From SAR202 cluster bacterium (GTDB lineage Bacteria > Chloroflexota > Dehalococcoidia > Lucifugimonadales > UBA6952), in assembly GCA_009392515.1 (NCBI GenBank), contig VFGE01000025.1, forward strand, positions 1 to 57,351: a stretch of DNA of 57,351 nucleotides. Direction: 5' to 3'. The position numbers and the translations under genes were made by a program. A model generated the notes under the pieces. That model was not told where the DNA came from, did no database searches, and saw only the letters and a list, made by a program, of their open reading frames with translations. This document shows, in pieces, positions 1 to 57,351 of the stretch. Position 1 is the first letter of the stretch. Every line of letters starts with the position of its first letter.

Positions 1-2
1 AG

Positions 3-665
3 GAAGAAGAAACTGGTCCATCGATACAGACAGTGTCATTAGATGAAGAGGAAGAGCAAACTGCTTCAAATAACAGAACTGTTTCACCCGTTGAAAATGA
101 TCAATTGATCACAGATTTATTAAAAGACGGTAAATCTTCTATTAGAGAGTTTAGATATGTTGAAGCAATTGAATTGTTTACTAAAGTGTTAGATATTAAC
201 CCAGGACTATCTCAGGGATATAATTTTAGAGGTATTGCAAGAAGAAAAATAGGTGAAATTGATTTAGCTATTGAAGACTACAACATGGCATTGCATCTCA
301 ATGAAAACTATGTTGAAGCCCTTAATAATAGAGGAGTTGCTCTAGATAAAAAGGGAGATCATGATTTAGCTATATCAGACTTCACTCAAGCAATTAATAT
401 AGATTCAAATAATGCTCATACGTATAATAATCGTGCAACAGCATACTCTAATAAGGGAGAATATAATTTGACTTTAGAAGATTGTACACGAGCAATTCAA
501 GTAGACAATACAATGGCAGACGCCTATGTAAACAGGGGGGTTGCTAAAGTACTATTAGGGCTAAATGACGATGCGGAAACTGACTTTGAATCAGCTTCTA
601 GTTTAGGATTTGATAGAAATATTATCGATAGTAAAGTAGCAGATCTTAAAAATAAGAATGCATAA
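3..665 (+). CDS. TPR-repeat protein, 5' end cut by window edge
   Basis: The frame is open to the left edge (an acidic stretch EEETGPSIQ precedes the first GTG at 33), so the true start lies outside the window. From about residue 45 to 200 (counted from the GTG) there are roughly four to five tetratricopeptide repeats, recognisable by the spaced pattern of A/G, Y/N-NRG and A-x-x-D-(Y/F/C) in units of 34 residues (RGIARRKIGEIDLAIEDY, NRGVALDKKGDHDLAISDF, NRATAYSNKGEYNLTLEDC). TPR arrays are protein-binding scaffolds; no enzymatic domain is visible. The stop overlaps the start of the next gene by 8 bases, so the two are probably co-translated. The specific partner cannot be named. Confidence 0.8.
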   Translation, partial: EEETGPSIQTVSLDEEEEQTASNNRTVSPVENDQLITDLLKDGKSSIREFRYVEAIELFTKVLDINPGLSQGYNFRGIARRKIGEIDLAIEDYNMALHLNENYVEALNNRGVALDKKGDHDLAISDFTQAINIDSNNAHTYNNRATAYSNKGEYNLTLEDCTRAIQVDNTMADAYVNRGVAKVLLGLNDDAETDFESASSLGFDRNIIDSKVADLKNKNA

Positions 666-1293
666 TTTGTTTTATAACATAACCCAATTACGATCTATCA
701 TCATATTTTTTATGGTTGTATTTTTTATTTCATGTGGCAATGATGATGAAACCACTACAAAAGACTTGGTTGATCAACCTATTGATGAAGCTAGAGATCT
801 AATCAAAGATCCTATTAATGAAGCTAATACATCCGTTGCAGAACCGGTTATATCACAAGCACGAGATATTGTTATTGCACCTATAACTGAAGCTAGGGAT
901 ATCATTGCAGTACCTATAACTGAGGCCCAAGATGCAATAAATCAGTTGATTCCCACTCCATCTCCTCAGGTTTCAAATCCAGCTACTATAATGACTATTA
1001 CTGCTGATATTCAGTCCTTAAGGGATGCACAAAAACTAGATCTTGGCACATCAATTGATAATGTTTCATACCAAGGTGCTACATTAACATCTGATGAAGC
1101 AATTAATCTGATAAAAACGTATTTATTGAGTAATTTTTGTGGTGATTATCTATCTATTAATGATATCTGGGGGCACGAATTTGAACAGGCCTCAAATACT
1201 TGGACCCTTGTGAAAAATAATAATAACTCAACTATGTCATGGACAGTTAATGATAAGACTTTGGAAATAGTTTCATCACAAGGCCTTTGTTAA
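658..1293 (+). CDS. putative lipoprotein with repeated acidic 'P-I-x-EARD' segments
   Basis: The N-terminus has a hydrophobic segment (residues 13-24) ending in the lipobox FISC with Cys26, so it is probably lipid-anchored on the outer face of the membrane. Residues 38-95 hold about five approximate 13-residue repeats (P-I-x-E-A-R-D-I-I like, predicted helical), followed by a Pro/Ser/Thr stretch (PTPSPQ) and a C-terminal globular part of about 100 residues with two cysteines. I recognise no family. The 8-base overlap with the upstream TPR gene suggests one transcript and possibly a shared envelope function. The function is unknown. Confidence 0.7.
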   Translation: MHNLFYNITQLRSIIIFFMVVFFISCGNDDETTTKDLVDQPIDEARDLIKDPINEANTSVAEPVISQARDIVIAPITEARDIIAVPITEAQDAINQLIPTPSPQVSNPATIMTITADIQSLRDAQKLDLGTSIDNVSYQGATLTSDEAINLIKTYLLSNFCGDYLSINDIWGHEFEQASNTWTLVKNNNNSTMSWTVNDKTLEIVSSQGLC

Positions 1294-1386
1294 GAATTGA
1301 AATAATTATATTTATTTAGTATTTAATTAAATTACATTATGCGCTAGTATCAATTTAATTTACTAATTTATCGATTGGGGTGTTGT

Positions 1387-2493
1387 ATGTTAGAACATTT
1401 TCGTATACCAGAAGATATAGCTGTGAGAGTTGATGCAGGTAATCTAAGAAGTATGACAAAAGACGTATTCTTAAAAGTTGGAATGTCTGATTCAGATGCA
1501 ACTCTTGCCACAGATGTTTTGTTATCTGCTGATTTAAAAGGGGATGAAACGCATGGCGTTTCTAATATGCTACGAGCTTATGTGAGGATGTTTAATGAAG
1601 GAATATTAAACCCATTAGCAAAAGAATCAATAGTGAGAGAAACTCCAGCAACTGCCGTTTTAGATGGTGATCAGGGATTAGGAATAGTCACTTGCCCCAA
1701 AGCAATGAAAATTGCCATACAAAAAGCAAAAAATGTAGGTGTTGGTATGGTTACGATAAAAAATTCTGGTCATGCAGGTATGATGGGTTATCATGCATTA
1801 TTAGCAGCAGAAGAAGATATGATAGGCGTTGCTTATACTTCAGGAGGGAATTCAATGATACCTACTTGGGGTAGTGAAGCTAAATTAGGTACAAATCCTA
1901 TAGCGTTCGCAGCTCCTGGAAATAAAGAAGCTCCATTTTGTTATGATGCTGCTAACACAGCTATAGCTGGAAATAAAATTGGATTGGCTAATAGGCTAGG
2001 TGTAGAATTAATGGCTGGTTGGGTTGCAAATCCTGATGGTTCACCAGATATGAGTGGGACAACTATGGCACAAAGTTTTCAATCTAGTGCTTTAGGAGGA
2101 GAAAGAATGCAATTACCACTTGGATCTACACGAGAACTCGGTTCACACAAAGGATATGGTTTAGGTGTAATGGTAGATATTATGTGTGGATTACTATCTG
2201 GAGCTGAAGGATATGCTAATGCTTCTCCAACTAGAAGGTCTCATTATGTTGCGGCGTATAATATTGAAGCATTTGTATCAGTAGAAGAATTCAAAAATGA
2301 TATGGATGGTATGTTACAAGGGCTTCGAGAGACAAAACCCGCCCCAGGCCATGATCGAGTTGTATATGCAGGTATGATTGAAGCTGAACAAGAAAAAGAA
2401 AGAATAGCAAAAGGTATTCCTTTACATCCTGAGGTCTTGGATTGGTTCAAACAGATTTGTGCAGAGTTCTCTATTGAGTACACATTAGGCTAA
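1387..2493 (+). CDS. Ldh_2 family malate/L-lactate/ureidoglycolate-type dehydrogenase
   Basis: A 368-residue NAD(P)-dependent 2-hydroxyacid oxidoreductase of the Ldh_2/YlbC/MdhII type, which is unrelated to classical LDH. Family motifs seen are GDETHGVSNMLRAY near the N-terminus, NSGHAGMMGYHA with the conserved His, the TWGSEAKLGTNPIAFAAP stretch, and GSHKGYGLGVMVDIMCG near the C-terminus. ATG at 1387 is preferred over an in-frame TTG at 1375 because GGGG at 1377-1380 lies six bases upstream as a ribosome site. The substrate cannot be decided (malate, lactate, sulfolactate and ureidoglycolate are all known in the family). It is followed by tRNA-Ser on the other strand. Confidence 0.88.
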   Translation: MLEHFRIPEDIAVRVDAGNLRSMTKDVFLKVGMSDSDATLATDVLLSADLKGDETHGVSNMLRAYVRMFNEGILNPLAKESIVRETPATAVLDGDQGLGIVTCPKAMKIAIQKAKNVGVGMVTIKNSGHAGMMGYHALLAAEEDMIGVAYTSGGNSMIPTWGSEAKLGTNPIAFAAPGNKEAPFCYDAANTAIAGNKIGLANRLGVELMAGWVANPDGSPDMSGTTMAQSFQSSALGGERMQLPLGSTRELGSHKGYGLGVMVDIMCGLLSGAEGYANASPTRRSHYVAAYNIEAFVSVEEFKNDMDGMLQGLRETKPAPGHDRVVYAGMIEAEQEKERIAKGIPLHPEVLDWFKQICAEFSIEYTLG

Positions 2494-2494
2494 A

Positions 2495-2584
2495 TGGCGG
2501 AGAGAGAGGGATTCGAACCCTCGATACCCTTACGGGCATACCGCTTTTCGAGAGCGGCGCCTTCAACCTCTCGGCCATCTCTCC
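2495..2584 (-). tRNA. tRNA-Ser (anticodon CGA)
   Basis: Read on the minus strand, this is a 90-base class II tRNA. The acceptor stem GGAGAGA pairs with TCTCTCC, the anticodon stem CCGCT/AGCGG encloses loop CTCGAAA (anticodon CGA), there is a long variable arm, and the T-arm GAGGG-TTCGAAT-CCCTC is perfect. The discriminator is G and the 3' CCA is encoded (TGG at 2495-2497 on the plus strand). It decodes UCG. It is an ordinary serine tRNA, not a selenocysteine tRNA. Confidence 0.97.
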
Positions 2585-2642
2585 GTATTTGATTGTGTTT
2601 ATTTTAGTTCCTTATACAGCATTGGTCTAGAGTTGATAATCC

Positions 2643-2671
2643 TTGACACTTTGAATCTTAAACTTTATTGT
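2643..2671 (+). promoter_or_regulatory. candidate sigma-70 promoter for glmU
   Basis: A consensus -35 TTGACA (2643-2648) is followed after exactly 17 bases by TATTGT (2666-2671, 4 of 6 matches to TATAAT). Transcription from here would give a leader of about 100 bases that includes the terminator-like hairpin just before glmU. Confidence 0.5.
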
Positions 2672-2729
2672 TATCATACGCAGTTAGCAAAGCGATATAA
2701 ATTTTGAATAACATAACACACAAATTAAT

Positions 2730-2774
2730 AACCTACCTTTTAGCCTCACTAAGGCTCGGTAGGTTTTGTTTTTT
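2730..2774 (+). terminator. rho-independent terminator/attenuator in the glmU leader
   Basis: The arm AACCTACC (2730-2737) pairs with GGTAGGTT (2758-2765), an inner hairpin AGCC/GGCT sits at 2742-2756, and a T-rich tract (TTGTTTTTT) follows to 2774. The glmU ATG is only five bases after the T-tract. No gene on this strand ends just upstream (tRNA-Ser is on the other strand), so the hairpin sits inside the glmU leader. It could attenuate glmU, or end a short leader RNA. Confidence 0.6.
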
Positions 2775-2779
2775 CTACT

Positions 2780-4141
2780 ATGGATGATTGGCTAACAGTT
2801 ATATTAGCAGCCGGAAGTGGTCAGAGGATGCAATCTTCTGTTCCTAAAGTTTTGCACAATATATGTGGCAAAGAAATTATTAGACACGTTATAGATAATG
2901 CGTATGAATTACATTCTGGTCAAATTATTGTAGTCGTTTCACCTGATCATATCTCACAAATAAAGGAAATTGTTCACAGAGATTGTATCTTTATTTTACA
3001 AGATATGCCTTTAGGGACTGCTGATGCTCTATTTCAAGTTAAAGATCATTTATCAGAGGATTTTCAAAATCTTCTAGTAGTATACGGAGATAATGTACTA
3101 GATGATAGTAACCTAATGAATGCAGTTATGAAACGTCATATAGATACAGATGCAGATATAACTTTATTAGCTAAGGTTTTGGATAAACCTCAAGGTTATG
3201 GAAGAATTATAAAAAATGAATCCGGTGACATAGTTAGGGTCTTAGAACAAAAGGAATTATCAGCAGGGCAAGAATCAATAAAAGAAGTAAATGGTGGCAT
3301 TTATTGTTTTAGAGTTAATTGGCTAAAAAATAATCTTGATAAAGTGACTAAATCGAAAATTTCTAACGAATTTTATTTAACTGATTTGGTTTCTATTGCA
3401 TATGAACAAGGTCGTCACGTAGATAGTTATTTGGATTCCTCTTCAATTGCTATAATGGGTGTAAATAATAAGTTAGAATTGTCTGTAGCTGAAAAAGTAA
3501 TACAAAAACGAATATTAGATGAACTTATGAAAGAAGGCATTACGATTAAGGATCCTAATACTACATATATTGATTCAGATGTAATATTAGGGAAAGATTC
3601 AATCGTATTTCCCAATACTCATATATATGGTAAAAGTGTTTTTGGCGAATGTTCTACGGTGGGACCAAACTCTATTATTATAGATACAGAAGTTGGAGAT
3701 AATTGTAAAATTATCAATTCACACATTGAAAAATCGGTAATAAAAAATGATGTATCCATTGGCCCTTATAGCCATATACGGCCAGGTTGTATTTTACATA
3801 ATTATGTTCATATAGGAAATTATGTAGAAACAAAAAATGCAAATATTGGAGAGAATACTAAAATTGGCCATTTTGGATATATTGGAGATAGTAAAATTGG
3901 GATGAATGTTAATATAGGAGCTGGTACTATAACATGCAATTATGATGGAAAAGATAAACATCTCACAACGATTAAAGATGGATCGTTTATAGGTAGTGAT
4001 ACCATGTTTATAGCTCCAGTAAATATTGGAGAAAATGTTGTAACAGGGGCTGGAACAGTTGTTACGAGAGATATACCTGATAATGCAAAAGCATTTGGTG
4101 TACCAGCTAAAATAATTAGTAGTAAAGGCAAGAAATTATAG
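2780..4141 (+). CDS. glmU: bifunctional N-acetylglucosamine-1-P uridyltransferase / glucosamine-1-P acetyltransferase
   Basis: Makes UDP-GlcNAc, the precursor for peptidoglycan and surface glycans, in the cytoplasm. The N-terminal nucleotidyltransferase domain shows ILAAGSGQRM (8-17), VPKVLH (21-26), the QDMPLGTADA uridine-binding segment (74-83) and YGDN (102-105). From about residue 250 comes the left-handed beta-helix of hexapeptide repeats, with IRPGC, the NYVETKNA segment and the catalytic-His loop KIGHFGYIGD. Its 453 residues are normal for the family. No Shine-Dalgarno is visible because the ATG follows directly on the leader terminator. The next gene starts on the base after its stop. 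Confidence 0.95.
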   Translation: MDDWLTVILAAGSGQRMQSSVPKVLHNICGKEIIRHVIDNAYELHSGQIIVVVSPDHISQIKEIVHRDCIFILQDMPLGTADALFQVKDHLSEDFQNLLVVYGDNVLDDSNLMNAVMKRHIDTDADITLLAKVLDKPQGYGRIIKNESGDIVRVLEQKELSAGQESIKEVNGGIYCFRVNWLKNNLDKVTKSKISNEFYLTDLVSIAYEQGRHVDSYLDSSSIAIMGVNNKLELSVAEKVIQKRILDELMKEGITIKDPNTTYIDSDVILGKDSIVFPNTHIYGKSVFGECSTVGPNSIIIDTEVGDNCKIINSHIEKSVIKNDVSIGPYSHIRPGCILHNYVHIGNYVETKNANIGENTKIGHFGYIGDSKIGMNVNIGAGTITCNYDGKDKHLTTIKDGSFIGSDTMFIAPVNIGENVVTGAGTVVTRDIPDNAKAFGVPAKIISSKGKKL

Positions 4142-5413
4142 ATGGATAATACCTTATATATAACCGGTTTAGTAATATCTTCAACTTTCTTTATTTTATT
4201 TGGAATCATCAAGGCTACTATACAAGATGTCGATGCCTTACTGCATGTTTTTACTGATGGCAATCGTGAAAGTAATAAGAGTTCAATTTCACCAACTTTA
4301 TATAAACGTGGGGTTTTTCAAATTTCACTCCTCAAACAATTTTCAGTAATTCTTAGTTTTTCATTTGGATTTATACTGATTACAAGTTATACAAATTATT
4401 GGTGGGTATGGAAATTAATTATACTAGCACTAATAGTATTAACTTTAATTATATTTCAATTATTAATTTATCTTTTAATTCATTTTATTGCATCAAAGGT
4501 AATTCGTCCTAGTTGGATACTTGTAAAATCAGTTGTATGGGTTTTTGGCTGGCTCTTTATCTTGATAGATAGGCTTCCTGATACAATGAAAAATCGAATA
4601 AGTTATTATAATAGCCAACTTACTTTAGCTATTGAATCTGAGGAAGAAGAATGGAAGGATCCAGAAACCCTTATGGTAGAAGAGGAAGTTAAAGATGCGA
4701 ATCCTGAAGAACAAAAAATGATTAGAGGTGTTTTAGAGCTCGAGGATATTGCAGTTAAAGAAATAATGATACCTAGAGTAGATATGATTGCTGCTGAGTA
4801 TAGTATCTCTTTAGAAGATTTAGTAGCGACGATGATAAAAGAAGGACATAGTAGAATACCTATCTATAAAGAAAATATTGATAATGTTGTAGGAATAATT
4901 CATGCAAGAGATGTACTTCAAGTTCTTACTGGTGATATACAAAATGATGACGCTTTAAGAGATTTGATACGCCCTCATCTGGTTATACCTGAATCAAAAC
5001 CAGCTGCTGAAACATTAAATGAATTAAAAGAAAAGATGATTAGTATTGCTATAGTTATTGATGAATATGGTGGAACAGAAGGATTGATAACTGTCGAAGA
5101 TATAATGGAAGAAATAGTTGGAGAAATAGAAGATGAATTTCACCAGAACGCTGTTGCAATAATTAAAATTGCAGATAATGAATTAATCGCTGAAGGCAAA
5201 GCAACCCTTGAAGATATTAACCAAAAATTAAATACAGAATTAATAGGTGATGGTTTTAATACAGTAGGAGGGTTAGTTTCATCTACATTGGGGAAAATTG
5301 CAAGAGCAGGAGATGTAGCTTTTGTAGATGATTTAACTATCAAGGTTATATCTACTGTTGGAAGAAGAATCAACAGAGTGAATATTGTAAAAACAGAACT
5401 AGAAGAAGAGTGA
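4142..5413 (+). CDS. CNNM/CorC-like membrane protein with CBS pair
   Basis: A 423-residue protein. The N-terminal half has about four hydrophobic segments (near residues 5-25, 65-85, 90-115, 125-150) in place of a canonical DUF21 domain. A tandem CBS pair follows (IMIPRVDMIAAEYS..., GHSRIPIYKENIDNVVGIIH, DEYGGTEGLITVEDIMEEIVG), then a C-terminal CorC/HlyC domain. The family is linked to Mg2+/Co2+ transport, and CBS pairs sense adenine nucleotides. It abuts glmU without a gap, so it is co-transcribed. The older name 'hemolysin' should not be taken as a function. Confidence 0.82.
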   Translation: MDNTLYITGLVISSTFFILFGIIKATIQDVDALLHVFTDGNRESNKSSISPTLYKRGVFQISLLKQFSVILSFSFGFILITSYTNYWWVWKLIILALIVLTLIIFQLLIYLLIHFIASKVIRPSWILVKSVVWVFGWLFILIDRLPDTMKNRISYYNSQLTLAIESEEEEWKDPETLMVEEEVKDANPEEQKMIRGVLELEDIAVKEIMIPRVDMIAAEYSISLEDLVATMIKEGHSRIPIYKENIDNVVGIIHARDVLQVLTGDIQNDDALRDLIRPHLVIPESKPAAETLNELKEKMISIAIVIDEYGGTEGLITVEDIMEEIVGEIEDEFHQNAVAIIKIADNELIAEGKATLEDINQKLNTELIGDGFNTVGGLVSSTLGKIARAGDVAFVDDLTIKVISTVGRRINRVNIVKTELEEE

Positions 5414-5416
5414 TTT

Positions 5417-5911
5417 TTATAACTCAATAAATCTTTTAGCTAGTTCTTTAATGGCTTTTTCAAAAGATTCGTATACGATATTATCAGTTGCAGCCAACAA
5501 CATAAGATTATCAACCATGTCGAAGTCTTCAACATTCCATTTATCTCCTTGATATCGGCTATTTTCAACCCGATGCCTATAAAAGCTTTTATCAGAGGTA
5601 TATAAAGCCACTAATTTATTTTTAGCTACTGCGTATCCTATTTCGAATGCAGTACCTGGATCTGCTGAAACTCCTCTAAATGGTTCTATGTTAGCAATTA
5701 AGCCATCACACATATCAATTAATTTTGTATTTGAATTATATATAGATAATGCGTTACTATGTTTTTTATTGGGGGATAAACTAATTTTGTTATCAAGTGG
5801 GAAATGGCCTATTAATCCATGCTTTAAACATAATGTTTTTAATTTTTCTCCATGTTCTATAGCATTATTAAGAAAAACATCTGGTCCAGCCAAATAAACA
5901 TTATAAGCCAA
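5417..5911 (-). CDS. nucleoside 2-deoxyribosyltransferase-like protein
   Basis: A 164-residue single-domain Rossmann-like protein of the NDT family, which cleaves or exchanges the N-glycosidic bond of (deoxy)nucleosides. It has the N-terminal motif VYLAGPDVF, a middle LIDMCDGLIANIEPFRG, and DPGTAFEIGYAVAKNK, which carries the catalytic Glu of the family (GTAFEIG). It is convergent with the CorC-like gene, with only three bases between the stops. The substrate could be a deoxynucleoside or a nucleotide-type N-glycoside; the sequence does not decide. Confidence 0.82.
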   Translation of the reverse strand: MAYNVYLAGPDVFLNNAIEHGEKLKTLCLKHGLIGHFPLDNKISLSPNKKHSNALSIYNSNTKLIDMCDGLIANIEPFRGVSADPGTAFEIGYAVAKNKLVALYTSDKSFYRHRVENSRYQGDKWNVEDFDMVDNLMLLAATDNIVYESFEKAIKELAKRFIEL

Positions 5912-5925
5912 AATTCATATCCTTT

Positions 5926-6825
5926 TTATCTATGAGAATCTAGGTTATGTTGGGCAATTTTTTGAGAGAGTTGCCAAAGATCCTCATTTATATATCTTAA
6001 ATCTATTGTCCATCCTTGATAGATATTGGGATGTGTTTCTATCGACTGTAGTTTCCCAATTTTAGCTATCGTATCATTTATAAATGAGTCGTTACGATAT
6101 CTTTGCAAGAGTCCTAGACCGAAGTCATTTCCTTTCCACTCTACAGCAATTACTTTTCCAAATAATGGGAAGGTTTTTTTTCTTTTAGGTCGTAAATCTA
6201 CTTTATCATGTTCTAGCGGTACTGTGTTATCAGGTATTCCCAGTATAAGTTTCCATTGTGGTGGAGTTCTATCACTTCCACTTCGGAAAGTAATATTTGC
6301 CCATTTTATTGGTCCATCGATAATTTCAACAAACCCAATTGACTTTGTAACCCAACTTGTTTCTAATTTTCTTTCAACCTCATATTTGTATTGGTCCCAT
6401 ATTTCGATAGGGCTAGCCTTATTTCCCCATGACGTAATCAATTCAGCTAATATCTGAGAATTTCTCCAGTCATTATATGATTTGGTGTTTTTTTGTTTTC
6501 TATAATGGATTATCCCAAAAATAATAAGAGAGATTAAAATTGTAATTCCCAAAAATGGCCATAATATATATATAATACTTTTACTTTTCTCAGAGTCATT
6601 TAAATCTGGTTCTTCATGTATTTTATATAACCAATTTTTCTTTGTTTGGTAGTCTTCTTCTGCCATTTCACCAGATTGTAAATAGGAATCCAGTTCTTTG
6701 ATTTGATTATTAATTTCCTTTTCTGAAAAATGATTAGCTGAAATTAATTGTGGGAATATGAAAAGTATACCCAATATTGAAACTATAATAGTTTTTGTAA
6801 TTGTAGTGGTTGTTATTCTTTGCAT
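5926..6825 (-). CDS. secreted/membrane protein of unknown function with SHOCT-like segment
   Basis: A 299-residue protein starting at MQRITTTTITK. An upstream in-frame ATG at 6855 lies inside a terminator and is unlikely. The order is an N-terminal hydrophobic signal (about 10-30), a short helical segment INNQIKELDSYLQSGEMAEEDY resembling SHOCT tails, a strong transmembrane segment (about residues 75-95, ILWPFLGITILISLIIFGII), and a soluble C-terminal domain of about 170 residues rich in Trp that I do not recognise. It is probably anchored by one membrane span with the C-terminal domain on the cytoplasmic side. The function is unknown. Confidence 0.65.
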   Translation of the reverse strand: MQRITTTTITKTIIVSILGILFIFPQLISANHFSEKEINNQIKELDSYLQSGEMAEEDYQTKKNWLYKIHEEPDLNDSEKSKSIIYILWPFLGITILISLIIFGIIHYRKQKNTKSYNDWRNSQILAELITSWGNKASPIEIWDQYKYEVERKLETSWVTKSIGFVEIIDGPIKWANITFRSGSDRTPPQWKLILGIPDNTVPLEHDKVDLRPKRKKTFPLFGKVIAVEWKGNDFGLGLLQRYRNDSFINDTIAKIGKLQSIETHPNIYQGWTIDLRYINEDLWQLSQKIAQHNLDSHR

Positions 6826-6840
6826 GATCTTTGCTAAAAA

Positions 6841-6867
6841 AAAAGAGCAGTTCAAAACTGCTCTTTT
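6841..6867. terminator. bidirectional rho-independent terminator
   Basis: The 11-bp arm AAAAGAGCAGT (6841-6851) pairs with ACTGCTCTTTT (6857-6867) around loop TCAAA. A-rich and T-rich flanks on the two sides let it work in either direction. On the minus strand it ends the collagen-like gene at 6889. Confidence 0.85.
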
Positions 6868-6888
6868 TTAATTTCTTTTTATAAATGC

Positions 6889-7473
6889 TTACTTTTCAAC
6901 TATCAATAATGGTGTAGAAGCCGTAATGCCAGATTGTGTGGTCACCACTATTGAGTATAGCCCTGCATCTAGTGTAAGTGGGTTTGCAGTTCTTACTTCT
7001 TGTTTGAAAGTTCCATTATCTCTAATAGTAAAGTCTGTATCATTTCTTCGAACTAAAGCAGATTGTAAACCAGAAGGTCCAATAGCTTCAGCTAAGAATA
7101 CTTCTCCAGCAGGGAAGCCAGATCCGTATATTATTACGTTTGGTTGGTATTGTGCAGGTTCTACTATTACTGGTTGGAGATTTGATGTGTCACCGTTCTC
7201 GTCAACTACTGTAGCAACAATTGAAACTGGTAACGTGTCACCAACTTCACCTTTAGCACCATCAGCACCAGTTGCTCCGTCAGCACCAGCAACTCCTTGA
7301 GGTCCTTGAGGTCCAGCAGCACCTTGTGGTCCAGGACCACCTTGACTACCTTGTGGGCCAGCTGATCCTTGTGCACCAGTTGGTCCCTCTGATCCGCATG
7401 CTAGTATGAACAAGAACAATGAAGATACAAGTGATAAGGCAACCAATCTTTGCTTATTTTTTAGTATTTGCAT
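6889..7473 (-). CDS. collagen-like repeat lipoprotein (paralogue 1)
   Basis: A 194-residue precursor with a hydrophobic signal and lipobox FILAC, so it is likely lipid-anchored. The next about 55 residues are uninterrupted Gly-X-Y triplets (GSEGPTGAQGSAGPQG..., about 17 triplets), which should form a collagen-like triple helix. A C-terminal beta-rich domain of about 110 residues has YGSGFPAGE and ends in a STPLLIVEK strand. The start at 7473 is chosen because AGGAG lies six bases upstream; the in-frame ATG at 7488 has none. The same architecture and C-terminal motif occur in the upstream gene, so the pair arose by duplication. It is probably a surface fibre or adhesin, which is inference. Confidence 0.8.
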   Translation of the reverse strand: MQILKNKQRLVALSLVSSLFLFILACGSEGPTGAQGSAGPQGSQGGPGPQGAAGPQGPQGVAGADGATGADGAKGEVGDTLPVSIVATVVDENGDTSNLQPVIVEPAQYQPNVIIYGSGFPAGEVFLAEAIGPSGLQSALVRRNDTDFTIRDNGTFKQEVRTANPLTLDAGLYSIVVTTQSGITASTPLLIVEK

Positions 7474-7503
7474 TATTAACTCCTGCAATTTCTTTCAGTA
7501 AAT

Positions 7504-8088
7504 TTATTCAGCTGCTTCAACTATTACTATAGGAGCACAAGCAGAAACTAGTGAAGGAGATGCTGTAGCACAAACGCTGTATAAACCAGCAGGTGTAGCA
7601 TCAGCATTTTTCTTTTCTCTTTCCATTTTTGTTGCGAATGTTCCATTAGCAGCAACTGTGTCATCTCCACCTTTGTTCTTTAGTGCGATACCGCCTCGTT
7701 CATTGATCATTTCAATGATTAAGAATTCGCCAGCAGGGAAACCAGAACCATATACTTGAACCTTAGGTTGACTTGTGCCTGCAGTTAGTACTGGAGGTAC
7801 TTCACCTTGTTCTAGACCAGATGCGATAACAATCACACTCGCACCAGTTTGAGGTCCAGTATCACCCTTTTCACCTTGAGCGCCATCAGCACCAGCAGCA
7901 CCAGCAGCACCAGCAGCACCAGCAGGTCCTTGAGCACCAGCAGCACCAGCAGCACCAGCAGGTCCTTGAGCACCAGCAGCACCAGCAGCTCCTGTTTCAC
8001 CAGCAGGGCCAGCACAGGCTGCTAATAGGGCAACACTCATTATAGTTGCAATGAATCCGAAATTTAGAGTTTTATGTTTGAAGCTCAT
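7504..8088 (-). CDS. collagen-like repeat lipoprotein (paralogue 2)
   Basis: A 194-residue protein with signal peptide and lipobox LLAAC followed directly by about 18 Gly-X-Y triplets dominated by GAA and GPA, ending GEKGDTGPQTG. The C-terminal domain of about 120 residues shares VYGSGFPAGE, the GTF-x-T/QE strand, the AGLYS segment and a terminal PIVIVE strand with the neighbour. The start has GGAAG five to six bases upstream. The stop is about 30 bases from the next start, so the two are co-transcribed. The triplet region contains a 36-base tandem repeat and is likely to vary in length. Confidence 0.8.
   Translation of the reverse strand: MSFKHKTLNFGFIATIMSVALLAACAGPAGETGAAGAAGAQGPAGAAGAAGAQGPAGAAGAAGAAGADGAQGEKGDTGPQTGASVIVIASGLEQGEVPPVLTAGTSQPKVQVYGSGFPAGEFLIIEMINERGGIALKNKGGDDTVAANGTFATKMEREKKNADATPAGLYSVCATASPSLVSACAPIVIVEAAE
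7921..7992. repeat. tandem 36-bp repeat, two copies, within Gly-X-Y coding region
   Basis: Copies at 7921-7956 and 7957-7992 are identical except for one base (A/T at 7990). Each is itself built from 9-base AGC-ACC-type units. The repeat encodes 12 residues (four Gly-X-Y triplets), so copy change keeps the frame. The flanking 7885-7920 is a shorter run of the same units. Confidence 0.9.
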
Positions 8089-8336
8089 ATGTACTTCCTC
8101 CGAGCATAAAAGAAGATCAGATGTTTATCATCGATCTAAATCAGTTTATTAAAAGTAAATCCTCAGATTTGTTAATATCCTTAGACAATCATAGGCACCT
8201 ATATATTATATGTCAAGTGTATCTGGCAACTTTAACAACATTAGTTTCTAATTTTTTTAGCATGTAGTAAATTTTGAACCTTGAAATTAAATATATTTTT
8301 ACTGTGGTTTAATTTGTACATCACTTAATCTATAAA

Positions 8337-9116
8337 TTAATTTACACTATATCCACCATCTACAACTATAGAGGCTCCAGTTATGTAATTGGATGCATTT
8401 GAAGCTAGGAATATAGCTGTCCCAGCTAAATCTTCTGGAATTCCCCATTTCCCCAAGGCTATTCTCTCACTTACTTTTCTGTATCGCTCAGGATCATTAT
8501 TCGGCATACCACTTGTTAAATTTGTTGTTATCCAACCAGGTAATATGGCGTTTACATTTATATTCTCTTTGGCCCATGCTACAGCTAAACTTTTCGTTAG
8601 TTGGATTATTCCTCCTTTTGTTGTTGAGTAGGATGGTACGACCCCAGAACCAAAAATAGAATACATAGAACCTATATTTATAATTTTTCCGGATCCTTGA
8701 GATTTCATATGTGGATAGACTTCTTTTGAAAGCCAATATACACTATTTAAATTTAAATCCATTATATATTGCCAATCCTTGTTATTTATATCTTCCGGAC
8801 TTGATCGCAAGGCTGTTCCTGCGTTGTTAACTAGTACGTCAATTTGATTGTATGTATCTATAATTTTATTTACTAATGGGGCAATTTGAGATTGATCAGT
8901 CATATCTATTTCTAAAGACATGCTTTCAATATTTAAAGAAGATAATTCTTCACATGTTTTAGTGTTAGCTATTTTATCCCGAGAAGCAATAATTATTTTG
9001 GCCCCATGTACCCCTAAACCTTTTGCAATACCTTTACCAATTCCTTTATTTCCTCCAGTAATTAATGCAACCTTACCTGATAGGTTAAACAAATTATCTA
9101 AATTTTGATCCACCAT
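8337..9116 (-). CDS. short-chain dehydrogenase/reductase (SDR)
   Basis: A 259-residue classical SDR. The Rossmann motif TGGNKGIGKGIA is near residues 20-31, the NNAG motif is at about 92, the catalytic Ser is in INIGSMYS, and Tyr-x-x-x-Lys is in YSTTKGG. The NAVNAI-like segment (NINVNAILPGWI) and C-terminal GASIVVDGGYSVN are typical of 3-oxoacyl-ACP reductase, gluconate 5-dehydrogenase and KduD-like enzymes. AAGGAG precedes the start. Substrate unknown. It is divergent from the next gene, with 53 bases between the starts. Confidence 0.88.
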   Translation of the reverse strand: MVDQNLDNLFNLSGKVALITGGNKGIGKGIAKGLGVHGAKIIIASRDKIANTKTCEELSSLNIESMSLEIDMTDQSQIAPLVNKIIDTYNQIDVLVNNAGTALRSSPEDINNKDWQYIMDLNLNSVYWLSKEVYPHMKSQGSGKIINIGSMYSIFGSGVVPSYSTTKGGIIQLTKSLAVAWAKENINVNAILPGWITTNLTSGMPNNDPERYRKVSERIALGKWGIPEDLAGTAIFLASNASNYITGASIVVDGGYSVN

Positions 9117-9169
9117 TTTCTCCTTGAGTAGTATTTGTATTACTTAATAGTTGTTGTATTATCATTTGT

Positions 9170-10228
9170 ATGATGCAGAATAATTTTACTATAGATAATA
9201 ATCTCGATTTTTCGAACCTAGATCTTTCTGAAAAGTCTAACGTTATTAATAGGTATTTGGATAGGATCTTTAAAGGTAATATATGTAATTCTATACTTAC
9301 TTTAGATGTTTTTTACCAAGATGATACACACTCGTCTTCTTTTTTATACGACTATATGATGATTGCTGATGCTGTGATCTCATACATAGAAAAAGAAAAA
9401 AATAAGTTTTCTTTGGTTTATAAACCAGATTGTTTAGCTCAATTTGAAGATAATAGTAACGCTATAATCCTGGCTTATAGCAACCCAGCTTTACTTTCTA
9501 GTCGCCCAGAAATACTTAGACAAATGTATCGTTTAGGTTTTCGTGCTATAACCCTAAAAAATAATCCAGACTCAGACGAGTATAATCCTGATGTTATAAA
9601 TCAAGATTTGATTCAAGAAGCAAATCTATTAAGTATGATTATAAATTGCAATGGATTTGATAAGAGTCTTTTTGATTTATTAATAGATTCCAAACTTATA
9701 ATATCAAATATTGGGAGTTATTCGATATGCCCTAATCCGGGTAATATACCAGATAGTGATCTTATCAAAGTAAAGGAAAGAGGGAATATAGTTTCTTTGA
9801 GTCTTGATGATTTTTATATATCTAAGCACTATTTTGAAGAGGTTACAAAATTACAACAAATTGCTGAATGGGAGATTAAATATTTAGAAGTTGAATATAG
9901 TTTTGATTCTCCAGAGCTTAAGTTAAAAAAACAACAAATTTACCAAAAATTAAATAAACAAATAAATGATATTAAGTCTTTAGATATTTCATTTGATGAT
10001 TTAATAAACCATATTTCTCACATCAATAAAATTATAGGTTTAGATAATATACACTTAGCTAGTGGCTTGGGGGGATTTATATTAGATGAAGGTGTAAAAT
10101 ATAACGACGTATATGAAATAACTGCTATTTTAATTCAAAAACTTAAATTGGCAGGTTTTGATAATGAAATTGTAGAAAATATGTTTATAGGTAACATGCT
10201 AAACTTCATGGCAAGAAAAAAACATTAG
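9170..10228 (+). CDS. degenerate M19 (renal dipeptidase-like) family protein, probable pseudoenzyme
   Basis: A 352-residue protein whose order of segments follows peptidase M19: a MYRLGFRAITLKNN block (119-132, family 'GVRYLTLTHN'), an IISNIGSYSICPNPGNIPDSD block (family 'FSHSNARALCDHPRNxxD'), ERGNIVSLSL (203-212), and HISHINKIIGLDNIHLASGLGG (family 'HIxHxxxxxGxDHVGIGSDFDG') before a C-terminal GNMLNF. The metal ligands are mostly lost: HxD is replaced by LDVFYQ, the first His of the SHSNAR block by Asn180, and SDFDG by SGLGG. So it is probably not a zinc dipeptidase. No clear ribosome site precedes the start, so it may be leaderless. Confidence 0.6.
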   Translation: MMQNNFTIDNNLDFSNLDLSEKSNVINRYLDRIFKGNICNSILTLDVFYQDDTHSSSFLYDYMMIADAVISYIEKEKNKFSLVYKPDCLAQFEDNSNAIILAYSNPALLSSRPEILRQMYRLGFRAITLKNNPDSDEYNPDVINQDLIQEANLLSMIINCNGFDKSLFDLLIDSKLIISNIGSYSICPNPGNIPDSDLIKVKERGNIVSLSLDDFYISKHYFEEVTKLQQIAEWEIKYLEVEYSFDSPELKLKKQQIYQKLNKQINDIKSLDISFDDLINHISHINKIIGLDNIHLASGLGGFILDEGVKYNDVYEITAILIQKLKLAGFDNEIVENMFIGNMLNFMARKKH

Positions 10229-10239
10229 GAGATTTATTA

Positions 10240-10485
10240 ATGGACGGCATCATAGGTATGGATGAAATAAGTAAAGTTTTAGATGTAGCGGATGAATTAG
10301 GGTTTAACAGAGAACAAATTCGTGTTGAGTTAACAAAAGAAGATCCAGGAGTTGTTGAAATTGTTCAGGGAGGAAGTTTGAGTTCATTTCAAGAAATAGT
10401 TAATATCACTGTTCCTGAAACAATTGCATTAGATACTTGGTTAAAAGAATTACGTGAATTATTGTCTAAAATCAATAATGGGTAA
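10240..10485 (+). CDS. small acidic protein of unknown function
   Basis: An 81-residue soluble protein with AGGAG eight bases before the ATG. It lies 11 bases after the M19-like gene, so the two form an operon. The sequence is acidic, with predicted helix, strands and helix (DEISKVLDVADELGF ... VEIVQGG ... WLKELRELLSKI). No cysteine, signal or membrane segment is seen. I recognise no family. The tight spacing suggests it works with the M19-like protein. Confidence 0.6.
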   Translation: MDGIIGMDEISKVLDVADELGFNREQIRVELTKEDPGVVEIVQGGSLSSFQEIVNITVPETIALDTWLKELRELLSKINNG

Positions 10486-10504
10486 TAAATTCCTATTACC
10501 CATT
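10477..10504. other. 11-bp hairpin spanning the stop codon of the small gene
   Basis: AATGGGTAATA (10477-10487) pairs perfectly with TATTACCCATT (10494-10504) around a six-base loop. There is no following T-tract on the plus strand, so it is not a classical rho-independent terminator. It may protect the 3' end of the mRNA. Confidence 0.5.
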
Positions 10505-10566
10505 ATCTACAGTTAAATTGAATCTCCCTGGTATGAATTATACGAGCTAGGTAGAACTTGCTCTTT

Positions 10567-10788
10567 TTATTTATCGCTCAAATCTCCATCTTTATTATAA
10601 GGATTGTTAGCTTTTTCTTTTTCCTTGCGAGATATTCGTGCTGGTAGCCATATATTCATTGCATAGAGAATGATAAGCGGAACCATAGTAAATAAAATTC
10701 CAATTAAGGAATTTTGTCCTAATAAATACCACATAATTATTAGTATTATTAGGCCTATTAGTAATTTATTAATATATGAATCAGACAT
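10567..10788 (-). CDS. small membrane protein with two predicted spans
   Basis: A 73-residue protein with two hydrophobic segments (about residues 8-25 and 29-46), a short loop (GQNS) between them, and a highly charged tail (RISRKEKEKANNPYNKDGD). The positive charges after the second span suggest that the tail is cytoplasmic. No family recognised. It stands alone between convergent and same-strand neighbours. Confidence 0.5.
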   Translation of the reverse strand: MSDSYINKLLIGLIILIIMWYLLGQNSLIGILFTMVPLIILYAMNIWLPARISRKEKEKANNPYNKDGDLSDK

Positions 10789-10876
10789 AATGTTGAAATT
10801 TTATCACAAAAAATAAATTCAAATTGGGTTTTATGTATCTGTGGCTACTATACTTAATCTATAAGGAATTAAGATG

Positions 10877-11659
10877 TTACCTTTTTATCCCTGATAGACC
10901 ATTCTGTATACCTTGTGTAGCCCAACCAGCCCAAGGCATTGTGAAAAATTTAAAACCTTTTTCTACATAGAAATTTGGATCCATTCCAGGGGGAATAAAA
11001 TACATTCCAGGAACAACTCCGTGATTATTACAGGCTGCAACTATTTTATCTAATCCTTTTTGATAAGTATCACTTGAATAATCTATTGCGACCTCCAATT
11101 CTATTGAAAGGTCAGATGGGCCTACAAGTAGTACGTCTATTCCATCCACACTAAGAATTTCATCAATATTATTCATAGCTACATTTGTTTCAATCATAGG
11201 AATAATTACTAGTTGTTCATTAGCCATATCGAGATAATCTCGATAATCTTTACTTGTCATACTGTCTCTTGGAGTAGAAGCACTAAATTCTCCCCATTCT
11301 CCTCTTACACCAGCGTTGCTTCGTGTACCCAGTGGATAATATCTACATGATCGAACTAAATATTCAGCTTCTTCTTTAGTATTAACCATTGGTGCAATAA
11401 TTCCACGAGCACCAGCATCTAAGGCATTAAGAATTAAATCCTCGCGATTCTGACCTACACGAATAATAGGGGTGGCTTTTGCACCTTTCATTACCTGTAC
11501 AGATGGAATTAGTTGTTTGACATCATATGGTGAATGTTGGGTGTCAAATAGTAAAAAATCAAACCCTGAATTGGCTAGTGTAGGAACGTCCACAGCAGGT
11601 GTTGCAGTTGTTCCTATTACTGCCTTACCTGATTTTAAAAGATCTTTAAGCTCATTCAT
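10877..11659 (-). CDS. HpcH/HpaI family class II aldolase/citrate lyase-like protein
   Basis: A 260-residue TIM-barrel of the HpcH/HpaI family, which cleaves or forms 2-keto-3-deoxy-type acids with pyruvate as a product. Motifs: LLFDTQHSPYD with the catalytic His, PIIRVGQ with the pyruvate-binding Arg, GARGIIAPMVNT, the metal-binding Glu in PMIETNVAMNN, and Asp in LLVGPSDLS. The start at 11659 has GGAGGAG seven bases upstream; the earlier in-frame ATG at 11686 lacks one. Substrate not decidable; SAR202-like genomes are known to carry many such enzymes for degrading organic acids. Confidence 0.85.
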   Translation of the reverse strand: MNELKDLLKSGKAVIGTTATPAVDVPTLANSGFDFLLFDTQHSPYDVKQLIPSVQVMKGAKATPIIRVGQNREDLILNALDAGARGIIAPMVNTKEEAEYLVRSCRYYPLGTRSNAGVRGEWGEFSASTPRDSMTSKDYRDYLDMANEQLVIIPMIETNVAMNNIDEILSVDGIDVLLVGPSDLSIELEVAIDYSSDTYQKGLDKIVAACNNHGVVPGMYFIPPGMDPNFYVEKGFKFFTMPWAGWATQGIQNGLSGIKR

Positions 11660-11874
11660 AAAATAACTCCTCCAGTTTCGCAACAAATTCTAAATTATAT
11701 TTGGATTGTTTAATATTGTTTAATAATGAGATTCACGATATCGTTTGTCAAGAACGATAATAGGGTTTGATTTCATTAAATTTGTAGATTAGAATGTATA
11801 AGTTTCTTATTAGAAATCAAAGTTCTATTTTTCTCACTGAAAAATTGATATCATAGACTTTTCATTTTATAATT

Positions 11875-11949
11875 CGGGGTGTGGCGCAGGGGAAGCGCGC
11901 CTGTTTTGGGAACAGGAGGTCGTGGGTTCAAATCCCACCACCCCGACCA
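11875..11949 (+). tRNA. tRNA-Pro (anticodon TGG)
   Basis: The acceptor CGGGGTG pairs with CACCCCG. The D-arm has GCGC...GCGC pairing, the anticodon stem CCTGT/ACAGG holds loop TTTGGGA (anticodon TGG), and the T-arm GTGGG-TTCAAAT-CCCAC is perfect. Discriminator A and CCA are encoded. The next coding gene begins 21 bases downstream. Confidence 0.97.
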
Positions 11950-11969
11950 ATAATATTAAGGTTTGTACT

Positions 11970-13331
11970 ATGAGTAATAATAACATCACTCAACTTTCTT
12001 TAGATTACTTATCATCTATGAAATTTGAAGACATACCACCGGAGGTTGTGGATAGATGTAAACAATTATTATTAGATTTCCTTGGTGTTACTTTAGGAGG
12101 AGCTTATCTCGCCGAATCTTCTCAACCAATTATGAATGGTATAAAAAAATTGGTTAGTGGAGCTTCAGGACCTTCGCAAGTAATTGGTTTCCCATATAAA
12201 TATCCTGCTCATTATGCTGCATTGGCTAATGCGACCCTAGCTCATAGTATGGATTTTGATGATACTCATCAAGAATCCATAATTCATCCTGGAACACCGA
12301 TTTTTTCTTCTAATTTAGCTTTAGCACAAGAGTATGGAAAATCTGGAATGGATTTTTTACTAGCGTCAATTATTGGATATGATATAACACTTAAAATTGG
12401 TAGAACCCATGGACCATTGATACATAGAAAAGGATTCCATGCTACAGCTACTACTAATATTTTTGGATGTACAGCTGCTGGTGGTAAATTATTAAACCTG
12501 AGTACAGATATAATACAAAATGCAATGGGGTTAAATATTAGTCAGATTGCAGGTTCACAACAATTTTTAGAAAATGGATCATGGAATAAAAGATTTCATA
12601 CTGGTCTTACTCCCCACAACTCAATATTAAGTCTTGTTATGGCACAACATGGATACTTGGGTGCAACAGAGCCTATAGAAGGTAAATTTGGATATTTTAA
12701 CCTGTATTCGGAAGGTGAAATTACAAACTTTTCGATATTTGATTCTTATGGAACAGATTTTGAAGTTATGAATACAGCAGTTAAACCATATCCTTGTTGT
12801 AGGTTTAGTCATGCAACTATAGACGCTGTATTAGATATAACACAGTCAAATAGTATCAATTATCAAGATATTACGAACATAGATATTACTATGGGTAAAA
12901 CAGGTTATGATATGGTGGGATATTCTTCTGATTATCCTAAAAACACTGTTGAAGCACAATTCAGTGCGTATTTTGCAGCTGCAGTAGCAGCTATGCAGGG
13001 TGAATATTTATGGGATTCGTACAAATTAATTGGCGATAAAACTCTTGAAGAAATGATGAGTAAAGTAACTGTTACTCAAAAAACGTTTAATCATGAAATG
13101 GAGTCAAATATTTCACTTACGACAGTAAACGGTCAGAGATATGAGCAAAATGTTGAATATCCCAAAGGAGAACCAGAAAATCCTTTAGGGTGGACAGATA
13201 CTCGTCAGAAGTTTATAGGATTGGCCCAACCTATTTTAGGTGAGGAAAAATCAGAAGCAGTTTATAATTTTGTCTATAATCTTGAGTCTAGGCAATCTAT
13301 GTCAGAAATTAATGCTTTCTTGATCCCCTAG
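11970..13331 (+). CDS. MmgE/PrpD family protein
   Basis: A 453-residue protein of the 2-methylcitrate dehydratase/cis-aconitate decarboxylase fold. Family marks are the N-terminal RCKQLLLDFLGVTLGG, NATLAHSMDFDDTHQ with the conserved Asp-Asp-Thr-His, HPGTPIFSSNLALAQ, GRTHGPLIHRKGFHATATT, and the later KPYPCCRFSHATIDA. The start is taken at ATG 11970 because the longer open frame runs back into the tRNA. It may be a dehydratase or epimerase of a small tricarboxylate or methyl-branched acid; true 2-methylcitrate dehydratase is not implied because no prpB or prpC is nearby. Confidence 0.87.
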   Translation: MSNNNITQLSLDYLSSMKFEDIPPEVVDRCKQLLLDFLGVTLGGAYLAESSQPIMNGIKKLVSGASGPSQVIGFPYKYPAHYAALANATLAHSMDFDDTHQESIIHPGTPIFSSNLALAQEYGKSGMDFLLASIIGYDITLKIGRTHGPLIHRKGFHATATTNIFGCTAAGGKLLNLSTDIIQNAMGLNISQIAGSQQFLENGSWNKRFHTGLTPHNSILSLVMAQHGYLGATEPIEGKFGYFNLYSEGEITNFSIFDSYGTDFEVMNTAVKPYPCCRFSHATIDAVLDITQSNSINYQDITNIDITMGKTGYDMVGYSSDYPKNTVEAQFSAYFAAAVAAMQGEYLWDSYKLIGDKTLEEMMSKVTVTQKTFNHEMESNISLTTVNGQRYEQNVEYPKGEPENPLGWTDTRQKFIGLAQPILGEEKSEAVYNFVYNLESRQSMSEINAFLIP

Positions 13332-13332
13332 A

Positions 13333-13914
13333 TTAGTAAACCATTTTATTTCGTCTTTTCATATGACCATATAAACTATGAAATAATACCAAAGTTGCTA
13401 AAGATAAAATTCCATACACGAAAGTTGTGTTAGTGTTTAATAAATAACTTCCCAAAAGAAGGAATCCGTAGCAGGCAATCCCACCCCAGAGTGAAGCATG
13501 GTGTCCAGTTTTTCTAGCTATTGCAGCTACAGTTACTCCAATTGACACACTTATAAATCCTAGCGTTGGTAAAAGTCCGATGGTAATTCCAATCAAAACA
13601 GTGACACCATCGCCACCTCGAAATTTAGTAAAAATTGAGTTCCAATGACCTAATATTGCTATACTTGCAACTATTAATAATTGCAGGTCTGTTATACCTT
13701 GAAGTGTAGCTATATAAATAGCTAATAAACCTTTAGTTGTATCCAGCCCATATACAACCAATGCTTCAATTGGCCCAAATAGACGCAAGATGTTTGCAGC
13801 ACCAGGTAGACCATCTCCTTCGGAAAAAACATCTACATTTTTAGCTTTTCCGATCATCCAGCCAAAAGGAATTGCTCCCAGTAAGTATGCAATTATGTAT
13901 AATTCTATGGGCAT
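13333..13914 (-). CDS. PlsY-like acyl-phosphate:glycerol-3-phosphate acyltransferase, divergent
   Basis: A 193-residue multispanning protein matching the PlsY fold: an N-terminal YIIAYLLGAIPFGWMIGK span, then the motif GDGLPGAANILRLFG where canonical PlsY has GSGNxGATNxLR, then GHWNSIFTKFRGGDGV where PlsY has GHxxPxFxxFKGGKG. PlsY makes lysophosphatidic acid for membrane lipids. Changes at the Ser, Asn, Thr and Lys positions of the substrate motifs mean the activity may differ. The start at 13914 has GGAG seven bases upstream. It is convergent with the MmgE/PrpD gene, with one base between the stops. Confidence 0.72.
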   Translation of the reverse strand: MPIELYIIAYLLGAIPFGWMIGKAKNVDVFSEGDGLPGAANILRLFGPIEALVVYGLDTTKGLLAIYIATLQGITDLQLLIVASIAILGHWNSIFTKFRGGDGVTVLIGITIGLLPTLGFISVSIGVTVAAIARKTGHHASLWGGIACYGFLLLGSYLLNTNTTFVYGILSLATLVLFHSLYGHMKRRNKMVY

Positions 13915-14054
13915 AAAAGAGCTCCGCATTATATTCAATATATTTAATTAATATATACCCATTATTTTATGTCCGCAACAATTTTAAATTCAAAATTATA
14001 TGATTTAAATCATTAAAATTGATTGTTTTGTATTTTTTTTAAAGATAATTTCAG

Positions 14055-14060
14055 TATAAT
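14055..14060 (+). promoter_or_regulatory. candidate -10 element (TATAAT) of the selenoprotein gene
   Basis: A perfect TATAAT lies about 27 bases before the ATG, followed by GAGAGGAG as a strong ribosome site (14071-14078). No convincing -35 at 16-18 bases is visible in the T-rich upstream sequence. Confidence 0.4.
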
Positions 14061-14086
14061 TTTCATAAATTGAGAGGAGTAATGAT

Positions 14087-14830
14087 ATGGCTTTGGATAT
14101 TAAAGTCTATGCAAGAAAAGGCTGAGCGACTTGTGCCCGAACGAAAGAGTTTCTTTCAAAAAATGGATTTGCATATATAGAGCGAGATATACAAAATGAC
14201 CAGGGAGCTCTACAAGAGTTGCGAGATTTAGGTTTTAGGGCCGTTCCCGTTACTGTAGTTGGAGAAACTGTAATAAACGGATTTAATCCAAGGCAATTAT
14301 CAGAAGCATTGACTATTAATGTCGATATTGAAGCAAGAACTCCAAAAGAAACTTTGGCAATTCTTGAAAAAACTTTAGCCTCAGTTGAAAAAAATCTTCG
14401 ATTAATGCCAGATGATAAATTAGACTGGACAGCCCCAGATCGTGATAGACCAATGCGTGAATTTGGATATCATATGTTTATGTTTACTGAAATCACTATG
14501 ATTGGATTAGATTCTGGGAATTATCCACCTCGTTCAGATCTTACGGGTAGATCATATAATTCATTTAATGATATAGCCGACTATGGTAAAGGGGTGCTCG
14601 AAGGATTTAAATCAAAAGTTTCAGAATTAGACTTGGACAAATTAGCTCAAATTGGCCCACGTGGGGAAGATGATAGAAGTGTATCTGAAAGGCTTGATTT
14701 GGTTGCTGGGCATACAGTTCAACACCTGAGGCAATTGTATTTTGTATTAAGAGAATTTGGTATAGAACCTATTGATCCTATCGAAGATTCAGAATTTCCA
14801 ACCGAGTATGTTCTAACAATTCTTTGGTAG
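14087..14830 (+). CDS. selenocysteine glutaredoxin-DinB fusion protein (in-frame TGA = Sec13)
   Basis: Read through the TGA at 14123-14125, the gene encodes 247 residues. Residues 1-80 are a glutaredoxin fold (MALDIKVYARKG-U-ATC-ARTKEFLSKNG, then FRAVPVTVVGE with the cis-Pro loop, then INGFNPRQL). The TGA stands for the first residue of the redox motif, giving UxxC. From about residue 85 a DinB-superfamily four-helix bundle carries the metal triad His129, His209 and His213 (HxxxH). DinB proteins include bacillithiol and mycothiol S-transferases, so this may couple a low-molecular-weight thiol with a selenol redox centre; that is inference. A strong SD (GAGGAG) precedes ATG 14087. Starting after the TGA would lose the active site. 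Confidence 0.88.
14123..14157 (+). promoter_or_regulatory. bacterial SECIS element (UGA plus hairpin) in the glutaredoxin-DinB gene
   Basis: TGA at 14123-14125 is followed by stem GAAAGA (14143-14148), loop GTT (14149-14151) and stem TCTTTC (14152-14157). This is a perfect 6-bp hairpin with a three-base loop starting in G, 23 bases from the TGA to the loop. Bacterial SECIS elements bound by SelB have a short stem, a small loop with a G in its first two bases, and lie about 16-37 bases after the UGA. All three conditions are met. Confidence 0.8.
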
Positions 14831-14831
14831 T

Positions 14832-15119
14832 TTAAATACTAACTTCATAAACATTTCGGATAGGAGAGCTAGCAAAGAGTTTCTCGAATTTTGTAACTTG
14901 ATCTTGATAAATTCCACTATTAAAAACTCTCTCTATAGATTCTTCAGAATCCCAAAAGCTATTAACTACGATCGTGTTATTTTTTTCATTTGTATATAAA
15001 TGAAACTTTACAAAGCCATCCTGGCTTTCGATTATAGGTAAAACAGATTCCCTAAAAATAGATTTGATTTGTTTGAGTTTGTCTGGGAAAATTTCTATAT
15101 GAGAAACTTGAACAAACAT
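14832..15119 (-). CDS. antibiotic-biosynthesis-monooxygenase-like (ABM) domain protein
   Basis: A 95-residue ferredoxin-like alpha/beta single domain: MFVQVSHIEIFPDKLKQI, a DGFVKFHLYTN strand, then VVNSFWDSEESIERVF, the W-x-S/D-E signature of ABM/quinol monooxygenase proteins. Members are cofactor-free monooxygenases, haem-degrading enzymes or plain dimeric stress proteins. It lies two bases downstream of aconitase on the same strand, so it is probably co-transcribed. The haem ligands of IsdG-type enzymes are not evident. Confidence 0.75.
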   Translation of the reverse strand: MFVQVSHIEIFPDKLKQIKSIFRESVLPIIESQDGFVKFHLYTNEKNNTIVVNSFWDSEESIERVFNSGIYQDQVTKFEKLFASSPIRNVYEVSI

Positions 15120-15121
15120 TA

Positions 15122-17845
15122 TTAGTTTTCTTTAACCATTTTACGAAGAACATATTGGAGGACTCCTCCATGGTGATAATAGTCAACTTCGATATTCGCA
15201 TCAATTCTTACTTTTACTTTAAATTGAGTTTTTGAGCCATCTGTTTTTGTTGCAGTAACATCAATTATTTTACCTGGAGTTAAGTTATCTGCTAGTCCAT
15301 GTATATCTATAATTTCATTACCTTCTAAATTTAGAGATTCTTTATTCTCTCCGTCCAAATATTGCAGAGGTATTACACCCATTCCTATTAGATTACTTCG
15401 ATGAATTCTTTCATATGTTTCGGCTATCACAGCTCTTACACCTAGCAAAAAGGGCCCTTTTGCAGCCCAGTCTCTAGAACTCCCAGAACCGTATTCTTTT
15501 CCTGCGAGCACGACCAAAGGAGTATTTTCAGATTTATAACGTTGAGCAGCTTCGAATAAAGAAACAACCTCTCCTGTAGGGAAATGGGTTGTGTACCCGC
15601 CTTCTTTATCAGGTGCTAAACCGTTCCTTAGTCGTATATTTGCAAAAGTGCCTGGAACCATAACCGCATAATTCCCACGTCTTGAACCATAACTATTAAA
15701 GTCTTTTTGTGATACTTCTTTATCTTGTAAGTATTCAGCAGCAGGACTGGAAATGGAGATTCCACCTGCAGGAGATATATGGTCTGTTGTAATTGAGTCA
15801 CCAAGGACAGCAAATACTCTTGCGTTACTAATATCAGTTATATCATCAGGTTCCAAAGATATATCTTCAAAAATTGGAAATTCTTGAATGTATGTTGATG
15901 TGGGGTCCCAATTGTATAAATTACCTGTAGGCACCGGAAGATTTTGCCATCTAGTATCACCTTCAAAGGCTGAGCTATATCGTTTGATAAACATGTCAGC
16001 ATTCAGTGCTTTATTCATAGTGTCGCGAACTTCTTCATGTGATGGCCAAATATCTTTTAGATAAATTGGTTGTTCTTTGCTATTGTATCCTACGGGTTCA
16101 TTTTCCAGATCTATGTTAACGGTACCTGCTAAAGCGTATGAAACAACTAGCATAGGTGAAGCTAAGAAGCTAGCTTTAACCTGCTGGTGTACTCTACCTT
16201 CAAAGTTTCTATTTCCGCTAAGAACTGCTGAAACCACAAGATCTTCTTCATCAACTGCATTTCCAACTGACTCAATTAGAGGTCCACTATTTCCAATGCA
16301 TGTTGTACATCCATGGCCAACAATGTTAAAACCCAAATCATCCAGATATGTTTGGAGTCCAGCAGCTTCTAAGTAATCGTCAACTACTTGTGAGCCTGGC
16401 GCTAAACTTGATTTTACCCATGGTTTTTTAGTTAGCCCGAGTTCAATAGCTTTTTTTGCAATCAACCCTGCACCAATCATGACTGAAGGATTAGAAGTAT
16501 TCGTACAACTTGTAATAGCTGCTATGGCAATTGAACCATGATCAATATAAGAGCTTTCTCCATCAATATCTATTTTTACACCCTCTACACTACTTTTTAC
16601 ACCGAAGTCAGTTTTGGGGTCAGTAGTTTCTTTCCCATATAATTCTTTCATGGATGTATGGAATCTTTCTTTTAATCCATTTACAGTAACTTTGTCCTGT
16701 GGCCTACGCGGACCCGCTAGGCTTGGTTCAACAGTAGATAGATCTAATAATAATGATTTTGTGTATTTGGGATCAGGATCCCCAGGAGAATAAAAAAGAC
16801 TTTGCTTTTTGGTATATTTAGTCACTAGTTCAATTTGTTCTTTGGACCGTCCTGTTAATTCTAGATATTTAATGGTTTCGTTGTTTACAGGGAATAATGC
16901 AGCTGTTGCACCATATTCTGGACACATGTTTGATATTGTTGCTTTATCAGCTAAAGGTAATTTATCAATACCTTCTCCATAAAATTCAACAAATTTCCCT
17001 ACTACTCCTTCTTTACGTAGCATTTCTGTAATTGTTAATACCAAGTCGGTTGCAGTTACTCCTGTTTGAAGTTCACCGGTAAGTTTAACACCAATAACTT
17101 CTTGCATTAGCATGTAATATGGTTGCCCAACCAATACAACCTCTGCTTCAATGCCTCCAACACCCCAAGCTAGAACACCAAGTCCATCTACCATAGTAGT
17201 ATGGGAATCCATACCAACTGCAGTGTCAGGGAAGGCAATAATTTCCCCATCAACAGTTTTTGTTGATACTACATTTGATAAAAATTCTAAATTAACTTGA
17301 TGACATATTCCAACTCCAGGAGGTATTACCCGGGTGTTTTCAAAAGCATTTTGTGCCCATTTTAGAAGAGAGTATCTTTCATGATTTCTCTCAAATTCTT
17401 TTTCAGCATTCAGTGCAAAAGATGTATTAGTTCCAAAAAAGTCGATTTGTACCGAGTGATCAATAACTAAATCTAATGGAACAATGGGGTTCACAATTTT
17501 AGGGTTTCCTCCCATACGTTCTACAGCAGATCTCATACTGGCTAAATCAACAACAGCAGGTACCCCCGTGAAATCTTGGCTTAATACTCTTGAAGGCATA
17601 TAAGGAATTTCTTGTTCTGGCAATTTGGATGGCGACCAACTTAAGACAGTATTAAGGTCGTTTTCAGTTACGACTTCACCATCCATGTTTCTGACTATAT
17701 TTTCTAAGATTATACGGATAGTAAACGGAAGATCTTGTAGATTGATTTTGTATTTTTTACAAATTTTTTCTAAGCTATAGTAATTGATTGTACCTAAATC
17801 CGTTGTAAAATTTGATTTAGCTTTATCGGCAATACTGTTGCTCAT
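15122..17845 (-). CDS. acnA: aconitate hydratase A (AcnA/IRP type)
   Basis: A 907-residue TCA-cycle enzyme interconverting citrate and isocitrate. It has the AcnA order with the swivel domain at the C-terminus. The [4Fe-4S] cysteines are in AITSCTNTSNPSVM and GCTTCIGNSG. Substrate-site segments include GVGICHQVNLEF, DTAVGMDSHTTMVDGLGVLAWGVGG, GDSITTDHISPAGG, SRRGNYAVM and AGKEYGSGSSRDWAAKGP. An AT-rich spacer of 186 bases separates it from the divergent folP. With sucCD in the same window it supports a working oxidative TCA cycle. Confidence 0.96.
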   Translation of the reverse strand: MSNSIADKAKSNFTTDLGTINYYSLEKICKKYKINLQDLPFTIRIILENIVRNMDGEVVTENDLNTVLSWSPSKLPEQEIPYMPSRVLSQDFTGVPAVVDLASMRSAVERMGGNPKIVNPIVPLDLVIDHSVQIDFFGTNTSFALNAEKEFERNHERYSLLKWAQNAFENTRVIPPGVGICHQVNLEFLSNVVSTKTVDGEIIAFPDTAVGMDSHTTMVDGLGVLAWGVGGIEAEVVLVGQPYYMLMQEVIGVKLTGELQTGVTATDLVLTITEMLRKEGVVGKFVEFYGEGIDKLPLADKATISNMCPEYGATAALFPVNNETIKYLELTGRSKEQIELVTKYTKKQSLFYSPGDPDPKYTKSLLLDLSTVEPSLAGPRRPQDKVTVNGLKERFHTSMKELYGKETTDPKTDFGVKSSVEGVKIDIDGESSYIDHGSIAIAAITSCTNTSNPSVMIGAGLIAKKAIELGLTKKPWVKSSLAPGSQVVDDYLEAAGLQTYLDDLGFNIVGHGCTTCIGNSGPLIESVGNAVDEEDLVVSAVLSGNRNFEGRVHQQVKASFLASPMLVVSYALAGTVNIDLENEPVGYNSKEQPIYLKDIWPSHEEVRDTMNKALNADMFIKRYSSAFEGDTRWQNLPVPTGNLYNWDPTSTYIQEFPIFEDISLEPDDITDISNARVFAVLGDSITTDHISPAGGISISSPAAEYLQDKEVSQKDFNSYGSRRGNYAVMVPGTFANIRLRNGLAPDKEGGYTTHFPTGEVVSLFEAAQRYKSENTPLVVLAGKEYGSGSSRDWAAKGPFLLGVRAVIAETYERIHRSNLIGMGVIPLQYLDGENKESLNLEGNEIIDIHGLADNLTPGKIIDVTATKTDGSKTQFKVKVRIDANIEVDYYHHGGVLQYVLRKMVKEN

Positions 17846-18031
17846 TTCAAATCACCTCTTCTAATATACATTTGTTTCAATAATTGATTTATCTGTTTAG
17901 CGAAATTAATCGTAAAATGAAAACATAATATATTCAACTAGTAAACCTGTTTAAATAGTTTATCTTGAATATGTATAATAAATAAACGAGTTTTTTTTTG
18001 AAATAGATCCACCTAATTAGGTAGAAAATTA

Positions 18032-18910
18032 ATGGTTAATATAAAATTATTAAAACAATTAGATACAGTACTCGAAACCAGACAACGGACTCTAATTATG
18101 GGTGTTATTAATTTGTCATTAGATTCCTTTTCTAAAGACGGTACCCAAGAACTAGATATTATAAACAGAAAGTGTGAATCTTTTATAAAACATGAAGTTG
18201 ATATAATAGATATAGGAGCTCAATCTTCACGTCCATTATTAACTGCAACTTATGAATCACAAACATTTGGTGAAAAGTGGGGGGGTAACCCTAATAAAAT
18301 TAATTCTCAAAAAGAAATTGATATCTTATTGCCTGTTTTGGATTCAATTAACAAAAATTTTGATGTTCTCGTAAGTGTAGATACATATCGTTCTGATGTA
18401 GCATATGCATCCTTTTTAAATGGAGCATCTATAATCAATGATATTTCCGGATTGAATGCTGATCCAAAATTAGCCGAGATAATTGCAGACTATAAGGGTA
18501 AATTGATAATTATGCATAATCAGGATAATAACGATTATAAGAATATGATCTCTGAAATTAAACAGAGTTTAATTAGAAGTACTGAAATTGCCATAAAATC
18601 TGGAATAAAGAAAAAAAACATTATTCTAGATCCAGGTTTTGGTTTTGGAAAAAATATAGAACAAAACCTTTGTTTATTAAATAATCTTGATAGCTTTTTA
18701 GAATTAGATTACCCATTGTTGGTTGGAACATCAAGAAAATCATTTATTGGAGCTGTTATAAATGCACCAATAAATAGGAGAGTAGAAGGAACTGCTGCAA
18801 CAGTATCCATATCAATAACTAAAGGTGCTGATATGGTACGGGTACACGATGTAGAGCAGATATCCAAAATTGTTAAAATGACAGATGCAGTTATTCGTGG
18901 GAGTCATTAA
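18032..18910 (+). CDS. folP: dihydropteroate synthase
   Basis: A 292-residue TIM barrel condensing p-aminobenzoate with 6-hydroxymethyl-dihydropterin pyrophosphate in folate synthesis. Motifs in order: MGVINLSLDSFSKDG (canonical NVTPDSFSDGG), DIIDIGAQSSRP (canonical GGESTRPG), VSVDTYRSDVA, IINDISGL, IIMHNQ, ILDPGFGFGK, LLVGTSRKSFIG and RVHDV. The first two loops are off-consensus and an extra segment of about 20 residues follows SSRP. Identity is supported by folK, which overlaps its stop by one base. Confidence 0.88.
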   Translation: MVNIKLLKQLDTVLETRQRTLIMGVINLSLDSFSKDGTQELDIINRKCESFIKHEVDIIDIGAQSSRPLLTATYESQTFGEKWGGNPNKINSQKEIDILLPVLDSINKNFDVLVSVDTYRSDVAYASFLNGASIINDISGLNADPKLAEIIADYKGKLIIMHNQDNNDYKNMISEIKQSLIRSTEIAIKSGIKKKNIILDPGFGFGKNIEQNLCLLNNLDSFLELDYPLLVGTSRKSFIGAVINAPINRRVEGTAATVSISITKGADMVRVHDVEQISKIVKMTDAVIRGSH

Positions 18911-19404
18911 TGAACCAAGACCGTATTTATTTTTCCTTAGGATCTAATCTTGGTGATCGAAAATATAATCTACAGCATGCCTTAATGCATTTGAATTCTA
19001 AATTAGAAATAGATCTGATTTCATCTGTATATGAAACAACTCCACAAGGTTTCATAGATCAGTTTAATTTTTATAATTTGGTTTGTAGTTCAATAAGTAA
19101 AATAAATGCGCATAAATTACTTCGCTTTTGTCAAGAAATTGAAATCCATTGCGGTAGAAAACCCAATTTTATAAATGGACCAAGAACTGTTGATATAGAT
19201 ATTATTTCCTACGGTCAGCGTATTCTTGCAAAAGAAGAACTAGTAATTCCTCACCCAAGAATGCATTCACGATTATTTGTATTAATACCTCTTTCAGAAA
19301 TTAATCCACATTGGGAACACCCAGAATTAGAAATAATGATTGATAAATTAATTGAATCTAATACAAATCAAGGTCAGATATTGAACATAGGAAAATTGGA
19401 ATAG
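18910..19404 (+). CDS. folK: 2-amino-4-hydroxy-6-hydroxymethyldihydropteridine diphosphokinase
   Basis: A 164-residue HPPK, which pyrophosphorylates hydroxymethyl-dihydropterin, supplying the substrate of FolP. It shows the N-terminal SLGSNLGDRKYNL, YETTPQGFIDQFNFYNLV, EIHCGRKPNFINGPRTVDIDI (catalytic Arg/Asp block) and HPRMHSRLFVLIPLSEI. It overlaps folP by one base (TAATG), so the two are translationally coupled. It is convergent with the Trm112 gene, seven bases apart. Confidence 0.94.
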   Translation: MNQDRIYFSLGSNLGDRKYNLQHALMHLNSKLEIDLISSVYETTPQGFIDQFNFYNLVCSSISKINAHKLLRFCQEIEIHCGRKPNFINGPRTVDIDIISYGQRILAKEELVIPHPRMHSRLFVLIPLSEINPHWEHPELEIMIDKLIESNTNQGQILNIGKLE

Positions 19405-19411
19405 TTTCAGA

Positions 19412-19597
19412 TCATTTTAATTCATTAGGGAGAAGATTAGGAATTGAGTCTTCAATTGTATATATTTCTTTACACTTTCCGTTTTCACAATGCAATTTAC
19501 CAGATATGACATCATCATCTTTTTCTAATACTACTTCTAAAGATAAATCACTTTTACAAGTTGGGCATACTAGCATATCAGTAAGATATTTTTTCAA
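19412..19597 (-). CDS. Trm112/UPF0434 family zinc-binding protein
   Basis: A 61-residue small protein with two cysteine pairs, Cys11/Cys14 (VCPTCKSDL) and Cys37/Cys42 (HCENGKC), which form a zinc ribbon, and a C-terminal DSIPNLLP typical of the Trm112-like family. Such proteins activate methyltransferases in eukaryotes and archaea; in bacteria the role is unclear. It starts at TTG with AGGAG eight bases upstream. It is the last gene of the minus-strand run from glyQS. Confidence 0.85.
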   Translation of the reverse strand: MKKYLTDMLVCPTCKSDLSLEVVLEKDDDVISGKLHCENGKCKEIYTIEDSIPNLLPNELK

Positions 19598-19606
19598 TTA
19601 ACACTC

Positions 19607-20077
19607 CTATATATTTTGTAAATTCGCTAAAGTTTCGGAAACATAAATAATACCTATTCCTAGTATTACTAATAGTCTATCACGAGAAAAAAAATCTTTT
19701 AACATTTGATTTTTTGTCATAGATTCTTCTGTAAAGTAATTTTTTGAACTTTTTTTAAACCATATTAAAAAAGTCACCCAGGCTACTAAGGCTAGTTTGA
19801 ATCCTAGTAACGATCCGTAAATTACTGTTGCATCATTAGAGGTTAGTTTATTTACTGTTAATATCACACCACTAAGTAATAATATCCATATACATAAATC
19901 AACAATTTGTTTAAAATTTGAACCTAGGATCCCTTTTATGAATTTATTTTCATTTTTTAGTGATTGATTGACTACAAGTAAAAAAAATAAACTTCCGCCT
20001 ACCCATATGGTAGAAGCTGTTATATGGATTAATTTTATTAATAAAAAGAAAAATCCAAATCCTGTAATGTTATCCAT
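19607..20077 (-). CDS. CopD-like four-helix membrane protein
   Basis: A 156-residue integral membrane protein with four hydrophobic segments. The first contains LIKLIHITASTIWVGGSLFF, the His-x6-W-x-GG pattern seen in CopD/YcnJ copper-import and haem-binding membrane domains. The last contains RLLVILGIGIIYVSETLAN. It overlaps the TlpA-like gene by one base (TAATG). Next to a thioredoxin-like protein it may take part in copper delivery or cytochrome maturation, which is inference. Confidence 0.6.
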   Translation of the reverse strand: MDNITGFGFFFLLIKLIHITASTIWVGGSLFFLLVVNQSLKNENKFIKGILGSNFKQIVDLCIWILLLSGVILTVNKLTSNDATVIYGSLLGFKLALVAWVTFLIWFKKSSKNYFTEESMTKNQMLKDFFSRDRLLVILGIGIIYVSETLANLQNI

Positions 20078-20607
20078 TATGTCTCAATCTCCTTTGAAAT
20101 CCATTCTTGGAGAGTTTCCTCATTAATGTATCCAATTTTTTTTTCTTGAATTATCCCTTTTTTATCAATAAATATTGTCACAGGTAATCCTGTAATTTCA
20201 TAAAGGTCGTTGATCTCACCATTAGGGTCTGGTCCAGTTTCAAAAGATATATTAAGTCTATTTATGAAGTTAATTGCATCTTCTGGAAGATCAAAAGAGT
20301 TTATTCCAAATATTATCAATTCATCCTTTGCATATTTTTCTCTCATTTTTTGTATATGAGGAAATTCTACTTCACATGGAACACACCATGATGCCCAAAA
20401 GTTTATTAATATTGGTGTGCCAATATTTGCTTTTAACTCAAAAGTTTCGTCCATACTAGGAAAAATTTTTGCTTGAAAATCTGGTGCTCTTTTTGTACGT
20501 TCTTGCATGATAAATACAATCGAAACTACTGTAATAATAACCAATAAAAATAGTATTATTTCAGATTTGTAATGGGATATTTTAGGAAGAGTATTTTCTT
20601 CGTCCAT
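20077..20607 (-). CDS. TlpA/ResA-type membrane-anchored thiol-disulfide oxidoreductase
   Basis: A 176-residue protein with one N-terminal transmembrane anchor (about residues 16-34) and a thioredoxin fold outside the membrane. The active site WCVPC lies in ILINFWASWCVPCEVEFPHI, with the cis-Pro at TGLPVTIFIDKKG. ResA/TlpA proteins reduce apocytochrome c or copper-site cysteines. Its neighbours, a 2Fe-2S thioredoxin-like protein and a CopD-like protein, overlap it by one base on each side, so the three are translationally coupled. Confidence 0.88.
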   Translation of the reverse strand: MDEENTLPKISHYKSEIILFLLVIITVVSIVFIMQERTKRAPDFQAKIFPSMDETFELKANIGTPILINFWASWCVPCEVEFPHIQKMREKYAKDELIIFGINSFDLPEDAINFINRLNISFETGPDPNGEINDLYEITGLPVTIFIDKKGIIQEKKIGYINEETLQEWISKEIET

Positions 20608-20951
20608 TAATTATCTAATCGTACTTTCATATTTTCATTAAGAAGAGATTCAACTATATTACCATTAATGATATGTTCTTCCACAATTTGTTCAACATCG
20701 TTATCATCAGCAATATACCAGGTTCCCTGATTATTTTTTCCATAAATAAGTATACTGGCTTGCTCCATTTCACACAGTCCGTGTTGACTTGTACAACCAA
20801 CACTAGAAACATAAACCTCAGAACTCAAATCATTTGCAGCCAATACTTCTGCAAATTTTTTTTTGACATTACCTCCGCCTTTGTTTCCACATCTTCGACC
20901 ATCGTCTCTTACGACATCACAAACTAGTACATGTTGCTTATATTCTGGCAT
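20607..20951 (-). CDS. thioredoxin-like [2Fe-2S] ferredoxin
   Basis: A 114-residue protein with the TRX-fold ferredoxin pattern: HVLVCDVVRDDGRRCGNKGGG at the N-terminus and VSSVGCTSQHGLCEMEQAS about 35 residues later, giving four cluster cysteines, and a YGKNNQGTWYIAD segment with VEQIVEEHI typical of the family. It probably transfers electrons in the cytoplasm. It sits between sbcD and the TlpA-like gene in one operon. Confidence 0.85.
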   Translation of the reverse strand: MPEYKQHVLVCDVVRDDGRRCGNKGGGNVKKKFAEVLAANDLSSEVYVSSVGCTSQHGLCEMEQASILIYGKNNQGTWYIADDNDVEQIVEEHIINGNIVESLLNENMKVRLDN

Positions 20952-20978
20952 AATGCTTCTCCAATCTTTTGTTAGTTT

Positions 20979-22214
20979 TTAGCTATCATTTTCATTTGCT
21001 TGAATTAGTTTATCTAGTGACTCCATTAATTCATTTTTTTTCTTAGTGTCAAGATTTATTGAATTCATATAAACATCTAAAGCATCTCTATATGAAAGAC
21101 CTCTACTTGCTTCAGCAGTTATTCTTGATCGACTGGCACGTTGGATATTTTTTGTTATTGAAGTAATATAGTGAGCTTGATGTAAGTTTTCTCTAATGGT
21201 GGATTCTTCAATCAAGGAAGAAAGGGTCTCAGATACATTTACTCTTACTCTGACCACAGCATTATCAACCTTTTTATTTTTTAGTAATTCAGCAATTTGT
21301 TTATTGGGGTCAGATTCATTAGTAATATCAATATCGATAGTGATAAATTCTCTAGCCGCAACAGGCTTGAAATTAAAATTTACCATTCTTGATCCGGGGT
21401 CTTTAGTATTATCCAACTCAATTTCACAAAACCCTTTATCTTCTTTTTCCTCAGAAAAGTCTACTCTTTGCAAACTGCCGGAATATACAACATGTGGATT
21501 TCTCGCTAGAATTTGATGTTTATGAATATGCCCTAAGGCAATATAGTCAAGTAAAGGGCTTGCTAAAGTTGAAGTTAAGATAGTGTGATCGCGTCCGAGC
21601 ATCATACTTCGTTCTGTACCAACAGTTGCTCCTGCAACTGTTACATGGCCAACCAGAATTGCTGGAATGGAGGGGTCAAGTTTTTCAATTTCCCACATTA
21701 TGCTTCGTGTTATTCTTTCTTCAAGGAGTTCTGTTATTTTGTCTATTGTTAAACTTTGAGTATCGCTGCGAGAGAGAAATTGGCTTCGTTTAATCCATGG
21801 TAGACCAATTACTTGGATTGGGCCTGATTTAGTTTGAATATTAGTTGTATCTAAACGATCTGAAACATGAACCATATTTTGATTAAATATAGGGAATACT
21901 TCTAACGCATTGGCCTTACCTTGTATTGCAGGTAAGTCATGATTACCTGCAACTAGATATGTTGGTATATTATTTTCTGCTAATTTTATGATTCTATTAG
22001 TAAATTCTTTTTGGTGTGTTTGTGAAGGATCTCTTATTTTATACGCATCTCCAGCAAAAACCACAAGATCTACATTCTGATTAATTGCATAGTCAATCAT
22101 TTCATCATAGGTTTGTAAAAAGTCTAATAATCTAGTAGAAACTCCAGTTTGAGGATCTGGGAAGCCATGATTTTCAACACCAATATGTAGATCTGCAAAG
22201 TGTAATATTTTCAT
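20979..22214 (-). CDS. sbcD: SbcD/Mre11-type DNA repair nuclease
   Basis: A 411-residue metallophosphoesterase nuclease. Metal-site motifs are in canonical order: FADLHIG, VVFAGDAYK, VAGNHDLPA, ILVGHVT and ALGHIHKHQI, followed by a beta-rich capping domain and a C-terminal helical region. SbcD pairs with SbcC to process double-strand ends and hairpins; no sbcC is in this window. It lies two bases after glyQS. Confidence 0.88.
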   Translation of the reverse strand: MKILHFADLHIGVENHGFPDPQTGVSTRLLDFLQTYDEMIDYAINQNVDLVVFAGDAYKIRDPSQTHQKEFTNRIIKLAENNIPTYLVAGNHDLPAIQGKANALEVFPIFNQNMVHVSDRLDTTNIQTKSGPIQVIGLPWIKRSQFLSRSDTQSLTIDKITELLEERITRSIMWEIEKLDPSIPAILVGHVTVAGATVGTERSMMLGRDHTILTSTLASPLLDYIALGHIHKHQILARNPHVVYSGSLQRVDFSEEKEDKGFCEIELDNTKDPGSRMVNFNFKPVAAREFITIDIDITNESDPNKQIAELLKNKKVDNAVVRVRVNVSETLSSLIEESTIRENLHQAHYITSITKNIQRASRSRITAEASRGLSYRDALDVYMNSINLDTKKKNELMESLDKLIQANENDS

Positions 22215-22216
22215 AT

Positions 22217-23530
22217 TTAAAATAAAGTTTTTTGTATATGCTCTTGTAAGTTTTCAATTGGGATTCGAATTTGTTTCATTGTATCTCGATCTCTGATTGT
22301 AACTTGGTTATCCTTTTCAATTGTATCGAAGTCAACCGTTATACATAAAGGGGTACCAATTTCATCTTGTCTTCGGTATCGTCTACCAATACTTTGAGCA
22401 TCATCATACTCACAACTATAGTTTTGGTTGAGCAGGGTGAAGATTTCTTTTGCTTTTGGTACTAATTTTTCATTTCTAGATAAGGGGAGTATAGCAATTT
22501 GGATAGGTGCAATTTGTGGCGACAGTTTTAAAACTGTACGTTTTTCTTTTCCGTCATTTATTTCTTCTTCTCTGTATGCATCAATTAAAAGAGTAAGAAA
22601 TATTCTATCTACACCTACTGCAGGTTCAATAACGTAAGGGGTGTAATGCTCATTATTTTCTTGGTCAAAATAGTCTAATCTTACACCGCTATGATCCGTA
22701 TGTGCTTTTAAATCAAAATCAGTTCGATTAGCTATTCCTTGTAATTCACCCCATCCCCATGGAAATAAATATTCAATATCTGAAGTTGCTTTTGAATAAT
22801 GAGATAATTCATCGTGTTCATGTGCTCTTACTTGAATTTTATCTCTAGATATACCTAATTTATCGTACCATTCTAAACTGTAGTTTATCCATTTTTCGTG
22901 CCATTCTTCATCAGTTCCTGGTTTTACAAAAAACTCCATTTCCATTTGTTCAAATTCTCTGGTTCTAAAAAGAAAATTACCTACGGTTATTTCATTCCTA
23001 AAAGATTTTCCAATTTGGCCAATACCAAAAGGTATTTTTTTTCTAGTGGTAGTTTGTACATTTTGGAAATTAACAAATATTCCTTGAGCAGTCTCAGGTC
23101 GTAGATATGTTTGAGCTGCATCATCTTCAACAGGTCCCAAAAAGGTTTTAAACATCAAATTAAACTGTCTTGGAGCTGACAGAGGTTGATTGTCACATGC
23201 TGTATTTGGGCAAGTATCTTGATTTTCAAGATGATCTAAACGAAATCTTTGGTTGCATTTAACACATTCTACAAGAGGGTCGGAAAAGCCTTGCACATGA
23301 CCTGAAGCTTCCCAAACAGAAGGAGCCATTAATATAGCAGAATCTAATCCAACAACATCTTCTCTTTGGCTAATGTAATGATTCCACCAACTTTCGCGAA
23401 TATTTCTTTTTAATTCTATGCCTAAGGGGCCATAATCATATGTTGAGGCAAGTCCACCATAAATTTCACTAGATTGAAAAACAAATCCTCTTCTTTTAGC
23501 AAGTGATACTATGGTATCCATTTCAGTCAT
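22217..23530 (-). CDS. glyQS: glycyl-tRNA synthetase (dimeric, class II)
   Basis: A 437-residue single-chain GlyRS of the eukaryote/archaea/Gram-positive type, not the alpha2beta2 form. It has the N-terminal SLAKRRGFVFQSSEIYGGLAS with YDYGPLG, a zinc-ribbon-like insert (ECVKCNQRF ... CPNTACDN), motif 2 FRNEITVGNFLFRTREFEQME, motif 3 VEPAVGVDRIFL, and an anticodon-binding C-terminus. AAAGG lies upstream of the start. It opens the minus-strand run glyQS-sbcD-ferredoxin-tlpA-copD-trm112. Confidence 0.95.
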   Translation of the reverse strand: MTEMDTIVSLAKRRGFVFQSSEIYGGLASTYDYGPLGIELKRNIRESWWNHYISQREDVVGLDSAILMAPSVWEASGHVQGFSDPLVECVKCNQRFRLDHLENQDTCPNTACDNQPLSAPRQFNLMFKTFLGPVEDDAAQTYLRPETAQGIFVNFQNVQTTTRKKIPFGIGQIGKSFRNEITVGNFLFRTREFEQMEMEFFVKPGTDEEWHEKWINYSLEWYDKLGISRDKIQVRAHEHDELSHYSKATSDIEYLFPWGWGELQGIANRTDFDLKAHTDHSGVRLDYFDQENNEHYTPYVIEPAVGVDRIFLTLLIDAYREEEINDGKEKRTVLKLSPQIAPIQIAILPLSRNEKLVPKAKEIFTLLNQNYSCEYDDAQSIGRRYRRQDEIGTPLCITVDFDTIEKDNQVTIRDRDTMKQIRIPIENLQEHIQKTLF

Positions 23531-23664
23531 TATTCGCTTTTCCTTTCATAATTTATCATAATGTCTGCAAAGTATTATTTACATATTTAATATAGTATTG
23601 TTATTCTTTTAGTAATATCGTCTATATATGTTAACATGACGAGCAAAAAGCGGGGAGCTTTGTT

Positions 23665-24486
23665 ATGAGTGAAAATTATTATAAACCTGAAATGTTGGCT
23701 GATACTGATTGGTTATTAGAAAATTTGGACAAGCCGAATATCAGAATTGTCGATTGTGATCCTCCAGATTCATTTTTTAGAGCGCATATACCAAATAGTG
23801 TTAACATTGGTAGCAATACTTTTGTTAAAAGTGCCAATTCTTCCCTTCATGTTATGGATGCTGAAGAGATAGAAGAATTTATGAGTAATTTAGGAATTAG
23901 TAGTGATACTACAGTCATTTGTTATGATGGTAGAAACTCACTAACAGCCACAAGATTTTGGTGGGTACTTAATTATTATGGGCATACAAATGCAAAAGTG
24001 TTAAATGGCGGGTGGATTAAATGGATTAGTGAAAGTAAACCCGTTTCTATAGTTCCTACTAAAGTTGATAAAACTAAATTTGTCGCAGAAAAAGATGATT
24101 CATTAATTGCGGATCATAACCGTGTTTTAGCAGCAATAAATAGTGATAGTGATATCATTTGGGACGCACGGACTATTGAAGAATATAATGGGCAAAATTC
24201 CAGAGGTAATAAAAATACTGGGCATGTACCCTCTTGTGTATATACGGAATGGATAGATTTAATAGATTCTAATAATATGTCATGTTTTAAATCGCCTTCG
24301 GATTTGGAAAAAATATTTGAATCACTTGGAGTTTCTAGAGAAAAACAGGTATTTACTTACTGACAGGGAGGTATACGTGCGGCGCACGTACTGTTTACAT
24401 TAAAGTTAATGGGATTTGAAAAAGTTTCAAATTACGATGGTTCTATGGGTGAATGGGCTAATATGGAAGGCATGCCATTAGAATAA
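23665..24486 (+). CDS. selenocysteine tandem-rhodanese sulfurtransferase (in-frame TGA = Sec233)
   Basis: Read through TGA 24361-24363, this is a 273-residue two-domain thiosulfate/3-mercaptopyruvate sulfurtransferase. The first rhodanese domain (about 10-135) has HIPNSVNIG and VICYDGRNSLTATRFWW with no catalytic Cys, as is normal for the structural domain. The second has IIWDARTIEEYNG, TGHVPSCVYTEW and the active loop VFTY-U-QGGIRAAHVLF, where the family has Cys. It continues VSNYDGSMGEWANMEGMP. It thus carries sulfane sulfur on a selenol. GGGGAG precedes the ATG. Read as a normal stop, the gene would lack the nucleophile and the last 41 residues. Confidence 0.9.
24361..24390 (+). promoter_or_regulatory. 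bacterial SECIS element (UGA plus hairpin) in the rhodanese gene
   Basis: TGA at 24361-24363 is followed by stem TACGTGC (24374-24380), loop GGC (24381-24383) and stem GCACGTA (24384-24390). This is a perfect 7-bp hairpin with a three-base loop beginning GG. The loop begins 17 bases after the TGA. CAG (24364-24366) and CTG (24391-24393) could extend the base of the stem. It fits the bacterial SECIS form, and it is G+C-rich compared with its surroundings. Confidence 0.85.
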
Positions 24487-24533
24487 TTTATTTCTATCAT
24501 AGTTTTTAGATTAATATATGACGAGAGGTAAAA

Positions 24534-25178
24534 GTGTTTTCCAATTCAAAAGGTGTTGAAATAAAACGAATTGTTGTGCCTCCTTTTCCAGAAAACGTTT
24601 ATATACTTTCTACGGATACATCTGAAGAATGTATAGTGATTGACCCTGGAGCAGAGGCAGATCGTATATCGTTTGAAGTAAATAAATTAGACAAAAAAAT
24701 TCGTTATATACTTAATACACACGGTCATGGAGATCATACAGCTGCAGTTGCAAAATTAGTTGATACCACAAAAGCAGAATTTGCTTTGCATGAAGCTGAT
24801 TTAGGAATTCTTAATAATGGTAGTGAATGGTTAGAACAAGTTATTCCTAATTATTTACCCGCACCATTTCCTGATTTTTATTTAACTCAAGATCAGTTGA
24901 TACAATTAGGTGATTTAACCATAAAAATTATTCATACTCCTGGACACACTCCAGGAGGAGTTTGTTTCTTAGTTGATGATGTGATATTTAGTGGAGACAC
25001 TCTTTTTAACGAAAGCATAGGTCGCTATGATTTACCTGGTGGAGATGGAGTTGTATTGCTGGAAAGTATACGAACAAAATTAATGGTTTTACCAGAAAAT
25101 ATGACTGTTCTGCCAGGTCATGGAAGTGAAACAACAATTTCTCATGAAAAACTTTATAATCCCTTCTTGCAAAATTAA
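24534..25178 (+). CDS. metallo-beta-lactamase-fold hydrolase, glyoxalase II-like
   Basis: A 214-residue MBL-fold protein with the metal motif THGHGDHTAAV, then HTPGHTPGG, SGDTLFNESIGRYDLPGG and LPGHGSETTI, the pattern of hydroxyacylglutathione hydrolase and persulfide dioxygenase-like proteins. It starts at GTG with GAGAGG upstream. It follows the Sec-rhodanese by 47 bases on the same strand. Rhodanese and MBL persulfide dioxygenase often act together in sulfide oxidation, so a sulfur role is possible but not shown. Confidence 0.85.
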   Translation: MFSNSKGVEIKRIVVPPFPENVYILSTDTSEECIVIDPGAEADRISFEVNKLDKKIRYILNTHGHGDHTAAVAKLVDTTKAEFALHEADLGILNNGSEWLEQVIPNYLPAPFPDFYLTQDQLIQLGDLTIKIIHTPGHTPGGVCFLVDDVIFSGDTLFNESIGRYDLPGGDGVVLLESIRTKLMVLPENMTVLPGHGSETTISHEKLYNPFLQN

Positions 25179-25209
25179 AAGAGCTTCTCAATAATTGAGA
25201 AGCTCTTTT
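25177..25209. terminator. bidirectional rho-independent terminator
   Basis: AAAAGAGCTTCTCA (25177-25190) pairs with TGAGAAGCTCTTTT (25196-25209) around a five-base loop, with T-rich sequence after it. It ends the plus-strand MBL gene and the minus-strand hppA from the two sides. Confidence 0.9.
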
Positions 25210-25229
25210 GTTATTCCTTCTATTAATTA

Positions 25230-27287
25230 TTAAATAAATAATTGACCAAATACTAATGAAACCATAGCCATAAGTTTTATAAGAATATTGAGTGAAGGTC
25301 CACTTGTATCTTTGAAAGGATCGCCAACTGTATCTCCTACAACGGCGGCTTCGTGAGCTTCAGAACCTTTTCCTCCGTGGTTACCAAGTTCAACATATTT
25401 TTTTGCATTGTCCCAAGCCCCACCTGCATTTGCCATCGTAACTGCAAGTAAGAATCCAGAAGAAATAGATCCAAGTAGCATTCCTCCTAAAGCAGCCTTA
25501 CCCATTAATGATCCAACAAGAATAGGTGCAATTACGGCCAACAACCCAGGTAAAACCATTTCTCTTAGTGATCCGCTTGTACTTATGTCTACAGCTTTTG
25601 CATAATCAGGCTTACCTGTTCCTTCCATTATTCCTGGGATTTCTCTAAATTGTCGCCTTACTTCTTGGATCATACTGTTTGCCGCTCTACCAACTGCTTG
25701 CATTGTCATAGAGGAAAAAACATAAGGTAATACAGAACCTATCAAAAGACCAACTAATACGATAGGTTCAAGTAAATCTAATGTAGATAATTTAACCAAT
25801 TGAGCATAAGCTACCATTAAAGCTAAGGAAGTTAATACCGCAGAACCGATAGCAAAACCTTTACCTGTAGCTGCAGTTGTGTTTCCTAGAGCATCTAGTG
25901 CATCTGTACGCTCCCTTGTTTCTTCTGGTAAATGAGCTTGTTCAGCTATACCTCCAGCGTTATCAGCAACAGGCCCATAGGCATCAGTTGCTAAAGTAAT
26001 TCCAAGAGTTGATAACATACCCACAGCTGCAAGTGCTATACCATAAATGCTAGCTAATTCATATGAAATAAGTATTCCAGCAACAATTGAGATTGTAGGT
26101 ATCGCGGTACTTATCATTCCTAATCCCATTCCACCAATAATAACTGTTGCAGGTCCTGTAACTGCTTGTTCGGATAATTTTTTTGTTGGACTATATTCGT
26201 AAGCTGTATAATATTCAGTTGCAGTACCAATTATTTGGCCTACTATTATTCCTACTACAACAACCCAAACAAAATTCCATTTTGATTGATCTGCAGTTAA
26301 TTCAAAATCTAAGTAGCTAACTGCAGCAACCGTACCAAGAATTACTAAACCTCCAGCAGTAAATATTCCAGTACGAAGAGCCCATAATAGTTTATTCATT
26401 GAGGCATTTTCTCCAGTTCGCACGAGGAAGGTTCCTATTATTGATGCTACTATTCCTATACTTGCTATTAATAGAGGTAAAATAAATTTTGGGCCATCAT
26501 ATTCTGATGTTTGAGTTGCAAATATAGCAGAAGTTGTTGCTAGGGCTATAGCTGCAATTATTGAACCAACATATGATTCGAACAAATCAGCACCCATACC
26601 AGCAACATCTCCAACATTATCTCCAACATTATCTGCTATAACTGCTGGATTTCTAGGATCATCTTCTGGTATCCCTTGTTCTACTTTACCAACAAGGTCA
26701 GCACCTACGTCAGCAGCTTTGGTATAAATACCACCACCAACTCTTGCAAAAAGTGCAATTGTTGATGCACCAAAACCAAAACCAGAAATAATTTGAGCAT
26801 CTTTAAAAATCATATAGAGTAATGTCACGCCTGTAATACCTATACCAACTACAGTCATTCCCATAACAGAACCACTGTTAAAAGCAACTCGCAAACCTGG
26901 ATTTAATCCTTTTGTCGCAGCAGTTGCTGTACGCATATTTGATTTTACTGCAATAACCATTCCAATAAAACCGGCTAAGGCAGAACCGATTGCTCCGGCT
27001 ATATATGATATAGCTGTTGAAGGTAAACCTGAGTTATCTCCATCAATCTTGCTTAAAACATCGTAGTCGATAAAAACAGCAAGTATACCGGTTATAATTA
27101 TGACGAAAACTGCGAGAAGTTTGTATTCTCTATTTAAAAAGGCCATTGCACCTTCATGTATTGCTGCTCCAATTTCTTGGACTCTTTCATTTCCTGCATC
27201 CTCAGAATTGACTTTGAATGCAAGATAAGCGGCAAACAATAAAGCTAAAGCGCCTGCACCTAATACTAATAACGGTAATAAGCTCAT
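25230..27287 (-). CDS. hppA: K+-dependent membrane-bound ion-pumping pyrophosphatase
   Basis: A 685-residue protein with about 15-16 membrane spans that uses pyrophosphate hydrolysis to pump H+ or Na+. The signature DVGADLVGKVEQGIPEDDPRN, the DNVGDNVGDVAGMGADLFES loop and the C-terminal GDTVGDPFKDTSGP hold the Mg-PPi ligands. GNTTAATGKGFAIGSA has Ala and Gly at the two positions that are Lys and Thr in K+-independent pumps, so K+ dependence is expected. Whether the ion is Na+ or H+ cannot be settled by eye. Confidence 0.95.
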   Translation of the reverse strand: MSLLPLLVLGAGALALLFAAYLAFKVNSEDAGNERVQEIGAAIHEGAMAFLNREYKLLAVFVIIITGILAVFIDYDVLSKIDGDNSGLPSTAISYIAGAIGSALAGFIGMVIAVKSNMRTATAATKGLNPGLRVAFNSGSVMGMTVVGIGITGVTLLYMIFKDAQIISGFGFGASTIALFARVGGGIYTKAADVGADLVGKVEQGIPEDDPRNPAVIADNVGDNVGDVAGMGADLFESYVGSIIAAIALATTSAIFATQTSEYDGPKFILPLLIASIGIVASIIGTFLVRTGENASMNKLLWALRTGIFTAGGLVILGTVAAVSYLDFELTADQSKWNFVWVVVVGIIVGQIIGTATEYYTAYEYSPTKKLSEQAVTGPATVIIGGMGLGMISTAIPTISIVAGILISYELASIYGIALAAVGMLSTLGITLATDAYGPVADNAGGIAEQAHLPEETRERTDALDALGNTTAATGKGFAIGSAVLTSLALMVAYAQLVKLSTLDLLEPIVLVGLLIGSVLPYVFSSMTMQAVGRAANSMIQEVRRQFREIPGIMEGTGKPDYAKAVDISTSGSLREMVLPGLLAVIAPILVGSLMGKAALGGMLLGSISSGFLLAVTMANAGGAWDNAKKYVELGNHGGKGSEAHEAAVVGDTVGDPFKDTSGPSLNILIKLMAMVSLVFGQLFI

Positions 27288-27517
27288 AAAAAATGCTCCT
27301 TAGTTCGTAAATATCATATTTTCATAAGTACATGAAAATTTTATACCGGAACGAAATTTACCATTCACACTGCACTAAGTCAATAGAACATATTAAAAAA
27401 AATAATATAAATTAACCTTTATGTACTGTAATGATTTGTAATCTTTCTAAATTCTTAGCAGAGGTGTTTTATTTCTGGTACACTATTGAGGTTCATTAGA
27501 AGAATTGAGTTAAATAT

Positions 27518-28192
27518 ATGCAATGGTTAAAAAGTAAAATACTGAAACATTTTGGCAATACCTTGCTAACAGGATCTCTGTTAGCAATACCTTTTGCGTT
27601 GACATATGTGATAGTTGATTTTTTGTTTCAATTTGTTGATGGGATACTAAACCCTGCAATAAATTTACTATATGACCGTTATGAATTAGAGAATGTACTT
27701 CCATTTAATATCTTCCCAGGTATTGGTGTCATTTCCGCGCTTTTGATTATTTATATTGTTGGGTTTTCTTTTTATACAGCAGCAGGAAGAAGTGCAGTAC
27801 GTCTTATTCAAAAAACAATGTTAAATATTCCTGTTATTGGACCAATTTATTTGGCTTCAAGAAAACTCGTAGAATCTTTTTCAGGAAGTAAAGAAACAGG
27901 TTTTAAACGAGTAGTTCTAATTCAATTTCCACGTGAAGGATTTTGGTCTGTAGGTTTTTTAACTGGTATTACACAACCTTCAGATTTCGAAAGAAAAGCC
28001 GTTGTGTATGTCCCCACAGCGCCACTTCCTAATTCTGGGTTTGTAGTATTAGTTAATTTGGATGAAGTTTACGATACTGATCTCAAAGTAGCAGAAGCCG
28101 GTCAGTTTGTACTCTCTGGAGGAATTATATCTCCAGATCATATTACTACTGCTAGATTAGACCCAAATAAAGTTTATGAAGATCAAGCATAA
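27518..28192 (+). CDS. DUF502 family membrane protein
   Basis: A 224-residue protein with two N-terminal hydrophobic spans (about residues 16-40 and 65-90) and a soluble C-terminal part. The combination TGSLLAIPFALTYVIV, IFPGIGVISALLIIYIVGF, IPVIGPIYLASRKLVESF, VVLIQFPREGFWSVGFLTG and FVVLVNLDEVYDTDLKVAE is characteristic of DUF502. The biochemical role is unknown. It is divergent from hppA. Confidence 0.85.
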   Translation: MQWLKSKILKHFGNTLLTGSLLAIPFALTYVIVDFLFQFVDGILNPAINLLYDRYELENVLPFNIFPGIGVISALLIIYIVGFSFYTAAGRSAVRLIQKTMLNIPVIGPIYLASRKLVESFSGSKETGFKRVVLIQFPREGFWSVGFLTGITQPSDFERKAVVYVPTAPLPNSGFVVLVNLDEVYDTDLKVAEAGQFVLSGGIISPDHITTARLDPNKVYEDQA

Positions 28193-28213
28193 TTCATAGA
28201 GGGTTTTATATAC

Positions 28214-29245
28214 TTAGTTGTGGGCATACCAACCAAGAGTTTGATTAGACAATGCATATTCTGTAATTTTTTCTTGTTTAGTTCCATCATCATTCATAAT
28301 ATAAGCAGCAAATGTACTCATTTCATTACCACCCTCTTGACTCGAAATAAAAGCTATTCTAGTTCCATCAGCTGACCAAACTGGATTTCTATCTGATTTA
28401 TTTGAGTTAATAGTGAGCCTTGTTGTTTCTATGCTTTCAATATTAATAACATATATTTCGTCATTCTTTTCCGGATTATTTGCTGATGTAAAAGCGATTT
28501 GTTTTCCGCTTGGAGACCATGAATAACTAGTATTTGGACTTAAGTTTTTATTAAGTAATATTGGTTCATTTGACTCGCTTTTGTTACCAAGATCCATAAC
28601 GTACAAATGGTTTACATTATTTGCTGGTTTTAGAAAAGCTAATTTTTCATTTTTCGGAGACCATTGTGGATCGAAATGTGTAGAGTCAGTTGTTCTTTTT
28701 AATTCATTTACACCTAGTGGATTTCTTTGAATAATTCCTTCATTATCATTTGAAGAGATTGCTATCCATTCTGAATCTCTAGACCAGTCATGGTAGTTAT
28801 ATCCTTCAAGTTTTAATATTTCTTCCATAGTACTAATGTCATAAATTCTTATTACATTTCCAGCATTAAAAGATATGTATTGAGCATTTGGAGACCATTG
28901 TAAATTTTTTATTGGTAATTCTTGATTAAGCCCCTCATAAATTATTAGTTCATCAAGTTTATCACGATGAACACTGGCTACGGTATTGGTATCCAATATA
29001 AACAATATTTGATCATAATTGGGCGACCAGGATGGAGAACTATTTGAATTTGGCGACATTATGTTTTTTAAATTATTACCATCTGAATCAACAATATATA
29101 TAGTATCGCCTTGCGTGAATAAAATTTGCTCTTTTGATTCAATAAAGCAAGCAGAAAACATAACACTAATAATAGAAAGAAGTCCTAAAGTATAGATTAT
29201 TCTTTGTTTATTGTTGGGCGTTTTTTGAATTCTATTTTCTTTCAT
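28214..29245 (-). CDS. TolB-like beta-propeller lipoprotein
   Basis: A 343-residue protein with an N-terminal hydrophobic stretch and lipobox MFSAC. It is followed by about six WD/PD40-like blades with repeated 'SPSWSPNYDQILF', 'LQWSPNAQYISF', 'PQWSPKNEKLAFL', 'YSWSPSGKQIAFT' and 'PVWSADGTRIAF' cores. Such propellers bind partners in the periplasm or on the surface. No Tol-Pal gene is adjacent. It lies 10 bases after the LLM oxidoreductase gene on the same strand. Confidence 0.85.
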   Translation of the reverse strand: MKENRIQKTPNNKQRIIYTLGLLSIISVMFSACFIESKEQILFTQGDTIYIVDSDGNNLKNIMSPNSNSSPSWSPNYDQILFILDTNTVASVHRDKLDELIIYEGLNQELPIKNLQWSPNAQYISFNAGNVIRIYDISTMEEILKLEGYNYHDWSRDSEWIAISSNDNEGIIQRNPLGVNELKRTTDSTHFDPQWSPKNEKLAFLKPANNVNHLYVMDLGNKSESNEPILLNKNLSPNTSYSWSPSGKQIAFTSANNPEKNDEIYVINIESIETTRLTINSNKSDRNPVWSADGTRIAFISSQEGGNEMSTFAAYIMNDDGTKQEKITEYALSNQTLGWYAHN

Positions 29246-29255
29246 AATGTACTAT

Positions 29256-30320
29256 TTACTGCTTAACTGTAGACTTTTGACCAGAACCTATTACATTTTT
29301 GAATTGTGGCATAACTTCTTTGGCAAAAAGATTCATGGATTTCATCACTTTTTCATTATCCATTCTTCCGATTTTGAATACACAGTTTAAAGATGTAATA
29401 CCAGTGGTATCGATCAGTTTTTGTATTTTCTTAGTACATGTTTCTGGATCTCCAAAGATCAACCATTCATCGTAAACTGTGTCTAGGTCAGGCTCGTTGT
29501 CTAAAATGGTTTCTATAGCTTTCCCTTTTTCTACAACCTGGGTATTAGCCCTTAAAGAGGTCACCAATCTATAATGCCACATTGCATTATTCAGTTCCTT
29601 GCGAGCTTCTTCTTCTGTCTCGGCGACAAAAATTTGTTTTTGAATAGCAAATTCTTGAGGCCATCCAGCACCACTTTCTTCTACAGCATTTTGAAAAACT
29701 TCCCAATTTTCTTTTACAGCTCCTGAAGGAGCACTTGAACCGCCAGTTATACATTTGTAGCCTTTTTGGACTACTTTTTTAATACTCTCTGGGCTTTGCG
29801 CTGCTATCCAAAAAGGAGGGTGTGGATTTTGTATTGTTCTTGGGAAAATTGCAGTCTCTGGGATTTTATAATACTTCCCATCGTATGTTATGGTATCTTC
29901 TTGTAATGCTTTGGATATAATTTCTAGACTTTCATCAAACATTTCTCGGTTTTCATTAATATCCACACCTAATCTATCAAACTCATACTCTTGATACCCT
30001 CGGCCAAAACCAATTTCAATTCGACCATTGGTTAATTGATCGGCCATAGCAATTTCCTCGGCTAATTTTACAGGATGATGTAAAGGTAAAACCAATACTG
30101 CAGTCCCAACTCTTATATTTTTTGTTCGTTCTGCGATTTTTATAGCCATCATAAGCGGGTAAGGTAAATAACCATAGCTTGAAAAATGGTGTTCAGCCAA
30201 CCATACAGTATTAAATCCCAATTTATCTGCTAATTCTGCTTGTTCTATAGCATTATCATATACAGTAGGTGAGGGTTGGACATCAGGGGATTGTAAAAGT
30301 AAAAATACTCCAAATTGCAT
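29256..30320 (-). CDS. LLM-class flavin-dependent oxidoreductase (luciferase-like)
   Basis: A 354-residue TIM barrel of the bacterial luciferase family, using reduced FMN or F420. Typical segments are LGFNTVWLAEHHFSSYGY, RVGTAVLVLPLHHPVKLAEEIAMADQLTNGRIEIGFGRGYQEYEF, and FGDPETCTKKIQKLI near the C-terminus. The substrate is unknown; relatives oxidise long-chain alkanes, sulfonates or aldehydes. GGAGG lies upstream of the start. Confidence 0.9.
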   Translation of the reverse strand: MQFGVFLLLQSPDVQPSPTVYDNAIEQAELADKLGFNTVWLAEHHFSSYGYLPYPLMMAIKIAERTKNIRVGTAVLVLPLHHPVKLAEEIAMADQLTNGRIEIGFGRGYQEYEFDRLGVDINENREMFDESLEIISKALQEDTITYDGKYYKIPETAIFPRTIQNPHPPFWIAAQSPESIKKVVQKGYKCITGGSSAPSGAVKENWEVFQNAVEESGAGWPQEFAIQKQIFVAETEEEARKELNNAMWHYRLVTSLRANTQVVEKGKAIETILDNEPDLDTVYDEWLIFGDPETCTKKIQKLIDTTGITSLNCVFKIGRMDNEKVMKSMNLFAKEVMPQFKNVIGSGQKSTVKQ

Positions 30321-30465
30321 TTCCTATTCCTCCTGTTTGATTATCTTAATCTTCGGATGGTCAAATAATATCACATATTAATTTTTAAATGTAACTGTTG
30401 GTTTTATACTTGACTCAGTTTTAACAGCAATCTACAATCCAAGAAACTGATAAAAGGGGACAATT

Positions 30466-30978
30466 ATGAGCAATACAGAAGACGAAATAGTATACACTTG
30501 GGATGTTATGGAAATTGGGCATACAGCACCTCCATTAACTATAGAAATTACAGAAGATTATATTTCTTCATACTCAAATTCGATTCAAAATACTAATCAA
30601 CAACATCATGACCCTTCAGTAGCTCAGTCGCAAGGGTTTCAGCAACTTGTAGCTCCATTATCAATGATATATAGTTTTGCTCCTATGAGAAGGCATGATA
30701 TTTTTGAAAATTATGGATACGTAGGTCCTGAGAAATATTCTAAAGCTCCTCGAAGTACACCATTTGCAGGAACAGAGACCAAATTTTTCGGCATCCCTGT
30801 GGTTGCGGGAGATATTATTACTAGTACCACAGAGATATCAAATAGGTGGGAAACCAAAAGTGGAAATAAATTTGTTAGCTTTAAAATACAAGCTAAAAAC
30901 CAAAGAAACGAATTAGTAGCAGAATATCTTTACAATATTATTTGGGAAAGATCTGCAGGACAAAAATCTCGTTCATAA
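30466..30978 (+). CDS. MaoC-like / FAS1-type dehydratase subunit, N-terminal-domain-like
   Basis: A 170-residue hot-dog fold protein. It has the pattern APPLTIEITEDYISSYSNSIQN, HHDPSVAQSQGF and QLVAPLSMIYSF seen in the N-terminal half of (R)-specific enoyl-CoA hydratases, then STPFAGTETKFFGIPVVAGDIITS. It is followed 21 bases later by a second hot-dog protein, so the two probably form a heteromeric hydratase. AAAAGGGG precedes the ATG. The substrate is an unsaturated acyl-CoA by family inference. Confidence 0.8.
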   Translation: MSNTEDEIVYTWDVMEIGHTAPPLTIEITEDYISSYSNSIQNTNQQHHDPSVAQSQGFQQLVAPLSMIYSFAPMRRHDIFENYGYVGPEKYSKAPRSTPFAGTETKFFGIPVVAGDIITSTTEISNRWETKSGNKFVSFKIQAKNQRNELVAEYLYNIIWERSAGQKSRS

Positions 30979-30999
30979 TTGTCATAAGGAGGACATATT

Positions 31000-31467
31000 A
31001 TGTCTATTAATACCAGTCAAACAAATTTCAATGATATATCTATAGGAGATGAATTGATTGAGTTAAACAAAACTGAAACTCAAGAAACTATTGATATGTA
31101 CGCTAAAGTTAATAATAGAGCAACGCCTACAGAAACAGATGAGGTTCGTAAGAATCTACACACGGATCCTGAATATGCTAAAACAGGAATTTTTGCAGGA
31201 ACAGTTAACATGGGCGTAGCAACTTGTGGACATATGATGGAAGCATTGGAGTTATCTTTCCCGTATGAAAATTTATCACGCAGTAAATTCAGCATGCGGG
31301 CCTTAGAGCCATTTAGACCTGGTGATAAAGTAACATATTCCGGCAAAGTTAATAATAAATATGTAAACGAAGAGACAGGTAAGATTGAACTCGAAGTTGA
31401 ACTTATAGGAACAAATCAGTTAGGACAATTAATTGCTTCAGCTCAGGTAACTATTCCTGAAGTTTAA
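31000..31467 (+). CDS. MaoC-like dehydratase subunit
   Basis: A 155-residue hot-dog fold protein with NLHTDPEYAKTGIFAGTVN, where Asp and His fit the hydratase catalytic site (family HxDPxYA), then MRALEPFRPGDKVTYSGKV. GGAGG lies seven bases before the ATG. It pairs with the upstream hot-dog gene, as in two-subunit HTD2/HadBC-like enzymes. It may act in degradation or synthesis of a modified acyl-CoA. Confidence 0.82.
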   Translation: MSINTSQTNFNDISIGDELIELNKTETQETIDMYAKVNNRATPTETDEVRKNLHTDPEYAKTGIFAGTVNMGVATCGHMMEALELSFPYENLSRSKFSMRALEPFRPGDKVTYSGKVNNKYVNEETGKIELEVELIGTNQLGQLIASAQVTIPEV

Positions 31468-32385
31468 TTAGGCAATATAAATTGGATTATTAAGCGTAAT
31501 TATTCTATTTTCGTTTTTGATTGATAAACGAATTTCTTTTGATAGATCAAATAGTTTCTTGTGTAATTTACCATCATAATATTTTAAGATAGTGTTTAAT
31601 CCCGACTGTATTTTGTTATCAATTTCCTCTTCGGATATTTCTGTAGGATTTATTGTTTTAGACCCAATGATAAATCCCCATACAGAATTGTAACTAGGAA
31701 TGAATCCATTATATCCTTGTGTTATAGGGAAAATCCGTTGAATTGTATTATAGATGGCAGTAAATACGTCCCGATGATCTAGGGGTCCACAGGGACCAGC
31801 TTGTATAGCCATTATACCTTCATTTCCCAGGTGATTTAATATTAGTTGATAAAATTCTTGAGTGAATAGTTTGTATGCAGGCCCAGATTCTAAAGGATCT
31901 GATATATCAATAATTATTAGATCATATATGGCTTTGGTAGATTCCAAATATTGGAATGCATCTTCATAAATTAGAGTCATTCGTTTATCGTCAAAACTTC
32001 CTTTATGATGATTTGGTAAATATTTTTTACATAACCTAATTACTTCTTCATCTAAATCTACCATTGTTACTGATTCAATATCATTGTGATATAAAACTTC
32101 TCGAGCTGTTGCTCCTTCTCCTCCACCTGCTATAAACACATTTTTGACATTATTTAAAGAATGTAGAGCAGGTTGTACAAGTAATTCATGATAAATATAT
32201 TCATCTGCCTCTGAAGATTGGGTTTTATCATCTAAAATAAGAGTTCGACCAAATGAATGTGTTTCAATTATATCGATTTTTTGGTAATTAGATTGTCCAG
32301 AATATATAGCATTTTTTAGTCTCAAAGAATATGAAAAATCTTTACTATTATGTTCTGTGTACCAATTGTTAGATTTTTTGTTCAT
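31468..32385 (-). CDS. speE: polyamine aminopropyltransferase, thermospermine-synthase-like
   Basis: A 305-residue SAM-fold enzyme that transfers aminopropyl from decarboxylated AdoMet. It has IAGGGEGATAREVL (87-98), VTMVDLDEEVIRLCKKYLPN, IIIDISDPLESGPAYKLFTQEFY and MAIQAGPCGPLDHRDVF. Ordinary spermidine synthases have GGGDG and a D-x-TDP-x-GP motif. The GGGEG, DPxExGP-x-Y-xLxT-x-x-FY and QAGP signatures here match plant ACL5/thermospermine synthase and its bacterial relatives, so the product may be thermospermine or another long polyamine. It overlaps speD by 17 bases. Confidence 0.85.
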   Translation of the reverse strand: MNKKSNNWYTEHNSKDFSYSLRLKNAIYSGQSNYQKIDIIETHSFGRTLILDDKTQSSEADEYIYHELLVQPALHSLNNVKNVFIAGGGEGATAREVLYHNDIESVTMVDLDEEVIRLCKKYLPNHHKGSFDDKRMTLIYEDAFQYLESTKAIYDLIIIDISDPLESGPAYKLFTQEFYQLILNHLGNEGIMAIQAGPCGPLDHRDVFTAIYNTIQRIFPITQGYNGFIPSYNSVWGFIIGSKTINPTEISEEEIDNKIQSGLNTILKYYDGKLHKKLFDLSKEIRLSIKNENRIITLNNPIYIA

Positions 32386-32770
32386 GGTGAATATTATTAG
32401 TATTAGGCTCTATAATGATGTCATTACGTGTACCGCGCTCTATTTCTTGTATATCAAAGTTTTTTGATTCTAGGCTTTTTATTAAAAAATTTGCTGCTTT
32501 GTTAGGTTCAAACAGGGCGCTACAGGTGAAGATATCTATAGCAGCATAATAATATTCAGGCCAAGTATGAATAGTTATATGGGATTCGGCGATTGATAGA
32601 ATTCCAGTTACCCCAAATGGTGAGAATTTATGAAACTTTTCACCAATAATTGAAGCACCAGATATCTTTGCGGCAGTAATCATAACGGATTTTATAAAAT
32701 CCATATCATCAATTAGTTTAGCATTGCATTTGTTAGCTTCTATTAATAAATGCTTTCCTAGTACTTTCAA
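32369..32770 (-). CDS. speD: S-adenosylmethionine decarboxylase proenzyme (prokaryotic class 1B)
   Basis: A 133-residue proenzyme that self-cleaves to make a pyruvoyl cofactor and supplies decarboxylated AdoMet for aminopropyl transfer. The cleavage region AESHITIHTWPE places the pyruvoyl-forming Ser at 63 and the processing His at 68; the proton-donor Cys is at 83 in IDIFTCS. These are the positions known from the bacterial class 1B family. It lies nine bases downstream of the DRTGG-domain gene. Confidence 0.93.
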   Translation of the reverse strand: MKVLGKHLLIEANKCNAKLIDDMDFIKSVMITAAKISGASIIGEKFHKFSPFGVTGILSIAESHITIHTWPEYYYAAIDIFTCSALFEPNKAANFLIKSLESKNFDIQEIERGTRNDIIIEPNTNNIHHEQKI

Positions 32771-32779
32771 TTTTGATCC

Positions 32780-33775
32780 TTAATATAAGCTGTCAAGAAA
32801 CAACTGTTGATCGATGATTTTTGAAAGATGATTTACCTTGGATTGATGAAGTACATCAAGTTCAATAAATTGCGTGGAAATAAGATTCAATGTTTCATGC
32901 GTTGAAGTATTTACAGAAATTATAGGAATTTCTTCTTCATTCGCATGATATTTTATGTAGTCTGTAATAGTGTGTTCCCCAGTTAATATTAAGCAGCTTG
33001 TATTATTGTTTATTGCTGCCATTTGAATATCTGGTCTATTGCCTCTTACTAATACAGCCTTATTATTAAATCGGTTAAAATAATCTTTACCAGAACCTAA
33101 TACCATACCCCCAATCATAATTCTTTCTATGATTTTGGATTCGTAATACTCTATAGGATGCTCTGCAGTTAATGTCCCTTCAGTAATATTCAAAATATTA
33201 CTGCTGGTAATGCCCCTCATTGTTCTGGTTTGGGGTATAATTCCTAAAATCGGAATAGAGGAATCTTCAGAGATTTTTTCTATATTTGATTCTAGTTTAT
33301 GCTTTGAATATTTTGGGACAGAATTAAAAATTATTCCACTAATACTATTATCTGTTAATGCTTTGGCATTATTTATTTTTTCTTGAATGGTAGTAAGACT
33401 ATCGTTTGTTTCTAATTTTAGAATTAAAACCATACTAGTTTCTGGAATTTCTAATAAAAATTTAAGTGCCTCTTCAGGAATATTATTTAAGCTTGGGGTG
33501 TCGATCATTAAATAATCAGTTAAATCGTCAAATTTACGTATATTTTCAACAATTTCTTTTTTGTTTTTTAAAGGGTTTAAAGGATAGGGGAATAATCCAA
33601 TTTCATTTGGATGTAATTCTTTTATAAAGTTTGTTTCTAGGGATTCTTTATTTGAACTAAATAATTCTATGCACGTTGAGTTGTATCCCTTATTATTTAG
33701 GGATTCTGTGAGGCCTAGCGCACAAGAAGTTTTACCATCTTTTGGGTTTAATGATGTTACTAAAATAGTCTTCAT
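32780..33775 (-). CDS. P-loop (BioD/CobB-like) NTPase with DRTGG domain
   Basis: A 331-residue protein. The N-terminal P-loop SLNPKDGKTS and DYLMIDTPSLNN resemble dethiobiotin synthetase/cobyrinate synthase-type ATPases. A C-terminal DRTGG domain (from about residue 205: IMIGGMVLGSGKDYFNRFNNKAV, VRGNRPDIQMAAI, LILTGEH) resembles the N-terminal part of long phosphotransacetylases, without the catalytic Pta domain. Function unknown, probably nucleotide-responsive. It heads a likely operon with speD and the aminopropyltransferase. Confidence 0.75.
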   Translation of the reverse strand: MKTILVTSLNPKDGKTSCALGLTESLNNKGYNSTCIELFSSNKESLETNFIKELHPNEIGLFPYPLNPLKNKKEIVENIRKFDDLTDYLMIDTPSLNNIPEEALKFLLEIPETSMVLILKLETNDSLTTIQEKINNAKALTDNSISGIIFNSVPKYSKHKLESNIEKISEDSSIPILGIIPQTRTMRGITSSNILNITEGTLTAEHPIEYYESKIIERIMIGGMVLGSGKDYFNRFNNKAVLVRGNRPDIQMAAINNNTSCLILTGEHTITDYIKYHANEEEIPIISVNTSTHETLNLISTQFIELDVLHQSKVNHLSKIIDQQLFLDSLY

Positions 33776-33853
33776 TTAGATAAATAAGGTTTATATATTT
33801 CGTAAAAAACACCTATATAATAGTATCATTTTTATATTGAAAAAGAAATGGAA

Positions 33854-35083
33854 TTATTGCTTATCAATAATTTGATTAAATTTTCGTACATTTTTATTTG
33901 TGATAAAGCTTGTAACTGTGAATATACTTAGAGCTGCTCCACCAAATGCTATAGCAAATGTAGGATTAGTAAATCCTGATATTAATCCAGCTTGAAAACC
34001 ACTTAGTGGCCTCAGGCTAAATGTTAATCCATATAATCCCATAATTCTTCCTCTTAAATTATTCGGAACAGAAAGTTGTAAAGAACTTTGTGCTGAAATA
34101 GCAGGTAGAGTTCCAAATATCCCAACAATAAACATACAAATTATAGCCAAATAATACGACCCGCTTAATACTGATGAAAGAGCAAAAATAATAACAGATA
34201 TCCCACTTAAAAAGCTTCCAATTACTACGTGGAAAAATTTAGAACCAAGATTTGGTTTTATGGCAATTACTATTGTTGTTGATAGGGCTCCTAATCCACT
34301 TGCTCCTAGAAGTATACCTTGTGCTTCTGGTCCCAAAGTTAAAACTTCTTTTGCGATTACTGGCATCATCGGAATATATGCTAAGGCAAAGAAGCTTTGA
34401 AAAAATGTAATGCTAATGATGAATTTAAATATAGAATGACTATTTATATAACTAAAACCTTCAAGTAAATCCTCTAATGGAGATGTGTTTTTTTGTTGGG
34501 GAGAAAAATTTACTTTAAGGGTTAATGCGATAATTGCCATTATTAAAAATCCTAAAGCTGATATCAGTATGGCAAATGCTACTGATGTCCAAACTATAAG
34601 AAAACCAGCTATAGCGGGAGAAATAATTCTTGTACCAGGCCATATTCCAGATAATAAAGCCACTCCACTTGGAATAGCTTCTCTATCAATAAGGCTTGGA
34701 TAGAGAGCTCTTCTGGCTGGCTGATCAAAAGCTTCAACTGATCCTGATAATAGGGCCAGAAGTAAAATATGCCATTCATTAACAATTCCAATAAATGTCA
34801 AAAAACATAATATAAATATAAATAGTGCTAATAAAAATTGAGTAGTGAATACTAACATTTTTTGATTTAAACGATCCGCATACACGCCACCGATTATATT
34901 GAACACAATAGTTGGAATTCCACTCGCTAATGCTAGATATCCAATATAAAGAGAAGAATCAGTAATATCAAAAATGAGCCAAAATTGCGTAAATCTTAAC
35001 ATCTGGAACCCTGTAACTGAGATCAAGGTTCCTCCCCAAAAAGCACGAAAACTGGGATTTTGAAGGGCTAAAGGTAATTTCAT
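33854..35083 (-). CDS. MFS transporter (EntS/macrolide-efflux-like)
   Basis: A 409-residue protein with about 12 membrane spans. NPSFRAFWGGTLISVTGFQMLRF at the N-terminus and the loop GGVYADRLNQKMLVF (MFS motif A) identify the MFS_3 (EntS/MefA-like) exporter group, also seen in SVEAFDQPARRALYPSLI. The substrate is unknown. It lies just downstream of the Fur-boxed flavoprotein operon; if co-regulated it might export a metallophore, which is conjecture. Confidence 0.85.
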   Translation of the reverse strand: MKLPLALQNPSFRAFWGGTLISVTGFQMLRFTQFWLIFDITDSSLYIGYLALASGIPTIVFNIIGGVYADRLNQKMLVFTTQFLLALFIFILCFLTFIGIVNEWHILLLALLSGSVEAFDQPARRALYPSLIDREAIPSGVALLSGIWPGTRIISPAIAGFLIVWTSVAFAILISALGFLIMAIIALTLKVNFSPQQKNTSPLEDLLEGFSYINSHSIFKFIISITFFQSFFALAYIPMMPVIAKEVLTLGPEAQGILLGASGLGALSTTIVIAIKPNLGSKFFHVVIGSFLSGISVIIFALSSVLSGSYYLAIICMFIVGIFGTLPAISAQSSLQLSVPNNLRGRIMGLYGLTFSLRPLSGFQAGLISGFTNPTFAIAFGGAALSIFTVTSFITNKNVRKFNQIIDKQ

Positions 35084-35166
35084 ATTCTAAGTAGTTTGTA
35101 ATTCTAACACTTATTAATGGTAACATTTTTTGCTATACCATGTAAGCTCAGCTATTTACCCTGTGA

Positions 35167-35355
35167 TTAAATTTTAAACAAGCTAATTATATTTGAAAGT
35201 GTCCATGAAGATGCAGCTACCAATTGTAAAATATCACCAGGGGCAAATGATCCATAAACGAAAACTGAAGCCATCCAAGAAGTACTAGCGATTAGTTGAC
35301 ATACCCATAACAGACTTAAATTAGATTTCAATTGTCTATTATTTCTAATTAACAT
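35167..35355 (-). CDS. small membrane protein coupled to the flavoprotein gene
   Basis: A 62-residue protein starting at ATG 35355, inside the last codons of the upstream flavoprotein gene (7-base overlap in another frame), so its translation is coupled. It has two hydrophobic segments (about residues 12-30 and 35-52) around FVYGSFAPGD. No family recognised. It shares the Fur-type promoter with the flavoprotein. Confidence 0.6.
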   Translation of the reverse strand: MLIRNNRQLKSNLSLLWVCQLIASTSWMASVFVYGSFAPGDILQLVAASSWTLSNIISLFKI

Positions 35356-36500
35356 GGGCACTCCTCTCCACAAGCTCCTAGGTCATCTAAATAGAGACCT
35401 TCTTTGCGATATTCTTCTAAAAGTGACGTATCCATGTCTAATCGTTCACCAATTGCATTAGCGACAACGCCAAATCTTTGTCTATACTTGTAAATAAAAC
35501 ATAATATAAGATTTTCATGACGAACTTGAGGCCCTACAAGAAATAAACCAGGAGTTTTTCTTGATTCATCATGTTCATTTAATAATACGTAAGAATTATT
35601 TTCGTCCCATTCAAACAAGTCTTTCACCATAGTTAAACTACTTTCAAATCCTGTTGCCAATATAGGTGGGGTATCAGTTTGGTATTTATACGATTTTTTA
35701 CCCTTTACATATATCAAGTATTTGTTATTTTCAAACTTGATGTCTTTGACTTTGGATTTACCTACAAGTCTAATTCTTTCATTTGGTATTTCTTCACGTA
35801 TTCTATCTACGGTGTATGGAGATAAGTTTTCACTAGGATCAGTTGTCCTCTTGGTACTCCAATCTGGATTTTCTTCTAAAACAGCTACTTTTTTACCTAG
35901 TCTACTTAGATGTATCGCTGCATCAATTCCACTCTCATTTCCGCCGATAATATAAATTTCATCACCGTCAATTTGTTCCCAAGTTTCTACTTTGCTGTTA
36001 TGTATACATAATTCAGATCCTGGAAATGAATTTGTATTTGGGTATTGAAATTCTCCAGCTGCCCAAATCACAAAACGAGACTCAATTATTTGTTCTCCAT
36101 TAACCTGAATAGTAAAACGATCTTGTGAATAGGTTACTTTTTCAACATTTGTATGTTCTTTAATTGGTAGTTCAAAATATTCTGCTATTAACTTTAAATA
36201 TTTTGCATATTCTTTACCAGTGGGATGTTCAGTTTCTAGGGAATATGCTGGAGAAGTACCAGAGGCAACAGAATTGAGGTCAATGTGACCCCAAAAGTTA
36301 GTTGTAAATGAAGGAGTTATAAATCGCATTTCATTTGGCCATTTATCGAAAGTAGCTCCAACTTCATTTCTTTCAAGAACAACCATTTTTTCTACCCCAA
36401 AGTCTTTGAGCATAGCAGCAATTCCTATTCCTGAAGCACCTGCGCCTACAATAACAACATCATAAATTTCTAGTTCTTGTTTGAATACATAGTTTTCCAT
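35349..36500 (-). CDS. FAD/NAD(P)-dependent oxidoreductase with cysteine-rich C-terminus, Fur-type control
   Basis: A 383-residue flavoprotein disulfide/monooxygenase-like fold. The FAD motif is VVIVGAGASGIGIAAML (about 15-31) with Glu-Arg in MVVLERNEVGATF. The NAD(P) motif is IYIIGGNESGIDAAIHL, and ILATGFESS is followed by GLFLVGPQVRHENLILCFIYKYRQRFGVVANAI. It is close to YpdA/CzcO-like proteins. It ends in CGEECPC, an unusual Cys cluster that could bind iron or a metal. The start at 36500 has GGAGG four bases upstream, and a Fur-type palindrome overlaps its promoter. It could reduce iron or a metallophore, which is inference. Confidence 0.8.
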   Translation of the reverse strand: MENYVFKQELEIYDVVIVGAGASGIGIAAMLKDFGVEKMVVLERNEVGATFDKWPNEMRFITPSFTTNFWGHIDLNSVASGTSPAYSLETEHPTGKEYAKYLKLIAEYFELPIKEHTNVEKVTYSQDRFTIQVNGEQIIESRFVIWAAGEFQYPNTNSFPGSELCIHNSKVETWEQIDGDEIYIIGGNESGIDAAIHLSRLGKKVAVLEENPDWSTKRTTDPSENLSPYTVDRIREEIPNERIRLVGKSKVKDIKFENNKYLIYVKGKKSYKYQTDTPPILATGFESSLTMVKDLFEWDENNSYVLLNEHDESRKTPGLFLVGPQVRHENLILCFIYKYRQRFGVVANAIGERLDMDTSLLEEYRKEGLYLDDLGACGEECPC

Positions 36501-36519
36501 AATACCTCCATGGAAAACC

Positions 36520-36548
36520 ATGATATCATAAATGAGAATGATTCTCAA
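36520..36548 (-). promoter_or_regulatory. sigma-70 promoter with perfect 7-1-7 Fur-type operator
   Basis: On the minus strand, -35 TTGAGA (36543-36548) and -10 TATCAT (36520-36525) are 17 bases apart, ending about 20 bases before ATG 36500. Centred between them, TGAGAAT-G-ATTCTCA (36533-36547) is a perfect 7-1-7 inverted repeat matching the Fur consensus TGATAAT-N-ATTATCA except for one symmetric base pair. A wider palindrome (ATAAATGAGA 36528-36537 / TCTCATTTAT 36549-36558) overlaps it. A bound repressor would block the promoter. Confidence 0.78.
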
Positions 36549-36719
36549 TCTCATTTATATGGAGAAAGGTTTCATCATATGCATAATTTCACCATTATAG
36601 GAATTGTTTGATAATCCAAATATGTTTAGCTATGTTTTCATGGTATTTATCTATGTAAATCTGAATGTATCTCTGTTATTATACCCATCAAATTTAATCT
36701 CTTTACTTGAGAGGTAGCT

Positions 36720-37796
36720 ATGACAGTCTCGCAAGAATTTTCGTTTGAGTCCCAAAAATATATTGAATTACGAGCAGATGGCTTTAGTCTGCCATCACCA
36801 GAAATGAGAGATGCTATGTACAGAGCCGAAGTGGGTAATGACGGCTTTGGGGAAGATCCTTCAGTAAATCAATTAGAAGAAATGAGTGCAGAGATTTTTC
36901 AAAAAGAATCAGCAACATTTGTTTCTAGTGGCTCTATGGGGAACTTAATATCATTATTGGCTTATTGTAAAGAAAGTGATAGTGCCATTATTGGAAACAA
37001 TTCTCATACATACAATCGTGAATTTAATAGAGATCAATCACAAAAACAAAGCTTACCACAAATTCTTGGTATACAACCCCAAGCAGTAAAAACAGATAGA
37101 AGAGGGATGTTAGATATTGAAGAAATTAATGGTTTTATAACCCATGTAATATCAGATCGTAAACCAAGAGTAATGATTGTAGAAAACACTCACAACCTTG
37201 CTGGAGGTAAAGTTCTTAATATTAATGATATGGATACTTTGCACAACGTTGTGACAAAAAGTAATATTCCCATACATTTGGATGGGGCAAGAATATTTAA
37301 TGCATCTATAGCATTGGATATTTCTCCTGAGAAATTAACCGAAAAAACTGATTCAGTTCTATTTTGTCTTTCAAAAGGCTTGGGAGCACCTGTTGGATCG
37401 TTAGTTGTTGGTTCTCGAGATTTTATCAGTGAAGTTAAGGAATGGAAAAAAATATTAAGTGGATCTATGAAGCAAGCCGGTGTAATTGCTGCAGCTGGAA
37501 TAGTTGCACTTAAGAATTATGAAACTAGTATTAGAAATGATCACCAATTAGCAAAATATCTCGAAAAAAGGTTATTAGAGCTAGAAAAAGTACGAGTTGA
37601 ACCTGTTGAAACCAATTTAGTTTACCTAGAATTAGATGTTGATGACCCTTTTAAGATTTCTGAAAAATTAAAACAAAAAAGAATAAATGCTGGACCATAT
37701 CATAGTGATAAAAGATGGAGGCTGGTTCCACATTACGGACTAACAAAAAATGATATTGATTATTTTATTGATACTTTATATACATTAATAAATTAG
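36720..37796 (+). CDS. low-specificity threonine aldolase family PLP enzyme
   Basis: A 358-residue PLP fold-type I enzyme, which cleaves L-threonine or related 3-hydroxy amino acids to glycine and an aldehyde. Motifs are RADGFSLPSPEMRDAMYRAEVGNDGFGEDPS, SSGSMGNLISL, IVENTHNLAGGKVL, PIHLDGARIFNA with the PLP Asp, and the Schiff-base Lys in LFCLSKGLGAPVGS. It opens the plus-strand catabolic run that continues to 44318. Confidence 0.9.
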   Translation: MTVSQEFSFESQKYIELRADGFSLPSPEMRDAMYRAEVGNDGFGEDPSVNQLEEMSAEIFQKESATFVSSGSMGNLISLLAYCKESDSAIIGNNSHTYNREFNRDQSQKQSLPQILGIQPQAVKTDRRGMLDIEEINGFITHVISDRKPRVMIVENTHNLAGGKVLNINDMDTLHNVVTKSNIPIHLDGARIFNASIALDISPEKLTEKTDSVLFCLSKGLGAPVGSLVVGSRDFISEVKEWKKILSGSMKQAGVIAAAGIVALKNYETSIRNDHQLAKYLEKRLLELEKVRVEPVETNLVYLELDVDDPFKISEKLKQKRINAGPYHSDKRWRLVPHYGLTKNDIDYFIDTLYTLIN

Positions 37797-37823
37797 AAGG
37801 TGTAAGTAAAAAGGGATGGAAAT

Positions 37824-39554
37824 ATGACTAAGCTAAATAATGTGAGTTTATTAAAATCTGAAGCCATATCAACTACAGGTATGATTGGGACAAAAGATCG
37901 ATATGCAACGGAAATAGGAAAAGCAGTTCTGGATAATGGAGGAAACGCTATTGATGCTGCTGTAGCTTCATGTCTTGCTATTGGCGTTGTAGAACCAACA
38001 TCCAGTGGGATAGGTGGAGGTGGCTATCTTAATTTTCAAGTTGGTGATAAAGGTGGTGTTATTGGATTTCCAATGCAAGCATCTTTGAGTGCAAACTCTG
38101 ACATGTATTCAATCATCAGTCAGCAAGGAGTCGGTAGTTTTGGATGGGCTAGTGTTAAAAATGATGAAAATATTCATGGATACAAATCTATAGCTATACC
38201 AGGAGCAGTTGCTGGCTTATATAAAGCTCATGAATTGTATGGATCTATGCCTTGGTCTGAATTAGTAGAACCTTCGATAAAATTAGCGAGAGAAGGAATT
38301 ACACCACATTGGCATCTTTTATTTGATGTTGGAAAACTTATGGGGTTAATTTTTCAATATGATGAATTGCGACGTGTTTTAATGCCTTCAGGAGTTATGC
38401 CCACAAGTGACATAAATGATATGAATAAATTCAAACAACCACACTTAGCTGATGTATTAGAACAAATTAGCAAGTATGGCGCGAAAGGATTTTATGAAGG
38501 TGATGTTGCTGAGGCTTTAGTAAAAGGCATACAAGATAATGGAGGAATTCTGACAACGGAAGATTTTGCACAATATACTCCTTTTGTTTGGGATCAAGGA
38601 TTAGAATTTGCATACAGAGGTAAAACTGTCCGAGTGCCTCCTTATGCATGTGCAGGTACGACGAGTGCTATGACTTTAAAATTATTAAATAACTTCAATT
38701 TAAGTAAAATTGAACACAATTCTATTGAGATGTTAAACGCTTATATACTAAGTGCTCGAATGGCTTATGTTGATAGGTTTGAGTATTTGGCCGATCCAAA
38801 TTTTGTTGATGTTCCTTGGGAAGGGCTGGTTTCAGATGGCTACATAAAAACACGTTTTCAAGAGATGAGCGGTATATCACAATATTCAGATGGTAAAGAA
38901 ATCAACTATCGACCTGGAAATCCATGGATTGAAGAAAAAAGGAAACCTAAAGAGGTTCTTCCAGCAAGCGTTCCTTCTGAAGATAAAGGTACAACCCATT
39001 TAGGTGTTATAGATAAGTTTGGTAATGCAGTTTCATTGACTAATACGTTGATGTCTGGATTTGGATCAGGAGTTGTTCCTAAAAACACTGGAGTAATAAT
39101 GAATAATGGAATGATGTGGTTTGATCCTATTCCTGATAGGGTGAATTCTATTAAACCTGGTAAATTTCCCTTAAATAATATGACTCCAGCATTAGTGCTA
39201 GGAGATAATGGGGTCGAAATGTCAGTTGGAGCCTCAGGTGGTCGTCGAATAACTAATTGTGTAACTCAATTGATTATTAAATGTATAGATTATGGTATGA
39301 GTCCTCAAGAGGCTATTGATTCACCTCGAATAGACTGTAGTGCCAAAATAATAAGTACAGATCCTAGAATCCCGGCTGAAGTATTATCAAAATTAGAACC
39401 AAGAGGACATAGATTTCAAAGTATTGGAGACCACTCATTAGACAGTGGTTTTCCTAGTTTTGCAAGTCCAGTAGTTATAACGAAAGATGAAGATGGGACT
39501 GTAAGAGGGGGAGTTGATTCTTTCCACTCTGCTTTTATTCAAGGCCAAGAATGA
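37824..39554 (+). CDS. ggt: gamma-glutamyltransferase family protein
   Basis: A 576-residue Ntn-hydrolase proenzyme. The large-subunit part has GNAIDAAVASCLAIGVVEPTSSGIGGGGYL. The autocleavage and nucleophile Thr is in DKGTTHLGVIDKFGNAVSLTNTL, and the small subunit continues GFGSGVVPKNTGVIMNNGM and ASGGRRITNCVTQ. It may cleave gamma-glutamyl compounds or act as a related acylase. No signal peptide is evident, so it is probably cytoplasmic. It lies 27 bases after the aldolase gene. The key binding Arg was not verified. Confidence 0.9.
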   Translation: MTKLNNVSLLKSEAISTTGMIGTKDRYATEIGKAVLDNGGNAIDAAVASCLAIGVVEPTSSGIGGGGYLNFQVGDKGGVIGFPMQASLSANSDMYSIISQQGVGSFGWASVKNDENIHGYKSIAIPGAVAGLYKAHELYGSMPWSELVEPSIKLAREGITPHWHLLFDVGKLMGLIFQYDELRRVLMPSGVMPTSDINDMNKFKQPHLADVLEQISKYGAKGFYEGDVAEALVKGIQDNGGILTTEDFAQYTPFVWDQGLEFAYRGKTVRVPPYACAGTTSAMTLKLLNNFNLSKIEHNSIEMLNAYILSARMAYVDRFEYLADPNFVDVPWEGLVSDGYIKTRFQEMSGISQYSDGKEINYRPGNPWIEEKRKPKEVLPASVPSEDKGTTHLGVIDKFGNAVSLTNTLMSGFGSGVVPKNTGVIMNNGMMWFDPIPDRVNSIKPGKFPLNNMTPALVLGDNGVEMSVGASGGRRITNCVTQLIIKCIDYGMSPQEAIDSPRIDCSAKIISTDPRIPAEVLSKLEPRGHRFQSIGDHSLDSGFPSFASPVVITKDEDGTVRGGVDSFHSAFIQGQE

Positions 39555-39567
39555 TATAAGGCTATTA

Positions 39568-40410
39568 ATGAAAGTATCTAATATACCAAATACAAATATT
39601 ATTTATTTAATTGAAAATTATGAAGCTCTATTATTTGATGCTTACGGTGTTCTTCTAAATGAATTTGGTGTTTTACCTGGTGCCATAAACTTAATCGATA
39701 AATTAAACAACACTAATAAACCTTATTTTATTTTGACAAATGATGCATCACGTTCTGTGCCAACTTCTTCTAATTTTTATAAAAGCTTTGGTCTGGAAAT
39801 TCCTGAAGAAAAAATAATTACAGCAGGTTCTTTGATATATCCATACTTTCAAGAGAATAATCTAAAAGGTTCAAAATGTAGAGTTATTGGAACTGATGAT
39901 TGTTTTTTATATGTTGCAGATGCTGGAGGAATAGTTAGTGATGATGATTTTGATGTATTAATTATTGGTGCATCTCCAGATAATTATACTTTTAGTTCTA
40001 TTGAAGATCTTGTTAACAATTTATTTAGGATGCTTGATGTAAAAGAAAAAGTTTCAGTGGTATTACTTAATCCTGATTTATTATATCCAAAATCTACAGA
40101 CTATTACGGTATTGGTGCAGGTAGTATACTTCTGTGGTTGGAATCATTCGTCGAAGTTCGGTATCCAGGTCAGTCAAAATTACAAATTACAAGATTAGGA
40201 AAGCCATTTAAAGAAATTTACCAAGAGGCTTTTCGTAGAACTAAAACCATGAATATGGTAATGGTAGGGGATCAATTACAAACCGATATAGTAGGTGCAA
40301 ATAATTTTGGAATAGATTCAGTATTAGTACATTCTGGTCTGACAAAAAACGATACTTTAACAGGCCAGAATATATATCCCTCTTATACTTTATCAAGCAT
40401 AAATGATTAA
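39568..40410 (+). CDS. HAD-superfamily (NagD/IIA-type) hydrolase
   Basis: A 280-residue phosphatase-like protein. Motif I is LLFDAYGVLLN (DxY replaces DxD, with Asp nucleophile), then GVLPGAINLIDKLN, motif II YFILTNDASRS, the Lys in RLGKPFKEIYQEAF, and motif III VMVGDQLQTDIVGANNFGID. The cap is of the IIA type. ATG 39568 is preferred (AAGG upstream) over an earlier in-frame start inside ggt. It lies in the catabolic run; the substrate is probably a phosphorylated sugar or acid. Confidence 0.82.
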   Translation: MKVSNIPNTNIIYLIENYEALLFDAYGVLLNEFGVLPGAINLIDKLNNTNKPYFILTNDASRSVPTSSNFYKSFGLEIPEEKIITAGSLIYPYFQENNLKGSKCRVIGTDDCFLYVADAGGIVSDDDFDVLIIGASPDNYTFSSIEDLVNNLFRMLDVKEKVSVVLLNPDLLYPKSTDYYGIGAGSILLWLESFVEVRYPGQSKLQITRLGKPFKEIYQEAFRRTKTMNMVMVGDQLQTDIVGANNFGIDSVLVHSGLTKNDTLTGQNIYPSYTLSSIND

Positions 40411-40421
40411 GTGAGGCAGAA

Positions 40422-41363
40422 ATGACCACAATAAACACAGTAACCGGGACAATCGATAGTTCAGAATTAGGATATACATTAGTTCACGAACATATTTTGA
40501 GTACTTCTGCAGGCATAAAAGAAGTGTATCCAGAATTTATTGATAAAGAAACTACAATAAACACAGCAACAAGTCATTTAGAAAAATGCAAAAATGAAGG
40601 AATCACTACAGTAATAGATATGGCACCTTTTGATTTAGGAAGAGACGTTTTACTTCTCGAGGAAATTTCAAAGAAAACGAACATCAATATTATTACAACA
40701 ACTGGTAGTTGGATTGCGCCTCCAAGGGAATTTGTTGGAACTGATCCTGATCTTATTGCTCCTTTATACGTTCGTGAAATAACTGAAGGTATTCAAGGCA
40801 CTGGAATTAAAGCCGGGGTTATTAAAATATCCACAGATCGAGAAGGTATTACTCAACGATTTGATTCTGTAAGTCGTGCAGTAGCAAGGGCTCATTTGTT
40901 AACTGGGGTGCCTGTTTTAACACATACATATTCTCCAGCATTCGTAGGTAACGAGCAGGTAAGAATTTTGGAAGAAGAGGGAGTTGATTTAAATAGAGTA
41001 TGTGTAGGTCACAGCAACGATACAACAAATATTGACTATCTCAAGGGCTTAATGGATAAAGGCGCATGGCTAGGATTAGATCATTTTCCTGGTACAAATC
41101 CTGATTGGGATACTAGAACTCTGATTATTAAAGAACTCATAGATTTGGGATATGGAGAAAAGATTATGCTTTCACATGATTTTAATTTAGGTAAGCATAA
41201 TGCCAATTTAAATGACCAAATTGCACGTTGGGAAAGAAATCCTGATGGATATCTTTTTATAAAACATAAGGTTCTTCCAAGACTTCTAGAACTGGGTGTT
41301 TCGGAAAAAGATGTTAATGCATTAAATGAAGATAATGTGAGGAGATTTTTTGAAAACAAATAG
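40422..41363 (+). CDS. phosphotriesterase-family metal-dependent hydrolase/lactonase
   Basis: A 313-residue amidohydrolase-fold protein of the PTE/Php family. Metal ligands are HEH in GYTLVHEHIL, the bridging carboxylated Lys in IKAGVIKISTD, His in PVLTHTYSP and CVGHSND, and Asp in IMLSHDFN. Relatives are lactonases of sugar lactones or quorum signals. GAGG precedes the ATG. It lies 11 bases after the HAD gene. A lactonase upstream of a TPP enzyme and a carboxylate carrier suggests organic-acid breakdown. Confidence 0.87.
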   Translation: MTTINTVTGTIDSSELGYTLVHEHILSTSAGIKEVYPEFIDKETTINTATSHLEKCKNEGITTVIDMAPFDLGRDVLLLEEISKKTNINIITTTGSWIAPPREFVGTDPDLIAPLYVREITEGIQGTGIKAGVIKISTDREGITQRFDSVSRAVARAHLLTGVPVLTHTYSPAFVGNEQVRILEEEGVDLNRVCVGHSNDTTNIDYLKGLMDKGAWLGLDHFPGTNPDWDTRTLIIKELIDLGYGEKIMLSHDFNLGKHNANLNDQIARWERNPDGYLFIKHKVLPRLLELGVSEKDVNALNEDNVRRFFENK

Positions 41364-41426
41364 TGGGTTAGAGATTTATTTAAGTGCGATAAATTTCCAT
41401 AATTACTTACAGCAAAGGAGTATAAC

Positions 41427-43061
41427 ATGGCTATTATGAGTGGAGGACAAGCTGTCGTTAAAGCTTTAATGAATGAAGGGATTGATGTAGTATTTGGTGT
41501 TCCTGGTGTTCAAATAATGCATATTTACGATGGTTTTTTTAATCAATCAGATATAGAAGTAATTAGTTGTCGCCATGAACAAACTACAGTTTATATGGCT
41601 GATGGATATGCACGTTCAACCGGTAAAATTGGCGTAGCCTTAGTTGTTCCTGGCCCAGGAGCGTATAATGCGGGGGCAGCTATGTCTACGGCGTATGCAA
41701 CATCATCTCCAGTAATTTTAATTTCTGGGCAAATCGATTCTAATGCAATAGGAAAAGATTTTGGGGCGTTACACGAAATTGAAAACCAATTAGGGTTTAT
41801 GGCGCCAGTAGTAAAATGGAACGACATGGTTAACAAAACGGAAGCAATACCTGAAATAATCCATAGAGCAATACAAGAAGTTTCTACTGGTAGACCAAGA
41901 CCTGTAGAAATAGAAATCCCACCTGATTTATTAGCAAATGAACAAAATATTGAATTTGTGGAAAAAGAAATTTTTACGCCATTAGAACCAGATATAAATG
42001 AAATTGTTAATGCTATTGATATTATTATGAAATCAAAGAAACCAGTAATTTGGGTTGGTGGAGGTGCAAATTTATCGGACTCTTCGGGAGTGTTAGTTGA
42101 ATTGGCGGAATCTCTGAATGCACCTGTTATTACTACTCCTGAAGGTAAAGGAGCAATACCTGAATCGCATGCATTAAACATGGGAACTTCGTCATATGGA
42201 TTTGGCCCTAGCAAAAACATTATCCCAGAATCTGACGTATTGATAGTTATAGGTAGTCGATTAGGTAGTTATCGTCCTGAGACTGGATCTGTACCTCATG
42301 AGAATATGAAATTGATTAATATAAATATAGATCCTACTGAAATAGGTAAAACGTATAATGCTGATGTAGGAATAGTCAGTGATGCTAAAACTGGCATCCA
42401 GGCAATTTTAGATATATTGAAATCAAAAAATTATAACTCAAATTGGGATTCGTCATATTTAGCAGAAACAAAAAAAGGTTATCGATCTCATCTTTTGGAT
42501 ATAGCACCAAGACAAGTTGAATTACTTCAAAGTATTAGAAATGTATTACCTAAAGAAACATTTGTAGTCAGTGGAGTAACCAATATGGGCTCATGGAGTA
42601 GTATTGCACTTGATATGTTTGAACCTCGAACTTTTATTACTTCTTCTTATATGGGTACCTTAGGATACGCATTTCCTACATCATTGGGTGTTAAAGTAGG
42701 CAATCCTTCTAAACCAGTAATTTCATTATGTGGTGATGGAGGATTTATGTACGGTATTGGTGAATTAGCTACAGCAGTACAATACGGGATTAATGTAGTT
42801 ACTGTTGTTTTTAATAATCATCGATATGGAGCATCAAATAAAGATCAAAATCTTCGTTTTAAAGGAAGAACAGTAGGTACTGAATTGCATAATCCAGATT
42901 TTGTTCAATTAGCTGAAAGTTTTGGGGTAAAAGGAATAAAAGTTAATTCATTAGATGAAAGTTCTAAAGCTATAGAAGCAGCATTAGACATGGATGCTCC
43001 TGTAGTTGTTGAAATTGAATTACCTAGCGATTTAAATTTTCCGTATTATATAGATCAATAG
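41427..43061 (+). CDS. thiamine-pyrophosphate enzyme, acetolactate-synthase-like
   Basis: A 544-residue three-domain TPP enzyme. The N-terminal domain has GVPGVQIMHIYD, the catalytic Glu in ISCRHEQTTVYMADGYAR and GPGAYNAG. The middle domain has KPVIWVGGGANLSDS. The C-terminal TPP-binding motif is CGDGGFMYGIGELATAVQYGINVVTVVFNN. Close relatives are acetolactate synthase, glyoxylate carboligase, sulfoacetaldehyde acetyltransferase and oxalyl-CoA decarboxylase. There is no regulatory subunit (ilvH) next to it, so a catabolic role is likelier than branched-chain synthesis. GGAG precedes the start. Confidence 0.88.
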   Translation: MAIMSGGQAVVKALMNEGIDVVFGVPGVQIMHIYDGFFNQSDIEVISCRHEQTTVYMADGYARSTGKIGVALVVPGPGAYNAGAAMSTAYATSSPVILISGQIDSNAIGKDFGALHEIENQLGFMAPVVKWNDMVNKTEAIPEIIHRAIQEVSTGRPRPVEIEIPPDLLANEQNIEFVEKEIFTPLEPDINEIVNAIDIIMKSKKPVIWVGGGANLSDSSGVLVELAESLNAPVITTPEGKGAIPESHALNMGTSSYGFGPSKNIIPESDVLIVIGSRLGSYRPETGSVPHENMKLININIDPTEIGKTYNADVGIVSDAKTGIQAILDILKSKNYNSNWDSSYLAETKKGYRSHLLDIAPRQVELLQSIRNVLPKETFVVSGVTNMGSWSSIALDMFEPRTFITSSYMGTLGYAFPTSLGVKVGNPSKPVISLCGDGGFMYGIGELATAVQYGINVVTVVFNNHRYGASNKDQNLRFKGRTVGTELHNPDFVQLAESFGVKGIKVNSLDESSKAIEAALDMDAPVVVEIELPSDLNFPYYIDQ

Positions 43062-43067
43062 TTTCTA

Positions 43068-44318
43068 ATGAAAAAGTTATTATTTGGGAATAAATCTATA
43101 TTTCTTGGATGGTGGGTTGTTTTTGGATCTTTTTTATCCAATGCAATGTATTCAGTGACAGGGCTTGTAGCAATAGGATTATTTATAGAACCAATGTCTT
43201 CTTCATTAGGTTGGTCTGTTGCTAGTATCTCTCTAGGCATTGCTTTAAGGCAAATTGCTGGAACAATTATTGGACCAATTATTGGTCCTAGAGTTGATAA
43301 AACTGAACCTAGAAATCTTTTTTTTCTATCAACCATTATCACAGGTTTTTCAACCATCGTATTAGGATTCATAACAAACGTATGGATCTTTTATATGCTT
43401 TACGGTGTAATTGGTGCAATTGCAATTACTGGAATAAGTAATTTAGTTACTGGGACCGTAATATCAAAATGGTTTGTAAAATCACGAGGAAGAGCATTAG
43501 GTTTCTCTGATCTAGGAAGTTCAGTTGGAGTCATAATATTAATACCGGTTATAAATATTATTATCACAAGCCATTCTTGGGAAATGGCTTGGGTATTTTT
43601 AGGAGTGTTACATTTAATTATTATGACACCAGTATCGTTTTTAATGAAAAGACAGCCAGAAGATTATGGATTATTACCTGATAATGAAGCCAATGTTGAA
43701 AATGGCTTAAATAATAGTGATATAAATTCCAATAAAGAGGTATGGACTGCGAAAGAGGCAATTAAAACATATCAGTTCTGGATTATTATTCTGGCCTTTG
43801 GATTAAGTAATATTTCTGTTATGGCAATTCTATCTCATCAAATCAATCATATTGTCCATAAAGGTTTCTCTTCCACACAAGCTGCTTTAATTATATCTTT
43901 ATGGGCTATTTTTGCTGGTTTCGCAAGAGTTCTATTTGGATTTATTTTAGAAAAGATTTCTGTAAGATATTTATCATTTATTGTGATGATCGGTAGTGCA
44001 TTAGGCACTTATTTTTTGCTTATTGGAAATTCTTTAGAATTGTTATATTGCTTTGCAATTATTTACGGAATATTTCGAGGAGCTATTGTTTTGATGTCAA
44101 TAATTATCTGGGCTGATTATTATGGGAGAACACATCTGGGAGCAATTAGAGGGCTTACAACACCGTTTAATATCATATCATTGTCAACTGGACCTGTATT
44201 AGCTGGTTATTTTTATGATGAACTTGGTTCATATGATATGATTTTTTCAGTCTTTATTATGCTTTATATAATATCAGGTATACTAATATTATTTACTAAT
44301 GCTCCCAAAAAGAAATAA
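43068..44318 (+). CDS. MFS transporter, oxalate:formate antiporter/monocarboxylate-like
   Basis: A 416-residue protein with 12 spans. FLGWWVVFGSFLSNAMYSVTG at the N-terminus, GLFIEPMSSSLGWS and GIALRQIAGTIIGPIIGPRVD are the marks of the OFA/monocarboxylate (MCT-like) MFS group, and MTPVSFLMKRQPEDYGLLPD occurs in the central loop. It starts six bases after the TPP enzyme with no SD, so it is translationally coupled. It probably imports the acid used by the upstream enzymes. Confidence 0.87.
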   Translation: MKKLLFGNKSIFLGWWVVFGSFLSNAMYSVTGLVAIGLFIEPMSSSLGWSVASISLGIALRQIAGTIIGPIIGPRVDKTEPRNLFFLSTIITGFSTIVLGFITNVWIFYMLYGVIGAIAITGISNLVTGTVISKWFVKSRGRALGFSDLGSSVGVIILIPVINIIITSHSWEMAWVFLGVLHLIIMTPVSFLMKRQPEDYGLLPDNEANVENGLNNSDINSNKEVWTAKEAIKTYQFWIIILAFGLSNISVMAILSHQINHIVHKGFSSTQAALIISLWAIFAGFARVLFGFILEKISVRYLSFIVMIGSALGTYFLLIGNSLELLYCFAIIYGIFRGAIVLMSIIIWADYYGRTHLGAIRGLTTPFNIISLSTGPVLAGYFYDELGSYDMIFSVFIMLYIISGILILFTNAPKKK

Positions 44319-44347
44319 ACGGTTCATTGTGTTTTTAAAATAATAAG

Positions 44348-45619
44348 CTACCGGAATCGTCTCATAGATCCAAAAATACCAAAGAAGATTATACTAATAG
44401 CGCCGTATAAAACACCTCCGATTAGTACAGCATCTGCTGCTCCATTCATTGCATTCCCACCTAAGGTTATAGTACCTACATAAATTTTATTATGTGTTAG
44501 ATATTCTGCTATGGAACCCATAATTAATGTCCCGATCCATGTCGTACCTTGAACTGTAGTTTCAAAACTCAGCACACGTCCTCTTAATTCATTTGGTGTT
44601 AATATCTGCATTGCAATCATCCTCATACTCCTAAACATCATTTGTGACATTCCCATGAAAAATACGAGTATTAGAGAGAGCATAAATATCTCAGAACGTG
44701 AAAAAGCTAGTATGACTATTGTATTTGCCATTGCAACAAAAAATAGCAAATATCCTCTGTATTTAAATTCACTTAACATAACAACTATAAGAGCCCCTAT
44801 AGATGTACCTATAGTTGATGCAGTCATGATATATCCAAGTCCAGAAGCTCCAACTCCTAAAATTGCGTCTGCAAAGATAGGTAATAAAAACATAGCAGCA
44901 CTACCAACCATGGCGAAGGCAAATCCAATAGCAATCAATCCTAATAATACTTTTTCACGCCAAACATGTTTGAATCCTTCGAAGAAAGGATATTTTGTTT
45001 TTTTTGAATCTTGCTTTAGTTTTTGTTCTTCTGGGTCCCATTTAAGCAAAAATATTGTGATTGCAGTAAAGAGTTGGCCTATAGATGTAAGTATAAACAA
45101 CCAACCTGTACCTATAATCGCAATAAGAAGTCCTCCTAAAGCAGGACCTGCTACCCTTGGCCATGTCTCAGCTATGTTATCCAGTGCAACTGCATTTGGT
45201 AATTGTTTTTTTGTTACGATACTTCCAAGTATTGCTTGGTGTCCTGGTCTTCCAATTGATTGAATAATTCCGCTCATTACAGAAGAGACTACAAAGTGCC
45301 ACCACTCAATAATTTCAAAATAAACTAATGATGCAACAATTGCCCATAGTATTGTTAAAGAAACTTCCGTATACTTTAATAGCTTTTTTCTATCGACTTT
45401 ATCTGCTAGAAATCCACCAACAAATGGCATAAATAACATAGGCCAGGCTAAAGACGATGTGACAAATCCTAATAAAAATGGAGATTTACTGATTTCCCAA
45501 ACAATCCAAGCCCTTAGAAACACGCGCATTTGTCGGGCCATATTTGATGTTACTCTACCTGCCCAAAGAAGCCTAAAGTTTGAGTTTTCGAAAGCCGATA
45601 TTTTATCCCGAAATGTAAT
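44348..45619 (-). CDS. MFS transporter (EntS-like), probable ATT start
   Basis: The first ATG (45541, MARQMR) cuts into the first membrane span. The same frame continues upstream as FENSNFRLLWAGRVTSN, the standard N-terminus of MFS_3 exporters, and stays open to a TAA near 45700 without any ATG, GTG or TTG. ATT at 45617-45619 lies six bases after a perfect GGAGG (45626-45630), so I take it as the start, giving 423 residues. The body has GGFLADKVDRKKLL (motif A) and SIGRPGHQAILGSIV. About 12 spans. Substrate unknown. A frameshift near the start is the alternative. Confidence 0.75.
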   Translation of the reverse strand: MTFRDKISAFENSNFRLLWAGRVTSNMARQMRVFLRAWIVWEISKSPFLLGFVTSSLAWPMLFMPFVGGFLADKVDRKKLLKYTEVSLTILWAIVASLVYFEIIEWWHFVVSSVMSGIIQSIGRPGHQAILGSIVTKKQLPNAVALDNIAETWPRVAGPALGGLLIAIIGTGWLFILTSIGQLFTAITIFLLKWDPEEQKLKQDSKKTKYPFFEGFKHVWREKVLLGLIAIGFAFAMVGSAAMFLLPIFADAILGVGASGLGYIMTASTIGTSIGALIVVMLSEFKYRGYLLFFVAMANTIVILAFSRSEIFMLSLILVFFMGMSQMMFRSMRMIAMQILTPNELRGRVLSFETTVQGTTWIGTLIMGSIAEYLTHNKIYVGTITLGGNAMNGAADAVLIGGVLYGAISIIFFGIFGSMRRFR

Positions 45620-45654
45620 ACCATTCCTCCATCTGAATAATGGGGTGCTAAATA

Positions 45655-47058
45655 TTATTTTCTTTGATAATATTCCACATATTTTCTTAAAGAATTAGCT
45701 GTATTTTCCATTCCAAATACTGCAGGGATCCCAGCATCTGTTAATTGTTTATACACCATGGATCTATCCTCAGGAGATGGATGAGGATATGTTGTTGATA
45801 TAAGAACTACATAGGGTTTTTTTGCGCGTTTTTTAAATTCGCAAAATATTTCTGGTGTATGCCCCCTATAAACACTTAATTTATCGTTACGATTAGATAT
45901 ATGAATTTCATGGACAATTATATCTACATTAGAATCCTCATTGAGGACATCTAGTACATTGTTTAAATGATCTTCATTAGCTAGTGTTCTTCCCTCAATA
46001 GGATTTGTATAAGTACTGCCGACTAAATTAAACTTAGTTAATATTTGATTATATGATTTTTCACTTAACCGAGGAATAGAGAAACCTGCTTTAGAAAAAA
46101 CATTTGCCATTTCAGTTGCATGTCCCCCAGAAAGGGCTAAAACCCCAAGGTTATAACCAGATTGCTTGGGAGGATCTAATTTAGCTAAGAGTTTTGCTGT
46201 TTCAAACATTTCATCCATATTGTCTATTTTTATAGCATTACATTGAATCAACATATCATCCCAGATTTTAGGGTTAGATGTTTTTGAAGTGGAGTGGGAA
46301 GCAACGGCACGTTCAGCGTCATCAGTTTCTCCTACTTTCCAGATCATTGTTGGTTTTATTTTTGAAATTTCTTTTAATTGTTTGAAAAAATCTTTTCCAC
46401 TTCTTATTCCTTCGAGATACATTCCGATGACTTTGGTGTCATCATCATTTGCTAAATATTTTAGATAGTCGTGACTATCTAAAATGATGCCATTCCCCAT
46501 ACTAACTAATTTACTTACTTTGAGGTCATGAAATGCACTACCTTGTGCAAATGCTACGGATTGTGAGCCACTTTGTGATATAAATGCCAAATTTCCATAT
46601 TCTCCATGGTATCTACCTAGGTTAACTCCAATACCTAATTTCGGATTAAATATTCCCATACAATTTGGTCCAACAATTTTCAAATTTCCTTCTATTGCGA
46701 TACGTTCGATTTCTTTTTCAAGCTCAATACCTTCAGGTGTGCCTGTTTCACTGAATCCCGCGGTGTATAAATGAACGCCTATAACTTTTTTTGTTGCACA
46801 ATCTTTCAATATCCTAGGTACAATTTGAGCTGGTACTGATACTATTACCAAATCTATACTTTCTGGGACATCTAATATTGATGGGAAACTATCAAAACCT
46901 AACTCTTTTGCGCTTGCCCATTCATTTCGATCTACATTTACATGGTATTTTTTACCTTCAAATGGCTGTATTGTTCTAAGCCACATATGGTTGTCAACTG
47001 ATTTTGAACCAACAACTGCAATACTTTGTGGTTCTAGTACTCTATCTAAACTATCCAT
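45655..47058 (-). CDS. acyl-CoA synthetase (NDP-forming) alpha-type, CoA-binding protein
   Basis: A 467-residue protein with the CoA-binding Rossmann domain (LEPQSIAVVGSKS, PESIDLVIVSVPAQIVPRIL), a succinyl-CoA-ligase-like middle (IVGPNCMGIFNPKLGIGVN, FISQSGSQSVAFA) and the active-site His region DAERAVASHSTSKTSNP (family ASHTGA). Typical ADP-forming acetyl-CoA synthetases join or pair this with an ATP-grasp_5 beta unit. Here only a C-terminal fragment of one precedes it, overlapping by eight bases. Whether it is active alone is unclear. Confidence 0.8.
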   Translation of the reverse strand: MDSLDRVLEPQSIAVVGSKSVDNHMWLRTIQPFEGKKYHVNVDRNEWASAKELGFDSFPSILDVPESIDLVIVSVPAQIVPRILKDCATKKVIGVHLYTAGFSETGTPEGIELEKEIERIAIEGNLKIVGPNCMGIFNPKLGIGVNLGRYHGEYGNLAFISQSGSQSVAFAQGSAFHDLKVSKLVSMGNGIILDSHDYLKYLANDDDTKVIGMYLEGIRSGKDFFKQLKEISKIKPTMIWKVGETDDAERAVASHSTSKTSNPKIWDDMLIQCNAIKIDNMDEMFETAKLLAKLDPPKQSGYNLGVLALSGGHATEMANVFSKAGFSIPRLSEKSYNQILTKFNLVGSTYTNPIEGRTLANEDHLNNVLDVLNEDSNVDIIVHEIHISNRNDKLSVYRGHTPEIFCEFKKRAKKPYVVLISTTYPHPSPEDRSMVYKQLTDAGIPAVFGMENTANSLRKYVEYYQRK

Positions 47059-47542
47059 TTGAACTTCCTTTTGAAACTAATTCTAGACTTCCATTATTTA
47101 TATACAAATCATTGTTATCAGTATAAATTTCTTCTAATAACAACTTTTCAATACACTCTTGTTGGGTGGATAATTTTGATAAAACATCTATAGCCTTATA
47201 AAGTGTTTCAACATTTGGAGGAGTAAGATTTTTGTATTGATCTAACAATATTTTTGATGCAATTGGTTGAGCTACCATTTCTTTTGCGTCTTTTTTCTCT
47301 AAAGGAGGTATTCTATAGCTACAATCATTCCAAATATCAATAGATTGTTGACCAAATCCAAAAAATATAACATATCCAAACAAAAAATCTTTTTGCAAGC
47401 CTAAAGTAAGCTCGGTAGGGTTATTTTGAGGTTTCCCGATTTTAAATCCAAGTGAAATAAAAAAGTTATGCAATTCCTCTAGATTAAAAAATATTTTTTT
47501 TCCAGTTTGGAGATCTTCTAATACTGTTAAAGATTTTTTCAT
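47051..47542 (-). CDS. truncated ATP-grasp_5-like (acyl-CoA synthetase beta) fragment
   Basis: A 163-residue protein matching only the C-terminal lobe of the ATP-grasp_5 domain: ELTLGLQKDFLFGYVIFFGFG (family ExxxGxxxDPxFGPxxxxGxGG), SYRIPPLEKKDAKEMV (family R-x-PLxxxDAxxM), KILLDQY and LSKLS. The first about 100 residues of the domain, with the nucleotide-binding loop, are missing, and the ElDINPL motif is replaced by LLEEIYTDNND. It overlaps the alpha-type gene by eight bases and is still translated in a clean frame, so it may be a retained structural partner rather than a dead remnant. Confidence 0.6.
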   Translation of the reverse strand: MKKSLTVLEDLQTGKKIFFNLEELHNFFISLGFKIGKPQNNPTELTLGLQKDFLFGYVIFFGFGQQSIDIWNDCSYRIPPLEKKDAKEMVAQPIASKILLDQYKNLTPPNVETLYKAIDVLSKLSTQQECIEKLLLEEIYTDNNDLYINNGSLELVSKGSSNG

Positions 47543-47693
47543 AGCCTAAATTGCTCTATTCGTATTTAATTTAAAGACCTATTAAGTAATCAGTAATTTA
47601 ATTTAATAAATGCTACATATTATCTAAATAAGATGAATCAATACTACAGAAATTGTCACATAAGTCAATTTTTTAAATCTAGTTGATAGTAAA

Positions 47694-48881
47694 TTATTGA
47701 GATTTAGATATTTTTAAAAAACATCCAGGTATTACTAAGGTTAGTGGCATTAAAGCTATTATTATCAGAGCAGGAATATATGATCCAGTATAATCGGTGA
47801 AAGTTCCTATAAAAATTGGAGATACCACTGAGGCAAAATTACCTGTTGTGAGTATTGCCGCTGTAACTATTCCAACTTTTGAGGCATCGACATATGGAAG
47901 TTCCATAGGTATCGTAATGATACTTACGATAAATATCGACATAAACATTCCAATACCTGCAACACTTATTATTAGAAGTATTTCACTTGCACCAAATACT
48001 GATCCAAAAGCAAATAAAGGTAAAACTGTTCCTGATGATATCAATAGTAATTTACGACTATAAAATTTAGATAAAATCACTCCACTTATTGGATTTGATA
48101 TTGCATTGATTAAAGGGATGATTGATACTATTGACCCTGCTTCAGCTAAAGTCATATCTTTAAATTCATTATAGTACGTTGGTAACCATGCACTATATCC
48201 AACAAAAAGTGTAAGGGGCCCAATAGTTCCTAATGCAAGTAATAATACATTACGGTTAAAAATGAACGGTAAATTTTCACGCATAGAAAAATGAGTTTTA
48301 TTTACTTTGTTTTTTGAAGTACGACCACCGATTGTCCAACAAAGAGTAGCAAAAGCAGGTATCATGCTATAAAAAAACAAGGTCGTATTCCATCCTACAC
48401 CATTAGCGATAGGTATCGCTAATAATACCCCCAATGAAACACCCAAAGCTCGACCTGATTCATTGATTCCATTCATAATTGATAATTCTTTGGGTTTGAA
48501 CCATTCCATAGTAATTGCACTAGTAGTTGGTATAGAAATAGCAGCCCCAATACCAAATAAAATTCTTAATAAGATTATTATTATGAAGGAGTCTACAAAT
48601 GGAAGTAACAGACCTGAAGACATTAAACTTCCACTTAAGATCATTGCATTTTTGGAACTTATTTTGGAAATTAAAAAACCCCCTGGTAATAGAAATAAAG
48701 CCATTACAAAAGTCACAGAAGATATTAATAAACCAACTATTCCTTTATTAATGTCATAATTTTCCATAATTGAAAGAAATAAGGGGGAAGGTGCCATAAA
48801 ATTTAAACCAAGTCCAATTTGTATTAGGAATAAAATGGACTGAATTACCCATCGGTAGTAACTATATTGTGGATTTTGCAT
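47694..48881 (-). CDS. MFS transporter (CynX/NNP-like)
   Basis: A 395-residue protein with 12 predicted spans: QIGLGLNFMAPSPLFLSIM at the N-terminus, then LPGGFLISKISSKNAMI (motif A) and LLRILFGIGAAISIPTTSAI. The fold is that of sugar-acid, nitrate or cyanate MFS carriers. The substrate cannot be named. It lies eight bases after the GNAT gene stop on the same strand. Confidence 0.85.
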   Translation of the reverse strand: MQNPQYSYYRWVIQSILFLIQIGLGLNFMAPSPLFLSIMENYDINKGIVGLLISSVTFVMALFLLPGGFLISKISSKNAMILSGSLMSSGLLLPFVDSFIIIILLRILFGIGAAISIPTTSAITMEWFKPKELSIMNGINESGRALGVSLGVLLAIPIANGVGWNTTLFFYSMIPAFATLCWTIGGRTSKNKVNKTHFSMRENLPFIFNRNVLLLALGTIGPLTLFVGYSAWLPTYYNEFKDMTLAEAGSIVSIIPLINAISNPISGVILSKFYSRKLLLISSGTVLPLFAFGSVFGASEILLIISVAGIGMFMSIFIVSIITIPMELPYVDASKVGIVTAAILTTGNFASVVSPIFIGTFTDYTGSYIPALIIIALMPLTLVIPGCFLKISKSQ

Positions 48882-48889
48882 ATTAGAGC

Positions 48890-49399
48890 CTATAGTATTT
48901 TTTGCATGATGTGTTCTCGATCAATATGTGGTCCTACAAAATAATTATACTCTCCTATTTTTTGAAAGCCATGTTTTTGATAAAATTGGATTGCAATTTT
49001 ATTATCGTTATAAACTCCTAGATAAATCGATTTATTTTTTTCTTCAATCGATTTATCAAAAACGTATTTAATTAGTTGGCTTCCAATACCAGAATGTTTT
49101 TTATTAGGATCAACATATAGTCTATGCAATTCATTACCTGGATATACAGGATTATTAACTGGTAATTCTAGTTTCCCGTACTTAGCATATGCAATAATTA
49201 TATTATCTTCTTTTATAATTATAGTTTTATTGTTGGAGTTGTTTATTTGGTTCGTGAAGTATTTTTCTGAACAGGTTTTCTCAAGATGGTTTTGTAGATC
49301 TTCTTGTTTGTAATGTCTGAAAGTATCACTAAATGTTTTACCTGCAAATTGTGATAGTTGTGTTATATCGTCAATAGAAGCTAGTTGTATTTTGTACAT
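48890..49399 (-). CDS. GNAT-family N-acetyltransferase
   Basis: A 169-residue acetyl-CoA-dependent transferase. It has the N-terminal IQLASIDDITQLSQFAGKTFSDTF, strand 4 ELHRLYVDPNKKHSGIGSQLI, where the pyrophosphate loop (family R/Q-x-x-G-x-G/A) reads KHSGIG, then YLGVYNDNKIAIQFYQKHGFQKIGEY. The pattern is of the PhinoM/spermine-type acetyltransferases. Substrate unknown. Confidence 0.88.
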   Translation of the reverse strand: MYKIQLASIDDITQLSQFAGKTFSDTFRHYKQEDLQNHLEKTCSEKYFTNQINNSNNKTIIIKEDNIIIAYAKYGKLELPVNNPVYPGNELHRLYVDPNKKHSGIGSQLIKYVFDKSIEEKNKSIYLGVYNDNKIAIQFYQKHGFQKIGEYNYFVGPHIDREHIMQKIL

Positions 49400-49664
49400 T
49401 ATGATAATCGTTTCATAGCAATAAAAAGTTCAGAGGAAGATAGAATTTTGATTCATCATTCCTTACTTGAAAATTAGTTTAGAAGTCTAGTCTAAATTTC
49501 TAATCATAATATACCACATTAAACAATTCTTCTTTTTCTATAACAATCTTGGTTATTGATAAAATCATTGCATTAAATAGATAAAATCTATATCATTATA
49601 TAGAGAAATATTTAAAATAATTGTGGATGTTTGGGTGGCCAAATAATTAAGGATTGGTTGAATT

Positions 49665-50813
49665 ATGAATATCCATGAATTTCAAGCAAAAAAACTCTTT
49701 GCAGATTACTCTATACCTGTTCCAGAAGGTTCTGTCGCTACAACTCCTCAAGAAGCAATTGAAATTTCGGGTATCTATAATAATAAAGTCGTTGTTAAAG
49801 CACAAATTCATGCAGGTGGAAGAGGTAAGGCTGGCGGCGTAAAATTATTTTCTGATTCAAAAGAAATTGAATCCTTTTCAGCTAATTTATTAGGATCTAA
49901 TTTAATTACTGCCCAAACTGGTAAATCAGGGGTTCCAGTCAATAAACTATTAGTAGAAAAGATTTATGATATTCATCGTGAGATTTATCTAGCAATAATT
50001 ATTGATGCTGTGACAAAATCGATAATTTGTGTTGCTAGTGAATTTGGTGGGGTCAATATTGAAGAAGTTGCGGAGAGCAATCCAGATAAAATATTTACAG
50101 TTGTTGCAGACCCAATATTAGGATTGCAACCATATAAATTAAGACTATTGGCTAAAAAATTAAATATTACTAGTGACCTTATTCGGTCTTTTTCCGGGTT
50201 AGCCACGAGTGCTTACAACCTTTTTGTTGAGAATGATTGTTCTATGGTTGAGATAAATCCTTTGGTAATAACAAATGACAGATTACTTCTTGCTTTGGAT
50301 GCGAAAGTAAATATTGATGATGATGCATTATTTAGACATCCAGAATTAGTACACTTAAGAGATATTAATCAAGAGGACGAGAGAGAAACTCGCGCGGATA
50401 AAAGCAATATTAATTATGTGAAATTAGATGGTAATGTTGGCTGCTTAGTTAATGGAGCAGGGCTTGCAATGGCCACAATGGATGTAATTTCAGAATCTGG
50501 TTCACAACCCGCTAACTTTTTAGATATAGGTGGCGGATCAGATGAAGATAAAGTTGCTGAAGCTATGAAAATAATTTGTTCAGATACTGATGTTGATAAA
50601 ATATTCGTAAATCTTTTTGGAGGTATCCTGCGGTGTGATGTAGCAGCCCGAGGAATTGTTCAAGCTAGTAAAGAAACAACAATACCACCAATTATTGTAA
50701 GAATGCTGGGGACAAATGCTGATGAAGGGGCACAAATATTATTAGATTCATCATTAGAGGTTAAATTAATTCATGATTTACATGATGCTAGGAAAGAGTT
50801 TTTAAAATCATGA
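49665..50813 (+). CDS. sucC: succinate-CoA ligase (ADP-forming) beta subunit
   Basis: A 382-residue ATP-grasp subunit of the TCA-cycle ligase. MNIHEFQAKKLFADYSIPVPEG is the canonical N-terminus. KAQIHAGGRGKAGGVKL is the nucleotide-binding loop, CSMVEINPLVI the Mg site, FLDIGGGSDEDKVAEAM and FVNLFGGILRCD the C-terminal CoA-ligase domain. It overlaps sucD by four bases (ATGA), so the subunits are co-translated. Malate-CoA ligase is a homologous alternative, but no serine-cycle genes are near. Confidence 0.95.
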   Translation: MNIHEFQAKKLFADYSIPVPEGSVATTPQEAIEISGIYNNKVVVKAQIHAGGRGKAGGVKLFSDSKEIESFSANLLGSNLITAQTGKSGVPVNKLLVEKIYDIHREIYLAIIIDAVTKSIICVASEFGGVNIEEVAESNPDKIFTVVADPILGLQPYKLRLLAKKLNITSDLIRSFSGLATSAYNLFVENDCSMVEINPLVITNDRLLLALDAKVNIDDDALFRHPELVHLRDINQEDERETRADKSNINYVKLDGNVGCLVNGAGLAMATMDVISESGSQPANFLDIGGGSDEDKVAEAMKIICSDTDVDKIFVNLFGGILRCDVAARGIVQASKETTIPPIIVRMLGTNADEGAQILLDSSLEVKLIHDLHDARKEFLKS

Positions 50814-51688
50814 GTATTTTAGTAAATAATAAAACTAAATTGGTTGTACAGGGAATTACTGGTAGGGAAGGTAGTTTCCACGCCTTAAGGTGTAAAAACT
50901 ATGGAACAAACTTAGTAGCAGGAGTAACTCCAGGTCAAGGTGGTAATAAGTTTGACGAGACCGTACCAATTTTTGATACTGTGGAAGAAGCAGTTCGTAT
51001 GACTGGGGCAAATACTTCTTTGATATTTGTGCCTCCACCATTTGCAATTGAAGCAATATCGGAGTCTATAGATTCAGGAATTGAGGTAATTGCTTGCATT
51101 ACAGAAGGTGTACCAGCTTTAGATTCCTTAAAAATTTATAATTATTTACAAAACTCACCATCTATTTTGGTTGGTCCTAATTGTCCTGGAATGATTTCTC
51201 CTAATGACCATTGTAAAGTTGGAATTATGCCTGGAAGTATTCATTTGCCTGGAAGAATAGGTGTTGTATCAAGAAGTGGAACTTTAACCTATGAAGCAGT
51301 AGGGCAATTAAGTAATTTGGGAATTGGTCAATCGACATGTGTAGGAATTGGTGGTGATTCAATTACTGGAACATCATTTATTGATATGTTAGAAATGTTT
51401 GAAAAAGATGATGATACTGATGCTGTAGTTTTAATTGGGGAAATAGGTGGAACAAAAGAACAAGAAGCAGCTGAATATATTAAAACTAATTTTCACAAAC
51501 CCATTTTTGGTTTAATTGTAGGAGCTAGTGCTCCTAGAGGTAAACGTATGGGGCATGCTGGTGCAATAATAACGGGAAAATCTGCTAGAGCATCAGAAAA
51601 AGTTAAGGCTCTTTCTTCTGCAGGCGTAGAAATTATTCCAACAACTAGTGACATAGGAAACACTGTAAAATACTCATTAAAATTATAA
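50810..51688 (+). CDS. sucD: succinate-CoA ligase alpha subunit
   Basis: A 292-residue CoA-binding subunit. VQGITGREGSFHA and GTNLVAGVTPGQGG form the CoA site, VGPNCPGMISP and VVSRSGTLTYEAV follow, and the phospho-His is in GKRMGHAGAII. Length and order match SucD. With sucC and acnA it documents the TCA cycle. Confidence 0.96.
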   Translation: MSILVNNKTKLVVQGITGREGSFHALRCKNYGTNLVAGVTPGQGGNKFDETVPIFDTVEEAVRMTGANTSLIFVPPPFAIEAISESIDSGIEVIACITEGVPALDSLKIYNYLQNSPSILVGPNCPGMISPNDHCKVGIMPGSIHLPGRIGVVSRSGTLTYEAVGQLSNLGIGQSTCVGIGGDSITGTSFIDMLEMFEKDDDTDAVVLIGEIGGTKEQEAAEYIKTNFHKPIFGLIVGASAPRGKRMGHAGAIITGKSARASEKVKALSSAGVEIIPTTSDIGNTVKYSLKL

Positions 51689-51731
51689 TTATTGTTCCCT
51701 TTCGAAGTAGTATAGCCTGAGAATAAGCTTA

Positions 51732-51740
51732 TGCTATAAT
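51732..51740 (+). promoter_or_regulatory. extended -10 promoter (TGC-TATAAT)
   Basis: TGC followed by a perfect TATAAT (51735-51740) lies about 31 bases before ATG 51772. No clear -35 is present, which extended -10 promoters do not need. It would drive the MBL hydrolase gene independently of sucCD. Confidence 0.5.
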
Positions 51741-51771
51741 CCCAAAGTATTATGAATTAAGGGAGATGTAG

Positions 51772-52641
51772 ATGTCACAGGCAAAATACGCTGAATTGGT
51801 CTTACTTGGTACAGGAGGTGGTCCTAGAATATGGGCAGCCCGTTCTCAGCCTGCTAGTGCGATAATTGTAGACGGTATTGTCTATATTGTTGATGCAGGA
51901 AATGGTGTAACTGTTCAGCTGGCAAAAGCTGGAATAGACACCAATGCAATAAAATCAGTATTCATAACACATAATCATTCAGATCATGTTGCTGATTATG
52001 GGACTCTACTCTTACGAACCTGGCAGAGTGGCCATAAAGGACCTATAAATTGTTTTGGACCTCCGCCACTCAAAAAAATGACTAATGCATACATAGACTA
52101 TATGGATTGGGATATTAATCTGAGAATTCAACATGAAGGTAGACCTGATTTCAGATCTATGCTGAATGTGTCTGAAATTAGAGACAATACTACAGTTTAT
52201 CAAGACTCAAATGTAAAGGTGGATTGTTTAAAAGTGCCTCATGGAGAGGCTGATCCTTCTTTCGCATATCGTTTTGAAATTGACAATAAGGTAATAGTCT
52301 TTTCAGGAGACACCTCAAAAAGCGAAGAACTAATAAATTTTTCTTCACAAGCGGACATACTTGTACATGAAGTCATAAATCTCCAAGGTGTAGATGCAAT
52401 TGTCAAAAATACCTACCCTGGTAATGAAGCATTTAGGAATCATATAATTGAGGGACATACCTCGATGGCAGAAGTAGGTGAGGTTGCAAGGAAAGCAGAG
52501 GTAAAAACTTTGGTTCTCAATCATTTTGTGCCGACAGGGTCGCCAGTATTGGACAAAGAAGAAATTTGGTTAGCTGGTGTAGGTGAAAACTTTGAAGGAT
52601 CAATAATTGTAGGAACAGATTTAAAAAAGATACCAATTTAA
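51772..52641 (+). CDS. MBL-fold hydrolase (ribonuclease Z/arylsulfatase-like)
   Basis: A 289-residue metallo-beta-lactamase-fold protein. It has an N-terminal LLGTGGGPRIWAARSQPASAI, the metal motif FITHNHSDHVADYGTLL, then HGEADPSFAYRFEI, FSGDTSKS, LVHEVINL, IEGHTSMAEVGEVA and LVLNHFVP. This is the RNase Z/ElaC-like group often annotated as metal-dependent hydrolase; the tRNA-binding exosite arm of true RNase Z is not apparent. GGGAG precedes the start. Confidence 0.85.
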   Translation: MSQAKYAELVLLGTGGGPRIWAARSQPASAIIVDGIVYIVDAGNGVTVQLAKAGIDTNAIKSVFITHNHSDHVADYGTLLLRTWQSGHKGPINCFGPPPLKKMTNAYIDYMDWDINLRIQHEGRPDFRSMLNVSEIRDNTTVYQDSNVKVDCLKVPHGEADPSFAYRFEIDNKVIVFSGDTSKSEELINFSSQADILVHEVINLQGVDAIVKNTYPGNEAFRNHIIEGHTSMAEVGEVARKAEVKTLVLNHFVPTGSPVLDKEEIWLAGVGENFEGSIIVGTDLKKIPI

Positions 52642-52676
52642 CTCAATCAATTTGAAAATAATTTATAAGGACCAAT

Positions 52677-53135
52677 ATGGAGAAATTAATCGATCAAAAT
52701 GAAGTAGAAGATTTCCTTAGATCATGGAAAGATGGTGTGCTTGGGATTGCGAGAGCTTATCGAGAAGACAAAAATTATAAAGAGGTAGCCAAATCTTTTA
52801 TCCAGACACATTATGCTTTTGAAGATGGCGATGTTTTATTCAAACCAACCTATACAACTGAAGTCGTTTTCAGAAATAATCTTGAATCTGCTTTATCATA
52901 CTTTATTGCTGGCAATATTTCTGAAGATTCTGGTTTTGCCATAAAACCCTGGGAAGATATCAATGTTTCAAACATTAGTTTTTTAATTGAAGATGGTTTA
53001 TGTGCAGTTCATGGAGTACTATACTTGAAGTCATTAAATTCTAATAATCAAACTAAAATAGCATTTACATTTATTCTGGATAAGATTAATGAAAGTTTGA
53101 AAATTAAAGTTCATCATTCTTCTCCATTGACTTAA
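52677..53135 (+). CDS. NTF2/SnoaL-like conserved protein
   Basis: A 152-residue protein. The layout is an N-terminal helix (WKDGVLGIARAYRED), YAFEDGDVLFKPT, EVVFRNNLESALSYFIAGNISEDSGFAIKPW, INVSN, and final strands AFTFILDKI and LKIKVHHSSPL. It matches an NTF2-like cone fold family that I recall only as uncharacterised. It has no membrane segment. AAGGACC precedes the ATG. Function unknown. Confidence 0.65.
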   Translation: MEKLIDQNEVEDFLRSWKDGVLGIARAYREDKNYKEVAKSFIQTHYAFEDGDVLFKPTYTTEVVFRNNLESALSYFIAGNISEDSGFAIKPWEDINVSNISFLIEDGLCAVHGVLYLKSLNSNNQTKIAFTFILDKINESLKIKVHHSSPLT

Positions 53136-53145
53136 GGAGTTAGTT

Positions 53146-53895
53146 ATAACTTATTTAGACATAGGAATACTATCTGTATCATCATTTGTCACCTCTGCAT
53201 TAACTGCAGTAGTGGGCGCAGGGGGAGGAACTGCATTGATCGCGATTATGCTACAGATTATGCATCCATCCGTTGCTATCCCAATTCATGGAATCCAGCA
53301 ACTAAGTTCGAATACAACTAGGGTTATATTATTTTGGAAACAGATGTCATGGCCTATTATTCTTCGATTCTCACTATTAATGCCTATAGGAGTTTGGATG
53401 GGGTTGAAAGTTTTTCAAGGATTACCAGTAGAAATTATTCAAATACTCATCGGATCTTTTATTTTATTTTCTCTTGCGATACAACAGTTAGCTAAAAATA
53501 GAAATAAAGACTTTCCTCTTTGGGGATTTTATCCATTGGGATTAATTACAGGAGCTTTAAATATGTTAGTAGGTGTAATTGCTCCTATTTTAGGCGTGTT
53601 AGTGATTAGAAAAGAATTATCTAAAGAATCTATTGTTGGAACCTTAGGATTTTTTGGCTTTATAGGGAATCTACTAAAAATTATTGGATTTACAATAGTT
53701 GGTTTCAGTTTTATGAAATATTCATTAGCAATAATTTGCGTAATTCCTTCAGGGATATTAGGGACTTATATAGGACGTATAGGTTTAAGTAAACTTAATG
53801 AAAAGTACTTTTTAATATTATTCAGGATAGTTCTTATTATTTTAGCAATTAAGCTTATTGCTATTGATGGATTAGAAATAGATAAATTGGTATGA
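53146..53895 (+). CDS. TauE/SafE-type sulfite/sulfonate exporter, probable ATA start
   Basis: The first standard start (GTG 53212) falls inside the first membrane span (VVGAGGGTALIAIM). The frame is open upstream to TGA 53128 with no ATG, GTG or TTG. ATA at 53146 lies six bases after AAGGAG (53134-53139) and gives the natural N-terminus xTYLDIGILSVSSFVTSALTAV. The protein then has 249 residues and about eight spans, with GIQQLSSNTTRVILFWKQM and GALNMLVGVIAPILGVLVIRKEL typical of TauE/SafE. Its substrate may be sulfite, a sulfonate or another anion. Confidence 0.78.
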   Translation: MTYLDIGILSVSSFVTSALTAVVGAGGGTALIAIMLQIMHPSVAIPIHGIQQLSSNTTRVILFWKQMSWPIILRFSLLMPIGVWMGLKVFQGLPVEIIQILIGSFILFSLAIQQLAKNRNKDFPLWGFYPLGLITGALNMLVGVIAPILGVLVIRKELSKESIVGTLGFFGFIGNLLKIIGFTIVGFSFMKYSLAIICVIPSGILGTYIGRIGLSKLNEKYFLILFRIVLIILAIKLIAIDGLEIDKLV

Positions 53896-54043
53896 AATTT
53901 ATAAACTGAGTGGTAAAATCACTGCTGTTAAGTAAAAGTTGGAAACTAAATTATAGTTCGATTAATGCTTAAAACATACAACACCTATCGTAATCGTAAA
54001 TAAAGAACCTTTAATTTTCTATCATGAGTTTTTAAGGAAAAAT

Positions 54044-55099
54044 TTGAATAAAAGTATTGTTGATTTATTTAAAAGCATCACACCTATAATTCAAGCACCA
54101 ATGGCTGGTGTTACTAATCCTAAATTAGTAGCTGCAGTTTCAAATTCTGGTGCTATGGGTAGTTTTGGATTTGCATATAGTACTGTAGAAAAGATTTATT
54201 CAGATTTAAAGGAAGTAAGAAACCTTACAAAACAACCAATCAATACTAATTTTTTTATTTTTAAAGAATTACAAACTCCAACTGAAAGCGATTACAAACA
54301 AGCTATAGAAATCTTACAGAGCTTACCTATAACTAATTCTATTGAATACTCTATACCTTCGCCTCCATTTTTTCCTGAATTAGAGGAACAACTTGAACCT
54401 ATATGGGAATATAAACCTGAGTTATTAACATTCCATTTTGGTATACCACCAAAACATGTAATTAAGAAAGCGCATTTACTAGGTATGCAGGTTGGAGTAA
54501 CAGCTACTTGTTTAGATGAAGCACAAGCAATTGAAAATTCTGGTGTCGATTTTATAGTAGCACAAGGAATTGAAGCTGGAGGGCATAGAGGTACTTTTGA
54601 TGCAACTGGTGAAAATGATACAAAATTGAGTACCATAGATTTACTAAAATCTTTGACTTCTCATTGTAGAATACCGATTATTTCTGCCGGCGGGATAATG
54701 GAAGGAAAAGATATTAATAATGCTCTAAATAATGGTGCACTGGCTGTTCAAATGGGTACAGCATTTCTATGCTGCGATGAGGCCGGTAAAAGTTCTTTAT
54801 ATAGAGATGCTATCCGCGCCCAAAAAGAAAGAGATACAGCATATACAAATGGATTTTCAGGTAGATGGGCACAAGGTATTAAGAATGAATTCATTAAATT
54901 AATGGATAAACAATTTGTTTTACCATTTCCTTTTCAAAATTTAATTACAGGTTCATTAAGATCATTTGCTGAAACTAACAATGATATAGAATATCAAAGT
55001 CTTTGGGCGGGGCAAGAATATAAAAAGATACGTGTATTACCAGCAAATAAATTGATAGCTGAATTAATTAAACAAATGAAAAATGCTAATACTGTTTAA
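54044..55099 (+). CDS. nitronate monooxygenase/2-nitropropane dioxygenase family FMN enzyme
   Basis: A 351-residue FMN TIM barrel. PIIQAPMAGVTNPKLVAAVSNSGAMGS is the N-terminal FMN loop, then DFIVAQGIEAGGHRG with the conserved catalytic His, IPIISAGGIMEGKD and ALAVQMGTAFLCC. It oxidises alkyl nitronates or related compounds, or may act like an enoyl reductase. It starts at TTG with AAGG upstream. Confidence 0.92.
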   Translation: MNKSIVDLFKSITPIIQAPMAGVTNPKLVAAVSNSGAMGSFGFAYSTVEKIYSDLKEVRNLTKQPINTNFFIFKELQTPTESDYKQAIEILQSLPITNSIEYSIPSPPFFPELEEQLEPIWEYKPELLTFHFGIPPKHVIKKAHLLGMQVGVTATCLDEAQAIENSGVDFIVAQGIEAGGHRGTFDATGENDTKLSTIDLLKSLTSHCRIPIISAGGIMEGKDINNALNNGALAVQMGTAFLCCDEAGKSSLYRDAIRAQKERDTAYTNGFSGRWAQGIKNEFIKLMDKQFVLPFPFQNLITGSLRSFAETNNDIEYQSLWAGQEYKKIRVLPANKLIAELIKQMKNANTV

Positions 55100-55205
55100 G
55101 TCTAGAAATTAGAATATTTGCTATACTAATTGCAACAAACCAATAATTTCCACATGAGCATCTCTGTATTTTAGTGTTGGTGTTGAAGGTTTGTTATAAT
55201 CAATT

Positions 55206-55242
55206 AGTCCTTCTTTAAGTTATACAGAGTCTTGGAAGGACT
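55206..55242. terminator. possible terminator hairpin between nitronate monooxygenase gene and glpK
   Basis: AGTCCTTC (55206-55213) pairs with GAAGGACT (55235-55242) around a long loop of 21 bases, followed by TGATTTTG. The T-tract is weak, so function as a terminator is uncertain. It lies between the convergent genes. Confidence 0.35.
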
Positions 55243-55265
55243 TGATTTTGTACCTGACTAATCTT

Positions 55266-56771
55266 TTATTCTTCGGATGAGTTCCATCTTAGAGATCTCT
55301 CAACTGCTTTACTCCAACCTGATTTTAATAGCTCTCTTTTTTTAGCTGGCATTGTAGGAGAAAAAGAGCCTCCATTTTCCCATTTATCTGAAAGCTCTTT
55401 CATATTAGACCAGAAACCACTGCCAATACCTGATAAATAAGCGGCTCCTAATAGTGTAGATTCAGACGTGGCAGAACGTTGGATATTAAAGTTAGATATA
55501 TCAGATTGAAATTGCATTAGAGTATCGTTAACTGAAGCTCCTCCATCAGCTTTAAATTCCTTAAGTGAAATATTTGATTGATCAATCATCAAATTAATTA
55601 CATCATCGCATTGGTAAGCAATAGACTCTATCGCAGCTCTAGCAATATGTCCTCGGTTACTACCCCCTGTAATACCTTGTATAGTGGCTCGGGCTTCAGG
55701 ATCCCAGTAGGGGCTCCCTAATCCAGAAAATGCAGGTACAAAAAATACTCCACCATTATCTTCCACACTTAAAGCTAAATCCTCAACGTCTGAAGAATTA
55801 TTAATAATCTTCATTTGATCTCTCAACCATTGTATTGTGGAACCTGCCGAAAATACTGCACCTTCAAGAGCATAAGAAACCTGCCCATTTAAGCTCCATG
55901 CGATTGTGGTTAAAAGTTCTTTTCCTGTAGAAATCAATTCAGTACCTGTATTAATTAATAAAAAGGCCCCTGTTCCATAGGTGACTTTAACCATTCCTGG
56001 TTCAAAACAACCTTGCCCAAACAAAGCACTTTGTTGATCACCAGCTATTCCAGATAAAGTTATAGAAGGGTTATTTAATCCAAAGGATACATGAGATAAT
56101 TCACCACTTGATGGTACAACCTCAGGTAGCATTGATTTAGGAATATTCATGATATTGAGAAGCTCATCTGACCATTCTAATTTATTAATATCAAAAAGCA
56201 TTGTTCGACTTGCATTAGTTATATCAATAATGTGACTTGATCCATTTGAGAAGTTCCAAACTAACCATGAATCTACAGTACCGAAAGCCAAAGAGTCATT
56301 CTCAGCTAATTTACGAGCTCCAGCTACATTATCCAAAATCCAACAAATCTTAGTTGCGGAAAAATATGGATCTATTGTTAACCCGGTAGTATTTTTTATA
56401 CTTTGGGATAATCCTTTATCTATAAGTGTATTACAGTAATCAGTAGTTCTCCTACATTGCCAAACTATTGCGTTATAGATAGGTTTACCAGTAGTTTTAT
56501 CCCACACAATAATTGTTTCTCTCTGATTGGTAATACCAACAGATATAATCGAAGAAAATTGTATGTTACATTCATCTAATAATTTACTTACTGTGTTTGA
56601 GACACTTTCAAAAATTTCTATTGGATCTTGTTCTACCCAACCAGGCTTAGGATAAAATTGTTTTATCTCTTGGTATCTTGAAGCAAGCAATTTACCATCC
56701 TGATTTACAATTCCTGCTCTTGTTCCTGTAGTTCCCTGATCAATTGATAATATATATTCTGGATTTTTCAT
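55266..56771 (-). CDS. glpK: glycerol kinase
   Basis: A 501-residue FGGY-family kinase that makes glycerol-3-phosphate for lipid synthesis or catabolism. ILSIDQGTTGTRAGIV is the phosphate-1 loop, with EIKQFYPKPGWVEQDP, GITNQRETIIVWDKTTGKPIYN, VWQCRRT, GTVDSWLVWN, ITNASRTMLFDI, GIAGDQQSALFGQGC, KVTYGTGAFLLINTG, FSGLGSPYWDPEARA and KADGGASVND all typical of GlpK. No glpF or glpD is adjacent. Confidence 0.95.
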   Translation of the reverse strand: MKNPEYILSIDQGTTGTRAGIVNQDGKLLASRYQEIKQFYPKPGWVEQDPIEIFESVSNTVSKLLDECNIQFSSIISVGITNQRETIIVWDKTTGKPIYNAIVWQCRRTTDYCNTLIDKGLSQSIKNTTGLTIDPYFSATKICWILDNVAGARKLAENDSLAFGTVDSWLVWNFSNGSSHIIDITNASRTMLFDINKLEWSDELLNIMNIPKSMLPEVVPSSGELSHVSFGLNNPSITLSGIAGDQQSALFGQGCFEPGMVKVTYGTGAFLLINTGTELISTGKELLTTIAWSLNGQVSYALEGAVFSAGSTIQWLRDQMKIINNSSDVEDLALSVEDNGGVFFVPAFSGLGSPYWDPEARATIQGITGGSNRGHIARAAIESIAYQCDDVINLMIDQSNISLKEFKADGGASVNDTLMQFQSDISNFNIQRSATSESTLLGAAYLSGIGSGFWSNMKELSDKWENGGSFSPTMPAKKRELLKSGWSKAVERSLRWNSSEE

Positions 56772-56902
56772 AATTAAATTAACTTAGTTCTCATAAGGCT
56801 TTGCGAAGGATTATAGCACACTAGGTATAAATGATATTTATGCTAATTCATTTGGTTTTTAATCAAATTTGAAAACAATGTAGCTCGTGTTAAAATTTCG
56901 AC

Positions 56903-57103
56903 ATGTTGAATGCATGTAAGACAACTAAAATATATTGCCGCGTAAATTGCCCTCCAGGAAGGCGTACAAAACCAGAAAACAGAGTAATGTTTTATAGCGC
57001 TGAAGATGCAGAAACATCTGGATACAGAGCTTGTAAGGTTTGTAAACCTCTTGATGAGAGCTATCAAGGTCCCTGGAAACCTAAGAATCAACGACGGATA
57101 TAG
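56903..57103 (+). CDS. stand-alone Ada-type zinc-binding domain protein
   Basis: A 66-residue protein equal to the metal-binding methylphosphotriester domain of Ada: TKIYCRVNCPPGRR, MFYSAEDAETSGYRACKVCKP. The four zinc cysteines (12, 16, 44, 47 approximately) are all present, including the Cys that accepts a methyl group in Ada (the first of YCRxxCP). The methyltransferase and AraC-type domains are absent. The usual first strand (CYxAV, about 25 residues) is also missing, so it is short. It may act as a DNA-methyl-phosphotriester sensor or bind DNA, which is inference. Confidence 0.75.
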   Translation: MLNACKTTKIYCRVNCPPGRRTKPENRVMFYSAEDAETSGYRACKVCKPLDESYQGPWKPKNQRRI

Positions 57104-57117
57104 AAAATGGTTAAAGT

Positions 57118-57198
57118 ATGAAAAGAAGTAATAATCAAATACTTATATATGTTTTTATTTTTATAGCACTAACAGTATTATTGGCACGTCTTTTTTAG
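57118..57198 (+). CDS. possible 26-residue single-span membrane peptide
   Basis: An ATG-initiated frame of 26 codons: a charged start (MKRSNNQ) followed by a strongly hydrophobic stretch of 19 residues (ILIYVFIFIALTVLLARLF), then TAG. It follows the Ada-type gene by 14 bases. No good Shine-Dalgarno is seen. AT-rich sequence can give such a frame by chance, so this is tentative. Confidence 0.3.
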   Translation: MKRSNNQILIYVFIFIALTVLLARLF

Positions 57199-57209
57199 GT
57201 TTAAATTAA

Positions 57210-57284
57210 TGGAGCGGAAGACGGGATTCGAACCCGCGACCCTCTCCTTGGCAAGGAGATGCTCTACCACTGAGCCACTTCCGC
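57210..57284 (-). tRNA. tRNA-Gly (anticodon GCC)
   Basis: Minus strand. The acceptor GCGGAAG pairs with CTTCCGC, the D-arm GCTC/GAGC is normal, the anticodon stem TCTCC/GGAGA holds loop TTGCCAA (anticodon GCC), and the T-arm CGGG-TTCGAAT-CCCG is intact. Discriminator T and CCA are encoded. It is followed on the minus strand by no gene overlap. Confidence 0.97.
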
Positions 57285-57301
57285 AATTAAGGTGTTAATT
57301 A

Positions 57302-57351
57302 TGCCGAGGGGCGGATTTGAACCACCGACACGAGGATTTTCAGTCCACTGC
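57302..57351 (-). tRNA. tRNA-Phe (anticodon GAA), 5' part outside window
   Basis: Only the 3' 50 bases are present. The anticodon loop CTGAAAA (anticodon GAA), variable loop, T-arm GGTGG-TTCAAAT-CCGCC (one G-T pair) and acceptor 3' strand CCTCGGC with discriminator A are visible. CCA is not encoded (TAA follows). The anticodon stem GTGGA/TCCTC has a T-T mismatch. It is transcribed toward tRNA-Gly, 17 bases apart, probably in one transcript. Confidence 0.88.

Follow-up and report, generated by a model that had tools for sequence, protein, structure and literature searches.

A glutaredoxin-DinB gene with an in-frame TGA

The window (the whole 57,351-nt stretch of DNA that we analysed) carries, at positions 14087..14830 of the forward strand, a gene that encodes a 247-aa glutaredoxin-DinB fusion when its one internal TGA is read as selenocysteine (Sec). 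This assignment rests on the translation, on scores over cut-off for Pfam PF00462 and PF12867, and on homologues. Read directly, a Shine-Dalgarno sequence, GAGGAG, lies at 14074..14079 on the forward strand, 7 nt upstream of the ATG at 14087. From there to the TAG at 14828-14830, the frame is open except for the TGA at 14123..14125 (forward strand). This codon, within the context KG-U-ATC-ARTKEFL, takes the first Cys position of the glutaredoxin CxxC, making UxxC with Sec as residue 13. The mechanical ORF caller reports only the part of the locus that begins at TTG 14219. In the window as a whole, 26 TGAs precede an in-frame stretch of 100 or more open codons.

An earlier note, made from the letters and their open reading frames, had claimed that this TGA interrupts a frame from 14087 to 14830 behind a strong Shine-Dalgarno sequence and ATG, that it holds the first CxxC position in the context given above, and that annotation would leave a truncated ORF from TTG 14219. 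All three claims held, the last in exactly the form that the mechanical ORF caller yields. Its reading required one refinement: the truncated product, which it called DinB-like, contains a genuine second domain whose His triad is intact, so that the protein is a glutaredoxin-DinB fusion and not a plain Sec-glutaredoxin.

Conservation of the TGA among homologues

We searched 250 genomes from the order and 400 from the phylum for homologues, and combined the results with loci from other searches. Sixty-five distinct Chloroflexota sequences cover the site, and TGA is found at the same codon in every one (65/65). These sequences come from many genera and are 21-62% identical to the window protein; they are related and do not represent 65 independent events. 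Full-length proteins from three groundwater Chloroflexi genomes share 57-61% identity with the window protein, and their genes have TGA at this codon. A paralogue in the same genome (L026, G000:C38:8963-9739), ~32% identical and counted among the 65, has the same TGA and its own hairpin, and is also carried by the one congeneric genome.

Cys occupies residue 13 in three plasmid-borne Pseudomonadota homologues, from Roseomonas, Variovorax and Caballeronia, which align end to end with the window protein. Residue 13 is thus Sec or Cys across the homologues and nothing else, as is expected of a selenoprotein whose TGA stands where homologues have Cys. Among the listed matches in the Chloroflexota genomes searched, we found no fused gene with Cys, and we found no relatives on viral contigs. 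One apparently TGA-free copy (G595:C219) was rejected, as the contig end cuts it off before the site. Separately, a short UxxC relative (L036, G285:C6; IRPGULQCKRTKEFLSSKG) has a frame that reaches a TAG stop without entering a DinB domain, and is a stand-alone or truncated form.

A conserved hairpin follows the TGA

A SECIS-type hairpin lies at 14142..14158 on the forward strand. Its perfect stem, GAAAGA/TCTTTC, and the enclosed loop GTT together occupy 14143-14157, exactly the 6-bp hairpin that the earlier note described; an additional closing pair at 14142/14158 is C-G in relatives and C-A in the window gene. The stem begins 17 nt after the TGA and the loop 23 nt after it, such that the spacing of 23 bases given in that note is true of the loop only. 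In bacterial SECIS elements, the apical loop by consensus opens with a G. The window gene thus fits what is expected of a SECIS, a stem-loop just 3′ of the UGA whose apical loop starts with G.

By itself, this hairpin is weak evidence, because a perfect stem of at least 6 bp follows 5.5% of all TGAs in the window. Its predicted fold, short and A/U-rich, reaches -4.5 kcal/mol, which also counts against it. Since the hairpin is unremarkable in one sequence, the argument must be comparative.

Within the window gene's subfamily of 22 sequences, the codons that form the stem are nearly invariant: Thr19 is ACG in 22/22, Lys20 AAA in 20/22, Leu23 CTT in 22/22 and Ser24 TCG in 21/22. For most other conserved residues with a codon choice in these sequences, several codons are used. 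This freezing of synonymous sites holds across loci of 35-72% G+C. Moreover, 97.4% of stem cells are paired, compared with 43-69% in controls in which the partner was slid, two genomes show a compensatory change from A-U to C-G, and RNAalifold recovers the same helix unprompted. In subfamily B, the hairpin is longer and shifted, with compensatory changes: both sides have changed in 23 cells, against a shuffled mean of 11.7, and the covariation exceeds all 500 shuffles. Subfamily B hairpins are less uniform, however (82.9% of cells paired), and RNAalifold favours another fold there, which counts against the selenoprotein reading. In the three Cys homologues, the TKEFL peptide is preserved, but its codons differ and the hairpin is gone.

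The signals that rise above chance, as the comparison shows, are therefore the universally shared TGA and the wobble bases of the hairpin, frozen across genomes of very different G+C. From the codons and the pairing together, the hairpin is very likely an RNA element and not just coding sequence. On the combined homologue and hairpin evidence, recoding of the UGA is the only reading that we consider viable, and we regard it as very probably correct.

The host genome encodes selenocysteine machinery

The host genome (1.55 Mb in 62 contigs, 98% complete) contains the components expected of a selenoprotein host, namely SelA, SelB, SelD and tRNA-Sec. The genes selA (515 bits), selB (338 bits) and selD (354 bits; L020, G000:C37) score over their curated cut-offs, and a tRNA-Sec with anticodon TCA scores 61 bits, over its gathering score. 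The selD gene itself encodes a selenoprotein: its TGA falls within the catalytic site HCAGUAAK and is followed by a hairpin with a fold of -14.6 kcal/mol. Across genomes, selA is over cut-off in 51 of the 57 that carry the fusion, and the other six are only 56-87% complete. It is also present in 18 of 22 control genomes of the order that lack the fusion. Because most fusion-less genomes also have selA, its co-occurrence with the fusion does not discriminate within the order.

The earlier note had read this gene as a genuine selenoprotein and had proposed looking for Cys at residue 13 in homologues, for a SECIS in the hairpin, and for selA, selB, selC and selD in the genome. Every proposed check that was run came out in favour: residue 13 is Sec or Cys only, with Cys in three Pseudomonadota; the hairpin is conserved, with compensatory change and frozen wobble sites; and selA, selB, selD and tRNA-Sec are all present. 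The reading is thus supported, in the absence of selenium data.

Domain structure of the fusion protein

The N-terminal domain (residues 1-76; 14087..14314, forward strand) is glutaredoxin/NrdH-like, with a score of 47.8 bits for the Pfam glutaredoxin family PF00462 (cut-off 22.9) and PDB matches to 7c10, 3zit and 1h75. Among NCBIfam models, those for YruB and NrdH-type redoxins give the best scores, which remain under their cut-offs. The C-terminal domain (residues ~83-233; 14333..14785, forward strand) is a DinB/S-transferase-like four-helix domain carrying His129, His209 and His213, with a score of 27.7 bits for DinB_2, PF12867 (cut-off 24.8), and PDB matches to 3di5, 6iz2, 2nsg and 8f5v. 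Both Pfam domains were found in 10/10 divergent members tested, with DinB at E ≤ 0.01.

An AlphaFold2 model built from a 52-sequence alignment has a mean pLDDT of 93 and a pTM of 0.90. Residues 1-78 of this model match glutaredoxins and NrdH (7c10, Z 14.1, rmsd 1.2; 1h75, Z 13.0). Residues 83-233 align with proteins of the DinB type (3di5, Z 14.6, rmsd 2.8); the matches to mycothiol-dependent maleylpyruvate isomerase (2nsg/2nsf, Z 12.4) and mycothiol S-transferase (8f5v, Z 11.5) score lower. Structure comparison can give helical bundles high scores by chance, so the DinB assignment rests also on Pfam and on the His pattern. Whole-chain matches to glutathione transferases were rejected as homology, given their poor superposition (rmsd 12-16 Å).

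In the 52- and 10-sequence alignments, the invariant residues are G12, U/C13, C16, P54 (the cis-Pro position), H129, H209 and H213. The protein thereby meets the requirements for a glutaredoxin (domain score, CxxC/UxxC and cis-Pro at residue 54) and for a DinB superfamily member (a four-helix domain over cut-off and three conserved His). Given the Pfam scores, the His pattern and the confident structural model, it is very likely that a glutaredoxin/NrdH-type domain is fused to a real DinB domain. Likewise, comparison strongly supports the conclusion that the gene encodes a true selenoprotein with these two domains, its UGA decoded as Sec at residue 13, though no experiment shows selenium in the protein.

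Relation to known selenoproteins and DinB proteins

Sec-glutaredoxins are already known: they are listed in PMC13188914 and PMC1088965, and those of Clostridium (Grx1) and of the Sargasso Sea (Grx) share the UxxC active site and the glutaredoxin fold with the window protein. The solved structure nearest to it in sequence is 7c10, 'Dithiol cGrx1' (39% identity), which we take to be Clostridium oremlandii Grx1, natively a selenoprotein. Compared with these, the window protein adds a C-terminal DinB domain, forms its own Chloroflexota family and is YruB/NrdH-like by NCBIfam. We cannot rule out that some of the Sargasso Sea 'Grx' selenoproteins are fragments of this fusion. The UXX-star families (NF041212, NF041114 and NF041211) also share a small glutaredoxin-like Sec domain, and NF041212 aligns over residues 5-67. 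However, the window protein misses all of their curated cut-offs (43.3 versus 66 bits for NF041212, the others far below), and in the review table these families carry other motifs and no DinB domain (PMC13188914).

On the DinB side, the four-helix fold and three conserved His are shared with the DinB/S-transferase-like superfamily (BstA-H, mycothiol S-transferase, the EgtB N-terminal domain and mycothiol-dependent maleylpyruvate isomerase), of which multidomain members occur. The window protein differs in having a Sec redoxin attached to its DinB domain; there are no data on its co-substrate or activity. Its closest counterparts in architecture are the plasmid-encoded Cys proteins described above (e.g. 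WP_207446294.1, annotated 'DinB family protein'), which have the same two domains end to end, the CxxC, the cis-Pro position and the His triad, but Cys in place of Sec, no SECIS-type hairpin and only 24-27% identity to the window protein.

The fusion is absent from a 2026 review table of 119 prokaryotic selenoprotein families (PMC13188914), and the full-text literature that we searched held nothing relevant on DinB together with selenoproteins or selenocysteine, though we cannot exclude a mention in the 2025 selenoprotein-neighbourhood paper of Haft and Tolstoy. Within this literature, what is likely to be new is the architecture. A well-supported selenoprotein architecture, common in one Chloroflexota order, is thus missing from that inventory, and it places Sec beside a domain whose superfamily is otherwise described with sulfur thiols. 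Gene callers that stop at the TGA lose the redox half and, in every one of nearly 60 genomes, are left with only a 'DinB' fragment. The existence of Sec and Cys forms, as well as of paralogues within one genome, makes this family well suited to studying why selenium is retained in these bacteria.

Proposed function

In B. subtilis, eight proteins of the DinB type act as metal-dependent thiol transferases and carry a His triad of this kind; no residue other than the three His is completely conserved among them, and activity is lost with EDTA (PMC5815605). We infer that H129, H209 and H213 probably hold a divalent metal, without binding data for this protein. In the mechanism that we propose, SelB, tRNA-Sec and the hairpin just 3′ of the UGA would decode it as Sec13 to yield a UxxC active site of glutaredoxin/NrdH type, and the protein would most likely be a redox enzyme. 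The metal domain would bind or activate a thiol or electrophilic substrate, and the U-x-x-C selenol/thiol pair would reduce the resulting mixed disulfide or adduct before being re-reduced, probably via the thioredoxin system. A thioredoxin reductase is encoded in the genome (419 bits), and we infer that this system is the probable reductant.

These claims differ in strength. The selenoprotein and domain claims, taken jointly, are very likely to be right. The specific sequence of metal-activated substrate, U-x-x-C reduction and thioredoxin recycling may as easily prove wrong as right, with the metal binding, reaction, substrate and reductant all inferred. The explanation as a whole, with its functional part loosely worded, falls between the two and is likely. 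That the protein works as a Sec redoxin coupled to a metal-dependent thiol-transferase-like domain is itself an inference, as neither glutathione-dependent exchange nor thiol transferase activity has been assayed, and likeness to the DinB fold does not settle which reaction is catalysed.

Genomic context offers little guidance. The gene neighbourhoods revealed no conserved operon pointing to one substrate, and the window gene stands alone. Subfamily B genes (L095-L124) often have a gene for a GMC-type oxidoreductase nearby, a protein cluster common to 17 loci, and the paralogue sits downstream of ABC-type permease genes; both names come from reading the sequences and not from a family scan. 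BshC, which is needed for bacillithiol and is the only low-molecular-weight thiol pathway gene that we looked for, is absent from the genome.

Alternative explanations

The alternative that survives best accepts Sec decoding but casts the selenol as a built-in thiol cofactor for the DinB metal site, giving a cofactor-free S-transferase or isomerase in place of an oxidoreductase with a substrate-binding module. Several observations favour it: the DinB superfamily takes low-molecular-weight thiols as co-substrates (PMC5815605), the nearest folds include mycothiol-dependent maleylpyruvate isomerase (2nsg/2nsf), BshC is absent (other thiol pathways lie outside that test), and a thioredoxin fold followed by a helical domain resembles the layout of glutathione transferases. 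Against it, no distance or assay data stand behind the idea, the glutathione transferase matches fit badly when whole chains are superposed (rmsd 12-16 Å), and the invariant resolving Cys16 fits disulfide chemistry better. We consider it unlikely. If true, this bolder reading would describe a lineage-wide selenoenzyme family in which a Sec redoxin feeds its selenol straight to a fused DinB metal site. Such a self-sufficient thiol transferase/isomerase, without a small thiol cofactor, would be a bacterial analogue of glutathione transferases made from unrelated helical parts.

A second alternative holds that the TGA is a real stop, arising from a pseudogene or a sequencing error, and that the cell makes just the DinB part, starting at TTG 14219. 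The output of the mechanical ORF caller is exactly this ORF. The comparison contradicts this view, however: the same TGA recurs in 65/65 homologues from many genera with the frame and active-site residues otherwise kept, the codons upstream of the TGA are also under protein-level constraint, and translation from the TTG would begin inside the glutaredoxin fold. We regard a real stop as very unlikely.

Finally, a reassigned code in which TGA specifies a standard amino acid, like codes 4 or 25, though compatible with a conserved in-frame TGA, is all but excluded, since TGA terminates 6 of the 43 window ORFs of at least 200 aa by a mechanical count, tRNA-Sec (anticodon TCA), SelA, SelB and a Sec-type SelD are all present, and the in-frame TGAs found (in the glutaredoxin-DinB gene, in selD and in a rhodanese gene at 24361) sit at Cys catalytic positions with hairpins.

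Other probable selenoproteins

This rhodanese gene (23665-24486, forward strand) encodes a second selenoprotein of the window, judging from its TGA position, hairpin and homologues. The product is a two-domain rhodanese/thiosulfate sulfurtransferase whose catalytic site contains Sec: the TGA at 24361-24363 falls within TYUQGGIRA and is followed by a 7-bp hairpin, TACGTGC-GGC-GCACGTA. Many of its homologues in the order also have the TGA, often with a conserved hairpin; one Cys homologue that we checked (L147) has TGC and no such hairpin.

Many further small glutaredoxin-like domains across Chloroflexota also carry TGA at the first CxxC position (L037, L041, L042, L045, L047, L049, L053, L055, L056 and L059, among others), suggesting that Sec redoxins are likely to be frequent in this phylum.
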